NCBI GenBank assembly: GCA_903863885.1
Contig: CAIPEB010000065.1
Span: 1-64,000 of the forward strand
DNA: 64,000 nucleotides
Direction of reading: 5' to 3'
Source of the DNA: an uncultured Planctomycetaceae bacterium
GTDB taxonomy: Bacteria > Planctomycetota > Planctomycetia > Pirellulales > Pirellulaceae
The notes beneath the pieces were generated by a model. The model was given only the letters and a program-made list of their open reading frames with translations, did not search any database and had not been told where the DNA came from. Below, piece after piece: positions 1-64,000 of this stretch; position 1 is the first letter of the stretch, and every line of letters starts with the position of its first letter. A program made the translations under genes and the position numbers.

Positions 1-416
1 GCTGGAGCCGTCCTGCTCGGCTTTGCCGCCGGTTCGGCGTTGGCGTCCGACACCGGCTTGTCGGGCTTGGCCGGTGGAACCGGCGCCCCGGCGCTGACCA
101 GTTGCTGTTGCTGGACGTTCGATCCTTCGGGCACCCAGTTCGATACGTCTGCGGTGACGAACGTCGCGGCCGAGGCAATGCTCGGATCCCATGTCGAAAT
201 CTCGACGCAATACGGCTGCGTCATGACTTCGGCCGGCGGCTTGGTCGGCATGTGCGGCCGGGGAACGACGCGCCCAACCGGCGCATCGACGCGGCGACGC
301 GTCGCGCCCGCCTGGCCACGGTCGGTTTGGGGCGAAGCCTGCCTCTTGCCGGCGTCGCCCGCTGGAACCTCGGAAGTGCGGTATGCGTCAATAAACGCCT
401 GATCGAGTCCGTTCAT
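1..416 (-). CDS. Partial hypothetical protein (N-terminus only)
   Basis: An open frame starts at the ATG at 416 and runs off the left edge with no stop in 138 codons. It begins MNGLDQAFIDAYRTSE and continues as an Arg-, Ala-, Pro- and Gln-rich stretch with no signal peptide or membrane segment. Its start overlaps the end of the upstream minus-strand gene by 29 bases, which suggests translational coupling in one operon. The N-terminal style could be that of a cytoplasmic regulator or a CpsD-type tyrosine kinase behind a membrane partner. That is a guess, because no catalytic motif lies inside the window. Confidence 0.5.
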   Translation of the reverse strand, partial: MNGLDQAFIDAYRTSEVPAGDAGKRQASPQTDRGQAGATRRRVDAPVGRVVPRPHMPTKPPAEVMTQPYCVEISTWDPSIASAATFVTADVSNWVPEGSNVQQQQLVSAGAPVPPAKPDKPVSDANAEPAAKPSRTAP

Positions 417-1257
417 ATTCCACTCGTGGTTGGGGGAGTTCGACCGTGCCATCGAGCGTTGCCGATTCAACGGAGGACGCTGTTGATCGCCCGGACGGCA
501 ACTCTGCACTGCGCGATTCCGAGGGGTCCGCCATTCCCGGCGGCCAGCCTCGAACCGTGTCGGAGGCGGGAGCGGAGACCGGAGTTGTTCCGCCATCCGG
601 CCACTGTCCGGCCGGCGCCGTGCCGGCTGTGAATTCCTGAGACGAGTTGTCTGCCGCCCCGAGGGGAAGCGGAGGTCCCACCGGCAAACCGGCAGTTGCA
701 GTCTCCGTTTCGCTGGCTTGCGGCGGCTCGGCACTTGGACCGACCGAACCGGCCGGCCACAAGTCGTTCGGCTGCCCTGACCCGTTTTCGGTCTGATTGT
801 CCGCCGCGGCAGACTCAGGTGTCCCGGCCGCAGCAGCCTGCTTGTCCGCTCCGCCGTCAGGCTTCGGCCCCCCCTGAATGAGCAAGAAGGCCATACCCGT
901 AATCACGGCAAGAATCAGGAGAATCATCGCCTGGGAGGGAATCGAGGCAAGCAACCCCTTGCGGTTGCTCGGATTCCGGTGCTCCGCGATGACCCGCTTG
1001 TTGCGAGAAAGTTCAGTCGGGACGGCCGGCGCTTCAAACGATACCGACTTGCGCTCCGATCGATCCTCTTCCCTCGCCGAACGCCGCTTGCCCGGTGGCT
1101 CCGGCTTTTCGCCCGCCAAATCCGGCAAGCGAATCAATACCGGCAGTTGATCGCTGTCGTACGCCAAGGAGACCGGAGCCTCGGCGGACTGCGAACGCGA
1201 GGACTTTGCCGTTGCTTCCATTCGACGTGGACTGGCGGCCCCGACGGTTCTGCTCAT
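388..1257 (-). CDS. Hypothetical single-pass membrane protein, Pro/Ala/Ser-rich
   Basis: About 289 residues from the ATG at 1257. A start 27 codons upstream is possible, but the extra residues look untranslated, and a GGGA-like ribosome site precedes 1257. The protein has a basic and acidic cytoplasmic N-terminal region (about residues 1-115) and one hydrophobic segment near residues 110-130 (core AMILLILAVITGMAFLLI). A long low-complexity Pro/Ala/Gly/Ser/Glu-rich tail follows, as in many planctomycete periplasmic linkers. No enzymatic domain is recognised. Its last 29 bases overlap the next gene, so the two are probably co-expressed. It is divergent from metH. Confidence 0.55.
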   Translation of the reverse strand: MSRTVGAASPRRMEATAKSSRSQSAEAPVSLAYDSDQLPVLIRLPDLAGEKPEPPGKRRSAREEDRSERKSVSFEAPAVPTELSRNKRVIAEHRNPSNRKGLLASIPSQAMILLILAVITGMAFLLIQGGPKPDGGADKQAAAAGTPESAAADNQTENGSGQPNDLWPAGSVGPSAEPPQASETETATAGLPVGPPLPLGAADNSSQEFTAGTAPAGQWPDGGTTPVSAPASDTVRGWPPGMADPSESRSAELPSGRSTASSVESATLDGTVELPQPRVEYERTRSGVY

Positions 1258-1584
1258 GATCGGATTCCCATATGATGACCGCGCGGATATTAGCAGACCT
1301 TGGCGTCGGCAGCGATGTCGAAAGATCGACCTATCCAAGAACTGCCTGCGGCTTCGCGCACACAGAAAGGCAAGACTGTTATCGGATCCGGTTATAACGA
1401 TCTTTAGCTTTCGGGAGATTTTGCCAAAAAGACAGACTGCGCAAGCTCGCGATAATGCACACCTTACGCAAGCCAGTGAACCGAACGTTGTTGCGACCGA
1501 ACCGGCCGCCGGGGATACTTGGATTTCGAGGCTGCTTTTCTATAGTCCGGTGGGTTTCAAACGAACGAGCCGATAATGACTTAC

Positions 1585-1740
1585 GCCGCTCGGGTTCGCG
1601 CAGGAGGACTGGCCGGTGTTTGGAGACCCCATCAGCGGCATTGGCTGAGACCGTTTGTGTTCTGACTTGCCGGGGCGATGTGAATATTTGAGTGCCGCGT
1701 CCGCCGGCAGGGTTCGGCTGGCGGACGCCCCGGGGTTTTT
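1585..1740 (+). promoter_or_regulatory. Structured leader upstream of metH with terminator-like hairpin
   Basis: The 550-bp gap between the divergent gene and metH holds two structures. One is a GCCGCT/AGCGGC closing pair at 1585-1590 and 1634-1639 around a possible internal fold. The other is a perfect 9-bp stem at 1697-1705 and 1720-1728 with a 14-nt loop, followed by a C/G block and five Ts ending at 1740. The upstream gene is divergent, so the hairpin cannot end an incoming operon. An attenuator for metH is the simplest reading. The leader did not match the SAM-I, SAH or cobalamin riboswitch signatures that I know. The rest of the gap (1258-1584, 1741-1807) shows nothing further. Confidence 0.35.
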
Positions 1741-1807
1741 CATTTCCATTCGCGACGGTCCGAAGTCGCAAACGACAGGAGCCCGCAATGTGCGGGCGAT
1801 GCACGCG

Positions 1808-4800
1808 ATGCCAAAAGCTCAATCGTCAACTGTTCAGAAACCGAGCGTTCAACAACAACTCGAGACCCTGCTGGCCGAGCGGATTCTGGTCCTGGACGGC
1901 GCGATGGGCACGATGGTCTTCGCACACGGTCTCGACGAGCGGGCGATTCGCGGCGACCGGTTCGCCCGTCATCACAAGGATCTGAAGAACTTCGTGGACT
2001 TGTTGAGCGTCACGCGTCCCGACGTGATTGAGGACATACATTGTCAGTATCTCGAGGCAGGCGCGGACATTGTCGAAACCAACACCTTCGGCTCCAGCCC
2101 GATCGGCATGGACGAGTTCGATTTGCCGCCCGAACTGATGCGCGAAATCAATCTGGCAGCCGTGGGGTGCGCTCGCCGCGCCGCGGACCGCTTCAACGAA
2201 CTCACGCCCGACCGGCCGCGGTTTGTCGCGGGCTCGATCGGCCCGACCGGCCGGACGACGTCGATTTCACCTCGCGTGGAAGACCCGGGCTATCGCGCCG
2301 TGACGTTCGACCAGATGGTCGATTCGTACTATCGACAGGTCGAAGTGCTTGTCGAAGGCGGCGTGGACATCCTGTTCCCGGAAACGACGTTCGATACGTT
2401 GAATCTTAAGGCCTGCCTGTTCGCGATCGAGCAGTTCTTCGTGGACCGGCAGGTCCGTCTGCCCGTCATGGCATCGGTCACGATCACGGATGCAAGCGGC
2501 CGAACGCTGTCGGGCCAGACAGTCGAGGCCTTTTGGAATTCGATTTCGCACTTTGATTTGCTGAGCGTCGGCATCAACTGCGCGCTGGGCCCCGACAAGA
2601 TGCGTCCGTACGTCGAAGAGTTGTCGGGTATCGCGCCGGTATTCATGAGTTGCCATCCGAACGCGGGCCTGCCGAATGCCTTCGGCCTTTACGAACAGAG
2701 CCCGCAAGAGATGGCCGCGGTGCTGGGCGAGTTCGTCGCCAACGGCTGGTTGAACTTCGTCGGGGGCTGCTGCGGCACGACGCCCGAGCACATCCGTGCT
2801 TTTGCGAGGATGGTGCAGGGTGCGGCGCCCCGGAAGCGTCCGCAGGTCGAACCCTACGCACGGCTGAGCGGCCAGGAAGCGCTGACGATCCGTCCGGAAA
2901 CCAACTTCATCATGATCGGCGAACGGACCAACGTGACCGGTTCGCGCAAGTTCGCCAGGCTGATCCGCGAAGAGAAGTTCGACGAGGCGCTGCAGATCGC
3001 ACACGAGCAGGTCGAGAACGGCGCGTCGATCATCGACATCAACATGGACGACGCGCTGCTGGACGGCGAGGCCGCCATGACGAGGTTCCTGAACCTGATC
3101 GCGGCCGAACCCGACATCTGCAAGGTTCCCGTGATGATCGACAGTTCGCGCTGGTCCGTGCTGGAAGCCGGATTGAAGTGCGTGCAGGGCAAGTCTCTTG
3201 TGAACTCCATCAGCCTGAAGGATGGCGAGAGCGATTTCCTGCGGAAGGCATCCCGCATCCGCCAGTTCGGTGCCGCGGTGGTCGTGATGGCCTTTGACGA
3301 AACAGGCCAGGCGACCGAGACGGACCACAAAGTGCAGGTTTGCCGTCGTGCCTACGAACTGCTGACTCAGCGCGTGGGATTCCCGCCGCAGGACATCGTC
3401 TTTGATCCGAATGTGCTGACCGTCGGCACGGGCATCGAGGAGCACAACAACTACGCCGTGAACTTCGTCGAGGCCATTCGCCGCATCAAGCAGGAGTGCC
3501 CCGGATCGCGGGTATCGGGAGGCATCAGCAACGTCTCATTCGCACTTCGCGGCAACGACGCGGTGCGCGAGGCCATCCACGCGGCGTTTCTTTACGAGGC
3601 CATTCGCGCCGGCCTGGACATGGGGATCGTCAACGCCGGACAACTGGCCGTGTACGAAGAAATTCCCGCGGAGCTGCGCGAGCGGGTCGAGGATGTGCTC
3701 TGGAATCGGCGCCCCGATGCGACCGAGCGGCTCGTCGAATTCGCGGAAACGGTGAAGGCGGCCGAGAAGAAAGGAAACAACGAAGAGGCCGGCTGGCGGC
3801 AGGCGGACGTGCGCGAGCGATTGAAGCACTCGCTCGTGCGCGGCATCGACAAGTACGTCACCGAAGATGTGGAAGAGGCGCGCGGGCTGTACCCGCGATG
3901 CCTGCAGATCATCGAAGGGCCTTTGATGGACGGCATGTCGCTGGTCGGCGACCTGTTCGCCCAGGGCAAGATGTTCCTGCCGCAGGTGGTCAAGTCGGCC
4001 CGCGTGATGAAGAAGGCCGTCGCGTATCTGCTTCCGTTCATGGAACAGGAGAAGGCGGCCGAGGGGCTGACGCACCGCAAGTCGCGGGGCCTCATCCTGC
4101 TGGCCACCGTGAAAGGGGACGTGCACGACATCGGCAAGAACATCGTGGGGGTTGTGCTGGGATGCAACAACTACGAAGTGATCGATCTGGGGGTGATGAC
4201 GCCGTGCGAGAAGATTCTCGACGCGGCCGTGCAGCACCACGCGGATATCATCGGCCTCTCGGGTCTGATTACGCCGAGTCTCGATGAAATGGTCCACGTC
4301 GCCAAAGAGATGGAGCGGCTCGGAATGACGATTCCGCTGCTGATCGGCGGAGCCACGACCAGCGCCAAGCACACCGCGGTCAAGATCGCGCCGCAGTACC
4401 GGCAACCGGTCGTCCACGTGCTCGATGCCTCGCGAAGCGTGGGCGTTGTTGACCGGCTGACCAGTGCCGAGATGCGGCAGCCTTTTGTTGACGAGAACGT
4501 CGCTACCCAGAAACAGTTGGTCGACTCCTACGAAAAACGGGAAGTGCATCTGGTCCCGTATGCGGAAGCAAAAGCGGCCCATTTCGCCACCGACTGGAAA
4601 ACGGTGAGAATCGACAGGCCTTCGTTTCTGGGCACGCGGGTGCTGCGGCAGTTCCCGCTCGACCAGATCGTGCCGTTTATCGACTGGTCGCCCTTCTTCA
4701 TGGCCTGGGAACTCAAGGGCAAATATCCGCGGATCTTCGACGATGCGGTCGTGGGCCAGACGGCTCGCGAGCTGTTCGATCAGGCCCGGCAGCTGCTCGA

Positions 4801-5533
4801 CAGGATTGTCCGGGAGCAGCGATTTGTCGCCAACGCCGTCTACGGATTCTGGCCGGCGTGGTCTGAGGGAGACGACGTGATACTCTTCGCCGACGAAGCT
4901 CGCGGGAAGACCGTCGCGAAGTTCTCGATGTTGCGGCAGCAATGGCAGCGGCGCGGCCAGAAGGACTTCCGGTCGCTGGCCGATTACGTAGCGCCTCGCG
5001 GGAGCGGACGCGAAGATCACGTGGGGGGCTTCGCCCTGACAACCGGACTGGGCGTCGAGGAACTCTGTGCCGAATTCGACGCCGCCCACGACGACTTCAA
5101 CTCGATCATGGCCAAGGCGCTGGCGGACCGGCTTGCGGAGGCTTTTGCCGAACTGCTGCACCAGCGAGTCCGCGCCGAGTGGGGATACGGTCTCGGCGAG
5201 AACCTGACGAACGAAGAGCTGATTGCCGAGGAGTATCGCGGGATTCGGCCCGCGCCCGGATATCCCGCGTGCCCCGACCACACGCAGAAACGCACGCTTT
5301 TCGATCTGCTCGGCGCGAGGGAACAGGCCGGGATGGAACTGACGGAGTCGTGCGCCATGTGGCCCGCGGCGAGCGTCAGCGGTTTCTATTTCGCGCATCC
5401 CGAGGCCCGCTACTTCGCAGTGGATCGGATCACGCGGGATCAGGTCGAGGATTATGCCCGACGAACGGACCGCAGCGTGGCCGAAGTCGAAAAGTGGCTC
5501 GCACCCAATCTCGGCTACGAACCGCAGGATTGA
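1808..5533 (+). CDS. metH: Cobalamin-dependent methionine synthase
   Basis: 1241 residues, close to the usual length of about 1230. It transfers the methyl group of 5-methyltetrahydrofolate to homocysteine through cob(I)alamin. All four modules are present. The homocysteine domain begins near residue 28 (VLDGAMGTM) and has zinc-ligand cysteines at 258, 321 and 322 (GGCCGTTP). The folate domain starts with [13 protein letters not shown]. The B12 domain has DVHDIGKN, with the cobalt-ligand His at 773. The C-terminal AdoMet reactivation domain has [12 protein letters not shown]. The ATG at 1808 was preferred over an in-frame ATG at 1799 and an open frame reaching back to 1655, because homology-like sequence begins only after it. 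Converges with the kinase gene downstream. Confidence 0.96.
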
Positions 5534-5636
5534 CGGCAGGCGGAAATGTCCGCACGCCACAAGGCGGCCGGCGCGCCGCGGATGTGCAACTCACGGGGAC
5601 GAGCGAAGCGGCCGGAGAGGGCTGAACGGATCGCCG

Positions 5637-7343
5637 TCAGTGAACTTCGGCGTCTGCGGCATGTTCGCGGCATGCTTCCGATCCGGGCGAATGGTCGCGC
5701 CACCACTGCCGCGCATCGGCGGGCCCCCAGCTTCCGGACGCGGCGCAGGCGTCCAGCGTCTCGGCCAGCTCGGAGGCCGATTGGAAACGGTCCGAGGGAC
5801 TCTTGGCAAGGCATCGCAGGATCGCCTGCTCCAGGTCGCCGGGAATATCCGGCTGCGAACGCGAAGGCGGTTCGGGGGTTTCGCGGACGTGAGCGACGAT
5901 CTGCTGCATGGGCCGCTCGTAATCGAACGGCGGCCGTCCGACCAGCATGAAATACCCGACAGCCCCCAGAGAATAAAGATCGCTGCGCGAGTCCGGCTCC
6001 GAGTCCCCAATTGCCTGCTCGGGTGAAAGGAACTGCGGCGAACCGGTGATGGATCCGACCTGGGTCAACTGTTGCGAGCCGCTCTCGAGATTCGACACGG
6101 GCTTGGCCAGTCCGAAATCGAGCAGCTTGACGACGTCATATTGCCGCCCTCGCTGGGCCGCGAAGATATTCGCCGGCTTGATGTCGCGATGGATCAACCC
6201 CATGGCATGGGCTTCGCCGAGCGCATCGCACGTCTGCCGCAGCAGGTAGATCACTCGGCTTGCCGGTAACGGCCCGTACCGCGTGACGAGGTCGTGGAGA
6301 CTGAGGCCCGGCAGAAACTCCATCACGTAGTAGAACGTCCCGTCATCGGTGCGGCCGTAATCAAAAATGTCGATGTTGTTCCAGTGCGAGAGCCTGGCGC
6401 TGGTGCGGACCTCGCGTTCGAATCGCGCGAGCACTTTGGGATCACCTGCCTTGTCGGGTCTGATCAACTTGACCGCGCACGGCCGCTTCAGCAGGCGGTG
6501 CTCGGCCAGATAGACTTCGCCCATCCCGCCGCGGCCGATCAGCCTCTTCAGGTGGTACTGTCCGAGCTGCCGCGCCTCGAACGCTTCGCGCCGCAAGCGG
6601 CCGATCGTCGCGACGCCCATCGTGCCGGCGACGGCGCACATCGTCAGCGAGAGAAACGTCTGCACGGCAAATGACGCATTCGCATTGACGGCTCCCGCGC
6701 AGCACGGACTGAACTGAATCATGCCGACCAGCAGCAGGAAGCTGGCCCCCGCCATGGCACCCAGCACGATGCCGGCCCGCTGCCATGTATTGGGTATGAA
6801 CATGGCATACGTGAATATCAGCATCGTCCAGTGCCCGGTGAAATTCGGCAGCATCCGGTATTCGGCGGCCATGTAGTTCACGGTCACGTACTGGAAATAC
6901 AGCATGAAGACCGACGGCAGGCCGAAGACGGCCAGTTCATGCCAGCGCAGCGAGCGTTCCGAAATCGGGCAACTGCGGCAAAGCAGAATACTGTTTACTC
7001 CCAGGACCAGCGTCACCGCAGCATGGGCCGCAAAAAGCGTCACCCAGCGGGGATCGCTCCAGGACACGATATACGCGTGCCACACAAGGAACGCCGCAAA
7101 GCCGGAGCACATCACCAGCGTGGCCGTGCGCAGCCTCGAGCGCAGAAGCTCGCGGGTCTCGGCGGTCAGTCCCGGCTCGGCCCCCTCGAGCATTCGCACG
7201 GCGACCGGACATGCCGCCCGCGCACCGTCCGGACTCGCTGAATCCGGCGTCGCTCGATCGGGCGTCGGTAATGAGGCACTTGAACCGTCGAGCGTCGCTT
7301 CGCCCGCTTCTCGCGCCAAGGATCTGGTCTGCTGGCTGTCCAT
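5637..7343 (-). CDS. Membrane Ser/Thr protein kinase, N-terminal multi-TM sensor
   Basis: 568 residues from the ATG at 7343; a GTG at 7367 is the longer alternative. The first 70 residues are a Ser/Pro/Ala-rich cytoplasmic tail. About six hydrophobic segments follow between residues 80 and 265. A Hanks-type kinase domain completes the protein: Gly-rich loop GRGGMGEVY, VAIK-type lysine in CAVKLI, catalytic HRDIKPANIF, DFG in LDFGLAKP, and a TGSPQFLSPEQ activation segment. It therefore has the order membrane domain then kinase, the reverse of the usual PknB layout of kinase, TM and extracellular sensor. It should phosphorylate cytoplasmic proteins in response to a membrane signal. Target unknown. 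Confidence 0.88.
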   Translation of the reverse strand: MDSQQTRSLAREAGEATLDGSSASLPTPDRATPDSASPDGARAACPVAVRMLEGAEPGLTAETRELLRSRLRTATLVMCSGFAAFLVWHAYIVSWSDPRWVTLFAAHAAVTLVLGVNSILLCRSCPISERSLRWHELAVFGLPSVFMLYFQYVTVNYMAAEYRMLPNFTGHWTMLIFTYAMFIPNTWQRAGIVLGAMAGASFLLLVGMIQFSPCCAGAVNANASFAVQTFLSLTMCAVAGTMGVATIGRLRREAFEARQLGQYHLKRLIGRGGMGEVYLAEHRLLKRPCAVKLIRPDKAGDPKVLARFEREVRTSARLSHWNNIDIFDYGRTDDGTFYYVMEFLPGLSLHDLVTRYGPLPASRVIYLLRQTCDALGEAHAMGLIHRDIKPANIFAAQRGRQYDVVKLLDFGLAKPVSNLESGSQQLTQVGSITGSPQFLSPEQAIGDSEPDSRSDLYSLGAVGYFMLVGRPPFDYERPMQQIVAHVRETPEPPSRSQPDIPGDLEQAILRCLAKSPSDRFQSASELAETLDACAASGSWGPADARQWWRDHSPGSEACREHAADAEVH

Positions 7344-7527
7344 TCGCTGATCACCCCTCACAAACACCTAGCAGGCCATCATATACACGATTCCAGGGTC
7401 GGACTATTGCGACGGCGATTTTCGCACGTCCTCGGCACAAGGAGTTGACAAGCTGGGGTTCGCCACGCAGGGCAAAAACGCCATGGCGGATGCCGAATGC
7501 CGGTATTCGGACGGATGTTTGCCTTCC

Positions 7528-7583
7528 TCCGGACTCCAGACTCCAGACTCCAGACTCCAGACTCCGGACTCCAGACTCCAGAC
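7528..7583 (+). repeat. Heptamer tandem repeat (ACTCCAG/ACTCCGG)
   Basis: About seven consecutive 7-base units of ACTCCAG or ACTCCGG end two bases before the stop codon of the minus-strand epimerase. The same unit recurs at 18249, 31913 (opposite strand), 32590, 37895 and 48420. A GAATGCCGGTATTC-like stretch lies just upstream. Function unknown. Confidence 0.85.
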
Positions 7584-7584
7584 C

Positions 7585-8607
7585 CTAACGAGTCTGGCCG
7601 GCCGGATGGTACGAGCGGTACCATTCCACGAAGCGGCTGATACCGACCTCGATGGGGGTCGCGGGACGGAAGCCGACGTCGCGCATCAGGTCGTCGACAT
7701 CGGCGTAAGTGGCCGGAACATCGCCGGCCTGCATCGGCAATAAGTTCTTCTTCGCCTCGATGCCGAGGCACTTCTCCAGCGTCCCGATGAAGTGGAGCAG
7801 TTCGACGGGTTGGTTGTTGCCGATGTTGTAGATCTTGTAGGGAGCCGAACTCGTCCCCGGATCCGGGTGAGCGCCCGACCAAGTCGGATTCGGTTCGGGG
7901 ATCCGGTCCGCCACGCGCACGATTCCCTCGACGATGTCATCGACATAAGTGAAGTCGCGCCGCATCTTGCCGTGGTTGTAGACATCGATGGTGCGCCCGG
8001 ACAGTATCGCTTCCGTGAAGGAATAGAGCGCCATATCCGGCCGCCCCCAGGGACCGTAGACCGTAAAGAACCGCAGGCCCGTGGTCGGAAGGCGGTAGAG
8101 ATGGCTGTAGGTGTGGGCCATCAGTTCGTTGGCTTTCTTCGTCGCCGCGTAGAGACTGACGGGGTGATCCACGTTGTGATGCACGGAAAACGGCATCTGC
8201 GTGTTCGCGCCGTACACAGAACTGGACGACGCATAGACCAGGTGCTTGACCTGGTTGTGGCGGCATCCCTCCAGCACATTCAGGAACCCGACGAGGTTGC
8301 TTTCCGCATAGGCGTGCGGGTTGGTCAGCGAGTACCGCACTCCGGCCTGGGCAGCCAGGTTGATCACTACGTCCGGCCGATGCCGCGCAAAGAACTGCTC
8401 CATGCCGGACCGATCCGCAAGCTCGAGTTGTTCGAAATGAAAATCCTGACGGCCGAGCAGCTGCGACAGCCGGTCCTTCTTCAACTGCACGTTGTAGTAG
8501 TCATTGAGGTTGTCCAGACCGAGTACTCGCTGGCCGCGCCCGAGCAGAGCCTTGCTGAGATGAAAGCCGATGAAGCCTGCGGCTCCGGTGACCAGTACGG
8601 TGCGCAT
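7585..8607 (-). CDS. NAD-dependent epimerase, UDP-glucuronate 4-epimerase-like
   Basis: 340 residues from the ATG at 8607, with GGAGG 13 bases upstream. The frame extends 40 codons further, but that part is not family-like. It is an extended short-chain dehydrogenase/reductase: Rossmann motif GAAGFIG (residues 8-14), LDNLNDYY after beta-2 as in CapI-type UDP-glucuronate/UDP-glucose 4-epimerases, SSSSVYG, and catalytic YxxxK with Tyr153 and Lys157. It likely supplies UDP-galacturonate or a related sugar for surface polysaccharide. It lies downstream of glmS, which feeds UDP-GlcNAc, and a small unknown gene, in one minus-strand run. The exact substrate cannot be read from sequence. Confidence 0.88.
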   Translation of the reverse strand: MRTVLVTGAAGFIGFHLSKALLGRGQRVLGLDNLNDYYNVQLKKDRLSQLLGRQDFHFEQLELADRSGMEQFFARHRPDVVINLAAQAGVRYSLTNPHAYAESNLVGFLNVLEGCRHNQVKHLVYASSSSVYGANTQMPFSVHHNVDHPVSLYAATKKANELMAHTYSHLYRLPTTGLRFFTVYGPWGRPDMALYSFTEAILSGRTIDVYNHGKMRRDFTYVDDIVEGIVRVADRIPEPNPTWSGAHPDPGTSSAPYKIYNIGNNQPVELLHFIGTLEKCLGIEAKKNLLPMQAGDVPATYADVDDLMRDVGFRPATPIEVGISRFVEWYRSYHPAGQTR

Positions 8608-8680
8608 GATATCGCGTCGACCTCCAGGAAAGGTTTTGTTTTCAAAGGCTGATGAAGCCGATCGCTGCATGCCTGGCCGG

Positions 8681-8896
8681 CTACGACGTGCGCCGCGTCT
8701 TCCGCGCAGTCCTGTCGGCCTGGACAACGGGCATGATGTCGACTTTGGTCCGTTCCAGTTTCTCGATACGTTCAGCCATCCGTTGCAGCAGGTCCGCGAC
8801 TTCGCGGCCGGCGGCCTCGCCGAGGTGCACGGACAGTGCCTTTCGGGTCGTGGTGCTGAACTGCAGTTCCGCCGAAGCGTTTTCTTTGTGCTTCAT
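8681..8896 (-). CDS. Small hypothetical helical protein
   Basis: 71 residues from the ATG at 8896, preceded by AGGA. It starts 11 bases after the glmS stop, so it is almost certainly in the glmS transcript. The sequence opens MKHKENASAELQFS and continues into a charged amphipathic helix (REVADLLQRMAERIEKLERTK) likely to form a coiled coil, ending in a basic tail. No family is recognised. A regulator or assembly factor linked to glmS is possible by position alone. Confidence 0.5.
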   Translation of the reverse strand: MKHKENASAELQFSTTTRKALSVHLGEAAGREVADLLQRMAERIEKLERTKVDIMPVVQADRTARKTRRTS

Positions 8897-8907
8897 GTTC
8901 CTGTTCT

Positions 8908-10779
8908 CTACTCGACTGTCACGCTTTTCGCAAGATTCCGTGGCTTGTCCACATCGCAGCCCCGCAGCAACGCGATATGGTAGGCCAACAGCTGCAAGGG
9001 GACGATATTGATGAGCGGCTGGGCCCAATCGTCGGCGCTGGGCACGCGAATGATGTCGTCTGCCAGTTCCGCGACCCGTTTGTCGCCGTTCTCGACAATC
9101 GCGATCACGGGCCCTCCGCGCGCCTTGACCTCCTGCAGGTTCGACATGACTTTGTCGTACACAAACCCTTTCGGGACGATGAACACGCTGGGAGTCCGTT
9201 CATCGACCAGCGCGATCGGGCCGTGCTTCATCTCGGCCGCGGGGTAGCCCTCGGCGTGGATATAGCTGATTTCCTTGAGTTTCAGAGCGCCTTCCAGGGC
9301 GGCGGGAAAATTGAACTGCCTTCCCAGGTAGAGAAAGTTGTTCGCCGATCCGTATTTTCGGGCCAGCCGGCGGACTTCGTCATCCGTCTGCAGTGCCTGC
9401 CGGATCAGGCTGGGCAGCGAGTGAAACGTCTCGACCAGCCTCTGACCGGCGTCGTAGCTGAGATGCCGCATGCGTCCGAAGTAGAGCGCCAGCAGCGACA
9501 GGACGAGGCACTGCGATGTGAAGGCCTTGGTGGAAGCGACCCCGATTTCGGGGCCCGCGTGCAGATAGACGCCGCCGTCGGCCTCCTGGGCGATGCTGCT
9601 GCCCACGACATTGCAGATCGCCAGGGTGCGGTGTCCCTTGCGTTTCATTTCGCGCAGGGCCCCCAGCGTGTCGGCCGTCTCGCCGCTTTGCGAGATCGCA
9701 AAAACCAGCGTGTCGTGCTCCACCGGCGGATTGCGATAGCGCAACTCGCTGGCATATTCGACTTCGACGGGAATCCGGGCGAACTCCTCGAGCAGGTATT
9801 CGCCCAGGAGCGCCGCATGCCAGCTCGTGCCGCAGGCCGTGAGGATGATGCGATTGACGCTGCGCAGCTGCTGCGGCGTCAGATTGAGCCCGCCGAAAAC
9901 GGCGGTCGCGTCCTCCTCGCAGATGCGTCCCCGCATCGCGTTCTTCAGCGACTCGGGCTGTTCGAAAATTTCTTTCAGCATGTAGTGGGAATACCCGCCC
10001 AGCGACACTTCGTTCGCATGCAGCAGCAGGTTCTCCACGTTGTGCTTCACGCGTCCCAGGTCGCGGTTCGCGACCCGCAGACTGTCAGCCGTCACCAGGG
10101 CAATCTGATGGTCGGTCAGGTAAACGATCTTGTCGGTGTACCCGACCAGCGGAGACGCGTCGCTCGCAACAAAATGCTCGCCGACCCCGACGCCCACCAC
10201 CAGCGGACTGCCCTGCCTCGCGGCAATCAACAAATCGGGATGCTCGCGAAACAGAAAGACGAGGCCGTAAGTTCCCCGCAACTCCGACAAAGCCGCCTGC
10301 ACCGCCTCAAGCAGCCTCTGATGAGGATCCTCTCCGTTCTGAATCGGGGTCCGGGACAGTTTCTCGAGGTTGGCGGCGACCAGTTGCGCGATCACTTCGC
10401 TATCGGTGGCCGAACTGAAAACGAAGCCTTCGCTTTCGAGCTGTTCCTTGAGTACCTGGTAGTTTTCGATAACGCCGTTGTGCACGATCGCAACGACGCC
10501 GCCGCGTCCCAGATGCGGATGTGCGTTCGCCTCGGTGGGAGGACCGTGAGTGGCCCAGCGAGTGTGCCCGATGCCTATCGAACCGGGGAGGGGTGACTCG
10601 GCAATCGATTTGACGAGGCAATCGATGCGTCCTGTCGTCTTGCGCACCAGCACGTCCTGTTCGCCGGTCATGACCGCGATACCCGCACTGTCGTATCCGC
10701 GGTATTCCAGACGCTGCAGGCCTTCCAGCAGGAATTCCGTCGCGTCACGGCTTCCGATGTAACCAACGATTCCGCACAT
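8908..10779 (-). CDS. glmS: Glutamine-fructose-6-phosphate aminotransferase (isomerizing)
   Basis: 623 residues from the ATG at 10779. The frame extends 16 codons upstream, but the mature enzyme must expose Cys at position 2 (MCGIVGYIG). The N-terminal Ntn glutaminase domain (about 1-240) is followed by two SIS sugar-isomerase domains (ISQSGETADT; glucosamine-6-P binding CGTSWHA). The C-terminus ends DKPRNLAKSVTVE, the highly conserved tail of the family. It makes glucosamine-6-phosphate, the entry point to UDP-GlcNAc for peptidoglycan or glycan precursors. Divergent from a nucleotide-sugar dehydrogenase across a 440-bp gap. Confidence 0.96.
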   Translation of the reverse strand: MCGIVGYIGSRDATEFLLEGLQRLEYRGYDSAGIAVMTGEQDVLVRKTTGRIDCLVKSIAESPLPGSIGIGHTRWATHGPPTEANAHPHLGRGGVVAIVHNGVIENYQVLKEQLESEGFVFSSATDSEVIAQLVAANLEKLSRTPIQNGEDPHQRLLEAVQAALSELRGTYGLVFLFREHPDLLIAARQGSPLVVGVGVGEHFVASDASPLVGYTDKIVYLTDHQIALVTADSLRVANRDLGRVKHNVENLLLHANEVSLGGYSHYMLKEIFEQPESLKNAMRGRICEEDATAVFGGLNLTPQQLRSVNRIILTACGTSWHAALLGEYLLEEFARIPVEVEYASELRYRNPPVEHDTLVFAISQSGETADTLGALREMKRKGHRTLAICNVVGSSIAQEADGGVYLHAGPEIGVASTKAFTSQCLVLSLLALYFGRMRHLSYDAGQRLVETFHSLPSLIRQALQTDDEVRRLARKYGSANNFLYLGRQFNFPAALEGALKLKEISYIHAEGYPAAEMKHGPIALVDERTPSVFIVPKGFVYDKVMSNLQEVKARGGPVIAIVENGDKRVAELADDIIRVPSADDWAQPLINIVPLQLLAYHIALLRGCDVDKPRNLAKSVTVE

Positions 10780-11219
10780 CGGCGCTGCTCCTCCAGTTCT
10801 CGAATCAGCCAGAAAAGACGCCCGCAAGAGCAGGTCGGGCGAGCCTGGACGCGCCGGACGTCCCCCGGTCGGTCAGGACACGCCCGCCTCTACCGGCGGC
10901 TTCCGTATTAAGATCTTCGCCACCCTAATCCCCGTGCCGGAATCGGCATTTGCCACCGCTTCCGAAGTGTTTCAGTTCCAGCCGAGGATCAACCCATCGC
11001 GAGTAGAATTATTGCGAGAACCTATGAGCATCGTAACCGGCCGCAAAACCGATGCAATATGACGGGTTTTCCCCATGCTCCGACTCTATATCCCGGCACA
11101 TAGTGCAAATGGAGGTTCGCGCCCCTATCCCCGCTGGCGTATATTAGGGAACTGTTAAACGCGGCGCTGACCATTCGGATCATTCGGAACGACTCTTACG
11201 ATTTAAGGGCACAAGCAGC
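10780..11219. other. Divergent intergenic region, glmS / nucleotide-sugar dehydrogenase
   Basis: This 440-bp gap must hold both divergent promoters. It is AT-richer than its surroundings near 10910-11200. A GTATATTA near 11145 could serve as a -10 for the plus-strand gene, but no convincing -35 lies at the right spacing. No ORF with coding character, RNA gene or repeat was seen. Confidence 0.4.
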
Positions 11220-12569
11220 ATGACGCCGAATTCACCACAAAAGTCGACGGTTTCTGAAAACCTGCAAAACGCAATCAACGACAAGACTGCGAAGATCGGC
11301 GTGGTCGGGCTGGGCTATGTGGGCCTGCCTCTGGTTCAGGCCTTCATCCGAGCCGGATTCCGCACGATCGGCTTCGATGTGGATGCCGAGAAGGTCCAGT
11401 TGCTGCGTGCCGGCAAGAGCTACATCAAGCACATCGATGCGGGCTGGATCAAGACCTGCGTCGAGGACGGCACGTTCGCCCCCACCGCCGACATGCAGCA
11501 ACTCGGCCAGGCGGACGCAATTCTGATCTGCGTTCCGACGCCGCTGAACGACAGCCGCGATCCGGATCTGTCCTACATCGAATCGACGACGCGGTTCATC
11601 GCGAAAACCCTGCGGCCGGGACAGCTCGTAGTGCTCGAAAGCACAACGTATCCCGGCACGACGCGCGATGTGGTGCTGCCCATCCTGAACGAAACAGGGC
11701 TGAAGGTCGGCAAGGACTTCTTCCTTGGCTTCAGCCCGGAACGCGAGGATCCGGGGAACCCGGATTTTTCGGCCAGCCGCATTCCCAAGGTGGTCGGCGG
11801 GATCGATCCCATCAGCCTTGCGCTGGCGAATTCGCTTTACGCTTTCGCCGTCGTCAAGACCGTGCCGGTTTCGAACTGTGAAATCGCCGAGGCGTGCAAG
11901 ATCCTCGAAAACACCTACCGCTCGGTGAACATTGCGATGGTCAACGAGTTGAAGGTGCTGTTCCAGCACATCGGGATCGACATCTGGGAAGTGATCGACG
12001 CTGCCCGCACCAAGCCGTTCGGCTTTCAAGCTTTCTACCCGGGTCCCGGATTGGGCGGACACTGCATTCCGATTGACCCGTTCTACCTGAGCTGGCTGGC
12101 CCGCAAGCACGAACGATCGACGCGTTTCATCGAACTGGCGGGCGAGATCAACACCAGCATGCCGGAGTATGTGGTGTCCCGGGTGGCCGAAGCGCTCAAC
12201 GACGTCGGAAAGCCGGTGCGCGGCAGCAAGATCGGAATGCTCGGCGTGGCCTACAAGAAGGACGTGGACGATCCGCGCAAAAGCCCTTCGTTCAAGCTCC
12301 TGGAACTGCTGCTCGCGCGGGGCGCGGTCGTCAGCTACAACGACCCGCACATCCCGGTCCTGCCCAGCATGCGGCATTACCACGTCCCCCGGCTGGCGAG
12401 CGAGCCACTCACCGCGGAATACCTGGCTTCCCAGGATTGCGTGCTTATCGCCACGGACCATTCGGCATACGACTGGCAATTCGTGGTCAAGTACGCGCGG
12501 ATGATTATCGATACCCGCAACGCCACGAAGAACGTGACCGAAGGCCGCGACAAAATCTACAAAGCTTGA
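11220..12569 (+). CDS. Nucleotide-sugar dehydrogenase (UDP-GlcNAc/ManNAc type)
   Basis: 449 residues, a normal length. It oxidises the C6 hydroxyl of a UDP-hexose to a uronate with two NAD. Visible are the Rossmann motif GLGYVGLPL near residue 26, the central helix ENTYRSVNIAMVNEL, the catalytic Cys at residue 282 in GGHCIPIDPF, and the C-terminal UDP-binding domain with GVAYKKDVDDPRKSP. The GGHCIPIDPFYL form is closer to UDP-N-acetylhexosamine dehydrogenases (WbpA/WecC class) than to UDP-glucose dehydrogenase, but substrate calling from this is uncertain. An AAGGGC sequence 10 bases upstream may be the ribosome site. Confidence 0.9.
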   Translation: MTPNSPQKSTVSENLQNAINDKTAKIGVVGLGYVGLPLVQAFIRAGFRTIGFDVDAEKVQLLRAGKSYIKHIDAGWIKTCVEDGTFAPTADMQQLGQADAILICVPTPLNDSRDPDLSYIESTTRFIAKTLRPGQLVVLESTTYPGTTRDVVLPILNETGLKVGKDFFLGFSPEREDPGNPDFSASRIPKVVGGIDPISLALANSLYAFAVVKTVPVSNCEIAEACKILENTYRSVNIAMVNELKVLFQHIGIDIWEVIDAARTKPFGFQAFYPGPGLGGHCIPIDPFYLSWLARKHERSTRFIELAGEINTSMPEYVVSRVAEALNDVGKPVRGSKIGMLGVAYKKDVDDPRKSPSFKLLELLLARGAVVSYNDPHIPVLPSMRHYHVPRLASEPLTAEYLASQDCVLIATDHSAYDWQFVVKYARMIIDTRNATKNVTEGRDKIYKA

Positions 12570-12775
12570 AAATCCTCGCCGCGGCGGGAAATCCAAGACG
12601 GCCCCATTGTCGTCGATCAATTAGAGCCTGAAGCTGTCTGACAAACGTCGGCGCCCGATCGGGTCGCGTCGACGGTCAGGGGCGGCCCTCGGACCGGGCC
12701 GAAGCCCGTTTCGCTTCATTTACCGGCGATCTTCGCAACACCGTAAGGCCGTAGATCGGTCGCAAGGGGGATGCC

Positions 12776-15097
12776 ATGTCTTTTCGAAACAGCCTTTCCG
12801 CCCTTTGCCTGGCCCTGGTCATGTTGTGCCCGGCCCTTTTCCCGCCAGCGCTGGTGCGTGCCCAGGGATTCCTGCTGGACGATCGGGAGGGGGAACATCA
12901 TCGCCTGCCGCGCCCGATCATTATCGTTCCGCCGCCGAGACCGCCGCATCCCGTCCCCCCGCCGCACGACACCTACAAGATCAAGGAACTGGCCGTAAAC
13001 GCCACGCTGCAGGATCAGGTGGCGAAAGTCCAGGTGACCCAGTCGTTCGTCAACACGGGCAGTCGCCAGATGGAAGTTTCGTTCGTCTTTCCGCTGCCCT
13101 ACGACGGCGCCGTCGACCGCATGACCTTTCTGGTAGACGGCAAGGAATACGATGCGAAGCTGCTCACCGCGCAGGAGGCTCGCCGCATCTACGAGGAGTA
13201 CGTGCGCCGCAACCAGGATCCGGCTCTGATGGAGTGGCTCGGCACCGGCATGTTCAAGACAAGCGTGTTCCCGGTCCCGCCAGGAGCCGAGCGCACGGTC
13301 ACCCTCCGCTACAGCCAGGTATGCCGGAAACGGGACGGACTGACCGAACTGGTCTTTCCGCTCAGCACGGCGAAGTACACGTCGCACCCGGTGGAAAAAG
13401 TCTCCGTGCGCATCGCCCTCCAGAGCGAGGCGAAGATCAAGAACATCTACAGCCCCTCGCACCCCGTGGACATTTCGCGTTCCAGCGACCGCAACGCCGT
13501 CGTGTCGTTCACGAGAACCAACGAAGTGCCGACGTCCGACATGGTTCTGATGTACGACGTGGGCAACGCCGAAGTCGGCGCCAGCCTGCTGAGCTACCGG
13601 CCCAAGAAAGACGACGAGGGATATTTCCTGCTGCTCGTCAGCCCGGACATCAAGAGCCCCGAGAAGGAGAGCATCAAGAAGACGGTGATGTTCGTCGTCG
13701 ACAGGTCGGGAAGCATGAGCGGCAAGAAGATCGACCAGGCGAAAGGCGCCTTGCGGTTTGTCTTGAACAATCTCAACGAAGGCGACTTGTTCAACATCGT
13801 GGCGTATGACAGCGCGGTGGAGAGTTTCCGGCCGGAACTGCAGCGGTTCACGAAGGAGACCCGCGACGCGGCCTTGGGATTTGTCGAAGGCATCTATGCC
13901 GGCGGCAGCACCAACATCGACGGCGCGCTGCAGACCGCCCTGAGCCAGCTGAACGACGAAAAGCGGGCCACCTACATCGTCTTCCTGACCGACGGACTCC
14001 CGACCACAGGCGAGCGCAACCCGGCGAAGATCATCGACAGCGCCCGCAGCCGAAACCGCGTGCGGGCCAGAATCTTCTCGTTCGGAGTGGGATACGACGT
14101 CAACAGCCGCCTGCTCGACCAACTGTCGCGAGCCTGCCGCGGCGAGAGCGAATACGTGCGACCCGACGAGGACATCGAATCGCAGGTCAGCAAACTCTAT
14201 TCGCGGATCGGCGCCCCCGTGCTCACCGACCTGAAGATCGGTGTGGACATGGAATCGTTTCCCAAGGAACGCGGTTCGGTCATCAGCCGCGTCTATCCGC
14301 GCGATGCGTACGATCTGTTCGCCGGCGATCAGCTCGTCGTAGTCGGCAGGTACAAAGAAGGCGGCGACGCCAAGGTAACCATCGAGGGGAAAGTCGGCGA
14401 GCAGCAGCAGAAATTCGACTTCGCGGGGAAGTTCGCCGCGCAATCCGGCGACGAAACCAATGCGTTCGTCGAGAAGCTGTGGGCGGTCCGCCGCGTCGGC
14501 GAGATCATCGATGAAATCGACCTGCACGGCAAGAACAACGAACTGGTCGAGGAACTGGTGAAACTCTCGACGCAGCACGGCATCATCACGCCGTACACGT
14601 CATTCCTTGCGGACGAAAACGCCAACGTGCGCGACATGGCTCGCAGTGAGCGGGCCGCCGGCGCGGCGCTGGACGCACTCAGCATGGAAGGCGGCTACGG
14701 CGGCTTTGCCCAGCGCGACTACAAGGCCCAGCTGCAAAGGGCCGCACAGCCCGCCGCGCCGGGAATGGGCGGCGGTTTCAGCCTGGAAGCCGCTCCGGCA
14801 GGCCGCGCGGGCGCAGGAGCCCCTGCGGACTCCGGTTTTGTGGTGCGTGAGGAACGCGAGAAAAGCCCGCGTGCCCAGACCGTTCAGCAGGTAGGCAGCA
14901 AGACGTTCTTCCTGCGCGAGGGACGCTGGTTCGATTCCGCGCTGACCGAGGAACAGGAAAAGAACGTGCGCAACATCGAACGATACAGCCCCGAGTACTT
15001 CGAACTGGCCAACCGGCACGGAAAAGACGCCGCGAGATATATGGCGATCGAAGGCCCGGTGACCGTCGTGCTCGACGGTCAGGCTTACGCGTTCTAG
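12776..15097 (+). CDS. Secreted VIT-vWA domain protein
   Basis: 773 residues. A signal peptide (residues 1-29, cleavage after RAQG-like sequence) is followed by a Pro-rich stretch. A VIT domain (about 65-200; KIKELAVNATLQDQVAKVQV) comes next, then a von Willebrand A domain whose MIDAS begins at Asp309 (DRSGSMSGKK). The architecture matches inter-alpha-trypsin-inhibitor heavy-chain-like bacterial proteins, which are probably periplasmic or outer-surface adhesive or scaffold proteins binding metal and ligand through the MIDAS. The C-terminal 150 residues are Gly/Ala-rich and then charged, and contain no recognised domain. Converges with the next gene, leaving only 9 bases between. Confidence 0.9.
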   Translation: MSFRNSLSALCLALVMLCPALFPPALVRAQGFLLDDREGEHHRLPRPIIIVPPPRPPHPVPPPHDTYKIKELAVNATLQDQVAKVQVTQSFVNTGSRQMEVSFVFPLPYDGAVDRMTFLVDGKEYDAKLLTAQEARRIYEEYVRRNQDPALMEWLGTGMFKTSVFPVPPGAERTVTLRYSQVCRKRDGLTELVFPLSTAKYTSHPVEKVSVRIALQSEAKIKNIYSPSHPVDISRSSDRNAVVSFTRTNEVPTSDMVLMYDVGNAEVGASLLSYRPKKDDEGYFLLLVSPDIKSPEKESIKKTVMFVVDRSGSMSGKKIDQAKGALRFVLNNLNEGDLFNIVAYDSAVESFRPELQRFTKETRDAALGFVEGIYAGGSTNIDGALQTALSQLNDEKRATYIVFLTDGLPTTGERNPAKIIDSARSRNRVRARIFSFGVGYDVNSRLLDQLSRACRGESEYVRPDEDIESQVSKLYSRIGAPVLTDLKIGVDMESFPKERGSVISRVYPRDAYDLFAGDQLVVVGRYKEGGDAKVTIEGKVGEQQQKFDFAGKFAAQSGDETNAFVEKLWAVRRVGEIIDEIDLHGKNNELVEELVKLSTQHGIITPYTSFLADENANVRDMARSERAAGAALDALSMEGGYGGFAQRDYKAQLQRAAQPAAPGMGGGFSLEAAPAGRAGAGAPADSGFVVREEREKSPRAQTVQQVGSKTFFLREGRWFDSALTEEQEKNVRNIERYSPEYFELANRHGKDAARYMAIEGPVTVVLDGQAYAF

Positions 15098-15106
15098 GTC
15101 TGCCGT

Positions 15107-15802
15107 TTAGTCGAACTGGCTGTCCATGCCCAGTCGCATCTTGAGCTGATCAAACTGGTGGGAGAATTGATCGCTCGACGAGTGGACGTGCTCCGCTTCC
15201 GTGATGAACTTGATGTCCGGATCGAGCGGCAAGCCGTGAGCGGTAAGCACTTCTTCGAACTCGTCGAGCGATTGGCCGTACATGATCAACAGTTTGTGCT
15301 CGTCGAACTGGACTTCCAGGGGAATGCTCGGGTTCAGCACGGCGATGCCCGCGCAACCGTCGTTCAGCAGCAGTTCCTCAAAGTCCCACAAGGTGCTCTT
15401 AAGAACCGGCGCGTCGATGTGCTCGCGAAAGAGGTCCTCGTGCCCTCCGCTCGGCCGGTGATGGCTGGTCTCCAGGACCACATCCAACTCCCCGCCCAGC
15501 GGTTCGATCATGTCCATGAACAACTCGAACAACTTCTCCTTCGAGGCCGAGGCCATCAACACGGGAACCCGGTGCTTTCTGTCTTCGTCCTGATACGCGT
15601 CGTGGCGATACCCCTGACGCGGAACGACCTGCAGGTCGTACGAGGGGCGCACCGCATCCGTCAATCGGAATTCGCCGTAGCGAAACACGCCGAGATGGGC
15701 TTCCAATTCCTCTTCGGAAAGGTGCTCGAAGCTGCTGTGCTGAGGAGCGGAAACTTCATTCTCGTGGATCGGACTGCGGAAGAACTTCTTGAGAAACCCC
15801 AT
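15107..15802 (-). CDS. Conserved hypothetical acidic protein
   Basis: 231 residues, soluble, rich in Asp, Glu and His, with no signal peptide or membrane segment. It opens MGFLKKFFRSP and then has a mixed alpha/beta pattern (QVVPRQGYRHDAYQ, LDVVLETSHHRPS, LLIMYGQSLDEFEEVL). I do not recognise a family. The composition and secondary-structure rhythm suggest a cytoplasmic globular protein. It sits alone on the minus strand between two exported-protein genes. Confidence 0.65.
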   Translation of the reverse strand: MGFLKKFFRSPIHENEVSAPQHSSFEHLSEEELEAHLGVFRYGEFRLTDAVRPSYDLQVVPRQGYRHDAYQDEDRKHRVPVLMASASKEKLFELFMDMIEPLGGELDVVLETSHHRPSGGHEDLFREHIDAPVLKSTLWDFEELLLNDGCAGIAVLNPSIPLEVQFDEHKLLIMYGQSLDEFEEVLTAHGLPLDPDIKFITEAEHVHSSSDQFSHQFDQLKMRLGMDSQFD

Positions 15803-16521
15803 CGTTTTCCTCAGTTTCAGTCGCTGGCCGCCAGGCCGGGACGGTTTATCTGCGGTCGCAAACGCTTCTTTACGAATCGTACGTCACGATTTGGAGAATC
15901 CTCCGCAGCCCGAACCAATGCCCGCACCGTTTTGCACTTCGCAGGCTGCTTGATCCGAAAATCGCGAATCTCCCGCATGACCCTTACGATCTGCCGCCAC
16001 GGCATCCGGGATTGGCGTTGCATGAACCCCCGAAAATCGCGTGGCTTTTTCGTACCGTCCCTGGATACCCCCTGTGTTTCCGTGGCCTGACTTCCGAAAG
16101 CCGAAACGGATACACGCGGAACACCGACTGAGCGCGAACATGGAAAGCGGCTCGTATCGATCCGTTCCCTCCTGAGAAGTTTAGCACCCCTTTGAAGTGG
16201 TGCAGGAAAAGGGTTCAACCGCGCACCATGAAATTCCACGCCGTGGATAGCCAAGTCGTCATATCGGACATTGTTTCCCAGGCGTCTGTTATATTGTGGG
16301 CCGGACGGCAGGACTCAGGTCTCCCGCAGCAGTCGTCTTCGCCACTGCAGTCGCATGCATCGGCGGGTCCCAAGGACGTGGCGCTTATTCGGATGTTGTT
16401 GACTCGAAGAGCGTTCCGGCCCGATCCGCGACTGCTAGCCCTGGGAAGGCCCCAATGCGCGAGCCCTGTCGCCGGCCAGCCACTCGCCGCGATCTTCATT
16501 GGGAACAAAGAGGAACAGATC
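15803..16521. other. 719-bp intergenic region without a convincing gene
   Basis: Open frames here on both strands (for example minus 15817-16254, and an upstream extension of the transglutaminase frame from 16192) have low-complexity Arg/Ser/Pro-rich translations without coding character. No RNA gene, repeat or clear promoter was recognised. The region must carry the promoters of the two flanking divergent genes. Confidence 0.4.
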
Positions 16522-18183
16522 ATGCCCCACGGCCGCAGTATCCGCGAAGGACAGAGCCACTTTGCCGCCGGTCGCCATGCGGTCGCCCAGCGGCTCGAAT
16601 CACTTGCCGTGGACATTTGGCTCGGTGCACTCTTGCTGTTCTGTGCGGCATCTGGCTGCGGCACTTCGCCCCCCGCTGTTCCGGCGGAAGCCTCGCCGAC
16701 AGTCGATTCTCAGCCGGCCGAATCTTCCGCCAGCGCGAGCGAGTCCCCCGCCCCCGCCTCGCCGAGCGCTCCCCGCGAAACTTGGGATGTGTTCTATATC
16801 GAAGGCTCGCAGATCGGACACGGGTGGACTCGATACGAACGCGTTACCGAGAACGGCCGGGAACTGTTGAACATCAAAGGCGAACAGTCGATGGCCATCC
16901 GGCGCTTCGGACAAAAGATCACTCAGCAAATCAAGCTGGAGTCGTGGGAATTGCCGGACGGGCAGGTCTTGCGTTTCACCAGCGAGATGTACGACGGAAC
17001 GGCGAGGATCACCTCGAAGGGCGTTTATGAAAAGGGCCAGATGAAGATCGAAACCACGACCCTGGGCAAGACGCAAGCCGCCTCGATACCCTGGGACCCG
17101 TCGTGGGGAGGTTTTTTCTCCAGCGAGCAGCGTCTGGAACAAAGGCCGCTGAAACCAGGGGAAAAGCGGGCATTTCTTGCCCTGATGCCCATATTTAACC
17201 AAGCGAGCCAAGTTACCTTCGAGGCGACCGGACGGGAGTCCACCGAGTTGCTCGATGGCAAGCGGGAACTGCTGCATGTGAAGTCCACTGTGCAGATTGG
17301 ACAAACCACAATCGCCTCGGACAGTTGGACCGATGAGTCAGGCGCGACTTTGAAAAGTGTTCTGCCCAGTTTGAATCAGGTGTCCTACCGCACCACCAAG
17401 GAACGTGCCCTCGCAGAACCGGCACAATCGAGCAACTTTGATCTGGGAACCAGTTCCGTGGTCAAGGTCGAGCGGAAACTCGAACGACCTCACGATACAC
17501 GCCGCATCGTGTACCGAGCCACAATGCCCAACGGAGATCCGGCACGCCACTTCGAAAGCGGCGCAAGCCAAATGGTGCGGAGCATCGATGAGCACAATGC
17601 GGAAATCACGGTCAGAGCGCTGCGTCCCGATTCGCCGCAGGATTCCTTTCCGGCCGATGCGGCCCCCACAGAGGCCGAACGCAAGCCGAACGGCTTTCTG
17701 CAAAGCGACGACGCGGAAGTGAAAAGGCTGGCAGTCTCCGTCGCTGCGGGTGAAACCGACCCGTGGAAGATCGCCTGCACTCTTGAGCGACTCGTTCGAG
17801 ACACGGTTCGAGTCAAAGATTTTTCGCAGGCAGTCGCCACTGCAGCCGATGTGGCCAGAACTCACGAAGGTGACTGCACGGAACATGCGGTGCTGCTGGC
17901 AGCCATGTGCCGTGCGCGGGACATCCCGGCTCGCGTCGCGATCGGACTCGTCTATTTCGGACCGGTCGGAGGATTTGCCTACCACATGTGGACCGAAGTC
18001 TGGATCGACCGGCACTGGGTTCCCATCGACGGCACGCTGGGACGGGGGGGAATTGGCGCGGCACACTTGAAGATCACGCACTCCAGCCTCGAAGGCTCGG
18101 ACTCCTTCACCGCGTTCCTGCCGGTCATCGAGCTGCTCGGGCAGCTGAAGCTCGAAATCACGGCCATGGACGAAGGCGCGTGA
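16522..18183 (+). CDS. Membrane-anchored transglutaminase-like protein
   Basis: 553 residues from the ATG at 16522, with AGAGGA 9 bases upstream; the frame reaches back to 16192 without coding character. A hydrophobic segment near residues 30-48 ends in GCGTS and may be a lipobox (ASGC) or signal anchor. A Ser/Pro/Ala linker and a large beta-rich region follow. The C-terminus has a transglutaminase/papain-like core with catalytic triad Cys452 (HEGDCTEHA), His488 (AYHMWTEV) and Asp503 (VPIDGT). It is probably periplasmic, cleaving or crosslinking amide bonds. It precedes the ubiquitin-like cassette on the same strand, separated by 361 bp with its own promoter candidate. Confidence 0.82.
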   Translation: MPHGRSIREGQSHFAAGRHAVAQRLESLAVDIWLGALLLFCAASGCGTSPPAVPAEASPTVDSQPAESSASASESPAPASPSAPRETWDVFYIEGSQIGHGWTRYERVTENGRELLNIKGEQSMAIRRFGQKITQQIKLESWELPDGQVLRFTSEMYDGTARITSKGVYEKGQMKIETTTLGKTQAASIPWDPSWGGFFSSEQRLEQRPLKPGEKRAFLALMPIFNQASQVTFEATGRESTELLDGKRELLHVKSTVQIGQTTIASDSWTDESGATLKSVLPSLNQVSYRTTKERALAEPAQSSNFDLGTSSVVKVERKLERPHDTRRIVYRATMPNGDPARHFESGASQMVRSIDEHNAEITVRALRPDSPQDSFPADAAPTEAERKPNGFLQSDDAEVKRLAVSVAAGETDPWKIACTLERLVRDTVRVKDFSQAVATAADVARTHEGDCTEHAVLLAAMCRARDIPARVAIGLVYFGPVGGFAYHMWTEVWIDRHWVPIDGTLGRGGIGAAHLKITHSSLEGSDSFTAFLPVIELLGQLKLEITAMDEGA

Positions 18184-18248
18184 ACCTCCGCCGCAAACCG
18201 CCGATCCCGGTTCTTGCGATGCCGGATGCCGGATGGGATTTGTGTTGC

Positions 18249-18307
18249 TCCGGACTCCGGACTCCAGACTCCAGACTCCGGACTCCAGACTCCAGACTCC
18301 AGACTCC
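18249..18307 (+). repeat. Heptamer tandem repeat (ACTCCAG/ACTCCGG)
   Basis: About eight 7-base units of ACTCCGG or ACTCCAG in the 361-bp gap between the transglutaminase-like gene and the ubiquitin-like cassette. Two ATGCCGG units (18219-18233) sit just upstream, resembling the hexamer family seen elsewhere. Confidence 0.85.
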
Positions 18308-18325
18308 TTCCCCTTCGGCCGCGAC

Positions 18326-18354
18326 TTGGAAACCGTTGGACGATCCCCTAAGAT
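18326..18354 (+). promoter_or_regulatory. Candidate sigma-70-type promoter of the ubiquitin-like cassette
   Basis: TTGGAA (18326-18331) and TAAGAT (18349-18354) are separated by exactly 17 bp, about 190 bp upstream of the first gene of the cassette. It lies directly after the heptamer repeat. Assignment is by sequence resemblance only. Confidence 0.4.
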
Positions 18355-18545
18355 TACGGGCGGTTCAACGAATACCGGTCGTGTTTCGCTGGAATCTCAA
18401 CGGCGAGAGGGGTCCGAGGCGTCTGCAGCCCAGATCAACCTGGGACCCGAGTCGACCGCACAACCATTAACCCCGTCGCAAGTTACGTTGATCCTGCAGC
18501 TCCGCGTCCGACAATGCGAGCTGGCGTTGTCCAGGAGAACTGGTG

Positions 18546-18836
18546 ATGTCCGAAGCCATACCGGAACGTAGAGGAACCCGCGTGACTTTTCTCGACCAGA
18601 CGGGAGCCAAGTCCGTCGACGCGGTAATCGCGGACAGTGTGACGGTCAAACGAATCCTGCCAAACATCATCACGAAGATGAACTTGCCGGTGATGGGTCC
18701 GGATGGCCAGCCGATGAGCTACAGCCTGGACCACAAAGAGGGAGGTCGGCGTTTGCGCGAGGAACAGACGCTTGTGGAAGCGGCCGTTCGTGATGGCGAC
18801 CATTTGATCGTTTACCCGGAGATCGTGGCTGGGTAA
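18546..18836 (+). CDS. Ubiquitin-like beta-grasp protein (YukD/Ubl-like)
   Basis: 96 residues from the ATG at 18546, with AGGAGA about 8 bases upstream; a GTG at 18543 is also in frame. The pattern fits a ubiquitin/YukD-type beta-grasp fold: strand VTFLDQTG, a strand and helix with VKRILPNIITKMN, the loop DGQPMSYSLDHKEGGRRL, then LREEQTLVEAAVRDGDHLIVYPE, like the ubiquitin 'L...TL...ygi..gstihlv' ending. It terminates in VAG, so the mature end is Ala-Gly rather than Gly-Gly and has no tail to trim. First gene of a tight same-strand run with E2, E1, JAB and RING genes, so it is the likely conjugated modifier. Confidence 0.8.
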   Translation: MSEAIPERRGTRVTFLDQTGAKSVDAVIADSVTVKRILPNIITKMNLPVMGPDGQPMSYSLDHKEGGRRLREEQTLVEAAVRDGDHLIVYPEIVAG

Positions 18837-18929
18837 GTTAGCGGTAGCAGCGGGTCTTTCGGCACGGATCTCGTCGCTGCCGGGAAATCGCGGCCCCTGG
18901 CGATGCAGGACGGGGCGAGGAGCGTGAGG

Positions 18930-19574
18930 ATGTCCGATTCACCTCGAATTCGACGGTTGCGCAGCGACTATCGCGCGATGGAGAAACTGCGGGCCGACAG
19001 TTCAATTCTCGAGTTTGCTTTTCCTGCGCGGCCGGCCGGCGTTCCCGAGGCTTACGTCATTCGCTTCCTGGGGCGAGGCCTGTTTCGAGTGCCCGGTTCC
19101 TCCGAGGTTTACTTTCGCGAACAGCACGAGGTGAGCATTCGTCTTGGCGCCGGGTATCCGCGCATGATGCCCGAGATTTCCTGGAAGACACCCATTTTTC
19201 ACCCGAATGTCTCGTCGAACGGGGTCGTCTGCCTGGGGGGTTACGGCACGTACTGGGTACCGAGCCTGAGCCTTGACGAGCTGTGCATCATGCTCTGGGA
19301 CGTCGTTCGTTATGCGAACTTCGATGTGGACAGTCCGTACAACCGCGAGGCGGCGTTCTGGGCAAAGAACCAGCCGGCCGGCGCATTCCCCGTCGACAGG
19401 CGGCCGCTTCGCGATCGAGTTGCAGGAGTTGCTCCGCGCGACTCCCTCCGCAAGCCGCCCATCGTTGTGCCGCCCGGATCGGGATTGGCTCGAGATGCGT
19501 TCTCCGACTTCAGCGATGTGATCGATGCCGAGGTCCTCGAACCGGAAGAGTCGGAGATTCTCTTCATCGATTGA
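18930..19574 (+). CDS. E2-like ubiquitin-conjugating-fold protein, active-site Cys present
   Basis: 214 residues from the ATG at 18930, preceded by GAGG; the frame extends 9 codons back. The E2 (UBC) fold is plain: helix RIRRLRSDYRAMEKL, PE/P motif region YPRMMPEISWKTPIFHPN, and the HPN signature at residues 91-93 followed by the catalytic Cys101 in GVVCLGG. The eight-residue step from the HPN Asn to Cys is the same as in eukaryotic E2s. LDELCIMLWDVVRY then matches the post-active-site helix. It should accept the Ubl from the adjacent E1 as a thioester. The roughly 70-residue C-terminal extension is acidic and lacks a recognised domain. Confidence 0.88.
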   Translation: MSDSPRIRRLRSDYRAMEKLRADSSILEFAFPARPAGVPEAYVIRFLGRGLFRVPGSSEVYFREQHEVSIRLGAGYPRMMPEISWKTPIFHPNVSSNGVVCLGGYGTYWVPSLSLDELCIMLWDVVRYANFDVDSPYNREAAFWAKNQPAGAFPVDRRPLRDRVAGVAPRDSLRKPPIVVPPGSGLARDAFSDFSDVIDAEVLEPEESEILFID

Positions 19575-19617
19575 ATGGCTTCGCCACCAGCATTTCCGCC
19601 AAACGCCGACATGCCCG

Positions 19618-20841
19618 ATGTACCTTGATGATGCGGATCGTTACTCCCGTTTGCGACTGATTGCCTGGTGGGACCAGACCCGCCTGGCCCGTGCGAGGAT
19701 TCTGGTCGTGGGCGCGGGCGCGCTGGGCAACGAAGTCCTCAAGAACCTGGCCCTGGTGGGAGCGGGCACGCTGCACGTCGTTGATTTCGACAAGGTCGAG
19801 GAATCCAACCTCACCCGCTCGACGCTGTTTCGCGACCGTGACTGCGGGCGTCCCAAAGCGCTGGCTGCTGCGGCTGCGCTGCGAGACCTGAACGCCGACA
19901 CTCGCGTCATACCGCACGCCGGAAACGTCATGACCGACGTCGGCCTCGGGCTCTTCCGAGACGCTGATGTCGTCATCGGCTGCCTCGACAATCGCGAAGC
20001 CCGGCTCTGGGTCAATCGCCAATGCTGGAAAGTGAGCACGCCGTGGATTGACGGCGGTATCCAGGAAATCAACGGCGTGGTCAAGGTCTTCGTCCCGCCT
20101 GCAAGCGCCTGCTACGAATGCGGCATGACCGAGAACGACTACCGGCTCATCAACCTGCGATACAGCTGCCCGCTGCTGAGGCGCGAGGACATCGCCGCCG
20201 GCAAAGTGCCCACCTCCCCCACCATCGCCTCGATCGTGGGCGGCCTGCAGACTCAGGAAGCGCTCAAGCTGCTGCATGGACTTCCCGTCGCGGCGGGCGA
20301 AGCACTCGTCTTCAACGGCGTGGCCAATCAGTTCTACCGGACCGCATTCCAGCGGCGCGAAGACTGCCTCAGTCACGAGACCTACGAAGAAGTCCGGGAG
20401 TTGCCCATCTCGGCAGCCGGCACTGCGGCGGAGTTGTTCTCCGCGGCGCGGAGTCTTCATCCCTCCACCGAGCCGCTGCGTCTTCTCCTGGACCGTGACC
20501 TGGTGACCGAGACGGAGTGCGGCCAGTGCGGCGAACGCAAAAAAGTCATGCGGCCGCTGTATTCGACAGGCATCGAACTGGCGCGCTGCAATCGCTGCGG
20601 CGAAATCGGAAAGCCCATCATGCAGCACGTTGTGGTCGAAGGCGATTTGCTTGCCAACGAGACGCTGGAACAGTTGGGCATACCCCGATACGACATCGTG
20701 CGGATTCAAGTCTCGGATCGGGAAATACCGCTGCTGCTGGCCGGCGACCGACCGACCGTTCTGGACCCCGCACACAGCATTAACGCCGCGGATCATCAGG
20801 GTCTGCGCGAAAATGACGGAGTGAAGAGTACAACAGTTTGA
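19618..20841 (+). CDS. E1-like ThiF-family Ubl-activating enzyme
   Basis: 407 residues from the ATG at 19618. The frame starts at 19525 and overlaps the E2 gene, but that N-terminal part is not family-like. The ThiF/MoeB/E1 adenylation domain shows GAGALG (residues 32-37), VVDFDKVEESNLTR with Asp56/Asp58 and Arg67, Lys80, and CLDN (Asp124). CYEC (165-168) and a distal CGQC...CNRC pair probably form a zinc site. Cys184 in RYSCPLL occupies the region of the E1 thioester cysteine and is the candidate catalytic residue. It would adenylate the Ubl C-terminus and pass it to the E2. The C-terminal 120 residues include a small helical stretch and the zinc ribbon. Confidence 0.88.
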   Translation: MYLDDADRYSRLRLIAWWDQTRLARARILVVGAGALGNEVLKNLALVGAGTLHVVDFDKVEESNLTRSTLFRDRDCGRPKALAAAAALRDLNADTRVIPHAGNVMTDVGLGLFRDADVVIGCLDNREARLWVNRQCWKVSTPWIDGGIQEINGVVKVFVPPASACYECGMTENDYRLINLRYSCPLLRREDIAAGKVPTSPTIASIVGGLQTQEALKLLHGLPVAAGEALVFNGVANQFYRTAFQRREDCLSHETYEEVRELPISAAGTAAELFSAARSLHPSTEPLRLLLDRDLVTETECGQCGERKKVMRPLYSTGIELARCNRCGEIGKPIMQHVVVEGDLLANETLEQLGIPRYDIVRIQVSDREIPLLLAGDRPTVLDPAHSINAADHQGLRENDGVKSTTV

Positions 20842-20872
20842 ATGGATTAAATCCTGCGCTATCCCTTGGTTT

Positions 20873-22273
20873 TTGCGAAGCAACCGACGGTGCCACTTGA
20901 GCAGTTCGGACATCGACCTTGGTGATCTGGAACACATCGTCCCAGAGCGGAAGATGCGTCCCGACCGGGATAGCCACTACGCCGTGGCTACCGTCGGACA
21001 GCCCTCGGATCGGGATCCGCCTGTCTTCGTCGAACTGGATGCGATCCTGGACGCTGAGGACCATGCGTTGAGCGACACCCGCGTCGAACTGGGCGGAGTG
21101 CTGCTCGGCGGACACTTCCAGGACTCGGACGGCAAACCGTTCGTATTCGTGACCGACGCCTTGCGGGCCCGGCATTATGAAGCCACGAAGGGCTCCTTCA
21201 AATTCACTCACGATACGTGGCAGGAAATCACCCGGCAGCGCGAGGGCTACGATCCCGGCACGAGAATCGTCGGTTGGTATCACACGCATCCCGGATGGGG
21301 CGTTTTCCTTTCGGGAATGGACCTGTTCATCTGCGAACATTTCTTCAACCGGCCTCTGGACCTCGCGCTGGTCATCGATCCCTGCCGGGGTGAGCGGGCC
21401 TTTTTTCAATGGTCTGACGCAACCCCGCGCCAAGTTCAGCAAAGCAGCGGCTATTACCTGGTCGCTTCCCGATTCCGACAGCACGAACTCGACGCATATG
21501 CCCGTCTCTTTGCGGGAGATAACGAAATGTCCCAAGACCCACGCGTCCGAAATCTGACCGCCTCGCCTGCTCCGTCCGTCGTCATCAACGAATCGAACCG
21601 TTCGTGGCAGACCCTGGCCGTGCTCGGCTCGCTGACCGTTCAGTTGGCCGTGCTGGCCCTGCTTTTCTGGCGATTCGCGGCAGAGTCGTCCGGATCCCGC
21701 GACGCAGCGATTCAAGCAAACGCCGCCCAGCAAGCGCTCGCGGAACTGACCGTTTCACGGATTCGCGAACACGAATTGAACGCGAAGGCCGAGGTGCTCG
21801 ACGCGGTCGTCGGCAAGACGCCTGACGGCCAGCAGGGACTCGTCTCATCGCTGCTGGAAAAGAGCAACGAAGCCGAGGATCTCCGATCCAATCTCCGAGG
21901 GCAGCGAGCCCTCCAGCAGGAAACCGACCGGCGGCTCACTGCCGTTCAGGCCGATCTGCAGAAGTCCAACAAGCGCAACGAGCAACTGGCCGCCGAAGTC
22001 GAACGCATGCAGATCGTGCTCGCTGAACTTCGGACCAAGAACTCGAAGCAGGAGCAGCAGATAGCCGAATTGCAGGGGCAATCAGGCACGGCAGCCGATG
22101 GTTCCACCGCCGAATCGGAAGCTGCGGACCCGCCGATTTGGGAATGGCCCGGCGTGCAGCTCGGCGTAGCAGTTGGACTGCTTGGCTTAATCACGCTGGC
22201 AGTCGTCCGGTATCGGCGATTTCAGGGCAGTTCGCAGCCGACTTCCGATATTCCTAACCGTGCGGGCGAATAG
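20873..22273 (+). CDS. Membrane-anchored JAB/MPN+ metallopeptidase with coiled coil
   Basis: 466 residues from a TTG at 20873; TTG 20897 and ATG 20954 are alternative starts, and the ribosome site does not settle the choice. The JAMM zinc motif is complete: Glu72 (VELGGVLLG), then His137-x-His139 (GWYHTHPG), Ser147 and Asp150 (FLSGMD), matching E...HxHx10D. Hydrophobic segments at about 247-268 and 428-446 flank a 140-residue heptad-rich coiled coil (270-410) and leave a short basic C-terminus. The expected role is Ubl processing or deconjugation, as for JAB proteins of other bacterial Ubl systems. Unusually, it is tethered to the membrane. Confidence 0.88.
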   Translation: MRSNRRCHLSSSDIDLGDLEHIVPERKMRPDRDSHYAVATVGQPSDRDPPVFVELDAILDAEDHALSDTRVELGGVLLGGHFQDSDGKPFVFVTDALRARHYEATKGSFKFTHDTWQEITRQREGYDPGTRIVGWYHTHPGWGVFLSGMDLFICEHFFNRPLDLALVIDPCRGERAFFQWSDATPRQVQQSSGYYLVASRFRQHELDAYARLFAGDNEMSQDPRVRNLTASPAPSVVINESNRSWQTLAVLGSLTVQLAVLALLFWRFAAESSGSRDAAIQANAAQQALAELTVSRIREHELNAKAEVLDAVVGKTPDGQQGLVSSLLEKSNEAEDLRSNLRGQRALQQETDRRLTAVQADLQKSNKRNEQLAAEVERMQIVLAELRTKNSKQEQQIAELQGQSGTAADGSTAESEAADPPIWEWPGVQLGVAVGLLGLITLAVVRYRRFQGSSQPTSDIPNRAGE

Positions 22274-22365
22274 AGATTGGCGGTTTTCGAAACCGACCAC
22301 TCCAAACCACCCGCCCGGCGATCCACCGGTGCGAAAATACTCCCAGGCCCGGAGGAGCGTCCATC

Positions 22366-22986
22366 GTGCCGAGCGAAACCCGTTGCGAACGGCTTGCCGC
22401 GGAACTCCACGCGATGCGTGCGATCCAACAGGACAGCAGCATCCTGGACTTTCACTGGACGGGCACGCCGCCCGATCAATACACCCTTACTTTTTACGGA
22501 CGCAGCATACGACGGCGAGCCGATTCGCCCGGCGAACTGGAGTTCGTGCAGCGTCACGAAGTCGAAATCCGCCTGCCTGCCCGATATCCGGCCCAGCCGC
22601 CGGACATACGCTGGCTGACTCCGATCCTGCACCCCAACATTTCTTTTTCCGGACTGGTTTCGCTGTCCGACATCGGATTGGGCTGGGATCCGGATCTTGG
22701 TCTGGACCTGATCTGCGAGCGGCTCTGGGATGTCGCGCGATACCAGTTCATTAATTCGACGCGTATTCACAATCCAGCCGCGTTTGAATTGGTAGTGAGA
22801 CCGCGGCACATCCGGCTGCCCACGGACGCGAGACCGCTGCGAGGCGTGTCGCCCGAGCGGTGCCCGCCCCGAGTCGCAAATCCACTAGCCGTTTCCGATG
22901 ACCCGATCGACGCGCCGATCCGGTTCACTTCTCCCCTGCGCCATCATTGGCCGCGTCGCAGACTGTATTACATCGGACCGACATGA
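22366..22986 (+). CDS. E2-like protein with Ser in place of catalytic Cys (UEV-like)
   Basis: 206 residues from a GTG at 22366, with GGAGGAG upstream. Clearly related to the first E2: N-terminal helix with RLAAELHAMRAIQQDSSILDF, YPAQPPDIRWLTPILHPN, and LDLICERLWDVARYQF. HPN is at residues 89-91, and the position eight residues later, where the active E2 has Cys, is Ser99 (GLVSLSD). It should not form a thioester, so it resembles eukaryotic E2 variants (UEV) that scaffold a partner E2. The C-terminal tail (about 140-206) is Pro/Arg-rich with no recognised domain. Catalytic inactivity is inferred from one residue; an oxyester mechanism is possible. Confidence 0.82.
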   Translation: MPSETRCERLAAELHAMRAIQQDSSILDFHWTGTPPDQYTLTFYGRSIRRRADSPGELEFVQRHEVEIRLPARYPAQPPDIRWLTPILHPNISFSGLVSLSDIGLGWDPDLGLDLICERLWDVARYQFINSTRIHNPAAFELVVRPRHIRLPTDARPLRGVSPERCPPRVANPLAVSDDPIDAPIRFTSPLRHHWPRRRLYYIGPT

Positions 22987-23128
22987 AGCACGCGAGGAAC
23001 GGGTCCGCAGACCTCTGCAATGTGCCGAGGCACGTTGAGCCGGCGGGCAGGCGGGACGATAATCGACGTCCGCTTCATGTTTAACAACCGCATCGGAAGC
23101 CGGCGCCCGGCCGGGGAGGAAACTGCTC

Positions 23129-24013
23129 GTGGAATGTCTTCTGACGTTCCTGTTTCTGCTGGTTGCCGCGATTTTTCTCGTCGGTTCCGTGACAAATTCG
23201 TACGCGAACCGCTCGCGCCGGCGGTTCGTGTATGAGAGCCTGGCCAGACGCTACGCGGGTTCTCGCGTTCCAGGCGGCTTCCTGAATCCCATGACGCTGC
23301 AACTTCGTTACGGCGACACCCGCGCGTCGCTGCGTGAAACTTCGTCCAGCTGGCCTTACCGGCAGACTTGCACCGAGCTGACCATTGCCTGGCCCGATTT
23401 CGCATTCCGCTGCGAGATACTCCCGAGAAAGGTGGTCGTCGGTTTCCCGGCAGATCGCTATCGGAGTGAGTTCGCGACGGGGGACGCGGCCTTCGACGAC
23501 GAGTTCGTTGTCAACGGAACCGATGAAAAGGCCACCCGGCAATTGGTGCGGGACGGAGTGCGCTGGCAGATTCGAAGGATTTCGCAGCTCTTTTACAGCA
23601 ACTCCGTCTGCATTCTGATCCAATTCGGTCAGATCATCGTCCGCAAGCCCGACTCGCTGTGGAAGCTCGACGATCTTCAGTTATTCGTCGAGCGGTCGCT
23701 GGAACTCTACGACCAGATCATGCTCACTCGCGCCAGCGGAATTGAATTCCTCGACAGCGACGAGGCCCAAACGCTCGAGGATGTGATTTGTCCGGTCTGC
23801 GGCGAGACCATCGCGCGGCAGCTCGTATTCTGCCGCCGCTGCAAGACGCCCTACCACGCCGACTGCTGGGAATTCGTCGGAGCCTGCTCGGTTTACGGCT
23901 GCGGAGAAAGACGCTGTCTCAGCCCGCAATCGGCGCGCGCGGCAAGCGGGCCGCATGCGAACATGCCGGCAGCGCCGCCGCGCGGCTCGGATTCCGGGCA
24001 GCAGCCAGGCTGA
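23129..24013 (+). CDS. Membrane-anchored RING-finger-like protein (E3-like)
   Basis: 294 residues from a GTG at 23129, with GGAGGAAA upstream. One N-terminal membrane segment (residues 4-24) is followed by an uncharacterised region (35-210) of alternating strands and helices, then a treble-clef RING-like finger. The ligands are Cys221, Cys224, Cys235, Cys238, His243, Cys246, Cys253 and Cys258, spaced C-x2-C-x10-C-x2-C-x4-H-x2-C-x6-C-x4-C. A low-complexity C-terminus follows. In eukaryotes RING proteins dock E2~Ub; with an E1, two E2-like genes, a Ubl and a JAB immediately upstream, an E3-like adaptor role is likely. Last gene of the cassette. Confidence 0.85.
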   Translation: MECLLTFLFLLVAAIFLVGSVTNSYANRSRRRFVYESLARRYAGSRVPGGFLNPMTLQLRYGDTRASLRETSSSWPYRQTCTELTIAWPDFAFRCEILPRKVVVGFPADRYRSEFATGDAAFDDEFVVNGTDEKATRQLVRDGVRWQIRRISQLFYSNSVCILIQFGQIIVRKPDSLWKLDDLQLFVERSLELYDQIMLTRASGIEFLDSDEAQTLEDVICPVCGETIARQLVFCRRCKTPYHADCWEFVGACSVYGCGERRCLSPQSARAASGPHANMPAAPPRGSDSGQQPG

Positions 24014-24076
24014 TAAAGGATCAGAGCCGCGCCGAGAATCATCGCGCGCTGTTCCCGGGCGGCTTGAGCGGGTGCG

Positions 24077-25048
24077 TCAAACGTCGCAGGTTTCGATGGC
24101 CTGCTTCAGTCCGCCCAGAGGTTCGCGGGTCGGAATGAACTCGTGGCCGACGAATCCCTTGTAGCCGATATCCACGAGCGCCTTCATTGCGGCTCGGAAG
24201 TTGATTTCCTGATTCTCGTCCAATTCGCCGCGACCGGGATTTCCGGCCGTGTGCACGTGGAAGATCGAATCCTTGCACTGGTGGATACGCCGGACTAGGT
24301 CCCCGTCCATGATCTGGACGTGATAGAGATCGAACAGCAGCCCCAGACGCGGCGAGCCGACTTTGTGGATGATGTCCATGCAATAATCGACATGATCACC
24401 CTGATACCCGGGATGTCCCTTCATCGGATGATCCGTCGCGCGGGTATTGAGAATCTCGATCGCGAGATTGATCTTCTTCTTCTCCGCGTAGCCGACGATC
24501 TTGCGGAACCCATCGACGCAGTTCTTCGCGCCCTGTTCGGGGTCGATCCGGGGACGGTTCGCCGGCAGCTTGCTCAGGTCGGGGTTCTGGCCGTCGGCCG
24601 GCGGACCGGAGTCCTCGGCATAACCGGTGAATGTGATGACCGTTTGAATTCCCGCGTCGACGCACTGGTCGATACGCTTGCGGAGCATCTCGATACACAT
24701 TTCCTGGTACTTCGGGTTGTTCATACCCTGCACGAACAGATGGCTCGGAGAAATCGCGCAGGTCAGGCCGTGCTTCTTCAAAGTCGGCCAAACTTCGGGT
24801 TGAACGAGTTCGACGCTCTTGCAGCCCAGGCTCTTGGCCTTGATGCACAGCTCATCCAGAGTCCAGTAATCGGCAAAGCACCATTCGACGACCGAATGGT
24901 TGATGTTTCCCCGCAGCGTCATTGTCGACTCCTCTTTGCTGAAAACCCGGGACGACATGGCAAAGGCCCCGGCCGCACCCGCGGCCGTTTGCAGCCAAAG
25001 GCGTCGGCTGATTGCACTGCGTGACGAATTCGATTCCCGCATGGCCAT
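24077..25048 (-). CDS. Exported sugar phosphate isomerase/epimerase-like TIM barrel
   Basis: 323 residues. The N-terminus carries a twin-arginine signal (SRRLWLQTAAGAAGAFA) and the GGAG ribosome site precedes 25048. The remainder resembles the AP-endonuclease-2/xylose-isomerase-like TIM-barrel family (hydroxypyruvate isomerase/epimerase class), with metal-binding residues expected in motifs such as LAIEILNTR, DHVDYCMDIIHKVG, LLFDLYHVQIMDGDL and HEFIPTREP. Planctomycetes export many such proteins for sugar catabolism. Substrate unknown. It converges with the RING gene, so it is probably unrelated to the ubiquitin-like cassette. Confidence 0.85.
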   Translation of the reverse strand: MAMRESNSSRSAISRRLWLQTAAGAAGAFAMSSRVFSKEESTMTLRGNINHSVVEWCFADYWTLDELCIKAKSLGCKSVELVQPEVWPTLKKHGLTCAISPSHLFVQGMNNPKYQEMCIEMLRKRIDQCVDAGIQTVITFTGYAEDSGPPADGQNPDLSKLPANRPRIDPEQGAKNCVDGFRKIVGYAEKKKINLAIEILNTRATDHPMKGHPGYQGDHVDYCMDIIHKVGSPRLGLLFDLYHVQIMDGDLVRRIHQCKDSIFHVHTAGNPGRGELDENQEINFRAAMKALVDIGYKGFVGHEFIPTREPLGGLKQAIETCDV

Positions 25049-25274
25049 ATTGCTCCGGTGATTGGTGACGATCGGTCCTCGCGCTCGATCAGGGGCCCTA
25101 TTATGGGCCCTTCTTGATCCAAAGAAAAGAATCGACCGCGCCGGATGTCATGCCCGGCGCCGAACGCGTTTCATAATTCACGATCCTCTTGGGGAGAGCC
25201 GGCCCGGCGGGGCCGGTCAGGGGACACGGCCCCTCCCGCGTCGCGAGGGTGAATTGGATGTTTCAAGCACGTTC

Positions 25275-26975
25275 TCAAGCCAGGATTTCCCGCTTGCGCT
25301 CGATGTAGTCCCAGACGACGAACCGATCAAGATCCCGCCCGGCCGTGAAGAAGACCCTGCCCTTGGTCGACTCGGCCACCCGGTAGGCGAAGCGGATGTC
25401 CTCTTCCGACTGCGACCAACTCGGCACCAGGAAGATGTTGATCGTGATGCCCTCCCGCTGACACAGCAGCGCCTCGCGCATCGTGGCCGCCTCGGTCAGC
25501 GGATCCGGCGGATACAGCAGATAGAGCCATGAGCCGTCGAAGTGCGCGGTCGGCAGCCCATCGGTGATCAGGATCACCTGCCGGTTCGGCGTGTCCTGCG
25601 CGGCGAGCAGCTGCCTGGCCATCTGCAGCGAACGCTGGATGTTGGTGAAGTGCGGCGGAATCTGCAGCTCGCTGATGTCGTCGCGACTCATGTCGATCCG
25701 GAACCGCACGATCGGATCGAACAGCGTAACCGGTTTGGGCAACAGATCAATGACCTCGGCCGGACGCCGCAGGCGAGCGAATGTGTACATCTCGATGAAA
25801 TGCAGGAAATCGCCCGGATATTCGCGGCGAATCAGGCCTTCGAGAGCCAGGCCCATGCGTTTCACGTTGATGTACTGGCCGTCGTAACGCATCGAACCGC
25901 TCATATCCATGATCACCACCGATGCACACTTCGGCGTGTTTCGAGTCCGGTGGATTTCGATGTCCTCGGCCTTCAACCGCAACGGCAACTGCCTCCCCCG
26001 GCGCACCATGGCGTTGACGAACGTCTGCGGAATGTCCATATGCGTGACGGAATCGCCGAACTCATACGGCTTCGTCCGCTGCAGTTCCACGGCGCCTTCG
26101 CCCGTCACCGGACCTTGATGACGGCCGGTCCGCGACGGTTGAAGATGGCTGAAGATCCGTTCGAGCAAACGTCCTTGAAACAACCGGTAGGCAAGCGGCG
26201 TCAACTGGAATCCCCGCGTTCCGCGCTCGAGCCCCTGCTGCTCGGCCAGATCGCGGATGTAGTCGTCGATCATCTGCTGCATTTCCTGAAGACGTTCCAT
26301 ATCTCCAGGCTCGGTGAACTCCGCCAGGGCCTCGAGGTCGATCACGGCGATCTGCGCCGTCTCGCGCGCCTGCTCAAGCTGCTTGAGCAGTTCCTCGATC
26401 TTGTCGAGTTCTTCCTTGACGGCGAGCGATTCTTCGATCGAAAGAGGCGTCCGGCCGGTGAATGCGTACTTGGACGCCAATTCGTCAATCTGGTACTTAT
26501 TGCCCAGCGACTCGATCACTCGCAGCAGGCCCTTGGAGAACGGTGAAGCTTCTTCGCCCGAGGCATACCAGAGCCGCTCGAGTTCGTAGATCTGCTCGGT
26601 TTCCGTCGCCAGCTCGTATCGTGCCGCATGGCGCCGGGGCGGCACCGTGCGCTCGACCTCCGAGCGATAGGCCGCGCCGGCCTTGCTCTGAACCGATTCC
26701 GTTTCGTATTTGGCGAGGATCTTGCGTTTGCGTTCGAGCAGCATCGCCATCAGCGCATCGAGACTCGGCCCGAGTCCGGCAATCTGACTCGGATCAATGC
26801 GTATCGCCCGCGCAAGCTCCTCTTCGGTGAGACGCCGCCGGCTGCCGTACATCAGCATGTGTTCGAACGCCGGCGATACGGCATCCGGCGGAGGCTGCGT
26901 GGGACTGGGGAAATTCCGAGGGTCGTACTTCTGGTACGTGTGCAAGACGCCGCCGAGTCGCTGCTCTTTCGCCAT
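25275..26975 (-). CDS. vWA domain protein, MoxR-partner type
   Basis: 566 residues, soluble, no signal peptide. The N-terminal 330 residues are helical and highly charged (for example LSIEESLAVKEELDKIEELLKQLEQARE). The C-terminal vWA domain carries the MIDAS DMSGSM with a downstream TDGLPTAHFDG. It starts 43 bases after the AAA+ gene on the same strand. MoxR-like AAA+ and vWA proteins in such pairs generally act as chaperone-like remodelling complexes for metal-dependent or membrane-associated targets. The target here is unknown, but the pair lies between the Ubl and type VII-like cassettes. Confidence 0.86.
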   Translation of the reverse strand: MAKEQRLGGVLHTYQKYDPRNFPSPTQPPPDAVSPAFEHMLMYGSRRRLTEEELARAIRIDPSQIAGLGPSLDALMAMLLERKRKILAKYETESVQSKAGAAYRSEVERTVPPRRHAARYELATETEQIYELERLWYASGEEASPFSKGLLRVIESLGNKYQIDELASKYAFTGRTPLSIEESLAVKEELDKIEELLKQLEQARETAQIAVIDLEALAEFTEPGDMERLQEMQQMIDDYIRDLAEQQGLERGTRGFQLTPLAYRLFQGRLLERIFSHLQPSRTGRHQGPVTGEGAVELQRTKPYEFGDSVTHMDIPQTFVNAMVRRGRQLPLRLKAEDIEIHRTRNTPKCASVVIMDMSGSMRYDGQYINVKRMGLALEGLIRREYPGDFLHFIEMYTFARLRRPAEVIDLLPKPVTLFDPIVRFRIDMSRDDISELQIPPHFTNIQRSLQMARQLLAAQDTPNRQVILITDGLPTAHFDGSWLYLLYPPDPLTEAATMREALLCQREGITINIFLVPSWSQSEEDIRFAYRVAESTKGRVFFTAGRDLDRFVVWDYIERKREILA

Positions 26976-27018
26976 GCTCAGTCCAACCCGACCTCGCTTA
27001 GGTCTGTTTTCCGGCTGC

Positions 27019-28443
27019 TCATCGGTTGATCTCGTAAACGACGGAACCCCGATGCTGGGATCGCGAGATCTTGTCCATCGAATACAGCCCGGCGAGAACG
27101 AACTCCACGCACGATGCCCGCATGGCCGGATCGCTGGCGGCGTTCACCTCGAAGGCCTTGTCCCAGACCGGAGGAACCCGCTTCAGCAGGCCGGCGTATT
27201 TCTCGGATGAAATCAGGTCGCCGACTTCGATCTTCACTCCCTTCGAGAAAATCTCCGCGATTTCAGCCAATCCGTGCCTGTCCACGTACTCGTCGAACAC
27301 CGTGCGGATGGCTTCCGCCATGACGGCATCCAGCACCTGCCGGTCGCTCATCTGATGGCTGCCCATCAGGTCCAGCTCGAGCTTGCCCAGAGACGACGAG
27401 TACAAATGTCCGAGGTCGCTGATCCGGGGCACGGCAGGCCGTTCGCCCAGCACAACCGCACGCTGCCGCGCGGACGCGACCATCGTCCGGTAATTCGCGA
27501 TGCTGAAGCGGGCACTGACTCCCGACTGCTGATCGACATATTTCGACTTGCGGGCCTGAATCGTGATCTGCTCGATAATTTCCCGCATGAAATACGGCAC
27601 GACGACCGGGTACTGGCCGTCGAGTTCCACCGCGGCCTCCTGCTCCATGATCTGGATGCCGAGATCCCGGTCCCGCGGATAGTGAGTGTGGATCACGGAG
27701 CCGATTCGATCCTTCAACTGCGGGATCACCTTGCCGCTGCGGTTGTAAGTCGACGGATTGGCCGAGAAGAGCATCACCACGTCGATCTCGAATCGGATCG
27801 GATAACCGCGGATCTGGACGTCGCGTTCCTCGAGAATATTGAACATCCCGACCTGAACCAGTTCATCCAGTTCCGGAAGTTCGTTCATCGCGAAAATCCC
27901 GCGGTGCATCCGCGGAATCAAACCGAAATGCAGAGCCTCCTCGGTGGACATGCTCTCGCCGCCGGCCAGTTTCGCCGGATCAATTTCGCCGATGATGTCG
28001 GCGAACTTCGTCCCCGGCGACAACCGCTCCGCATAGCGATCCGACCGGTGCCACCATCCGATCGGCACTTCCTCCTCGGGCCAAGCCGCCACGCACTGCC
28101 GGCCGACGCGGCTGATGGGATGATAGGGGTCGTCGTGAAAGGGAGCCGCCGGAATATCAATGAAGGGGATCTCTTCGTCAAGAAACCGCACGAGCGAACG
28201 CATCAGCCGGCTCTTGGCCTGCCCCTTCTCCCCCAGAAACAGCATGTCGTGACCCGAGATCAGGGATAAGTTGATTTCCGGAATCACCGTGTCCTCGTAG
28301 CCCACGATGCCGGGAAACAACTCCTCGCGCGAGGCCAGCATCCGCAGAAAATTCTCGCGGATCTCCTGCTTCACCGGCCGCGATACCCAACCGCTCGCCC
28401 GTAACTCCCGCAGATTCCTCGGTTTTGACTGACCGTTTTCCAT
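27019..28443 (-). CDS. MoxR/magnesium-chelatase-I-like AAA+ ATPase
   Basis: 474 residues from the ATG at 28443; a TTG at 28470 is in frame. Walker A is degenerate at the start but readable ([14 protein letters not shown]). LMFSANPS-type sensor sequence ([12 protein letters not shown]), Arg-finger-like [20 protein letters not shown] and a C-terminal helical lid follow. It resembles the ChlI/MoxR class of AAA+ ATPases that work with a vWA partner, here the next gene. Together they may remodel a protein complex using ATP. No transmembrane segment is present, so it acts in the cytoplasm. Confidence 0.9.
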
Positions 28444-28683
28444 AAGCGCAACCACAGGGCCTTTCAGCAACCCGACGTGATGAACCAGGCGCGCAGAACG
28501 ACATCAGGCGCCAACCCGGCCCGGAAAGCCCGTTCATTTCGGCGAAAACCGATCGGAATTCGTTCCTGTTCCGATTATAGCGCGGTGGGACATGAAACCA
28601 AGGGAAGCCTCGCCGGCCCCTCCGCCGGCTCGCGCGCGTTTGTATCCGCGGCCATCCGTGGCCTCTTCCTTCGGCACACGATC

Positions 28684-31600
28684 TCAATTCTGAATCATGT
28701 TGACGTTGATTCGCGCACGGAAAGGAGTGTCGCGCACGGCATTCAGCAGCGCAGGCGTGTGGTAGAGCGGCAGGTTTTTGCCGGCAGTGCCATCGCGGAA
28801 CTGCAGGGAGCAGACGCCAAGATCAGCCCCCGCGATGATCCACTGCACCCGATGTTCGCCCGCCGACAATTCAAGCTTGTAACTTTCCGTGTTCGCACGA
28901 GAACCGCCGACTTCGCCGAGCAGCCGGCCGTCAACGGTCAAGGCAGCCTGCGCCTTGCCGTCCGGCACACCCGCGCTGTGCTGGACCTGAATTTCCGTCG
29001 TGCCGGCAACTGTCACGAACCCGACGAATTCGATCCGCAATCGGCCGCGAGGCACGGCGGCCTGCTGAAGCAACTGCGTCACAGCCGAATTCGTCAACTG
29101 CAGCCCCGGCGAGTATTTCCAGAGCACGCCGATATCGGCGCCTTCTACCTGGACTCGCCCCAGCAGTCCCTGAAATCCTTCGGGCGGGCTCCAGGCGGCC
29201 GCAGCAGCACCTCCCGCATCGCGTTTCGTGAGCGACGGAGCAAACGGGTCTTTTGTGCCGTCGGACAACTTTCGCTCCACGTCGGCCATGCGGCTTTCCA
29301 ACTGCGACTTGGCCAAACCGCTGGTGTGCGCCGCAGCCAGGCCTGCCCAGTGCAAGGCTCGCTTGCGCACGGCGTCGCGATGATCCCGATCGACGGCCTC
29401 AACCGCATCGCACCACCCGTCGAAGGCGGCACCCTGCTCCGCTTCGGCCTTCGATGCCGCTTCGTCTTTTTCAGCCGCGCGGCGGAGGGCCGCATTGGTG
29501 CTCTTTGCCAGATGGGGAATTCCCGTTTCCCAATCCCCTCGATCAAAACAGAGAAACGATCCGTAACGCTGATTCATTTCGCCGTTGTCGGGATCGCTTT
29601 TCAATCGCTCCGCCCAGACCTGAGCGTCAACCGCACGGCGCTTCGTCTGCCAGATCTGGTCGCGCTGCTGGCGAAGCGTCTTGCCAAGTTCCGCTTCGCG
29701 CGAACGGGCCGCTGCGGTCACACCCACCGAAATCACGTCGCTGGCCAGATCGTAGCGCCCGGCCAAAACAAGCTGCTCGGCAAGCGTCTGCGTCAACTGG
29801 GCGATAGCCTTGCGCTGCGAGGCGCTCTTCGCGGCTTCCGACGCCCGATGCACTGCATCCACCTTCTGCTCCCAGACATCCAGGTCGAACGCCTCTGCAG
29901 TCTCGTCGCAGATCTTCAGCGCCCTGTCATAATCGTCGGCCAACACCGCCTGCTCGCGAGCCTCGCGATAGATCACGTACAGCAGCGCCGAATCGCCAGT
30001 TCCGTCGCCAGTCATTCTGAGGAGCTTGTCCGCGATCTCGCGATGATCGGCGGGCCGCTTCGCCTTGGCCAGGTCCTCGGCCAGCCGAGTCCGCATGCTG
30101 CGTTCGGCCGCATCCAATTCCGCGGCGGACGGCACTTTCCGCTTCTCGGCGCGCGGAATCACGTTGGCCGGCAACTTCACTGGCAGCTTCACTGCGGCGG
30201 GTGCTCTGGCTGCAACGGCCCCTTTTGACGCCGCGCCGGAACCAATCATGTCCGAACCGGCCCGAACCGTCAGCGGCGCATCGTCGGTGAACCACTCCGC
30301 GCCCTTCAGAACACCGTCGTGCGAATGACCGGATGCGTCTTCGATGCGTCCCGCAGAGCGGGCGTCAAATCGCAGTGCGACGAGCGTCGAGGCGTCCGCC
30401 GCAACCGGAGCAGACGGAACAAAATTGTCCGAATAACGACAAACGTTCGAGACGCGGACTCCGCGAACGTCCCCGCGCAAGCCCCTGGGTTGGTCAGGAT
30501 TCAGATTCGGATGCCCGCCTACATGCAGAGAAATCGGACTCGGCGTGAATTCCGAAAACAGCAGGTTGGCCGGCTCGCTCGCGGCACAGCGGCCGTCCAC
30601 ATACAGCGAGACCAGCTCCGCATCCCGCGCGATGGCGAGGTGATGCCACACATTCTCATCTCCGGCGAACTCGCCGAAGAAACCGTTTTGCGTCGCCACG
30701 GCCAGCCGCCGCCTGCCCGCCGTTCCCTGCATGACCCATAACTGCCAGCCGGCAACCAACCCCTTCGGGACTTCAGGCCGCATTCCCCCCACCACAAGAT
30801 CGCCGATCAGCCACGCCGAATCGTCCGATTGAAAGCGGACCCAAAGCTCCACCGTGAACGGCTGCGTCAGATCCAGAATGGCTCGCGAGTTCTCGATCTC
30901 CAGCATCGAGTTGCCATCGAATCGCAACGCGTTTTGCCCGGCAGCGACAAAAGCCTCGGGTTTCATCCCGGCCGTTCCGACTCCGTCGGCAACTCGGGCA
31001 CCCGCTGCTCCGCCACCGTTCGCTTTCTCGGGCGTCGGGGGCCTCACTGCGTCCGGACTCTTTTCACCGATCGGCGTCTTTGGTGTCGTCAGGGGCACCG
31101 AAGCAATGCCGGAAGGCCGAAGAACCGAAGACTGGACGTTCGAGTCAGTCGGCTTCACCACCGACGTGGGAACACCCTGCGCGGGTTTGTCCTGAACCGA
31201 GTTGGCTTGAACGGAATTCGCTTGATCCGGATTGCGCCGGGGCGGTGATTGGCCCCGGGTCCCGAGATAAAGAGCAACTGCCAGAGTGACGATGGCGGTC
31301 GCACCAGCGGCCAAGGTGGTTGGACGACTCCACCAGGGACGGGATTCCGTTTCGCCCGCATCAGGCGATTGCTTTGCAGGAGCGTCAGCCGGTGCGATAT
31401 CGACGGGCGGCCAAAGCGCGCCACCCCCGACTCCATCCGCGCCGACCGACCGTAAGTGATTGTCGTAAAGAGCTTTGCGAGTTGGATTCAGCAGACAACT
31501 GCATGCCTTGGAGACTTGGCTGGCGACCTTCTGGGCCAGGCGGGCCTGAGGCCCCACCTTGTGGGACTTGAGGACGGCCAGACGGGCATCGGCAGCCTCC

Positions 31601-31719
31601 CGTATCGTCGTTCGATTGGTCTCGAACCGCTCCACCCCCAGCAAGCGATAGTAGTCCACCGGTTGTTCCGCACGAGGAATGCCGAGCCATTCTTCGTACG
31701 GATCGGGGGCGTTGTCCAT
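28684..31719 (-). CDS. Giant membrane protein, DnaJ-like N-terminus and LamG-like domain
   Basis: 1011 residues from the ATG at 31719; the frame extends 43 codons upstream, but the family-like start is MDNAPDPYEEWLGIP. The N-terminal 80 residues are the planctomycete DnaJ-like motif (DYYRLLGVERFETNR ... NPTRKALYDNHLRSVG), a J-like domain without an HPD. One membrane segment follows near 120-140 (TTLAAGATAIVTLAVALYL). A LamG/concanavalin-like domain is next (about 255-470; FDGNSMLEIENSRAILD, FTVELWVRF). A TPR-like helical region (about 510-850) and a beta-sandwich C-terminus (about 880-1011) complete it. Probably periplasmic carbohydrate or protein binding with a cytoplasmic J-like tail. Confidence 0.85.
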   Translation of the reverse strand: MDNAPDPYEEWLGIPRAEQPVDYYRLLGVERFETNRTTIREAADARLAVLKSHKVGPQARLAQKVASQVSKACSCLLNPTRKALYDNHLRSVGADGVGGGALWPPVDIAPADAPAKQSPDAGETESRPWWSRPTTLAAGATAIVTLAVALYLGTRGQSPPRRNPDQANSVQANSVQDKPAQGVPTSVVKPTDSNVQSSVLRPSGIASVPLTTPKTPIGEKSPDAVRPPTPEKANGGGAAGARVADGVGTAGMKPEAFVAAGQNALRFDGNSMLEIENSRAILDLTQPFTVELWVRFQSDDSAWLIGDLVVGGMRPEVPKGLVAGWQLWVMQGTAGRRRLAVATQNGFFGEFAGDENVWHHLAIARDAELVSLYVDGRCAASEPANLLFSEFTPSPISLHVGGHPNLNPDQPRGLRGDVRGVRVSNVCRYSDNFVPSAPVAADASTLVALRFDARSAGRIEDASGHSHDGVLKGAEWFTDDAPLTVRAGSDMIGSGAASKGAVAARAPAAVKLPVKLPANVIPRAEKRKVPSAAELDAAERSMRTRLAEDLAKAKRPADHREIADKLLRMTGDGTGDSALLYVIYREAREQAVLADDYDRALKICDETAEAFDLDVWEQKVDAVHRASEAAKSASQRKAIAQLTQTLAEQLVLAGRYDLASDVISVGVTAAARSREAELGKTLRQQRDQIWQTKRRAVDAQVWAERLKSDPDNGEMNQRYGSFLCFDRGDWETGIPHLAKSTNAALRRAAEKDEAASKAEAEQGAAFDGWCDAVEAVDRDHRDAVRKRALHWAGLAAAHTSGLAKSQLESRMADVERKLSDGTKDPFAPSLTKRDAGGAAAAAWSPPEGFQGLLGRVQVEGADIGVLWKYSPGLQLTNSAVTQLLQQAAVPRGRLRIEFVGFVTVAGTTEIQVQHSAGVPDGKAQAALTVDGRLLGEVGGSRANTESYKLELSAGEHRVQWIIAGADLGVCSLQFRDGTAGKNLPLYHTPALLNAVRDTPFRARINVNMIQN

Positions 31720-31912
31720 CGTTCGGGCCTTCGATGCATGACTTACGGGCAATGTCAAAACGTGACCAACGGCACCCGCTCCGCCGTCATCGCTCGCAGC
31801 TAGAATTGTAACCTCCTTCGACGAGGGGAAATAAGCCGTTTCGGGCAAGCACGGATTTCGTCAATCTCACCTGGTTGGACGCCCCTGAATCAGTGAGAGT
31901 TCCCGATCGGGC

Positions 31913-32022
31913 CTGGAGTCTGGAGTCTGGAGTCTGGAGTCTGGAGTCTGGAGTCTGGAGGAAGATTAACATCCGTCCGATTACCGATGACCGGCATCCG
32001 GCATCCGGCATCCGGCATCCGG
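31913..32022. repeat. Heptamer repeat (reverse) and hexamer repeat (ATCCGG-type)
   Basis: Bases 31913-31960 contain about seven CTGGAGT units, the reverse complement of the ACTCCAG repeat at 7528 and 18249. Bases 31991-32022 hold five or six units of CCGGCAT. The two families lie side by side in the promoter region of the secretion-like cassette. Confidence 0.8.
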
Positions 32023-32058
32023 TCTCCGGTCCCCCGCCTCCGATCCCAACGCGGATCT

Positions 32059-32087
32059 TTGCAATTGCAAACAGCCAGAATTACACT
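32059..32087 (+). promoter_or_regulatory. Candidate promoter of the type VII-like cassette
   Basis: TTGCAA (32059-32064) and TACACT (32082-32087) with a 17-bp spacer, about 75 bp upstream of the first gene. A second TTGCAA begins at 32065, giving a short direct repeat. The geometry equals that of the candidate promoter at 18326. Confidence 0.4.
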
Positions 32088-32162
32088 GCGACAAGATCGG
32101 GATTGTGAAAGCATCGCATCCCGCAGCCACCGAAAAGAAGCGAGTTCCCGCGGAGTCACAAC

Positions 32163-32528
32163 ATGTTCTGGCAGGTAGTACATTACGGCTGGTTCGTCTT
32201 CATGGGCCTTGCGGTGTTCGCCGTGTTCGGTGGGGCCATTTGGGATTCAACCGCTCCGAAGCGCAGGCTGAAGCAGATCGAACGCGAGCGATTGCGGAGG
32301 GAGAAAGAAGCGGCCAAGGCAGCCAAGGCGGCTGAGGCGGCTGCCAGCGAGGCAGCCAAAGCGGTTGCCGCAGATTCAGCCGCAGCGGGCGAAGCAGCGC
32401 AAGACGCCGTTCCAGCCCAGGAAACTCCTCCGCCTGTGGAACCTCAGGCCGAAGCTCCCCCAGCGGCCATGGATGACGACATCATCGTGGTCGTGGACCG
32501 CGACGCGGCCGGCGAACAGCAGGGCTGA
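32163..32528 (+). CDS. Small membrane protein with Ala/Glu-rich tail
   Basis: 121 residues. A hydrophobic N-terminus (residues 3-25, WFVFMGLAVFAVFGGAIW) is followed by a strongly basic helix (RRLKQIERERLRREKEAAKA), then an Ala-rich helix and an acidic Pro-rich linker, ending in an acidic stretch (MDDDIIVVVDRDAAGEQQG). Co-directional with the WXG100 and FtsK-like genes. Small membrane proteins such as EssA or EsaA occur beside other type VII systems, but no homology to them can be claimed. The ribosome site is not strong (GCGGAG about 10 bases upstream). Confidence 0.6.
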   Translation: MFWQVVHYGWFVFMGLAVFAVFGGAIWDSTAPKRRLKQIERERLRREKEAAKAAKAAEAAASEAAKAVAADSAAAGEAAQDAVPAQETPPPVEPQAEAPPAAMDDDIIVVVDRDAAGEQQG

Positions 32529-32589
32529 AAGACCTGGAATCCGAGGGGAAGAAGCCACGGATTTTCACGGATGAAGCACGGATCGATTC

Positions 32590-32627
32590 ATCCTCCAGAC
32601 TCCGGTCTCCCGCCTCCGGACTCCGTG
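32590..32627 (+). repeat. Degenerate heptamer repeat
   Basis: About five degenerate ACTCCGG/CTCCGGT/CTCCAGA units in the gap between the small membrane protein and the WXG100 gene. This shows the repeat family inside the cassette as well as at its borders. Confidence 0.55.
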
Positions 32628-32767
32628 CGTAATTGCGTTCATGCAGTGGCTGCGTTTATAGTGGCGGCAACGGCTTGTCGGAAAACGAACGGGCCGGCAA
32701 TTCAAGATCGCGCGGGGATGCGCGAGGCGGCGTTATCGAGTCAGGATTATCGGACGAGGATCATGGC

Positions 32768-33037
32768 ATGCCACAGGCCGTAGTCGATCCGGAAGAACTG
32801 CGACGGTTCGCGCAACGTCTGAAGAAATTCAACAGCGATCTGCAGAACCAATCCACGCTGCTTGCAAACCAACTCGCCGCGCTCGGTTCGACGTGGCGCG
32901 ACCAGGAACACCAGAAGTTCGTCGAGCAATTCGAGCAGCACATGCGGATGATTGCGCGGTTCACGGAGGCGACCGACCAGTACATTCCTTACCTTGTCCG
33001 CAAGGCGGAGCACATCGAGGATTATCTGCAATCCTGA
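32768..33037 (+). CDS. WXG100 (ESAT-6-like) protein
   Basis: 89 residues from the ATG at 32768, with GAGGA about 8 bases upstream; the frame opens earlier but without coding character. A helix-turn-helix hairpin: helix one (LRRFAQRLKKFNSDLQNQS), a turn with Trp43-Arg-Asp45 (LGSTWRDQEHQKF, a WXG variant with D), helix two (EQHMRMIARFTE), and a C-terminal YIPYLVRKAEHIEDYL like the YxxxD/E export signal. WXG100 proteins are type VII substrates or co-secreted chaperones and usually form dimers. The coupled genes include an FtsK-like ATPase. Confidence 0.8.
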   Translation: MPQAVVDPEELRRFAQRLKKFNSDLQNQSTLLANQLAALGSTWRDQEHQKFVEQFEQHMRMIARFTEATDQYIPYLVRKAEHIEDYLQS

Positions 33038-33120
33038 CGCGTGCCGGCGAGAGAATCGCGCCGCCGGGTCAACTTCGTTTCCGCAGCGCGGCCAACTTCG
33101 AACGACGAAAAAGGGATGCT

Positions 33121-33663
33121 GTGGACCGTTCGGCCAATGTAAAGTCGATCGAGGGATTGGCTCGCCTGCGTTCCGCGCTGCTGGTCTTTGGGGAAGAAGG
33201 CCGCGACGCCGTCACGACGCTGGTTCTGGAAGTGCGCAAGGCGGTGGACTGGCTGGATCAGGACCGGACCCGATATTGGCCCGAGCAGCATCGAAAAGCG
33301 TCCGAGGCCATGGTTGAAATCCGCAGCGAACTGGACCGCCGCCAGCTTACGTACGGCTCCGATTTGCCGCCATCCTGCATGGAGCAGAAGAAGGCGCTCG
33401 AGCGGGCCAAGGCGAGGATCCGTCTCTGCGAGGAGAAGATCAAGGCAGTCAAGCACTGGATCCGCACGGTGCGAGGCGAGTTGAACGAGTTCGAGGGCCA
33501 GGTGGCTCGCATGACCGAATGCCTTGACGCGGATGTGCCCCGTGCCGTGGCCGCGCTGGAGCGGATGCTGACCGCGCTGCAGAAGTACGCGCAATCGACG
33601 GGTCCCCTTCCCGACGCTTCGGTCCCGCCGCCGTCTGCTCCCAGTGACACGTCCCAGTCTTAA
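33121..33663 (+). CDS. Coiled-coil protein of the type VII-like cassette
   Basis: 180 residues from a GTG at 33121, with AAAGGGA upstream; the frame extends back to 32893 inside the WXG100 gene. Residues about 10-160 form a long amphipathic alpha-helix with heptads (ALLVFGEEGRDAVTTLVLEV, RARIRLCEEKIKAVKHWI). The tail is Pro/Ser-rich (PPPSAPSDTSQS). No family recognised, but the helical repeat style matches small cytoplasmic or secreted partners seen next to WXG proteins. It shares strand and spacing with its neighbours, so operon membership is likely. Confidence 0.65.
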   Translation: MDRSANVKSIEGLARLRSALLVFGEEGRDAVTTLVLEVRKAVDWLDQDRTRYWPEQHRKASEAMVEIRSELDRRQLTYGSDLPPSCMEQKKALERAKARIRLCEEKIKAVKHWIRTVRGELNEFEGQVARMTECLDADVPRAVAALERMLTALQKYAQSTGPLPDASVPPPSAPSDTSQS

Positions 33664-33686
33664 TCGCCCCATAAGGAATCGACCCG

Positions 33687-33926
33687 ATGAAGAGCTGGGA
33701 CCTGCACACGGGCGTGATCCGGATGACGCGATCCGCGAAGAAGCTGCGCGACGTGTGGACCGAAACGAAGGAGCAATGGAACGACCAGAATCGCCGCGAT
33801 TTTCAGCAGAACCACCTCGATCCGATAGCGCCCGCCATCACGCTGATGCTGGCGGCCACGCAGAAACTCAATGACATCCTGGAACAGGCCCGGCGCGACT
33901 GCAGCGATGAATACGAGAGCCAATGA
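33687..33926 (+). CDS. Small helical protein, WxD motif, possible second WXG100-like partner
   Basis: 79 residues from the ATG at 33687 (AAGGAA upstream). Two predicted helices with a WNDQNRRDF motif (Trp31) in the turn, an E/D-rich C-terminus and Pro46 (LDPIAPAI). Shorter than typical WXG100 (about 100) but of the same general design: paired small helical proteins often form heterodimers in type VII systems. It ends 12 bases before the FtsK-like gene. Confidence 0.55.
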   Translation: MKSWDLHTGVIRMTRSAKKLRDVWTETKEQWNDQNRRDFQQNHLDPIAPAITLMLAATQKLNDILEQARRDCSDEYESQ

Positions 33927-33938
33927 GAGCGGGTGACG

Positions 33939-36900
33939 ATGGAGAACATCAACGTAAAACGACAGCGTCAGTTGCTGGACGATCTCGCCCGGGCGATCGC
34001 GGAACGTTCGCATGCGGAACATTCGACGCAATCGAACCGGGAAGTGCGGGAGGCCGCGAACGAACAGCAGTATCGCACGGAACGGCAGCGGTTGACCGAG
34101 CAATACGAATCGAGTCGACGATCGCTGCAGACGCAGCGCAACGAGTCGTTGTCGAAAGCCGTGCTGGCCTACGAGTCAGGAATCGAGGCCGCGTCGCAGC
34201 GTCACGACCGATTCTGTCGCGAGACCATGCGACAGGCGGAACGGGCGCTGCAGGATGCCCGCGAGGAAGCTGAAACAACGTCGTCGCAGCGCAAGGACGC
34301 GTACGCCCAGGCGGTGCGGGATGCCAGCCACCAACTGCACGAATACAAGGGCAAGCTGGAAGAACGCCGCCAGGAAATCCAGGAAGTGGATGCGCAGGTG
34401 GACCGCATTCTCCGCAGGCGGCGGTGCCGTCGTGCGGCGAAGAAACTGGATCCTCCCGCCGGTGTTCATCGCGGCACGAACGCGATGGCGGAATTCGCAT
34501 CGCAGATTGCGGCCGCCAAGGAACAGATCGAAGGATTCGCGGGCCACGGCGCATCGAGGTTTCTCGGCAGCGGCGCGCTGGTGGCGATTTTCCTGCTGGC
34601 CGCGATCGGGGCCGTCATGGCGGGCGTGCCGCTGGGATTCATGGCTCCCGACCGGCAGCCCTGGCTGTGGCTGATCGTCAGCGGCGCGGTGGCCATGGCA
34701 CTCACGAGCATTATCTACGTCGCGGTCCGGCCGACAGCCGTTCGACAAACGCTGGAGCAGTATCAGCAGGTGCAGCAATCGCTCGCCAACGCGGAGGCAT
34801 GTCTGAAGACCGCCCAGGGACTCGCCACTGCGGACGCGGACAATCGACGCCTGAACTGGAAGCAGCAACTCGACGCCAACCTGAAGCAGATCGAGGATCA
34901 GGCGGCGCGGCGTCTGGCCGATATCACGGCCCAACGCGAAGCCCGACTGAAGGAGTCTGCCGAGGAACTTCAAACCCAGCGAAAGCAGGTCGCGGAAATT
35001 CGCCAGGCTCAGCAGGACGCGGTCAATCGCGAAGCCGAGCAGCGGCTGAAGGACCTGGAAACCAGCGGCCGATTGCAGCTGCAGCGACTCGAAGAGCGCA
35101 ATCAACTGGAACTGCAGACCACTCGCGACACATTCGAACGCGCGTGGCAGCGGCTGGCGCAGCGATGGAACAGCGCGGTGTCCGAGTTCACCGGACACGT
35201 CGACGCGATGAATGCGTTCTGCGACCAGCGATTCCCCGACTGGAACTCGACCGACTGGAATAACTGGGTTCCGCCGGAGGCCGATCTGCCGGTCCTGCGG
35301 TTCGGCCATTACACCGTGCGATTGGACATGTTCGAAAACGGGCTGCCGCAATCGGACGACCTGCGCCCCGGACGCGAAGAATTCAGCCTGCCGGCCGTGA
35401 TGTCTTTTTCGGACTCTCCTTCACTGCTGCTCGAGGCGTGGGGCGAAGGGCGGACGGCGGCCAACCGGGCGATCCAGAACGCGATGCTGCGATTGCTGAC
35501 CTCGATTCCTCCGTCCAAAGTCCAGTTCACGATCATCGACCCCGTCGGGCTCGGCCAGAACTTCTCGGCATTCATGCATCTGGCCGACTTTGACGAGGCT
35601 CTGGTGAACCACCGCATCTGGACCGAGGCGGCGCACATTCAGCAGAGGCTGACCGACCTGACTCAGCACATGGAGGACGTGATCCAGACGTACCTTCGCA
35701 ACGAATACGCTTCCATCAACGAATACAACCGGCACGCGGGCGAAATCGCCGAACCGTTTCAGGTGCTGGTCGTGGCCAACTTCCCGGCCGGATTCTCGGA
35801 CGAAGCCGCCCAGCGGCTGCTGAGCATCGCGGCCAGCGGCGCGCGCTGCGGCGTCTATACGCTGATCAGCACGGACACGAAGCTGGAACTGCCGCGCAAC
35901 TTCGACCTGGCCGACCTGGAGGCAACCGCCGCGACGCTGCAGTGGAACGGCAGCCGTTTCTGCTGGCTCGACGAAGCGATCAAGGAGCTTCCGCTGAAAA
36001 TCGAAGAACCGCCCGACGAGAAGCGGTTCACGGAAATCGTGCGGGTGACGGGCCAGCGTGCCAAGGAGGCATCCCGCGTCGAAGTGCCGTTCGAGACGAT
36101 CGCGCCCCACGAGAACACCTGGTGGTCCGCGGACAGCCGCGGCGAGATCGACGTGGCGCTGGGCCGGGCCGGCGCCACGAAACTCCAGAATCTGAAACTG
36201 GGCAAAGGCACTTCGCAGCACGTGCTCATCTCGGGAAAGACCGGGTCCGGCAAGTCCACGCTGCTGCACGTGCTCATCCTGAACACCGCGTTGAAATACG
36301 GTCCCGATCAGGTGCAGTTCTACCTGATCGACTTCAAGAAAGGTGTGGAATTCAAGCCATACGCCGCGTACCGCTTCCCGCACGCGTGCGTGGTGGCCAT
36401 CGAAAGCGAGCGGGAATTCGGCATGAGCGTGCTCGAACGTCTGGACCTCGAACTGCGCAAACGCGGCGATCTTTTCCGCGAGCGCGGCGTCCAGGATATC
36501 CAGGGGTTCCGCAATGCGCATCCCGGCGAGACGATGCCGCGACTGCTGCTGATCATCGACGAGTTCCAGGAGTTCTTCGTTCAGGACGACAAACTCGCAC
36601 AGGAAGCCGCACTGCTGCTGGATCGCCTGGTGAGGCAGGGACGCGCGTTCGGCATCCACGTGCTGCTCGGCTCCCAGACGCTGGCCGGTGCCTACTCGCT
36701 GGCCCGCAGCACCATCGGCCAGATGGCGGTGCGCATCGCCTTGCAGTGCAGCGAAGCGGATTCGCACCTGATCCTGAGCGAAGACAACACGGCAGCCCGG
36801 CTGCTGCGCCGGCCGGGCGAAGCGATCTACAACGATGCCAACGGTCTGTTCGAGGGAAACCATCCGTTCCAGATCGTATGGCTGGGCGGATCGCGTCAGG

Positions 36901-37865
36901 AAAAGTACCTCACGCAACTGGCGGCTATGGCCGCAGATCGCCGTGCGGAACTCCCGTCACAGATCGTCTTCGAGGGAAACGTCGCTGCCAATCCGGCCGA
37001 GAACCCGGCGTTGGCCGCGGCGCTGTCCAATCATCAGGACGTTTCCGTCAAAGCCGGCGCGCCGCGGGCTTGGCTCGGAGCAGCCGTCTCCATCAAGGAG
37101 GCCACTTCTGTTTCCTTCGCCCGGCAGAGCGGCGCGAACCTGCTCGTGGTCGGCCAGGAGGAAGATATGGCGCTGGGCATCTTCTCCACGGCGCTGATCA
37201 GCCTGGCAGCAACCACCCGACGCGCGCGGGGCGGCGATGCCCGGCCGCGGTTTGCGATCCTCGACGGTTTGCGAGCCGACTCGCCCGATGCGGGATTCTG
37301 GGCGCGGCTCGTCCGGCAGTTGTCGCTGGACGCCGAGGTGGCCACCTCGAATTCCGCCGGCGCGGTCATCGCCCAGTTAAGTGCCGAGGCTGCGAGGCGG
37401 CAAGCCGCGGGGGACGAGGCCGGTTCGCCTCTGTTCCTGCTCATCTACGGACTGCCCCGCTTCCGGGAGCTGCGCCGCAGCGAAGACGATTTCGGATTTT
37501 CGAGTTTCAGCGACGATCAGGCCGTTCCGGTCTCGCGCCAGTTCGCCACGCTGCTTCGCGAAGGCCCGACCGTCGGCATCCATACACTGGTCTGGTGCGA
37601 CACCTACGGCAATGCAAGCCGCTGGCTCGACCGCCAGACGCTGCGCGACATGGACCAGCGAGTGCTCCTGCAGATGAGCGCCACCGATTCGGCCAACCTC
37701 ATGGATTCGCCGGCCGCAAGCAAGCTCGGCGTCCATCGCGCGCTGCTCTATCGCGAGGAACAGGGCCATTCCGAAAAATTCCGCCCCTACGGACTGCCGC
37801 CTGAGAATTGGCTCGAACAGGTGCAAGAGTGGCTGCGCGACCACGCGGACGGCGGCAGCCTGTAG
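33939..37865 (+). CDS. FtsK/SpoIIIE-type ATPase, type VII secretion EssC-like
   Basis: 1308 residues from the ATG at 33939; a GTG at 33933 is also in frame. Residues 1-175 are charged coiled coil. Two hydrophobic segments (about 212-232 and 240-262) bracket a short loop, and a second coiled coil covers 270-430. A hexameric FtsK-type ATPase follows with Walker A GKTGSGKST near residue 766 and Walker B LLLIIDEFQEF near 870. A second, degenerate ATPase-like domain covers about 1030-1290 (NLLVVGQEEDMALG). FHA domains and a third ATPase domain are lacking relative to canonical EssC. It would drive export of the WXG proteins. Confidence 0.9.
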   Translation: MENINVKRQRQLLDDLARAIAERSHAEHSTQSNREVREAANEQQYRTERQRLTEQYESSRRSLQTQRNESLSKAVLAYESGIEAASQRHDRFCRETMRQAERALQDAREEAETTSSQRKDAYAQAVRDASHQLHEYKGKLEERRQEIQEVDAQVDRILRRRRCRRAAKKLDPPAGVHRGTNAMAEFASQIAAAKEQIEGFAGHGASRFLGSGALVAIFLLAAIGAVMAGVPLGFMAPDRQPWLWLIVSGAVAMALTSIIYVAVRPTAVRQTLEQYQQVQQSLANAEACLKTAQGLATADADNRRLNWKQQLDANLKQIEDQAARRLADITAQREARLKESAEELQTQRKQVAEIRQAQQDAVNREAEQRLKDLETSGRLQLQRLEERNQLELQTTRDTFERAWQRLAQRWNSAVSEFTGHVDAMNAFCDQRFPDWNSTDWNNWVPPEADLPVLRFGHYTVRLDMFENGLPQSDDLRPGREEFSLPAVMSFSDSPSLLLEAWGEGRTAANRAIQNAMLRLLTSIPPSKVQFTIIDPVGLGQNFSAFMHLADFDEALVNHRIWTEAAHIQQRLTDLTQHMEDVIQTYLRNEYASINEYNRHAGEIAEPFQVLVVANFPAGFSDEAAQRLLSIAASGARCGVYTLISTDTKLELPRNFDLADLEATAATLQWNGSRFCWLDEAIKELPLKIEEPPDEKRFTEIVRVTGQRAKEASRVEVPFETIAPHENTWWSADSRGEIDVALGRAGATKLQNLKLGKGTSQHVLISGKTGSGKSTLLHVLILNTALKYGPDQVQFYLIDFKKGVEFKPYAAYRFPHACVVAIESEREFGMSVLERLDLELRKRGDLFRERGVQDIQGFRNAHPGETMPRLLLIIDEFQEFFVQDDKLAQEAALLLDRLVRQGRAFGIHVLLGSQTLAGAYSLARSTIGQMAVRIALQCSEADSHLILSEDNTAARLLRRPGEAIYNDANGLFEGNHPFQIVWLGGSRQEKYLTQLAAMAADRRAELPSQIVFEGNVAANPAENPALAAALSNHQDVSVKAGAPRAWLGAAVSIKEATSVSFARQSGANLLVVGQEEDMALGIFSTALISLAATTRRARGGDARPRFAILDGLRADSPDAGFWARLVRQLSLDAEVATSNSAGAVIAQLSAEAARRQAAGDEAGSPLFLLIYGLPRFRELRRSEDDFGFSSFSDDQAVPVSRQFATLLREGPTVGIHTLVWCDTYGNASRWLDRQTLRDMDQRVLLQMSATDSANLMDSPAASKLGVHRALLYREEQGHSEKFRPYGLPPENWLEQVQEWLRDHADGGSL

Positions 37866-37894
37866 CGTCAGTCATCGGATAAGTATCTGATTTC

Positions 37895-37918
37895 CTCCAG
37901 ACTCCGGACTCCAGACTA
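37895..37918 (+). repeat. Short heptamer repeat
   Basis: Three or four ACTCCAG/ACTCCGG units between the FtsK-like gene and the HAD gene, marking the right border of the type VII-like cassette. Confidence 0.7.
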
Positions 37919-37929
37919 TTTCAAACTCC

Positions 37930-38562
37930 ATGACTCCCGCCACACCACAGTTCCTGTACTTTGACCTGGGCAACGTGCTCCTGCATTTCGACCCGGTGCG
38001 ACTCTCCCGCCAGATCTCGGCCCGCTCGCAGGTCGATGCGCAACGGATCCGGCAAGTGCTGTTCGAGACCGACCTGTATGAACGGTACGAGCATGGCCGG
38101 ATCAACAGCGTCGAGTTCCACGCACGATTCCTCGATTCGACCGGCGCATCGATCGACTACGACACGTTCCAATCGGCCGCATGCGACGTGTTCGAGCGGA
38201 TCGACGCATCCCTGAGACTGGTCGAGAAACTGCGGGCTGCCGGCCACCGGCTCGGCATCCTCTCCAATACGAACGAGGGACACTGGCGTTTCATCACCGA
38301 GCGGTATCCCGAAGTGGCACAGTTCGAGTTATTTGCCCTGAGCTACCGGCTTGGCACGATGAAGCCCCAGCGTGCGATCTATGATGCCGCCCGGAACATG
38401 GCGGGCGTGGATGCGGCGCGGGTCTTCTTTGTGGACGACCGGCAGGAAAATGTCGACGGAGCGCTCGCCGCGGGTCTCGATGCCGTTATGTTCGTCGATA
38501 CGCCGCAACTCGAACGGGATCTCCTTGCTCGCGGCGTAAACTGGGACAACAGCGCGGCGTAG
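37930..38562 (+). CDS. HAD-superfamily phosphatase
   Basis: 210 residues. HAD motif I is FDLGNVLL near residue 10, motif II SNT (ILSNTNEGH), motif III Lys in MKPQRAIYD, and motif IV VDDRQENVDGA. This matches the YihX-type glucose-1-phosphate phosphatase subgroup (FDLGNV instead of DxDxT). It lies next to the type VII-like cassette and a glycan ABC exporter. Substrate unknown. Confidence 0.85.
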   Translation: MTPATPQFLYFDLGNVLLHFDPVRLSRQISARSQVDAQRIRQVLFETDLYERYEHGRINSVEFHARFLDSTGASIDYDTFQSAACDVFERIDASLRLVEKLRAAGHRLGILSNTNEGHWRFITERYPEVAQFELFALSYRLGTMKPQRAIYDAARNMAGVDAARVFFVDDRQENVDGALAAGLDAVMFVDTPQLERDLLARGVNWDNSAA

Positions 38563-38596
38563 ATTTGCGCTGTACGTATCTGCCCGGCGCGCAGGA

Positions 38597-40594
38597 TCAG
38601 GCGCTCTGGCGGAACTGGATGTCGTGCAACCGCCGATAGACCGCACAGCGCCGCACGAGTTCGTCGTGGGCTCCGACGTCGATGATCCGCCCGGCATCCA
38701 TCACGACGATGCGATGAGCCAGGGACAGCGTCGAGAGACGATGCGTGATGATCACGGCGGTGCGTCCCTTGGCGAACTCCTTCAGCGCCTGATGGATCGA
38801 CTGCTCGCTTTCCAGGTCGATCTGGCTGGTCGCCTCATCCAGGATGAGGATTTCGGGGTCGCGCAGAATAGCCCGCGCCAGCGCGATACGCTGCCGCTGG
38901 CCGCCGGAAAGTCGGCTGCCGCCCTGCCCCGCCACCGTCTCGTAGCCGTCGCTCAGTTTTTCCACGATGAATCGGTGAGCGTGCGCTTTCTTGGCTGCCG
39001 CGACGACCTCTTCGTCCGTCGCTCTCGGCGTGCCGTAACGGATATTGTTGAGAATCGTGTCGTGGAACAGATGTGTTTGCTGGGTGACCAGGCCGATCCG
39101 CTGCCGCAAGTCCCGCAATCGCAGATCCCGCAAGTCGACGCCGTCGAGGCGAACCGTTCCGGAAACCGTATCGAAGAACCTCGGGATCAGATTGATCAGA
39201 GTGCTCTTGCCGCAACCGTTCGGTCCGACGATCGCGATCGTTTCTCCGAACGGAATCTCCAGTCGAACATCCCGCAGCACGGGTTGGGCGTCGTTGTAGT
39301 GGAAGCTGACCGCATCGAACGTCAGCCTCCGGTGAGGAGTCGGCACCGTCTTCGGGCTGACCGGATCCGAAATCGACGGCTCGCGATCCAGGATCGCGTA
39401 AACACGATCCGCCGCGGCACAGGCACCTTGAAGCGTCGAAAAGATCTCTGTCAGTTTGCGGGCCGGATCGCTGACACCGGCCAGCAGACTGTAGAACAGC
39501 AGCAGCTGCCCGAGGCTCATCGGCCGCTCGCACATCTTCACGCCCAGCAGATGTGTCTGGCCGTTCAGTACGAGATAGGCCCCCGCCACCAGCGACAGGC
39601 AGATGACGCCGATTCCGAGCAGTTCCGTGATCGGCTTGGTCAGCGAACTGTAGACCACGATCTTCATCGCTTTGTAGTACAGTTCCTTGGCCGACTGATG
39701 GAAGCTGTTGCGCTCGAACTGCTCCATCGTGAAGGCCTTCACCGTCTGGATGCCCTGGAACGTCTCCGAGATGCGGGTGTAAAGTTCGGCCATCTCTTCC
39801 ATCGCGCGGCGGTTCGCCCGCTTCAGCGACTTGGACAGACGGCGCATCAGCCAGAAAAGCGGCGGAGCGACCAGCAGAGAAAAGACGAGCAGCTGCCACG
39901 AGATCATCGACGCCAGAACGAGGCACGAGATCATCTTCAGCGGCTCCACCAGCGCCCGGCCGAACAGCGTGCTCAGCCCGCCGCTCAGATTGCCCATGTC
40001 GTTGGTGAACCGGCTCAGCAATTCGCTGTTGTGCTGCTGGCCGAACGTGGCCAGATCCCAGCGCAAGGCCTGCCGATAAAACTGCTTGCGCAAGTCGAAC
40101 GTCGCCAGCTGCGCAAGCCGCTCGACGGAGATCATGTTCACAACAATGAAAACGCATTTCAGGGCCGTGCCCAGCAGCAATGCGCAGACAATCCAGACCA
40201 TCGTCTGGAACGGGCTCTCGGGCAGATACTTCAACAGCAGGGGACGGATCCGGTTGAAGCGATCGAGCGCCTTCTGCTCGGCGGCAAGCTGCTGCTCGTT
40301 CGATTCGATCTGGCCTTCGACCAAGGTTCGCCGAGAAACGGCCAGACGCGGCAATTCGGCTTTGTCCCGCTTGATCTTGGCTCGCAAGCCGTCCATGCGC
40401 TGGTGCGACTGCGATACCTTTTCGTCCGTCCAGCTGGCAAGCGACTTTCGCTGGAAGACGACTTCGACAAACGGATAGACGGCGCCGATGTTCGCGCCCC
40501 ACAACCCGCCGACCGCCAAAGACGTCACAAAAACCGCCAAGAGCATCGACCGGTGACGCAGCGCCAACCGGACCGCTCGCAGAAAGTTATCCAT
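38597..40594 (-). CDS. MsbA-like ABC exporter (TMD-NBD fusion)
   Basis: 665 residues. Six membrane segments fall in the first 400 residues (a long charged loop near residues 50-120 is unusual), followed by a complete nucleotide-binding domain: Walker A GPNGCGKST, signature LSGGQRQR, Walker B ILILDEATS, and switch His in VIITHRLST. It is a homodimeric lipid or glycan exporter and opens the surface-glycan island; a role in flipping lipid-linked sugars is inferred from context. Confidence 0.93.
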   Translation of the reverse strand: MDNFLRAVRLALRHRSMLLAVFVTSLAVGGLWGANIGAVYPFVEVVFQRKSLASWTDEKVSQSHQRMDGLRAKIKRDKAELPRLAVSRRTLVEGQIESNEQQLAAEQKALDRFNRIRPLLLKYLPESPFQTMVWIVCALLLGTALKCVFIVVNMISVERLAQLATFDLRKQFYRQALRWDLATFGQQHNSELLSRFTNDMGNLSGGLSTLFGRALVEPLKMISCLVLASMISWQLLVFSLLVAPPLFWLMRRLSKSLKRANRRAMEEMAELYTRISETFQGIQTVKAFTMEQFERNSFHQSAKELYYKAMKIVVYSSLTKPITELLGIGVICLSLVAGAYLVLNGQTHLLGVKMCERPMSLGQLLLFYSLLAGVSDPARKLTEIFSTLQGACAAADRVYAILDREPSISDPVSPKTVPTPHRRLTFDAVSFHYNDAQPVLRDVRLEIPFGETIAIVGPNGCGKSTLINLIPRFFDTVSGTVRLDGVDLRDLRLRDLRQRIGLVTQQTHLFHDTILNNIRYGTPRATDEEVVAAAKKAHAHRFIVEKLSDGYETVAGQGGSRLSGGQRQRIALARAILRDPEILILDEATSQIDLESEQSIHQALKEFAKGRTAVIITHRLSTLSLAHRIVVMDAGRIIDVGAHDELVRRCAVYRRLHDIQFRQSA

Positions 40595-40763
40595 CGCGGC
40601 CCATCCCTGGAATCAAGTTCTGATTTCCCGCTGCGGCCTTGTATCAAAACCAGCGATTCGGTCCAAGGTGAATCGTCGGGACGACGTCTGATAGCATTCG
40701 CCGCACCCCAAAAGAACGCGGGCCGTCGGTCATTGGCTCTCGCAGTGATGGCCAGAGGTGCGT

Positions 40764-41765
40764 TCAGCCCGACAATTGCTCGAGAAAAGCGTCCATCAGC
40801 TGAGGTTTCCCGCGGCAATAATCCCCATCCTGGAGATAGCGTTCCAGGAATTCGATGTTCTCCCGCGGCAGATCGGGCGAGTTCGCCCGCAAAGCCAGAG
40901 CCTCGTCGATTGCAGGCAGCACCGGATCTCCGTCCGGCACATGAATCATGTGCTCGCACGGCAGAGGAATGAGCGTTCGAGAGTTCCGAAAGTCGGCCGA
41001 CACGAGGATCGCGCCGGCGTAGATCGCTTCGTAATGCCGGTAACTCCAGCGGGCGTTCCCCGCTGGGGCCAGAGCTACGCGAGACCGGCAAAGATGGGAA
41101 AAATAGGTGAGAAAGCCGACGCGACCCTTCGGATAGGCAAAATCATCGAAGTCGGGGAATCTCGCCCGCAGCGAGTCGCCCGCCGATTTCCGGGCGGCAA
41201 TCCCTCCCCAGAACGAATACCGGTCTCCTGCGCGTTTGATTTCACGCAACCACTCGACTCGCTGGTGGTAATCGCTCTGGTTGGCCGTCGCCTCGCCCAC
41301 GAACGCAACATCGTGTATTCGGCGATTCGATTCCAAGCCGATCGCGCGCATCGCCGAGCGCCAGCGAACGCAGGCCTTGAGCTTGAAGTGACGGCGAATG
41401 GGCAGCACGCCCATGCGCAAACCGAAATTCCAGGAATCCTCGACCCACGGCCGCAGATAGAGGTCCGTCAACGACCGGAGCAGTTCCTGGTCCGACTCGA
41501 GCCATGCGGGGTGAGGGCCGTCGTGGTAGTCGAACAGCACGGCCCGGTTAAATCGCAGCTTGGCCAGGTGCTCGCGGCTCAACCGCGTCGGCATGCCGAT
41601 GAACAGCACTTCCGTGTCGAGGCGATCGCCCCGCAGCAGTTCGTCCGTGGTGATGATGCGCACCGCCCTGCGGCCGTGATAAATGCGGAGGAATCGGTGC
41701 AGGTTCAACCCGCGAGTGCCGCGTCCGCACGGATAGTCGGCAGAGAGGATCAAGTACTTGGTCAT
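40764..41765 (-). CDS. Glycosyltransferase-like protein
   Basis: 333 residues. The N-terminus (MTKYLILSADYPCGRGTRG) and the C-terminal pattern RWSYRHYEAIYAGAILVSADF with PCEHMIHVPDG look like exostosin/GT-B-type glycosyltransferases that bind a nucleotide sugar in a C-terminal Rossmann lobe. Substrate not readable. Spacing of 18 bp to the heptosyltransferase gene upstream on the minus strand implies an operon. Downstream ABC exporter supports a surface-sugar role. Confidence 0.6.
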   Translation of the reverse strand: MTKYLILSADYPCGRGTRGLNLHRFLRIYHGRRAVRIITTDELLRGDRLDTEVLFIGMPTRLSREHLAKLRFNRAVLFDYHDGPHPAWLESDQELLRSLTDLYLRPWVEDSWNFGLRMGVLPIRRHFKLKACVRWRSAMRAIGLESNRRIHDVAFVGEATANQSDYHQRVEWLREIKRAGDRYSFWGGIAARKSAGDSLRARFPDFDDFAYPKGRVGFLTYFSHLCRSRVALAPAGNARWSYRHYEAIYAGAILVSADFRNSRTLIPLPCEHMIHVPDGDPVLPAIDEALALRANSPDLPRENIEFLERYLQDGDYCRGKPQLMDAFLEQLSG

Positions 41766-41783
41766 CAGCCCCGCCCGCCCCTT

Positions 41784-42839
41784 TCACGCCACGTTGACGA
41801 AGTTCGGCGAGTTCGACTGCTGCATCGCTGCTTCGTAAACCTGCTCGACGCTCATTTCCGTCATGCAGCGGTGATGCTCGAGCGGGCAAGTGCGCCGCGA
41901 ACAAGGTACGCATGGCAGGGACTGCTGCAGCACCCTTTCGCCGGCGTGGTAGTTTCGACTCCAGCGGGGATCCGTCGGCCCGAACAGCGCTACGCTGGGC
42001 ACGCCGAACGCCGCCGCGAAATGCCGCGGCCCGCTGTCGGTTGTGATCATCAGGCTGCTCCGCCGGACACACGCTTTGCTCAATCCGACGGAGAGTTTCT
42101 CGCGTGCCAGGCTCACGACCCGAGGGCTGGCGGCCTGTTGCTCGATCGCTTCCGCAGTCGATCGCTCGGCGGGACCGCAGATCACCAGCACGCGGTTTCG
42201 CGAGTCACGAACCAGCCTGGACGCCAGTTCGGCGAATCGTTCGGCCGGCCAGTGTTTCGCGGCACCGTAGGCTCCGCCGGAATTCAATACGATCACGCGA
42301 TCCGAGGGCGAGATCGAATGCCGCTTCCACACATCGTCGGCCGCGGCTTCATCCTCGGCGGTCGTCGCCAACTCAACCCGTTTGTCGCTCGCATCGCAAC
42401 CCAATCGCTCGACCAGTTTCAAATAGTAATCCACGGGCGAAACGGGAGTCAGCCGTCCCGATTCGCGCGGCGGCAGCAGACCGTCGGTCAACAACGGGCC
42501 GCGGCCGTAACGCTTGTATCCGATGCGGCGTTTCGCGCCGCTCAACCAGCCGACGATCCCGGTCCGCAGCGAATTGGTCAGCAATACGATCGAGTCAAGA
42601 TTTGTCTTGCGCAAGCGGCGAACCAGGCCCAGGGTTCCCGGGCGATCCGCCGATGCGCGACGATCGTAGATCACCTGGTCGTCGAACCAGGAAAGTCCGG
42701 CCAGAACCTGCGACGCGTGCGGTCGCGAAACGGCGATCAGTCGCGCCGAGTCGCCGAAACGCGACCTCAGCGCACGCAATGCGGGAGTGGCCATCACCAC
42801 ATCGCCGATCCAATTCGGCAGCATGACGGCGATGTTCAT
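41784..42839 (-). CDS. Heptosyltransferase-like glycosyltransferase (GT9)
   Basis: 351 residues. N-terminal motif MNIAVMLPNWIGDVVMATPALRAL and C-terminal TTDSGPRHFAAAFGVPSVALFGPTDPRW with the GP/FGPTD loop are typical of WaaF/WaaC GT9 enzymes that add heptose to lipopolysaccharide core. Start overlaps the previous gene's stop (ATGA), so the two are translationally coupled. Its presence indicates an outer membrane with LPS-type glycans; sugar and acceptor here are inferred only from family. Confidence 0.9.
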   Translation of the reverse strand: MNIAVMLPNWIGDVVMATPALRALRSRFGDSARLIAVSRPHASQVLAGLSWFDDQVIYDRRASADRPGTLGLVRRLRKTNLDSIVLLTNSLRTGIVGWLSGAKRRIGYKRYGRGPLLTDGLLPPRESGRLTPVSPVDYYLKLVERLGCDASDKRVELATTAEDEAAADDVWKRHSISPSDRVIVLNSGGAYGAAKHWPAERFAELASRLVRDSRNRVLVICGPAERSTAEAIEQQAASPRVVSLAREKLSVGLSKACVRRSSLMITTDSGPRHFAAAFGVPSVALFGPTDPRWSRNYHAGERVLQQSLPCVPCSRRTCPLEHHRCMTEMSVEQVYEAAMQQSNSPNFVNVA

Positions 42840-44074
42840 CGGCTAGTTCCTTGCAACATTCCCCGAGGCACCGCTGCAAGCCGCCGCGAAGCACTCGTTC
42901 GCGTTCCCTCGGACGCCGCCGCGATTCCGGATTCGCGATAAACATCGAGAGTTCGCATCACCATCCGCTCCAGACTGTATTCGGATCGGGCTCGCTGCTC
43001 GGCCCGTCGCGCTCGCCCCAACCGCTCTGCTCCATCCCGTGCGGCGTGCACGATGGCCTCGCCCAGCAGATCGTCGCGGGCCGGCGGCACCAGCCATGCC
43101 ACGGCCTGCCCCGCTCCATCGATACCCGGCCCGTCACTGCACAATAACTCCGGCGTGCCTCCGACCTCGGTGGCCACGATCGGACATCGCTCCATCATCG
43201 CCTCCAGAAGTACGGCCGAGATTCCCTCGGCCTGCGAGGGCAGAACGAACAGATCCGAGGCACGCATCCAATCGCGCACATCACGTCGAAAGCCCACAAA
43301 CGAAACCCGCGAGCCAATGCCCAGTTCCGCGGACATGCGGCGCAGCGGTTCTTCCAGCGGACCGACCCCGGCAATCACCAGCCGGGCGCGGGGTATCTGC
43401 CGCAACACGGCAGGCATTGCTTTCAAAAGATACCGATGCCCTTTGCACTCATTCAACGCCGCCGCCGTGAGCAGCACGAAGTCGTCCGACGGCAAGTCGA
43501 ACCTCGCACGCAATGTCCGCGCATCGGACTCAACTGCCGACGCAGGCAGACATGCATTGCGAACGACCCGGAGCATTTCGCCGGGCAGGCCGCATTTCCG
43601 GCACACGTCGGCCACTGCATCGCAGACGCAGATGACCCGATCGCAAAACCAGCGGTAACGAGCCGGCGACCGAAGCGGAAACGGATTGTGCCGTACCGCC
43701 ACACGTACATCCGCTTTCAGTCCGAGGCTTGCCAACCCGCCGCAAGTGACCGCGTGCGGATCGACATAGTGCAGCACGTGCGGCCGAACCTGTCGCAGAT
43801 GCCGACGGACACGCCAGAGATTCACCGGGCTGCGTCCCGTACCCGAAACCTCCAGCACGGAAAAAGAATCTTCCCTCAAACGGCGAGCCACCGGACTGCC
43901 GCGCCGCGCGACAAAGCCGCAACGATGGCCCCGATCGCGAAGCCCTGTCGCCAGCAGACGTGTCTGTTCCTCGGCACCGCCCCAGATCCGCGACGTCGAG
44001 AAAAGCAGGATCGACAGCTGCGACGAATCATCGCCTACCGCCGGTTCGCCCTGGATGTCACGGAGCTTGCTCAT
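42836..44074 (-). CDS. Glycosyltransferase, GT4 family
   Basis: 412 residues from the ATG at 44074; the frame extends 18 codons upstream. GT-B fold: N-terminal SRIWGGAEEQTRLLATGL and C-terminal catalytic region with VGPLEEPLRRMSAELGIGSRVSFVGFRRDV, DLFVLPSQAEGISAVLLEAMM, and the E-x7-E nucleotide motif. It retains GT4 characteristics (retaining sugar transfer). Ends in the 4-bp overlap with the heptosyltransferase. Confidence 0.85.
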   Translation of the reverse strand: MSKLRDIQGEPAVGDDSSQLSILLFSTSRIWGGAEEQTRLLATGLRDRGHRCGFVARRGSPVARRLREDSFSVLEVSGTGRSPVNLWRVRRHLRQVRPHVLHYVDPHAVTCGGLASLGLKADVRVAVRHNPFPLRSPARYRWFCDRVICVCDAVADVCRKCGLPGEMLRVVRNACLPASAVESDARTLRARFDLPSDDFVLLTAAALNECKGHRYLLKAMPAVLRQIPRARLVIAGVGPLEEPLRRMSAELGIGSRVSFVGFRRDVRDWMRASDLFVLPSQAEGISAVLLEAMMERCPIVATEVGGTPELLCSDGPGIDGAGQAVAWLVPPARDDLLGEAIVHAARDGAERLGRARRAEQRARSEYSLERMVMRTLDVYRESGIAAASEGTRTSASRRLAAVPRGMLQGTSR

Positions 44075-44375
44075 TCGCTGGACTTTCTCGAATGCGGGCA
44101 CCTCCCCAACGCCGGGCTTCCGCCGCACGCAGCAACGAGCGTCGTGGAAAGATGCGACAAAGGCGGTGGAAAATTAACTTAATTCCGCGACCGGAGTCAA
44201 CACAAACTGGGCAAGCTGCGTCGCAGCAACGCCGGTTTCGTTCGACGAATTGCCCGCTCAGCGATCTTGCCGTGCCACGTGCTCACGGCTACCATCCCCG
44301 CGCCTTGCACTTCTCGCGAATCTCATCTCGCTTCTCATCTTTGTTTGCTGTCCGTTCCCTTCAGGGAGCAACTCG
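44075..44375. other. Divergent promoter gap in the glycan island
   Basis: This 301-bp gap separates the minus-strand exporter/heptosyltransferase run from the plus-strand glycosyltransferase run. It is AT-rich for this window around 44165-44195 (GAAAATTAACTTAATTCC) and presumably contains both promoters. Overlapping frames lack coding character. Confidence 0.4.
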
Positions 44376-45395
44376 ATGCCCGTGTTGACATTGATCGAGA
44401 GCCCGAATCATGTCTGTTATCGCTACCGGATCGAGGCATTCGCGCCGGCACTGGCCGAGCGGGGAATTGCCCTTGCGGCAGAACCTCTGCGGCGAGGCAC
44501 CTTCATTCGATGGCGACAATTCCTGTCTCTGCGTCAGACTGACGCGGTCATTCTGCAGCGCAAAGTAATGTCGCCGAGCCACGTGTGGATGTTGCGCAAG
44601 TGCGCCAAACGGCTGGTATTCGACTTCGATGATGCAGTCTTCCAGCGGGACAGTTTCAGCCGGCGTCCCGCGAAAAGTGTCAAACGGATGATGGGATTCC
44701 GCTCGGCTGTGGAAGCGTCGGACATCGTCATCGCCGGCAACGGCTACCTTGCGGATCGGGCCTCGGCATATGGCGATCCTTCGAAAGTCCACGTCATCCC
44801 AACCTGCGTCGATCCGGGCCGTTACAAGCTCGCGCGGCACGTCCGGCGCGGGGAGTCGGTGCAGATGGCCTGGATCGGCTCGAGCAGCACTCTGCAGGGA
44901 CTTCGGCAGGCGGAAACCTGGATGGAGGCTGTGGGACGACGCACACCGGGCATCAAGCTGCGATTGATCTGCGATTCCACACTGGAGATACCGGGCGTTC
45001 GCGTCGAATTGCGGCCCTGGTCCTCGAGCACGGAATGCGACGAATTGGCCGCTGCCGACGTGGGAATCAGTTGGCTTCCGGACGATTCGTTCACTCGCGG
45101 AAAATGCGGTTTGAAAATACTCCAGTACATGGCGGCCGGACTCCCGGTCGTCACCAATCCCGTGGGCGTCCATCCGGAAATGGTGATCCCCGGCGAGACG
45201 GGGTTTCTGCTGAGCACACCCGAAGAGTGGGCCGAGGCGATTGCACAACTGGCAAGCGACCCTGCCCTGCGACAGCGCATGGGACAGGCCGGACGCCGGC
45301 GAGTCGAGCAACTCTACAGCGTTCAACGCTGGTCGCTGCCGTTTGCGGACATCGTCTCCGGACTCTTGTCCACGAGATCGAGGAAGGCCGCATGA
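44376..45395 (+). CDS. Glycosyltransferase, GT4-like
   Basis: 339 residues from the ATG at 44376 (AGGGAG upstream). GT-B: N-terminal YRYRIEAFAPALAERGI; central FDFDDAVFQRDSF; C-terminal VQMAWIGSSSTLQGL, DDSFTRGKCGLKILQYMAAGLPVVTNPVGVHPEMV. The CGLKILQYMA/GLPVV region is the classical GT4 donor-binding motif. It overlaps the FkbM gene by 4 bp (ATGA). Confidence 0.85.
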   Translation: MPVLTLIESPNHVCYRYRIEAFAPALAERGIALAAEPLRRGTFIRWRQFLSLRQTDAVILQRKVMSPSHVWMLRKCAKRLVFDFDDAVFQRDSFSRRPAKSVKRMMGFRSAVEASDIVIAGNGYLADRASAYGDPSKVHVIPTCVDPGRYKLARHVRRGESVQMAWIGSSSTLQGLRQAETWMEAVGRRTPGIKLRLICDSTLEIPGVRVELRPWSSSTECDELAAADVGISWLPDDSFTRGKCGLKILQYMAAGLPVVTNPVGVHPEMVIPGETGFLLSTPEEWAEAIAQLASDPALRQRMGQAGRRRVEQLYSVQRWSLPFADIVSGLLSTRSRKAA

Positions 45396-46255
45396 GTACC
45401 CAACACCAGGATCGCTGGTCACTCAACCTGCAGAGAATCGGGCGAGAGGGACGCCGCTTCATCAAGAAGACGATGCGGCTGGTGTCGCCGGAGGGTCCGG
45501 ACGGCTGGGAAGACCTCCTGCCCGGCCTGCAGGGACTTTCGCACTCGGCGGGAGGGGTCACTCGCATCTACGGCAGACCGTTCTATTTCTTGAACAAGAA
45601 CAGCCTGCTTTTTCTCTACGACGAAATCATCCGGCAGCAGATTTACCGCTTCAGGACGGCCGACACCTCGCCGCGGATCATCGATGGCGGCGCGAACATC
45701 GGCATGGGCCTCGTCTATTTCAAGCATCTCTATCCGGATGCGAGAATCGTCGCTTTCGAGCCCGACCCGGCTGCATTCGCGACACTCGCGGCCAACGCCC
45801 AGGCGTACGACACAAAGAGTATCGAATTGCGCCAAGAGGCGCTTTGGACCAGTTCCGGGACTCAGCGATTTCATTGCGAGCCTTCGACTCTCGGCGGACG
45901 CATCGATGCGAGCGAACTCGGGCCGGATGTGCTGAGCGTCGGCACGCAACGGCTTCGCGATCTGCTCGATCAAGACACGGCCCTGCTGAAACTCGATGTT
46001 GAGGGGGCGGAGACCGAACTGCTCGAAGATTGCGGCGATGCCCTGCAGCGAGTCGAGCATCTGTTTGTGGAGTACCACTCGTTCGCCGATCGCCCGCAGA
46101 CGCTCCATCGGCTGCTGCACGTCGTGCACAACGCCGGATTTCGCTACCACATGCACGTCTTTCAACCGTCGCCCCAGCCGCTGCTGCATCGCACAATCCG
46201 CCACGGCATCGATGCCGTGGATATGAACCTCGACATCTTCTGTTTTCGAGTGTGA
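45392..46255 (+). CDS. FkbM-family methyltransferase
   Basis: 287 residues from the ATG at 45392. SAM-binding region IDGGANIGMGLVYFKHLYPDARIVAFEPDP, then LLKLDVEGAETELLEDC and the LFVEYHSF strand, all typical of FkbM O-methyltransferases acting on sugars. It lies in a glycosyltransferase run, so a sugar O-methyl modification is likely. Overlaps the preceding gene by 4 bases. Confidence 0.85.
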   Translation: MSTQHQDRWSLNLQRIGREGRRFIKKTMRLVSPEGPDGWEDLLPGLQGLSHSAGGVTRIYGRPFYFLNKNSLLFLYDEIIRQQIYRFRTADTSPRIIDGGANIGMGLVYFKHLYPDARIVAFEPDPAAFATLAANAQAYDTKSIELRQEALWTSSGTQRFHCEPSTLGGRIDASELGPDVLSVGTQRLRDLLDQDTALLKLDVEGAETELLEDCGDALQRVEHLFVEYHSFADRPQTLHRLLHVVHNAGFRYHMHVFQPSPQPLLHRTIRHGIDAVDMNLDIFCFRV

Positions 46256-46311
46256 TCGAAAGACACGTCCGCTCGGTGCGGACCGAATCGAATTGCCGGA
46301 CCAAAGAAACC

Positions 46312-47412
46312 ATGAACGCTCCGCATGCCGTCTGCACGATTGTCGCGAAGAACTATGCGGCGCAGGCACGCACCCTGTGCCAGTCTGTAAAGTCGCATCA
46401 TCCGTCGATGGCCTGCTATGCGCTGATCATCGACGATTGGGCCGGTTACCTTGATCCCGCCAAGGAACCGTTTGAGATCGTGTCGTTCGACGAACTCGGC
46501 CTGCCCGATCTGCGCACGATGCAATTCAAGTACAACGTGGTCGAGTATGCGACGGCGCTGAAGCCGGTCTTGATCGAATACCTGCTGCAACATGCCGGGG
46601 TCGAACGGCTGCTCTACCTGGATCCCGATATCCTCGTGACAAACTCGCTCGACGGGTTATTCCAGCGATTGGACGATTTCGACTGCGTGATCACTCCGCA
46701 CCTGGACGCGGATTACGCGCCGGATGGCCTGCTTCCGAACGACTCCACGATTCTGCTCCACGGCATCTACAACCTCGGGTTCCTGGGAATTCGGCGCGAA
46801 GCGGCATCCAGGCCCTTTCTTTCGTGGTGGCGGAACAAGCTGTCCTCGAGTTGCGTCCGAGAACCGGACCGCGGTCACTATGTCGATCAGCGCTGCATCG
46901 ACCTGGCTGTTTCACTGTTCGAGGGCTTTTTTATCGAACGCGGCGCTGGATACAACGTCGCCTATTGGAATCTGCACAGCCGTTATCTGGATTTTGACGG
47001 CCAGTCGTGGACCTGCAACGGCGGGCCGCTCGGGTTCTTCCACTTCAGCGGCTTCAATCCCGAACAACCGGACACGATCAGTCCGTTTACGACGCGGCAC
47101 ACGCTGGCCGCGCGTCCCGATCTCGTGCCCCTCTTCTCGGACTACGGAAAACGTCTGGTGGCCAACGGCTACTACGAAACCCGCGACTGGCCCTATTCCT
47201 TCGCGAAATTCGACAACGGAATTCCCATCTCCGCCGCGGACCGACAGCGCTACCGCACGGCCATCGCAAAGGGGATGCAGACCGCGGATCCCTTCAACTT
47301 CCTGGAATTCCAGCGTGTCGCCCGGAAAGTGAAACTCGACAAACGCAAACGCTCGCGCGTCCTCACCAAGTTACTTGCCCGAGTTCCCTGGCCGCGTCTG
47401 AGAAGCGCCTAG
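46312..47412 (+). CDS. Glycosyltransferase-like protein, GT8-type DxD
   Basis: 366 residues from the ATG at 46312; the frame opens earlier. N-terminal CTIVAKNYAAQARTLCQSV, a DxD-like LDPDILVTNSLDGLF, and YNLGFLGIRREAASRPFLSWW with a conserved DQR (YVDQRCIDL) suggest a GT-A fold of GT8 or a related group. It follows the FkbM gene by 56 bp on the same strand and joins the same glycan pathway. Sugar specificity unknown. Confidence 0.75.
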   Translation: MNAPHAVCTIVAKNYAAQARTLCQSVKSHHPSMACYALIIDDWAGYLDPAKEPFEIVSFDELGLPDLRTMQFKYNVVEYATALKPVLIEYLLQHAGVERLLYLDPDILVTNSLDGLFQRLDDFDCVITPHLDADYAPDGLLPNDSTILLHGIYNLGFLGIRREAASRPFLSWWRNKLSSSCVREPDRGHYVDQRCIDLAVSLFEGFFIERGAGYNVAYWNLHSRYLDFDGQSWTCNGGPLGFFHFSGFNPEQPDTISPFTTRHTLAARPDLVPLFSDYGKRLVANGYYETRDWPYSFAKFDNGIPISAADRQRYRTAIAKGMQTADPFNFLEFQRVARKVKLDKRKRSRVLTKLLARVPWPRLRSA

Positions 47413-47458
47413 GGGACACAGCATTTCGGAAGACAGCGATATCCTGGAGAGCACGCCG

Positions 47459-48412
47459 ATGACTCCCAAGCCTGCCCAACTCCCGCTGGTGCCCGCCGCA
47501 AAGACCGGCTGGCCCTGGACCGACGCATGCTGCGATCCCTCGCGGACGTCCGGCGAGCGGCCCTGGCCGCGGATCAGCGTTGTCACTCCCTCGTATAATC
47601 AGGGAGAGTTCCTCGAACAGACGATTCGCTCGGTGCTGCTGCAGGACTATCCCGATATCGAGTACCTGATTATCGACGGCGGGAGCCGCGACAATTCGCC
47701 GGACATCATCCGCAGATATGAACCGTGGCTGGGCTACTGGGTCAGCGAAGCCGACCGCGGACAGAGTCACGCAATCAACAAGGGACTGCAACGGGCCACG
47801 GGAGACATCGTCTGCTGGTTGAACAGCGACGACTACCTGGCGCCGAATGCCCTGCTCCGAGTCGGCGAGTTCTTTCGCGATCATGAGGCGACAGATGTTC
47901 TCGTGGGGCGTGCCGAGATCCTCGACGCCAACGGCCGTACCGTGCAGACACGCGAAGCCCCGCAGGCGATGAGCGGAGCGGTATTCATCGATTGGAGTAA
48001 CAACTGGTTCGCACAGCAAGGGACCTTCTGGCGGCGCAGAGTGCACGACAGAATCGGTTGGCTGAGAGAGGAACTCCATTACGTCATGGACATGGAGCTC
48101 TGGTGGCGGATGTTCGCCAACGGTTGCGAGTTCGCCGCAACGCACGATGTCTTGGGAGTGTACCGCTGGCACGACAGCGCGAAATGTCAGCATACGCCCT
48201 GGAAAGTGGCTCTTGAGATCGGCGTGGTGCTCGGCGAGCGGGAAGGCCAGAACGTCTCTGCATGGTGGCCGCATTATCGCGCCCAGCTGGATGATGCCTT
48301 CAAGCACGCTATCTCCCGTGAACTGGACGGCGCGGAAGGCCGCAAGCCGTCGCAGCGCCGCGACCGGTTCCGGCGCAAACTGCGGTCGGTGCTGCAGGCA
48401 GTCGGTCTGTGA
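47459..48412 (+). CDS. Glycosyltransferase, GT2 family
   Basis: 317 residues. GT-A fold: ISVVTPSYNQGEFLEQTIRSVL, then IEYLIIDGGSRDNSPDII and LNSDDYLAPNALLR (DxD), and a C-terminal acceptor region (MDMELWWRMF). Inverting transfer of a nucleotide-sugar is expected. 46 bp after the previous gene. Confidence 0.9.
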   Translation: MTPKPAQLPLVPAAKTGWPWTDACCDPSRTSGERPWPRISVVTPSYNQGEFLEQTIRSVLLQDYPDIEYLIIDGGSRDNSPDIIRRYEPWLGYWVSEADRGQSHAINKGLQRATGDIVCWLNSDDYLAPNALLRVGEFFRDHEATDVLVGRAEILDANGRTVQTREAPQAMSGAVFIDWSNNWFAQQGTFWRRRVHDRIGWLREELHYVMDMELWWRMFANGCEFAATHDVLGVYRWHDSAKCQHTPWKVALEIGVVLGEREGQNVSAWWPHYRAQLDDAFKHAISRELDGAEGRKPSQRRDRFRRKLRSVLQAVGL

Positions 48413-48419
48413 GGAAGAA

Positions 48420-48456
48420 GTCTGGAGTCCGGAGTCCGGAGTCTGGAGTCCGGAGG
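48420..48456 (-). repeat. Heptamer repeat, reverse orientation
   Basis: About five CTGGAGT/CCGGAGT units directly after the GT2 stop codon, opposite in strand to the copies at 7528 and 18249 and matching the orientation of the copy at 31913. Confidence 0.75.
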
Positions 48457-48516
48457 GGAAGAGGCCACGGACCTGCAGGGATGAAACACGGATCGATGCA
48501 ACCTTCGTGATTGATT

Positions 48517-49725
48517 ATGACCAGCAGGCTGCACGTTCTGTTTGTCGGTCACGAAGCATCAAGAACCGGTGCGCCTCTGCTTCTCCGCGAGGTGATCCGC
48601 TGGGCGCTCACGCGAGGCGACATGACGGGGCGGTGCGTGTTGATGAACGGCGGCAGCCTCGCGCCCGAATTTGAATCGCTCTGCGAAACCCACGTTCTGC
48701 AGGATCGCGAAAAACCGGCGCGGTGGAAGCGGCTGTTCCGCAAATTGGGCCTGCTGCCGAGCCGGAATGCGGCGTTGGCGAAATGGCTGAATCCTTCACA
48801 GTCACCTGACGCCCGGGCGGCTGACGTCATCTATGTGAATTCCGTCGGCTCTTTGCAGGCACTGGCGCAAATCCGCCCCTGTCTTCCGGATGTTCCGGTG
48901 GTGATTCATGTTCACGAACTGACATGGGTGCTGCGCCATTTCGAAAAGACCCACGCCGTATCCGACTCGTTGGCCGTGGCCGACAAGATCATTGCGGCGT
49001 CCGGCGCCGTGCGCGACGCTTTGCTGAACGAATTCCGCCTCGAGCCGGACCGCATCGAACTGATTTACGAGTTCCTGTGCCGAGGACCGGTGGATGGCAC
49101 CCATCGATCGTCGTATCGCGGGCAGATCCGGGCCCGACTGGGCATTTCAGCTTCGGCTACGGTCTGCCTGGGCATGGGCACGATGGAATGGAGAAAGGCG
49201 ACAGACCTGATCCCGGCCATCGCGAGCCGATGTGCCGCATCGGGACGCGACCTGCACTTCATCTGGATCGGGCGCGAGACTCGCGATTGCAGCATCGCGC
49301 AGTTGACCGTCGAGGCCGAGCGGCTCGGGGCTTCGCGATGCGTGCACCTCGCCGGTGAAGTCGAAGACCCCGCACCGTACCTGTCGGCAGCCGACTTATT
49401 CGTGCTGCCGTCGCGCGAAGATCCTTACCCTCTGGCTATGCTGGAAGCCGCATCTTACGGACTGCCGGTTGTCTGTTTCGACCAATCGGGAGGAGCGATC
49501 GAATTCGTTGGCAGCGGCGAATGCGGCATCGCCGTTCCGCATCTCGACACAAACGCCATGGCGGGTGCGATCGTTGAGCTGAGCTCGGATGTCCATCGCG
49601 CCGCGCAACTCGGCACCGCCGCCCGCCGGAAAGTCCTCACGCTTCACAGTCCCGAGAGCACGATCCCGAAGATCCTCGACGTGCTTCGCGCCGCAGCGGG
49701 ACGCAAAAGCAGAACGAAAGAATAG
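48517..49725 (+). CDS. Glycosyltransferase, GT4 family
   Basis: 402 residues from the ATG at 48517; a TTG at 48511 is in frame. VLFVGHEASRTGAPLLL, VGHEAS-type donor lobe, IYEFL..., and C-terminal VCLGMGTMEWRKATDLIPAIAS, VLPSREDPYPLAMLEAASYGLPVVCFD mark a GT-B/GT4 enzyme. Function within the glycan island assumed. Confidence 0.85.
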   Translation: MTSRLHVLFVGHEASRTGAPLLLREVIRWALTRGDMTGRCVLMNGGSLAPEFESLCETHVLQDREKPARWKRLFRKLGLLPSRNAALAKWLNPSQSPDARAADVIYVNSVGSLQALAQIRPCLPDVPVVIHVHELTWVLRHFEKTHAVSDSLAVADKIIAASGAVRDALLNEFRLEPDRIELIYEFLCRGPVDGTHRSSYRGQIRARLGISASATVCLGMGTMEWRKATDLIPAIASRCAASGRDLHFIWIGRETRDCSIAQLTVEAERLGASRCVHLAGEVEDPAPYLSAADLFVLPSREDPYPLAMLEAASYGLPVVCFDQSGGAIEFVGSGECGIAVPHLDTNAMAGAIVELSSDVHRAAQLGTAARRKVLTLHSPESTIPKILDVLRAAAGRKSRTKE

Positions 49726-49740
49726 GTTGACCAATTTGTT

Positions 49741-49868
49741 CGTGCGCCACGGGCTGTGCCCGTGTTGCAGGACAGCCCTCCGGCCCTGACATGTTCGACT
49801 GGACATGCGACAGGCCGAGTTGATGTCCGATGGATGCCGCCAAACACTGGCCGAGCCAGTGGAACTCC
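49741..49868. repeat. Palindromic mobile-like element, copy 1
   Basis: About 128 bp with imperfect inverted ends (left GCGCCACGGGCTGTGCCCGTG; right ending CACTGGCCGAGCCAGTGG). The interior GACATGTTCGACTGGACATGCGACAGGC resembles copy 3. Placed after a glycosyltransferase stop codon. No ORF. Confidence 0.65.
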
Positions 49869-49899
49869 GGCGGGACGCTGAGTTCGCAGGACCGGGTGT

Positions 49900-51150
49900 T
49901 CACGCCGCCCGCCGGGTCTTCCACGCGAAGATGCGCCGCGCGCGGGACTTGATTTCCTTGATGCGGCGTTTCAGGCGATGCTGTTTTTCGTTGCGCTGTT
50001 GATAGGCCATGGCTTGGCGCATCATGGCAATCAGATCGCTGGCCGGGCGCAGTTCAAAAGGGCGCGGCCCCGCTTTGGCGACTTCCGCTGCCCGTTGCCA
50101 TGCCGAGCGCCATTGGGCTGCTCCCGAGGGAATAAGCCACTGTTCCTGCACCTGCCGAAACGCCTCCTCGCCGATCGCCCGGTACAGTGCAGGCTCGCGG
50201 ATCAATCGCTCGAGTCCGCTTCGCCATTCGGCCGGCGTATCGACCAGCAATCCGGTGACTCCCTCTTCGACGCTCGATGTGTACGGAGCAACGCGGGAGT
50301 AGACGCCGGCGATGCCCAAGGCACCGTACTCGAGCAGCTTGATCTGGCTCTTGCAGCGATTGAACTCGGAGTCGATCAGCGGCGCAATTCCAATGTCCAG
50401 TCCGAGCTTCGAAGCCTCTTTGGCATAAACGAGATAGTCGTCTCGCGCCGCCCGCGACGGCTCGACAAAGGTCGTATTGGGCAATCCGGCAATCGCGGGC
50501 GGCGGTTGAATTCCGTAACAGATGAAAGCCGCTTCGGGATGTTCCGTCAACACGGCCTGCAGCGCGGGGACGATTGTCTGCAGGTCACGCTCGTGAGATC
50601 GCGTTCCGATGTACCCGATTCGAACTGGCCTGCGGCCGTTGTCCGGCGATGGCCGGCGAGCCGCTTGAAACACCTCCCACACATTCAGGGGCAGCCTGTT
50701 GGGAATCACCACGATGTTCGGATGAAACGAACTGAGGATCTGCTTCAACGGTTCGGATGTGACCGTGACCAGGTCGGCATGCAGCGTCGCCTCCAGCGTA
50801 CTCACCACGGTGCCTTCGAAAAAACGCCGGTGAGGATGCTCATCCGCCATCTTCAGCAGCAGGTCGTCCACATCGTAGACAATGGGAATACCCTGCCGAA
50901 CCGCGGACTGCGCGAGTTGCCGGTAACGCCGGTACTGAGTCTGCACCGTGCGGTGCACGAGCAGCATCGATGCGTCGCCGAGGTCGAGTTCATGCCGCGG
51001 ATCGGCATCCGCATCCCGATCCGTGAGAAGTTCGATCGAGGCGCCGCATGCCCTGGCTGGCCCCACAAGACGCAACTGCGGAATCGCGCTGGTCGGCGAT
51101 GCCTCGACTAGACATGCGATACGCTGCGAGAAACCATCTGCGGATTGCAT
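49900..51150 (-). CDS. Glycosyltransferase, GT4-like
   Basis: 416 residues from the ATG at 51150 (GGGGGA upstream); the frame extends 93 codons into the neighbouring gene without coding character. Central YDVDDLLLKMADEHPHRRFF and C-terminal RIGYIGTRSHERDLQTIVPALQAVL, GIAPLIDSEFNRCKSQIKLLEYGALGIAGVYSRVAPY match GT4 donor-site patterns. Opposite in strand to the flanking runs, shared with the dTDP-rhamnose gene behind it. Confidence 0.75.
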   Translation of the reverse strand: MQSADGFSQRIACLVEASPTSAIPQLRLVGPARACGASIELLTDRDADADPRHELDLGDASMLLVHRTVQTQYRRYRQLAQSAVRQGIPIVYDVDDLLLKMADEHPHRRFFEGTVVSTLEATLHADLVTVTSEPLKQILSSFHPNIVVIPNRLPLNVWEVFQAARRPSPDNGRRPVRIGYIGTRSHERDLQTIVPALQAVLTEHPEAAFICYGIQPPPAIAGLPNTTFVEPSRAARDDYLVYAKEASKLGLDIGIAPLIDSEFNRCKSQIKLLEYGALGIAGVYSRVAPYTSSVEEGVTGLLVDTPAEWRSGLERLIREPALYRAIGEEAFRQVQEQWLIPSGAAQWRSAWQRAAEVAKAGPRPFELRPASDLIAMMRQAMAYQQRNEKQHRLKRRIKEIKSRARRIFAWKTRRAA

Positions 51151-51182
51151 TGGAACATTTCCCCCGGACCCATGAATGGGGC

Positions 51183-52040
51183 TCAGGCAGCCCGGCGAGC
51201 CGCCGTGCGACCGAGAAACGCGCGCAGACCCGCATCCCATGACTCCATCGGTTGCATCGAGTGCCGCTCCAGCTGCATTTTGCGCAGACGCGAATTCGCG
51301 GGACGCCGGGCGGGACGCGGATAATCGGCGGTCGTGCAGGGAACAACCGCTCGCGCAAAGGGCACCTCCCGCGAGATGGCCCGCGCGAACTCGTACCACG
51401 TGGCTTCCCCCTCCGACGTCAGGTGCCAAGTGCCCACCACGGAACTGTCGAGCAGATCGAGCACGCGACGTGCGACTGCGTCTGCCGAAGTCGGATTGCC
51501 GACCTGATCGTTGACCACCTTGATCGGAGGCCCTGGCTGCGATCCCAGGCGAAGCATCGTGTGCAGAAAACTCGGGCCGCCTTCGCCGTACAGCCAGGCG
51601 GTGCGAAGTATCAGGTGATTCGGGCAGAGACGGCGAATGGCCAGCTCGCCCGCAAGCTTCGATTTTCCGTACACCGTCTGAGGATTCGGCGCATCTCCCT
51701 CGTGGTAGGGCCGGTCGAGAAGACCGTCAAACACGTAATCGGTCGAAAACGCGATCAACCTCGCGTCGAACTCGCTGCATGCGGCCGCCACGTTGGCCGT
51801 GCCAAGTTCGTTGACGTTGAAAGCCGCGTCAGGATCGGATTCAGCACCATCAACGTCGGTCATCGCAGCACAATGAAGGACCACGTCGGGCTGAAAGTTG
51901 CGACAAGCCAGGTCGATTGCGAACCGATTCGTGATGTTGCAATTGTTGCGGTCAACGGACAGCACCTGGTGCTCCGCCTGCAAATGACGTGCAAGAGTGC
52001 GTCCAAGCATGCCCCGGCCACCCGTGATGAGCATCTTCAT
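51183..52040 (-). CDS. rfbD: dTDP-4-dehydrorhamnose reductase
   Basis: 285 residues. Extended SDR Rossmann motif GGRGMLGRTLA, catalytic Tyr-x3-Lys in VYGKSKLAGE, and the substrate-loop motif FSTDYVFDGLLDRPYHEGDAPNPQTVYGKSK typical of RmlD/RfbD. It makes dTDP-L-rhamnose for glycan assembly. The earlier rml genes (rfbA, rfbB, rfbC) are not in the window. Confidence 0.88.
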   Translation of the reverse strand: MKMLITGGRGMLGRTLARHLQAEHQVLSVDRNNCNITNRFAIDLACRNFQPDVVLHCAAMTDVDGAESDPDAAFNVNELGTANVAAACSEFDARLIAFSTDYVFDGLLDRPYHEGDAPNPQTVYGKSKLAGELAIRRLCPNHLILRTAWLYGEGGPSFLHTMLRLGSQPGPPIKVVNDQVGNPTSADAVARRVLDLLDSSVVGTWHLTSEGEATWYEFARAISREVPFARAVVPCTTADYPRPARRPANSRLRKMQLERHSMQPMESWDAGLRAFLGRTAARRAA

Positions 52041-52144
52041 ACAGCAGCCTCTTCAAGCAGCGGGAAACCGATTCCTTCACTCACATTGCGCCACAGCGCT
52101 GAAATTCACACACCGATGAGAATTCGAACATCTCATACGAAAAA

Positions 52145-52205
52145 GCCTGCAGTCGCGTAGCGACGGCATGAAGGTAGACGTGGGTTTCAACCCACGGCGG
52201 GCTAC
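52145..52205. repeat. Hairpin-bearing repeat-like unit
   Basis: A perfect 8-bp stem with a 2-nt loop, CGTGGGTTTCAACCCACG (52179-52196), follows a 5-bp hairpin GTCGCGTAGCGAC (52153-52165). The arrangement looks like a dispersed intergenic repeat unit; only this copy was noticed here. Confidence 0.5.
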
Positions 52206-52213
52206 CTCGATCA

Positions 52214-52275
52214 TTCCGGCATCTGACATCCGACATCCGACATCCGGCGTCCGGCATCTGACATCCGGCATCTCG
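52214..52275 (+). repeat. Hexamer tandem repeat (CATCCGG/CATCTGA)
   Basis: About nine degenerate 6-7-base units (CATCTGA, CATCCGA, CATCCGG) upstream of the KdsD-like gene. The same family occurs at 18219 and 31991. Confidence 0.75.
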
Positions 52276-52471
52276 GCACGAATTCAAACGCCGACAGATT
52301 TCAAACTGTTGTGTGGAGGGTACTCGCAGTTGCGAATCTTCGTCAAGTTCGTTTTGTGTCGGGACTTCCGTCGCAGAGTCGCGCCCCGGGAGTCTGGTCG
52401 CTGATCTTGCCGCATTTGCCGCTCGCCGCTACTATCGCCGCGCACCGATAACCTCCCGGGCCGAATGACTC

Positions 52472-53587
52472 ATGATGCCTTCGCTGATATCAGACCGAAC
52501 CATGCTTCGCGACGAAGCCGTGCACGGCGCGCGCAAGATCCTCTTGGCCGAAAGCCGAGCGCTGGCCGACCTGGCCGACCGTCTCGGACCCCGATTCTGC
52601 GACGCAGTCGAGTTGATACTCAACTGCAAAGGGAGCGTCATCGTTACCGGCATCGGCAAGGCGGGCCTGGTGGGACAGAAGATCGCGGCGACGCTGGCAT
52701 CCACGGGGACGCCCAGCCATTTCGTGCACGCCAGCGAGGCTCTGCACGGTGACCTTGGCCGCATCCGCAGCAACGATTGTGTTCTCGTGCTTTCCAACAG
52801 CGGCGAAACCGAGGAGATTCTGCGGCTGGCACCGTGCCTCGCGGATCTCGGGGTGCCGATCGTCGCCGTGACCGGCCGCGCGCACAGCGGTCTGGCTCGC
52901 GCCGCGACCGTCGTATTGGACCTGGGCCCCTGCGACGAAGCGGGTTCGCTGGGATTGGCTCCGAGCACGAGCACCACTGCGATGCTGGCTCTGGGTGACG
53001 CGCTGGCGCTGACGGCGAGCGAACTGCGAGGCTTCCGCAGCCAGGATTTCGGGCGTCTTCATCCGGGCGGCAGCCTCGGACGCAGACTCGCGAAAGTCAC
53101 CGACGTTATGCGGCCTCTCGAACGATGCTGCGTGGCGCAGGACAGCCAAAGCCTGCGGGAGATCTACGTCCGGACTCAGCGGCCTGCCCGCCGATCAGGC
53201 GCGATCCTGCTGGTCAACAGCGACGGGAAACTGACCGGCATCTTCACCGACAGCGATCTCGCGAGGCTTTTCGAGCACAAACGAGATAACGCCATCGACC
53301 GGCCGATTCGCGAAATCATGACTGCCGGCCCCATCAGCCTGAAGAACGACGCGATGCTGATCGACGCAATCGACCTGCTCGCCGCGCGCAAGATCAGCGA
53401 ATTGCCGATCGTCGATGCCGAGCGCCGACCGATAGGGATGATTGATATAACCGACGTCCTCGGTCTGTTGCCGAACCAGCCCCAGGAAAATATCGAACGG
53501 CAGACCGCCGATCGAACTCCCCCCGCAGCCCACACCACGATTATTCAATCGACCATCACTGCTGCACTGAAAAAACGCGCGGCCTGA
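52472..53587 (+). CDS. kdsD: KdsD/GutQ-like arabinose-5-phosphate isomerase (SIS + CBS)
   Basis: 371 residues. SIS domain (VTGIGKAGLVGQKIAATLASTGTPSHFVHASEALHGDLG, then SNSGETEEI) and two CBS domains (TDVMRPLERCC..., REIMTAGPISL). KdsD isomerises ribulose-5-P to arabinose-5-P, the first step of Kdo synthesis for LPS. Start ATG at 52472. It fits an outer-membrane glycan pathway with the two GT9 genes. Confidence 0.88.
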   Translation: MMPSLISDRTMLRDEAVHGARKILLAESRALADLADRLGPRFCDAVELILNCKGSVIVTGIGKAGLVGQKIAATLASTGTPSHFVHASEALHGDLGRIRSNDCVLVLSNSGETEEILRLAPCLADLGVPIVAVTGRAHSGLARAATVVLDLGPCDEAGSLGLAPSTSTTAMLALGDALALTASELRGFRSQDFGRLHPGGSLGRRLAKVTDVMRPLERCCVAQDSQSLREIYVRTQRPARRSGAILLVNSDGKLTGIFTDSDLARLFEHKRDNAIDRPIREIMTAGPISLKNDAMLIDAIDLLAARKISELPIVDAERRPIGMIDITDVLGLLPNQPQENIERQTADRTPPAAHTTIIQSTITAALKKRAA

Positions 53588-53788
53588 TCCGCTCCGCAGC
53601 CTGCTAGCATCGCCGAACTGATCTGGATTCACAGATCGCTTTCGCGTTATGCTCCCTCTGCAATTTTCGCAGGTTGTCATCCGGCGGAGAATTAATCACG
53701 CAGGGGCGTGCCGCGACTCCGTTATCCGTGGCCGTTCGTCGCGCCGCATGACACGTGACGACCCGAATGACCTCGGAAGGAAACGGGA

Positions 53789-54631
53789 ATGGAAGCCCGG
53801 ACCGACGAACTGGCATGGACGCCGGAATATGTGGCCCGCTACTGGGACTACTGGTCACAGCGCAAGGACACGCGGCACACGTATTTTGCCAATCAGGTGG
53901 GCGAAGGTGTCGCGAGATTTCTGGAGCGGGCCGTGCCGCTGCGGGGTGCAGCGACCCTGGATTTCGGCGCGGGGCCCGGCTATCTGGTTCAACACCTGCT
54001 GACTCGCGGAGCTCTCGTTTCAGCCACCGACTACTCGCCGGAAACCGTAACGGGATTGCGGCAGCGGTTCTCCGGAAAAGAAGGCTGGGTCGGGGCGAGC
54101 ATTTTCGACGGCCTCCGGCTTCCCTGGCCGGATGCGACTTTCGATGTCGTATGTTGCCTGGAAACGATAGAGCATCTGCTGGATGAACATTGCGAGCTGA
54201 TATTCAGCGAACTGCGGCGCGTCTTGAAGCCCGAAGGTACGGCTCTTTTTACTACGCCCAACAGCGAAGACCTTCGGCAGCAGCATGTCTACTGCCCTCG
54301 CTGCGACTGTTCGTTTCACCGTTGGCAGCACGTACGATCGTGGTCGCCCGAAACACTGAGAGGCTACCTTCAGCGCATGGGATTCCGCGTCGAATTCTGC
54401 GAGGGGCTGACTTTTCAGAGTCTCCAGCGCAAGCGACTGTTCCGTCCGCACTGGGTGTTGTGGTGGTCGATGCTGTCCGCGATGGGTTTCCTGCAGCGAC
54501 GGACGCTGCCCAACGGCAGTTTCTTTCCCAAGCAACTGTTTCGCTACGGACGTGAGCATCTTGCCGCGGTGGCCGTCAAGTCCGAGGCCGCCGGAGCCGG
54601 CTTGGATGTTCGCCGATCGGCGGCCGCGTAA
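53789..54631 (+). CDS. SAM-dependent methyltransferase with embedded Cys pair
   Basis: 280 residues from the ATG at 53789 (AAGGAAA upstream). Motif I LDFGAGPGYLVQHLL, an acidic strand (ATDYSPETV), and CLETIEHL mark a class-I methyltransferase. A CPRCDC cluster in HVYCPRCDCSFHRWQH follows the core, and a C-terminal region has no recognised domain. 18 bp upstream of asnB. Confidence 0.8.
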   Translation: MEARTDELAWTPEYVARYWDYWSQRKDTRHTYFANQVGEGVARFLERAVPLRGAATLDFGAGPGYLVQHLLTRGALVSATDYSPETVTGLRQRFSGKEGWVGASIFDGLRLPWPDATFDVVCCLETIEHLLDEHCELIFSELRRVLKPEGTALFTTPNSEDLRQQHVYCPRCDCSFHRWQHVRSWSPETLRGYLQRMGFRVEFCEGLTFQSLQRKRLFRPHWVLWWSMLSAMGFLQRRTLPNGSFFPKQLFRYGREHLAAVAVKSEAAGAGLDVRRSAAA

Positions 54632-54649
54632 ACCGGGGAGACAGCGGAC

Positions 54650-56530
54650 ATGTGCGGAATCGTCGGAATCCTGCGTTGTGACGGAACACGCCCTCACCCG
54701 GGTATCCTGCGCGCGATGAACGATGCGGTGTCTCATCGCGGCCCCGACGGGCAGGGCCTTCACATTCGCGACGGAGTCGGGCTCGGTCACCGGCGGCTGT
54801 CGATCATTGATCTCGAAGGCGGCGTCCAGCCGATGTCCAACGAGAACGGTGACGTCTGGACCACGTACAACGGCGAGATCTACAACTTTGCGGAACTGCG
54901 CGAGACGCTGCTGGGCAGCGGACACATCTTCCGCACCTCGTGCGACACGGAAGTCATCGTTCACGCTTACGAGCAATGGGGCCCGAATTGCGTGGAACGA
55001 TTCCGGGGCATGTTTGCATTCGCCGTGGCCGACTATCGTCAGCGGCGTCTGATGCTGGCTCGCGATCAGCTGGGCATCAAGCCGCTCTGTTACCGCCGCG
55101 GTCCGGGCTATGTCGCGTTCGCCTCGGAACTGAACGCGTTGCTCCCGTGCGAAGCGAGATTCCCTTCGCTTCGCCCCGAATCGCTCGAGTACTATCTGCG
55201 TTACCGTTACATCCCCGCGCCGGACACGATCTATCAGGACGTCTTCAAGCTGCCTCCGGCCACCTGCATGGTGTTCGACTTCTCGGGACGCGTGATCGAG
55301 CAGCGGGAGTACTGGAAACTCGAGTTCGCACCGGACGAGCGGCCGACCGACGAGCAGTGGCTTGAAGAGTTCCAGCATGTGCTGCGCGAATCGGTCCGAG
55401 CCCATCTGGTTGCGGACGTTCCCTTCGGCGCGTTCCTTTCCGGCGGCGTGGACTCGACGCTGGTGGTGATGGAGATGAGCCGGCTGCTCGAACGGCCCGT
55501 GAAGGCCTTCTCGATCGGCTTCGAGGAAGAGAAATACTCCGAATTGAAGTTTGCCCGCGAGGCAGCGGACGAACTGGGCGTTGAGCTGCGAAGCGAGGTG
55601 GTGCGGCCGGATATTGGCGCGGTGCTGGATGAGCTGTTCCAGCATTACGGCGAACCGTTCGCCGACACTTCCGCAGTGCCCACGTGGTGCGTTTCGCGAC
55701 TGGCGCGCACCGAGGTGCCGATGGTCCTGTCCGGCGACGGCGGCGACGAAGCTTTCGGCGGCTACCAGCGGTACGAAACCTGGATGCAGACGACCTTCTG
55801 GGGCGACCTGTCGAAATTGCTTTCACATCCGAGGCGGGCCTTCAAGCGCATCCTCGCCACGCTTCTCGGGCGAACCGGCGACTCGCTGGCCAGTTGGCAG
55901 GAGTCCTGCATCGTCGCCATGCGGACGCGGACTCGCCGCAATCTCTGGCGTCCCGAACTGCGATGGCTGGCCACTCATCCCTGCCCGGCATTCGTGCGGG
56001 CCGGACAGGACGCGACGCGCAGCGACCGTCTCGCGCGGGTCCAGCACCTGGACATCAAGACCTATCTGCCGGGCGACATCCTGACGAAAGTCGACGTGGC
56101 AAGCATGTGCCACGGGCTCGAAGCGAGAACTCCGCTGACCGACATCCGCGTCATGGAGTTCGCCGCGCGTCTTCCGATGCGGATGCGGCGAGAGGCAGCG
56201 GCCGCCGCGGCCAGGAGGCTGAAGGTGCTGCCCAAGCAGGCGCTCAGCCGCCGGTTCGGCAACGAGTTCGCATATCGCTCCAAACAAGGATTCGGAATCC
56301 CGGAGACCGAATGGATGCGGAGAGGCTCTCCGCTGCGGGAACGGTTCCAGGATCTCGTGGCCTCTCCTCAGTTCCCGCTGTTCGACTATTTCGAAGCAGA
56401 TCGTGTGCACTCGCTGCTCAATCAATTCGACCGCAACGGCCGGCACGCCGTCAACCTCTGGCTGCTGTTCGGCCTTGGCATGTGGATGGAACGACGCCAG
56501 TCCAGATCGCTGGTCAAAATCGCCGCGTAG
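54650..56530 (+). CDS. asnB: Asparagine synthetase, glutamine-hydrolysing
   Basis: 626 residues. N-terminal Cys2 Ntn glutaminase (MCGIVGILR), ATP-pyrophosphatase loop FLSGGVDST, and C-terminal EARTPLTDIRVMEFAA and KQGFGIPETEW match AsnB. In glycan clusters such enzymes often amidate uronic acids rather than make free asparagine; the context here supports that alternative. Confidence 0.92.
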   Translation: MCGIVGILRCDGTRPHPGILRAMNDAVSHRGPDGQGLHIRDGVGLGHRRLSIIDLEGGVQPMSNENGDVWTTYNGEIYNFAELRETLLGSGHIFRTSCDTEVIVHAYEQWGPNCVERFRGMFAFAVADYRQRRLMLARDQLGIKPLCYRRGPGYVAFASELNALLPCEARFPSLRPESLEYYLRYRYIPAPDTIYQDVFKLPPATCMVFDFSGRVIEQREYWKLEFAPDERPTDEQWLEEFQHVLRESVRAHLVADVPFGAFLSGGVDSTLVVMEMSRLLERPVKAFSIGFEEEKYSELKFAREAADELGVELRSEVVRPDIGAVLDELFQHYGEPFADTSAVPTWCVSRLARTEVPMVLSGDGGDEAFGGYQRYETWMQTTFWGDLSKLLSHPRRAFKRILATLLGRTGDSLASWQESCIVAMRTRTRRNLWRPELRWLATHPCPAFVRAGQDATRSDRLARVQHLDIKTYLPGDILTKVDVASMCHGLEARTPLTDIRVMEFAARLPMRMRREAAAAAARRLKVLPKQALSRRFGNEFAYRSKQGFGIPETEWMRRGSPLRERFQDLVASPQFPLFDYFEADRVHSLLNQFDRNGRHAVNLWLLFGLGMWMERRQSRSLVKIAA

Positions 56531-56543
56531 GAGAAACGGAAAG

Positions 56544-57845
56544 ATGCGTACGGAAGCCAGTTCGCGTGCGGAAACCCGTTCGCAGCCACTTCGAGTTGCG
56601 TTTGTCAGTCCCCTGGCGAGACCTCTGTTCGACGCGGACTGCAACGGCGACGTGGGGGGCTCGGAAGTGCGGGCATTCACTTTTGCGCGCACGATCGCGG
56701 CGCGGCGCAACTGCCGGGTGCAGTTCTGCGTCAGATCGAGCGAAGTGCTTCCGTCGCGGATGCATGACGGGATCGAATTGCATTACGAACTCGGCCAGGC
56801 GCCGATTCCGCGGGTCCGCGATATCCCGATGGGATGGCAATGGCCCGTGAAAGCAATTCACGTAACCGCACAACGATGGAGCCGGTCCCTTCGCAAGCGA
56901 TGGGAAAGCCGCAAGAGCCCGAGCGTGAACCCGCACGCGTTCTATGCGAATCTGGATGCGGACGCGGTCTGCTGCTTCGGTGTCAACGACCATTCGGCCA
57001 GCGTGATCGCCGCCGCCGGCATGGCAGGCAGGAAGACAATCCTGTTCCTTGCCTGTGACGGCGACATTTCCGAGTCCTATTACGAGGGATCGACGTTCCG
57101 CAATGAATACGGGCACGTCGGGCACTCCTGCTATTTCGCGATCCGGCACGCGGATCGAATCGTAGCCCAGACCCTGTCGCAGCAGTTGCTCCTGCAGAAG
57201 CGGTTCGGCAGGGATTCCGTGCTGATCCGCAACCCGATCTCCCTGACCGGCCAGGACCCGCCGCCCCCGGCCGACCAGGCGAAGCCGTACGTGCTCTGGG
57301 TAGGACGCGCAGAGTCGTTTCACAAACGAGCTCATCTCTGCCCGGAACTGGCCCGTCAGTGCCCGGAGATTCGTTTCGTAATGATCGTCAACAAGAACCG
57401 CCGGGGTATGTTCGAGCAGATCGTCCGCCAGGCACCGCCCAACGTCTCGGTCATCGAACGCGTACCCTATGCCGAAATCGACTCGTATTTCCGCCATGCC
57501 ACGGCGCTGGTCAACACGTCGGGTGTCGAGGGATTTCCCAACTCGTTCCTGCAGGCCGCGAAATACGGCGTGCCCATTCTGTCGCTCGACGTGGATCCCG
57601 GCCGCATGTTGACCAAGCATGGCTGCGGCGCCGTGGCCGCACGCCGACTCGAGTCTCTGGCCGAGACACTGCGGTCCACAGTCCGGGACGAATCGCGGCG
57701 GGCGAAGATGTCGATGGCCGGACGCAAATACGTTCGTGACTATCACGACGCCGACGACCGGGCCGCGGAACTGGAATCGCTCGTGATTGAATTGACAAGT
57801 CGCGCGAGGAACGCATCCGGCGTGTCTCTCCGGCAAGTTGCCTGA
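56544..57845 (+). CDS. Glycosyltransferase, GT4-like (tandem paralog A)
   Basis: 433 residues from the ATG at 56544; the frame opens at 56403. GGSEVRAFTFARTIA N-terminal lobe, DRIVAQTLSQQLLLQKRFGRDSVLIRNPI, LWVGRAESFHKRAHLCPEL and VDPGRMLTKHGCGAV donor motif. Close relative of the next gene. Confidence 0.8.
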   Translation: MRTEASSRAETRSQPLRVAFVSPLARPLFDADCNGDVGGSEVRAFTFARTIAARRNCRVQFCVRSSEVLPSRMHDGIELHYELGQAPIPRVRDIPMGWQWPVKAIHVTAQRWSRSLRKRWESRKSPSVNPHAFYANLDADAVCCFGVNDHSASVIAAAGMAGRKTILFLACDGDISESYYEGSTFRNEYGHVGHSCYFAIRHADRIVAQTLSQQLLLQKRFGRDSVLIRNPISLTGQDPPPPADQAKPYVLWVGRAESFHKRAHLCPELARQCPEIRFVMIVNKNRRGMFEQIVRQAPPNVSVIERVPYAEIDSYFRHATALVNTSGVEGFPNSFLQAAKYGVPILSLDVDPGRMLTKHGCGAVAARRLESLAETLRSTVRDESRRAKMSMAGRKYVRDYHDADDRAAELESLVIELTSRARNASGVSLRQVA

Positions 57846-57872
57846 GCGGACGACCGCCGAGGGGGGCGAGTC

Positions 57873-59102
57873 ATGCGGCCTTGTTTTGTCCGAATCGAAG
57901 CTGGACCCTTGTTCTTCGCCGATGATCATCGAGGCATCGGCGGAGCCGAAGTGCGTTCCGCCATGTTCGCCAAGGCTCTCGCCCGGCGGCCGGACTATGA
58001 AGTCTCGTTTGTGCTGGGCAGTTGCCGGCCCCGCCCCACGGAGTCCGTGGACGGAGTCCGAGTGCACTTCCTGCGGACCATGCGACGATCGCGCGACCGG
58101 GCGCGAGGTCTGGCCATGGGGTGGCAGTGGCCGGCCGACATGATCCAGCGAATTGCACACGACATCCATGCAAGACTCCCGGTGACACCCAAACCGTGGC
58201 CCTTCTTCAATCGGCTCGATGCCGACACGCTGCTGTGTTTCGGCATGCAGCCCCCGATGATCAACGCCATCGCATCCGCCCGGTACTCGGGAAAACGGAG
58301 CATCCTGTTCCTCGTGCAGGATCTCGATGACGATTTCCCCGGCACGATTTGGAACCGCTATCCGCTCAAACGGATGCGGGACACACGGTGGCGGCGATGG
58401 GCCATCGAACACGCCGATTGCATCGTCGCCCAGAGCACGAGTCAGCAGGAAACCCTGCGATCCCGGTTCGGACGTGAGTCCGCGCTGATCCGCAATCCGA
58501 TCAAGATCTCCAATCACGATCCGGCACGGCCCCCTGAAGTTCCCGCGAATTACGCGCTGTGGGTCGGCCGGAGCGATCATCGCGGGAAACGCTCCGATCT
58601 GTGCCTCGAACTGATCCGGCGCCATCCGCAGATCCCGTTTGTCGTCGTGATGAATCCGTGCAGCGACCGCGATGCGGCGGAGCTTGAGCAAACGCGGCGA
58701 AACAACGTCGTCCTGCTTCGACGCGTTCCGTTCGATGCCATCGAACCGTACTATCGGCACGCGAGACTGCTCATCAACACCTCGCTGCGGGAAGGGTTCC
58801 CCAACACATTCCTGCAGGCCGCTCGATGGGGCGTGCCGATCATCACGTGGCAGGTCGATCCCGACGGCATGCTCACCCGACACGGATGCGGCCGCACCGC
58901 CGGCGGATGCATGGACTCGCTCTCGGAACTGCTGAACCGATTCTGGCAACCCGGTCCCGAAAGAGAAGCCATTTCAAAAGCGGGCAAGACCTACGTCCGT
59001 CTCCATCACGATCTCGACGATCGAGTCGCCGAACTCGAGGAGTTGATCCGCAAGGTTCACGGCGAGGCCCGCGAGAAAGACAAGACGAGACAATCGGCCT
59101 GA
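57873..59102 (+). CDS. Glycosyltransferase, GT4-like (tandem paralog B)
   Basis: 409 residues. Shares with its neighbour the same blocks: GGAEVRSAMFAKALA, DCIVAQSTSQQETLRSRFG, LIRNPI, LWVGRSDHRGKRSDLCLEL and VDPDGMLTRHGCG. Both likely transfer related sugars in the same glycan. Confidence 0.8.
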   Translation: MRPCFVRIEAGPLFFADDHRGIGGAEVRSAMFAKALARRPDYEVSFVLGSCRPRPTESVDGVRVHFLRTMRRSRDRARGLAMGWQWPADMIQRIAHDIHARLPVTPKPWPFFNRLDADTLLCFGMQPPMINAIASARYSGKRSILFLVQDLDDDFPGTIWNRYPLKRMRDTRWRRWAIEHADCIVAQSTSQQETLRSRFGRESALIRNPIKISNHDPARPPEVPANYALWVGRSDHRGKRSDLCLELIRRHPQIPFVVVMNPCSDRDAAELEQTRRNNVVLLRRVPFDAIEPYYRHARLLINTSLREGFPNTFLQAARWGVPIITWQVDPDGMLTRHGCGRTAGGCMDSLSELLNRFWQPGPEREAISKAGKTYVRLHHDLDDRVAELEELIRKVHGEAREKDKTRQSA

Positions 59103-59142
59103 CGTCTGAGACGAACCGAAAGAACAAGTCCCTCAATTCGTT

Positions 59143-59270
59143 CGTGTGCCACTGGCTCTGCCAGTGTTCTGGGTCGTTCATCGGACATCAGCTTGACTTG
59201 CCACACGTCCAATTCAACAGGTTAGGTCCGGAGTTCCGTCCCGCAACACTGGCAGAGCCAGTGGCACGCG
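59143..59270. repeat. Palindromic mobile-like element, copy 2
   Basis: About 128 bp with near-perfect inverted ends: left GTGCCACTGGCTCTGCCAG and right CTGGCAGAGCCAGTGGCAC. The interior reads as the reverse complement of copies 1 and 3, so the unit is inverted. Confidence 0.8.
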
Positions 59271-59349
59271 AGCACATTGGCCTACCTATTCTCTCGCTCT
59301 ACCTAAGCGCAGACGCATTACGCGGAAGCACAATCCGCCTCCGCTTCCC

Positions 59350-60429
59350 TCAGCCGCGCCGAGTCCGCTCGAGCAACGAACGGCAGGCCTGCCACACCCG
59401 CTCGACATCCAATTCCTCGAGGCAAGCCATGTACTGACTCCCGCGATGGGGACATTTCTTGCGGTAACTGGCCCGGCAACTGACCCGCGTCGAGACCATC
59501 TCGTGCCCCTCGCCGCCGGGACCCGAGCGATCCGGATCGGTGCACGTAAAAATCCCCACCGTGGGCGTGTTCAGCGCGGCGGCCAGATGCATCGGCCCCG
59601 AATCGTTGCTGATCATCAGATCCACGTCGGCCAGCACGGCCATCAACTGCGCGAGATTGGATTGCCCGATGAGATTCACGGCGCGAGATCGCGAGGTTTC
59701 ATCGAGCAGTCCTTCCAGCGTCCGCCCACCGAGCGAGTCGCCCGGACCGCCGACGAGAACGAGCGAAGCGTTGAAGTGCTGCACCGCCAGCATCGCAATC
59801 GCGGCGAATTTACGGACAGGCCATCGTTTGGTTGGCCACGCGGCGCCGATATGCAGCGCCACTCGGGGCGAAGCAAGCGGCCGCAGCAGCGATCGCGCCC
59901 ATTCGACGTGCTCGTCGCGCAGCGGCAATCGCGGCTCGAACACGGACAAGCCGGGATCGATCGCTTCCGCCACGCGGCGATACCGAGCGTGCGCGGGCAC
60001 ACGTTTCGACGTGCCAGGCAACACGCAATTGCAGGCCAGATTCGCTCCCTCACGTGCCGTTTCCAGTCCGACTCGAACCGGCGCTCGCGTCGCCCACGTC
60101 ATCAGCCCCGTGCGAAACAGGCCTTGAAGATCGAGCACCAGATCGAACCGGCGCAGACGCAGATCCCGCAGGAACGACCGCCAGGCCGCAAACCCGGACT
60201 GTGTGTCGAAGGCAATCAGCTCGTCGAGGTCCGGGTGCCCTTCGAGCAGTTCGGCCCACTGCCGTTTCACGACCCAGGCCAGCCGGGCATGAGGAAAACG
60301 GGCACGCAGCGTGGACAACACGGGCAGCGATTGGACGATGTCGCCGAACGCGCTCGGCTTGATTACGCAGATGTGCCGCGCATCGATCTGCGAAAGGCGT
60401 TCAGGAGATATTGAGCCGAACCATTTCAT
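59350..60429 (-). CDS. Heptosyltransferase-like glycosyltransferase (GT9)
   Basis: 359 residues from the ATG at 60429; the frame opens 16 codons earlier. ICVIKPSAFGDIVQSLPVLSTL is the GT9 N-terminal motif, and the LMISNDSGPMHLAAALNTPTVGIFTCTDPDRSG region the donor loop (FTCTDP here where the other GT9 gene has FGPTDP). Second GT9-class gene in the island. Confidence 0.85.
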   Translation of the reverse strand: MKWFGSISPERLSQIDARHICVIKPSAFGDIVQSLPVLSTLRARFPHARLAWVVKRQWAELLEGHPDLDELIAFDTQSGFAAWRSFLRDLRLRRFDLVLDLQGLFRTGLMTWATRAPVRVGLETAREGANLACNCVLPGTSKRVPAHARYRRVAEAIDPGLSVFEPRLPLRDEHVEWARSLLRPLASPRVALHIGAAWPTKRWPVRKFAAIAMLAVQHFNASLVLVGGPGDSLGGRTLEGLLDETSRSRAVNLIGQSNLAQLMAVLADVDLMISNDSGPMHLAAALNTPTVGIFTCTDPDRSGPGGEGHEMVSTRVSCRASYRKKCPHRGSQYMACLEELDVERVWQACRSLLERTRRG

Positions 60430-60519
60430 GGCGTCCCTGCCGTGGCCAATCCCATGGCTCGCCCGTGCGTGAATCAACCGTTTAGGCAGAGTGAAATAAG
60501 TAAGTCAATCAATAAATTC

Positions 60520-60645
60520 GTGTGCCACTGGCTGTGCCAGTGTTGTAGGGCAACACTCAGTACCTAACTTGTCCAACTGGACTTGCGATAATTCGAGCCG
60601 ATGGCCGATGAACGCCTCAGAACTCTGGCAGAGCTAGTGACACTC
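60520..60645. repeat. Palindromic mobile-like element, copy 3
   Basis: About 126 bp; left TGTGCCACTGGCTGTGCCAG, right CTCTGGCAGAGCTAGTGACAC. Interior shares TGGACTTGCGATAATTCGAG with copy 1. Confidence 0.75.
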
Positions 60646-60710
60646 CGGTCACATTCGCATCCACCAATTAGGCCATGCCGAACCGCCGTTTCCTTATTGC
60701 TTTGCCCTGC

Positions 60711-61754
60711 CTAGACCTTACGTCCCAGCATGCGATCCAATGCGTCCGAGGTCTGGTGGATCAGCGCCTCGGGATAATGTGCAAAGGGATGAAAGTACTC
60801 GAACGTGAGGTAGCCCCGGTATCCGATCTTGTCGAGGGCCTCAAGGACGGCGGGCCAGTTCGTCGTCCCGTCGAGCAGCAGGCGGAACGTATTCAGGTTG
60901 AACTCGTGAACCCGCTTATCCCATTCCTTGACGTGCACATTCTTGATGCGTTTGCCCAGCAGCGGCACCCAGTCCTCCGGGAACTGATACTGCATGATGT
61001 TCCCGGTATCGAAGTGGATGTTGACCGTCGGACTGTTGAAGCTGTCGACAAACGAGACCATCTCCTGCGGGCTGAACAGGAAGCCGTTGACGAAGATATT
61101 CTCGAGGTTGAGCAGCACGCCGGCTTTTTCCGCGATGGGAATCAACCGCGAAATGGCCTCGCGCGACCGCTGTTCGCACACATCGTTGGGAACCGGCGAA
61201 AACTCATCGACCCAGGCCGCGTAGACGGCGCCGGGAACGACGAGCAGGTTCTCGGTGCCGAGCAACTTCGCGGCCTCGATCATGCGGATTGCGAACTCGA
61301 ACGACTTCTCGCGCCGCTTGGGGTCGTTGTGCGTGAGCGGATAGGGCCAGAAGAGAAACGAGCAGATACCGCTGATCCCGATGCCGATCCGCTCGGCCAG
61401 TTTGCGGATCTCCGCGAGTTCGGCCGGCTTCGATTCGACCGACAATTCGCCCTCGAGCCCCAGATTCAACTCCACGGCGTCGAACCCGGCCTCCTTGGCC
61501 AGTTCGAAGCACTGCTTGAGCGACCAGCGATCCGGGTAGGGAAAAGCCCACATGTTGATGGACTTCTTCATGTCGTAGCGTTTCGGCGCGGCGGTCTCGC
61601 TCGGCCGCGCCGCGGGCGAGTGTTCCTCGCCCGCGACCAGCCCTTGTCGTGCCAGAAATGCCGAGCCAAATGCCGCGGCGCACGCCAGCAGCTCGCGCCG
61701 CCCCAGGTCCGAAGCAGCGGAATTCCCGCGAGATTCAGCCATTTTTTTGCTCAC
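60711..61754 (-). CDS. Exported sugar phosphate isomerase/epimerase-like TIM barrel
   Basis: 347 residues. Twin-arginine signal ([18 protein letters not shown]) then TIM-barrel features ([72 protein letters not shown]). Start overlaps the stop of xylA by 4 bp, so both are coupled. Likely part of xylose/ulose catabolism. Confidence 0.85.
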
Positions 61755-63061
61755 AGGTAGCGGTTGATCAGGTTTTCGAGCATCTCCTGGCGACCGCTCT
61801 CGTTGCCGGAGATCTCGCCTCGCTTCAACATTTCAGCTTCCAGCGTTTCGAGCGTCGCACGGCCCGATTCGATCTCGGCGCCGATGCCGGTGTCCCACGA
61901 GCGGTAACGGTTCTTCACAAACGCCGCCAGTTCGCCCTCGGCACGAATGGCCGCGGCAATCTTCAGACCGCGGGCGAACGCATCCATGCCTCCGACGTGC
62001 GCGTGGAACAGATCGACGGGCTCGAAGCTCTCGCGTCTGACTTTCGCGTCGAAATTGACACCGCCCGGCGCGATGCCGCCGTACTTCAGCAGCATCAGCA
62101 TGACCTGCGACGTCAGGTAGTAATCCGTCGGAAACTGATCGGTGTCCCAGCCCAGCAGCATGTCGCCCGTGTTGGCGTCAATCGAGCCGAGCGCGCCCTG
62201 GTAGCCCGCATAGTCCAGCTCGTGCATCATCGTGTGACCGGCCAGCGTGGCGTGATTGGTCTCGATATTCAGCTTGAAATGATCGAGCAGATCGTAGGCC
62301 CGCAGGAAATTAATGCAGGCCGCCGCATCGCTGTCGTACTGGTGCTTCGTCGGTTCCTTCGGCTTGGGCTCGATCAGGAACTGGCCCGTGAATCCGATCT
62401 TGCGGGCGTAGTCCACGGCCATGTGCATGAAACGGGCCATGTGGTCCAACTCGCGTTTCATGTCCGTGTTGAACAGATTCTGGTAGCCCTCACGCCCGCC
62501 CCAGAACACGTAGTTCACGCCGCCCAGTTCCTTGGTCACCTCGAGGCACTTCTTCACCTGAGCGCCCGCAAAGGCGAACACCTCGGCGTTGCAGCTTGTC
62601 GAGGCCCCGTGCACGTAGCGGGGGTTGCTGAACAGATTCGCGGTGCCCCACAGCAGCTTGATGCCGGTACGCTCCTGCTCTTCCTTCAATACCTTGACGA
62701 CCTCGTCAAAGTTCTTGTTGGTCTGAGCCAGGTTGTCACCCTCGGGCGCAACGTCGCGGTCGTGAAACGCATAGTACGGCGCACCCAGCTTCTGGATGAA
62801 CTCGAACGCCGCCCGCACCCGGCGGGTCGCATTGGCGACCGAGTTGCTGCCGTCGTCCCAGGGACGCACCATGGTCGCCGAACCGAACGGATCGCCGCCC
62901 GTTCCGCGGAACGTGTGCCAGTAGACGACGCTGAAGCGGAAATGCTCCTTCATCGTCTTGCCTTCCACCACTTCGTTCTCGTTGTACCAGCGGAAAGCCA
63001 GCGGATTCTTGGAATTCGGACCCTCGTACGCGATCTTCGGTGTTTCGAAAAAGTCGGCCAT
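61751..63061 (-). CDS. xylA: Xylose isomerase
   Basis: 436 residues. Class-II xylose isomerase features: [53 protein letters not shown] with metal-binding Glu/His, [16 protein letters not shown]. Converts D-xylose to D-xylulose. Coupled (ATGA) to the following sugar-isomerase-like gene. Confidence 0.95.
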
Positions 63062-63181
63062 GTCTTGCTCACTTCCCGTGGTCAGAAGAAAACTTGTCTC
63101 TGTGCTGGTAATGGTGCCAAATTACGCCGCAAGCCGCAAGCAAGGCGAGGCCCGCAAGAGGACTCCACGCCCGGCAACGGT

Positions 63182-63991
63182 TCAGCCGCCTGTCCGGTTC
63201 AACAGCACCCGGTCAGCCAGCGACGGCCAAAGCTGGGCCAGTGCAAAGAGCAATCGGGCTTTGGCCGGCATCACCAGCTCCGGCACCCGCCGCTCGCAGC
63301 AGCGCAGGACTTCCGCGGCCAGCCGTTCCGGCGGAATCCCCTTCAATTTCACTCCTCCACCCGGTTGACGGGCCGACTGCGGCAGGCCCGCCGCCTCATG
63401 ATCGTAGCGTTGGCCGGCATCCGGCCGGGCCATGGGCCCCGGACAAACCAGCAGCACATGAATCCCCAACGGAGCGAGTTCATAACGCAGCTGCTGCGAG
63501 TAGGCGGCGACTGCAAACTTGCTGACCGGATACGCTCCCAGGAACCGGGCAGCCGACTTAGCCGCCAGCGATCCCATATTGATAATGTGTCCCTTCGAGC
63601 GGATCAGGTGCGGGATCGCTGCCCGCGTCCCGTGCACCATCGACAGAAAATTCAGCTCCAGCAGTTCGCGGAACGCTTCAGGGGTCGTGTCGAGAACCGA
63701 GCCCCGGGCCGAGCGGCCGACAATATTGGCCAGCAGATCCAGCTTGCCCAACGTCCGCACAGCGTCCGCAACGACGGCCTCCACCTCGTCGGCCCGAGTC
63801 ACATCCGCGACGAAGCTCGCCGCGTCGCGGCCTTCGCTTTTCAGCTGCTCTACCGCAATGTCCAGCCGTTCCGCATCCCGGTCAACCAGAGCCAGCCTGG
63901 CGCCCGCCGCAGCCAGAGTCCGAGCCAGCATCAGCCCGAACCCGGCCGAACCGCCCGTCACGAACGCGACCTTTTCATGCCAGTAAGACAT
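63182..63991 (-). CDS. Short-chain dehydrogenase/reductase
   Basis: 269 residues, start at 63991 near the right edge. Classical SDR: GGSAGFGL (13-20), the NNAG-like NIVG near 89-92, catalytic Ser141, Tyr154 and Lys158 (YPVSK). Substrate unknown. No promoter can be read because the edge is close. Confidence 0.88.
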   Translation of the reverse strand: MSYWHEKVAFVTGGSAGFGLMLARTLAAAGARLALVDRDAERLDIAVEQLKSEGRDAASFVADVTRADEVEAVVADAVRTLGKLDLLANIVGRSARGSVLDTTPEAFRELLELNFLSMVHGTRAAIPHLIRSKGHIINMGSLAAKSAARFLGAYPVSKFAVAAYSQQLRYELAPLGIHVLLVCPGPMARPDAGQRYDHEAAGLPQSARQPGGGVKLKGIPPERLAAEVLRCCERRVPELVMPAKARLLFALAQLWPSLADRVLLNRTGG

Positions 63992-64000
63992 AGGCGTGGC

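Follow-up and report, generated by a model that had tools for sequence, protein, structure and literature searches.

A planctomycete operon encoding a ubiquitin-like protein, E1, E2, JAB and RING proteins and a second E2-fold protein that lacks the catalytic cysteine

Genes and domains of the operon

The window (the whole stretch of 64 000 nucleotides that was analysed) contained six co-directional open frames on the + strand at 18546-24013, in the order Ubl (ubiquitin-like), E2, E1, JAB, pseudo-E2 and RING and with intergenic gaps of ~30-145 bp; the arrangement is not due to chance, because gene order is kept in relatives. The features were as follows.

18546..18836, + strand: Ubl, 96 aa, YukD-type beta-grasp, ends ...YPEIVAG (Pfam)
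18930..19574, + strand: catalytic E2, 214 aa, with HPN, Cys101 (19230-19232) and acidic-hydrophobic tail ESEILFID (Pfam, alignment)
19618..20841, + strand: E1, 407 aa, with a single adenylation domain of ThiF type and Cys184 (20167-20169) as thioester candidate (Pfam, alignment)
20873..22273, + strand: JAB/JAMM peptidase, then membrane helix, coiled-coil-like stretch and second membrane helix (Pfam, hydropathy); start codon uncertain (TTG 20873 or 20897, or ATG 20954)
21611..21667, + strand: first JAB membrane helix as predicted, limits approximate (hydropathy)
22151..22207, + strand: second JAB membrane helix as predicted, limits approximate (hydropathy)
22366..22986, + strand: pseudo-E2, UEV-like, 206 aa, HPN kept, Ser99 (22660-22662) in place of Cys (Pfam, alignment, model)
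23129..24013, + strand: RING-type E3 candidate with N-terminal membrane helix, TtfA/CCDC47-like domain to ~residue 206 and RING at 221-258 (23789-23902) (Pfam, hydropathy, model)

A first-pass annotation had placed six co-directional genes here and assigned them to a beta-grasp modifier, an E2 with HPN and Cys101, an E1 with candidate thioester Cys184, a JAMM deconjugase, a Ser-variant E2 and a RING-like finger, with JAB and RING tethered to the membrane. The frames were all present, and the comparison of each gene with HMM families that it had proposed was run with Pfam; matches above the curated cut-off were obtained for 6/6 window proteins and supported the component assignments. Its term 'complete cassette' held for the core Ubl-E2-E1-JAB-RING; the second JAB (JAB2) of the expanded form in relatives was missing here.

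The Ubl carried a single YukD-type domain (PF08817, E 1.8e-17), the sole YukD match in the genome; no significant match was returned when PDB sequences were searched with the Ubl, the best having E 0.03. Its last Arg was residue 82, so that trypsin would leave a long remnant, and its C-terminus was a single Gly without a tail. AG was the exact C-terminal end in 46/76 distinct Ubls and 30/76 continued beyond it: in 29 the motif was followed by a variable tail, and in one the motif itself was a variant, again with AG and a tail. Median identity in 25 same operons was 88.9% for the Ubl versus 60.5% for E2 and 62.4% for E1.

The catalytic E2 matched UQ_con (PF00179, E 4.6e-13) above cut-off, and the Cys101 column held Cys in 78/79 E2 rows, window included; the one exception had a gap there and came from a truncated contig. 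An acidic-hydrophobic C-terminal tail was conserved in catalytic E2s and most pseudo-E2s, but not in the window pseudo-E2, whose tail deviates from the usual motif. A strict DNA pattern for the E2 tail, defined after the tails had been inspected, occurred at 4 places (reversed control, 1). The tail as a feature of other proteins was rejected: besides the E2 itself, two places had Trp instead of the required stop, and the reading frame of the last ran antisense to a longer one that was open.

The E1 matched ThiF (PF00899, E 2.8e-56), with one ThiF domain at residues 14-251 of 408 in P0003, which is the E1 with one extra leading residue, so that Cys184 is Cys185 there. Candidate Cys184 was invariant in 73/73 other rows, as were CxxC 166/169, Cys251 and His254 (P0003); two further CxxC pairs C-terminal to the ThiF domain resembled a zinc ribbon, with the Pfam match under cut-off. 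The 6A-MBL model scored 47.6 bits (cut-off 320), and the BilD model aligned to residues 26-140 of the E1 only (E 4.5e-8).

The JAB matched PF01398 (E 2.7e-7) and Prok-JAB (E 7.1e-6), and the JAMM residues (E72, H137, H139, S147 and D150 in P0004, the JAB) were conserved in the window JAB and in the 28 JAB and 15 JAB2 rows examined. Hydropathy peaks, two in JAB and one in RING, fit the predicted tethering; at the chosen cut-off no hydrophobic stretch was seen in 6/71 JAB loci (one of these cut) and 6/60 RING rows (one of these cut by the contig end). Quick methods were used for hydropathy scans, for the E2 and JAB trees and for dN/dS.

The RING protein matched Prok-RING_1 (PF14446, E 8.9e-10) above cut-off and its eight Cys/His ligands were located (C221, C224, C235, C238, H243, C246, C253 and C258). 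CCDC47 is a eukaryotic ER translocon factor of the multipass translocon. The RING protein's helix and N-terminal domain are predicted to share a fold with CCDC47 and TtfA, a remote match, of fold and not of function, made with one predicted model. The model gave Z 14.8 with TtfA (6t84, an entry without the membrane helix) over residues 28-206, and Z 11.5 and 9.8 with 7tm3 chain 4 and 9i78 chain 4, which were taken as CCDC47 by inference and aligned to model residues 1-204 and 2-204, covering helix and domain. The CCDC47 match came from a second look with VIA-align and was absent among the 50 Foldseek matches listed; Foldseek significance was reached for TtfA only (E 1.9e-4). The aligned parts of CCDC47 and TtfA lack a RING, unlike the window protein, and sequence identity to both was 6-9%. 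A profile of 25 RING proteins, searched against PDB sequences, found no CCDC47/TtfA chain up to E 10, the best match being a cellulose-synthase zinc finger (E 0.0052). Full-length TtfA is described, in the available part of PMC6593404, with a predicted membrane helix at residues 2-24 and an essential part within 1-205, and as interacting with MmpL3. No paper naming both CCDC47 and TtfA was found in a literature search.

Role of the Ubl and genomic setting

The Ubl might instead be a scaffold or sulphur carrier (as YukD is in type VII secretion or ThiS/MoaD in making cofactors), the E2-fold and RING proteins then only assembling a membrane complex. YukD, its closest Pfam family, is reported not to be conjugated in Gram-positive bacteria (available part of PMC1779556), and therefore a Ubl of YukD type is not necessarily a modifier; the one NCBIfam match of the Ubl was EccD (20.1 of 94.95 bits, far under cut-off), and the E1 scored with the NCBIfam ThiF and MoeB models, both under their cut-offs. 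This reading is nevertheless unlikely: the Ubl is accompanied by an E2 with near-invariant Cys and by JAMM peptidases, the conserved AG, with tails that vary beyond it, resembles a terminus that is processed for conjugation, and the other five proteins had no secretion or cofactor domain except ThiF itself. Type VII secretion genes were not found among the six proteins or the seven neighbouring window proteins scanned.

The operon was patchy (78/241 genomes of the family) and Ubl modules occur in defence systems (PMC13373217, PMC7159879, in the parts available), as would suit anti-phage defence of the Bil, type II CBASS or FtsH-ternary kind. The hint at defence in the first-pass annotation was not borne out, and we think such a role improbable: a flanking window gene had homologues beside 42/80 distinct loci, PADLOC gave only ThiF-core and JAB-domain matches plus weak ones (E above 0.02), no effector, CD-NTase, caspase or regulator domain was found by Pfam in the six proteins, and no Ubl relative was found in 50,697 phage records or 72,556 plasmid records. 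A defence island likewise had no support from the PADLOC, flanking-gene, phage and plasmid results. Genes of vWA and Mg-chelatase-like type lay at 25275-28470 on the opposite strand, beyond a TIM-barrel gene.

A proteasome link was also considered and rejected, the one Pup-ligase-family match (contig C278) and the single Proteasome-family match (C558) in the genome being on contigs other than that of the operon. No 20S-type proteasome was seen in the genome; the C558 match was, by eye, HslV-like and beside an HslU-like gene.

The second E2-fold protein and JAB2

Among 68 complete operons, 24 had both pseudo-E2 and JAB2, 41 had neither, and the window alone had a pseudo-E2 without JAB2. JAB2 sits between E2 and E1 in 24/24 other complete pseudo-E2 operons; a search of the 96%-complete genome with one JAB2 as query (L091) found only the operon's own JAB. 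Because this companion of the pseudo-E2 is missing, the window pathway may be partly decayed: active in relatives, it would be decaying here after loss of JAB2, with the pseudo-E2 as a remnant, to which the deviating pseudo-E2 tail would also conform. We judge this doubtful, given that all six frames are open with key residues conserved, that JAB and Ubl are still present, and that 41/68 complete operons do with neither JAB2 nor pseudo-E2.

The second E2 matched UQ_con with E 7.4e-10, above cut-off for the window protein alone. Its predicted model had an E2 fold (Z 14.4 over 135 residues), the underlying alignment including 8 catalytic E2s, so that the fold result is not independent of them; a model lacking the E2 fold, named in the first-pass annotation as a possible refutation, was thus not seen here. 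In the E2 tree the 26 pseudo-E2 rows, window included, formed one clade (support 0.999); of 6 pairs compared for dN/dS, the 4 that were not saturated gave 0.06-0.35. HPN was kept in 23/26 rows. At the Cys position nine different residues occurred (N 11, D 4, Ser 3, K 2, G 2, and E, H, A and R) and Cys in 0/26, the column being less certain in the most divergent rows. The name 'Ser-variant E2' fits the E2 fold, HPN and Ser99 but might be taken to imply a serine nucleophile. That Ser99 carries Ubl as an active oxyester enzyme, giving two parallel conjugating enzymes, is very improbable: HPN and fold are retained and Ser occupies the Cys position in the window protein, but a required nucleophile would not vary so among 26 rows. 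Because Ser is found in only 3/26 rows, the protein is best read, from its sequence, as a non-catalytic E2.

Proposed pathway and known systems

We consider it moderately likely that this chromosomal operon encodes a pathway for Ubl conjugation at the membrane surface, in which a UEV-like E2 would serve as cofactor and membrane proteins may be the targets. We infer conjugation, the order of its steps, its substrates and the fate of tagged proteins as follows. A JAB peptidase would cut off the tail beyond AG where the genome encodes one; the E1 would adenylate the Ubl, accept it on Cys184 and transfer it to the catalytic E2 at Cys101. The RING protein, anchored in the cytoplasmic membrane, would use its TtfA/CCDC47-like domain to deliver the Ubl-loaded E2 to substrates there, and the membrane-anchored JAB would remove Ubl from them. 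The second E2-fold protein would carry no Ubl and may be a UEV-like non-catalytic partner of E2, RING or Ubl; it could, for instance, hold an acceptor Ubl in place so that chains form on its Lys22, Lys44 or Lys64.

A more far-reaching version, speculative and on balance rather unlikely, would make the operon a bacterial counterpart of ER-associated quality control, in which a RING E3 with a CCDC47/TtfA-related client-binding domain tags multipass membrane proteins with the hyper-conserved Ubl; the expanded operon would build poly-Ubl chains by E2 and UEV-like partner, paralleling Ubc13-Mms2, and a second, soluble JAB would edit them.

If the membrane-surface pathway is real, it would be a compact bacterial example in which a complete E1-E2-E3 pathway works at a membrane, set among recurring chromosomal neighbours with no evident defence island. 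The paired presence or absence of pseudo-E2 and JAB2 would make the origin of UEV-type E2s and extra deconjugases testable, the CCDC47/TtfA-like domain would tie a bacterial RING ligase to a eukaryotic membrane-protein biogenesis fold, and the window operon would offer a simple bacterial model for how Ubl-tagging kits became more elaborate.

The core set Ubl-E2-E1-JAB-RING is an already known kind of operon with planctomycete carriers reported earlier: prokaryotic Ubl systems with E1, E2, RING E3 and JAB (Burroughs, Iyer and Aravind 2011) are described, and Planctomycetes named as carriers, in the available parts of PMC4197634 and PMC7159879. As in those operons, a beta-grasp Ubl, a ThiF-type E1, a catalytic E2, a RING and a JAMM peptidase stand together here, and Singulisphaera acidiphila DSM 18658 also has the five-gene set, headed there by the RING gene. 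Beyond this core lie, as judged from the sequences, the Cys-less second E2 and, in relatives, also JAB2 and as many as three RING genes. No description of the form with pseudo-E2 and JAB2 was found in the literature searched, Burroughs 2011 and the papers on Bub (Gong 2025, Ye 2026) lying outside that search.

The Caldiarchaeum subterraneum operon (PMC5654768, available part) has Ubl, E1, E2, a small RING and a pro-Ubl-trimming JAMM protease and was reconstituted with purified proteins; it is archaeal, with a di-glycine end where AG stands here, and has one E2 in the cluster, that part of the source mentioning no Cys-less E2 or membrane anchor. The FtsH-ternary tri-ligase module likewise joins E1, E2, RING E3 and JAB, but its Ubl is fused to E2 and EAD1 and accompanied by MoxR, vWA, FtsH and effector genes (PMC7159879, available part), whereas Ubl and E2 are separate genes here and none of the latter is among the six. 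BilABCD follows the same Ubl, E1, E2 and JAB/JAMM logic, and Bub is likewise a bacterial ubiquitination-like pathway (PMC11354881, PMC13373217, in the parts available). In the Bil system, BilA has two Ubl domains (tandem, ISG15-like) and BilD combines an active adenylation domain with an inactive one; the window has one YukD domain in 96 aa and one adenylation domain, and adds RING and pseudo-E2. Type II CBASS and 6A-MBL have an E1-E2 fusion protein beside a CD-NTase (or MBL) gene; in the window operon the two enzymes are encoded by separate genes, and the six include no CD-NTase. Eukaryotic UEV proteins (Mms2/UEV1) form a heterodimer with an active E2 that directs chain linkage. They have an E2 fold without the catalytic Cys, as does the second E2 described here, which shares its operon with a catalytic E2; the pseudo-E2, in contrast, is bacterial and keeps HPN in most rows.

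The operon, its genome and its relatives

The six genes at window positions 18546–24013 (Ubl, catalytic E2, E1, JAB, second E2 and RING) were confirmed as the first-pass annotation had them, on a single strand with short gaps, and HMM comparison gave each of the six a Pfam assignment over the curated cut-off. The genome is an 11.0 Mb draft (789 contigs, 96% complete) in which the operon Ubl is the sole match to the YukD family, the operon RING the sole match to Prok-RING_1, and the operon's two E2s the two UQ_con matches. Elsewhere in this genome, on contig C529 a small gene that on visual inspection resembles an E2 lies ahead of a JAB-like gene (L210:3525-4634; Prok-JAB, below cut-off), the two perhaps forming a separate Ubl-type module; contig C278 encodes a Pup-ligase-family protein (L208:8103-9854, E 7.5e-83) in which internal stretches look hydrophobic by eye, and contig C167 a Prok-JAB domain (L211, about 6218–6550) within a 1215-aa open frame.

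Named genomes were scanned with the Ubl alignment and the best 80 of 108 relatives kept; addition of the window and of 30 loci from genomes without names gave 111 loci, from which 28 duplicates and 3 loci without any E2 were removed to give 80 distinct loci, a set chosen by closeness to the window Ubl and therefore not a sample of bacteria at large. The Ubl was matched in 78/241 family genomes (own included; 46/159 of the good ones), two of the 78 having a distant match alone (41–44%). The second-E2 query matched 28/294 genomes drawn from the phylum and 51/396 from the order; in the order set, 29 of the matched genomes belong to the window's family (its own genome counted), and 16 of these matched twice. 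A planctomycete form at greater distance is seen in five loci (L041, L051, L053, L055, L057): after Ubl-E1-JAB come 1–3 RING-matching frames and the E2, and the Ubls end in ITAG with a variable tail or none. In a Blastopirellula metagenome operon (L176) the E1 frame and the JAB frame are each split in two.

The second E2 and the two forms of the operon

On sequence grounds the second E2 (22366–22986) is a predicted pseudo-enzyme. The active position is Cys in 78/79 catalytic E2 rows, with a gap in one truncated row, and is never Cys in the 26 rows of the second E2, window included (N 11, D 4, S 3, K 2, G 2 and E, H, A and R 1 each); HPN is retained in 23 of the 26. The E2 fold claimed for this protein was recovered in its model (pLDDT 83.5, disordered tail), with a lowest Foldseek E of 3.7e-6 and a Z of 14.4 across 135 residues; because 8 rows of catalytic E2s stood beside 13 of pseudo-E2s in the alignment behind the model, the fold is best supported jointly with the Pfam match of the window protein alone. 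Six pairs were tried for dN/dS, giving 0.06, 0.11, 0.16 and 0.35 for the pseudo-E2, with saturation in two, and 0.006–0.03 in five pairs for the Ubl; these values are rough, synonymous sites being near saturation in most pairs.

Relatives' operons may also hold a second JAB gene (JAB2) between E2 and E1. A complete core (Ubl, E2, E1 and JAB) was present in 68 distinct loci, window included. Pseudo-E2 and JAB2 are both lacking in 41 of these and both present in 24; JAB2 occurs without pseudo-E2 in two, L136 and L129 (shortened by a contig end), and the window is the single locus with pseudo-E2 and no JAB2. A search of the window's genome with one JAB2 as query found no copy. The commonest gene orders were Ubl-E2-E1-JAB-RING and Ubl-E2-JAB2-E1-JAB-pseudoE2, the latter followed by 1–3 RING genes or none detected; the RING gene stands first in the seven loci that carry an Isosphaeraceae title or placement, that of Singulisphaera acidiphila included. 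When the 27 rows with pseudo-E2 or JAB2 were labelled on an E1 tree of 68 rows, the label required 8 changes, at least 5 of them forced by well-supported branches, against a shuffle mean of 21.5; the two genes were thus mostly gained or lost together, and more than once. All 26 pseudo-E2 rows fall into a single clade (support 0.999), as do the 27 JAB2 rows (0.941) apart from one row, a JAB frame of L176 that is split in two. These single clades fit one origin followed by repeated loss, with transfer a possible alternative.

Conservation and features of the components

Among 25 complete pseudo-E2 operons, median pairwise identity was 88.9% for Ubl, 62.4% for E1, 60.5% for E2, 57.3% for JAB2 (24 rows), 45.2% for JAB, 40.5% for pseudo-E2 and 29.4% for RING (21 rows). 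Among the 76 distinct Ubls, that of the window counted, the AG of YPEIVAG is the very end of 46; in 29 a variable tail follows it, and the remaining one shows a variant motif, again with AG and then a tail. An AG in the same position was also present in 19 of the 20 more distant planctomycete Ubls listed, whether or not a variable tail comes after it. Lys22 is conserved in 75/75 other Ubls, and Lys44 and Lys64 in 74/75. These features fit a putative modifier that would be trimmed by JAMM peptidases and conjugated through its C-terminus.

E1 has a single ThiF domain and its best PDB matches are to UBA7 and other eukaryotic E1s and then to ThiF; its Cys184 counted from ATG (Cys185 in P0003, the protein with one extra leading residue) is invariant in 73/73 other rows and lies at the catalytic-Cys place of ThiF/UBA5-type E1s. 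JAMM residues are retained in every JAB and JAB2 row listed. JAB has a hydrophobic stretch in 65/71 loci (absent in L129 (cut), L151, L175, L195, L196 and L203), JAB2 in L099 only; the JAB coiled coil is based on the window protein and weak Pfam matches to coiled-coil families.

Within their last 20 residues, 61/79 catalytic E2 and 20/26 pseudo-E2 rows carry an acidic-hydrophobic pattern (for example EILFID or DVLYIGDE, with an upstream second copy in many E2s), against E1 0/79, JAB 1/71, JAB2 0/27, RING 0/60 and 1/2352 flank frames, most of these frames being spurious; a looser second pattern matched 77/79 and 18/26 E2 and pseudo-E2 rows, both patterns having been drawn up after inspection of the tails. 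The window catalytic E2 (18930–19574) ends ESEILFID and matches the tail pattern; the window pseudo-E2 ends RRLYYIGPT and matches neither. The motif resembles SUMO-interacting motifs; a candidate ligand is the Ubl, or else some other partner.

Of the eight ligand positions in the RING protein, seven hold Cys in 25/25 rows of alignment A2 and the eighth holds His or Cys. A hydrophobic stretch is present in 54/60 first-RING rows (absent in L115, L117, L118 (cut), L119, L169 and L171). In the model (pLDDT 87.6) a long helix at the N-terminus is followed by an alpha/beta domain, which extends to about residue 206, and then by the RING. Foldseek returned one match at E < 0.001, TtfA (1.9e-4). VIA aligned TtfA with model residues 28–206 (Z 14.8, 160 residues, 4.2 Å), 7tm3 chain 4 with 1–204 (Z 11.5, 194 residues, 4.5 Å) and 9i78 chain 4 with 2–204 (Z 9.8, 194 residues, 4.3 Å); type III secretion chaperones ranked under these at Z 7.6 and below, and a Z below 8 possibly reflects no more than a common arrangement. 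Chain 4 of 9i78 is probably CCDC47, because a passage of PMC12572126 gives residues 76–370 of CCDC47 as docked, the range of the aligned chain; that of 7tm3 is probably CCDC47 too, since the entry is the multipass translocon, which contains CCDC47, and resembles 9i78.

Genomic setting and known systems

One flanking gene recurs:
15107–15802, minus strand, recurrent flanking gene with no Pfam match at E 0.001
Its homologues lie in the flanks of 42/80 loci, flanks truncated by contig ends being scored as misses. In 19 loci, window included, the operon has a transglutaminase-like gene upstream of it in the same orientation; between this gene and the window operon, inspection by eye showed a short tandemly repeated sequence of the form gactcc(a/g)gactcc (18256–18310). 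No Ubl match was found in phage and plasmid collections. Together with the recurring flank genes this speaks for chromosomal inheritance and against a mobile defence module, even if the operon is patchily distributed.

Prokaryotic Ubl/E1/E2/JAB operons are described in parts of Iyer 2006 (PMC1779556), which also report inactive E2-like domains from polyUbl operons and class YukD as a Ubl that is not conjugated. Sections of a 2020 eLife paper (PMC7159879) describe tri-ligase Ubl modules and a related planctomycete system coupled with Pup conjugation, and a passage of a 2014 review (PMC4197634), citing Burroughs 2011, places operons related to the archaeal operon in Actinobacteria, Planctomycetes and Acidobacteria. 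The window operon may thus be regarded as a variant of an already known kind of Ubl operon, the expanded form of which Burroughs 2011 may already list.
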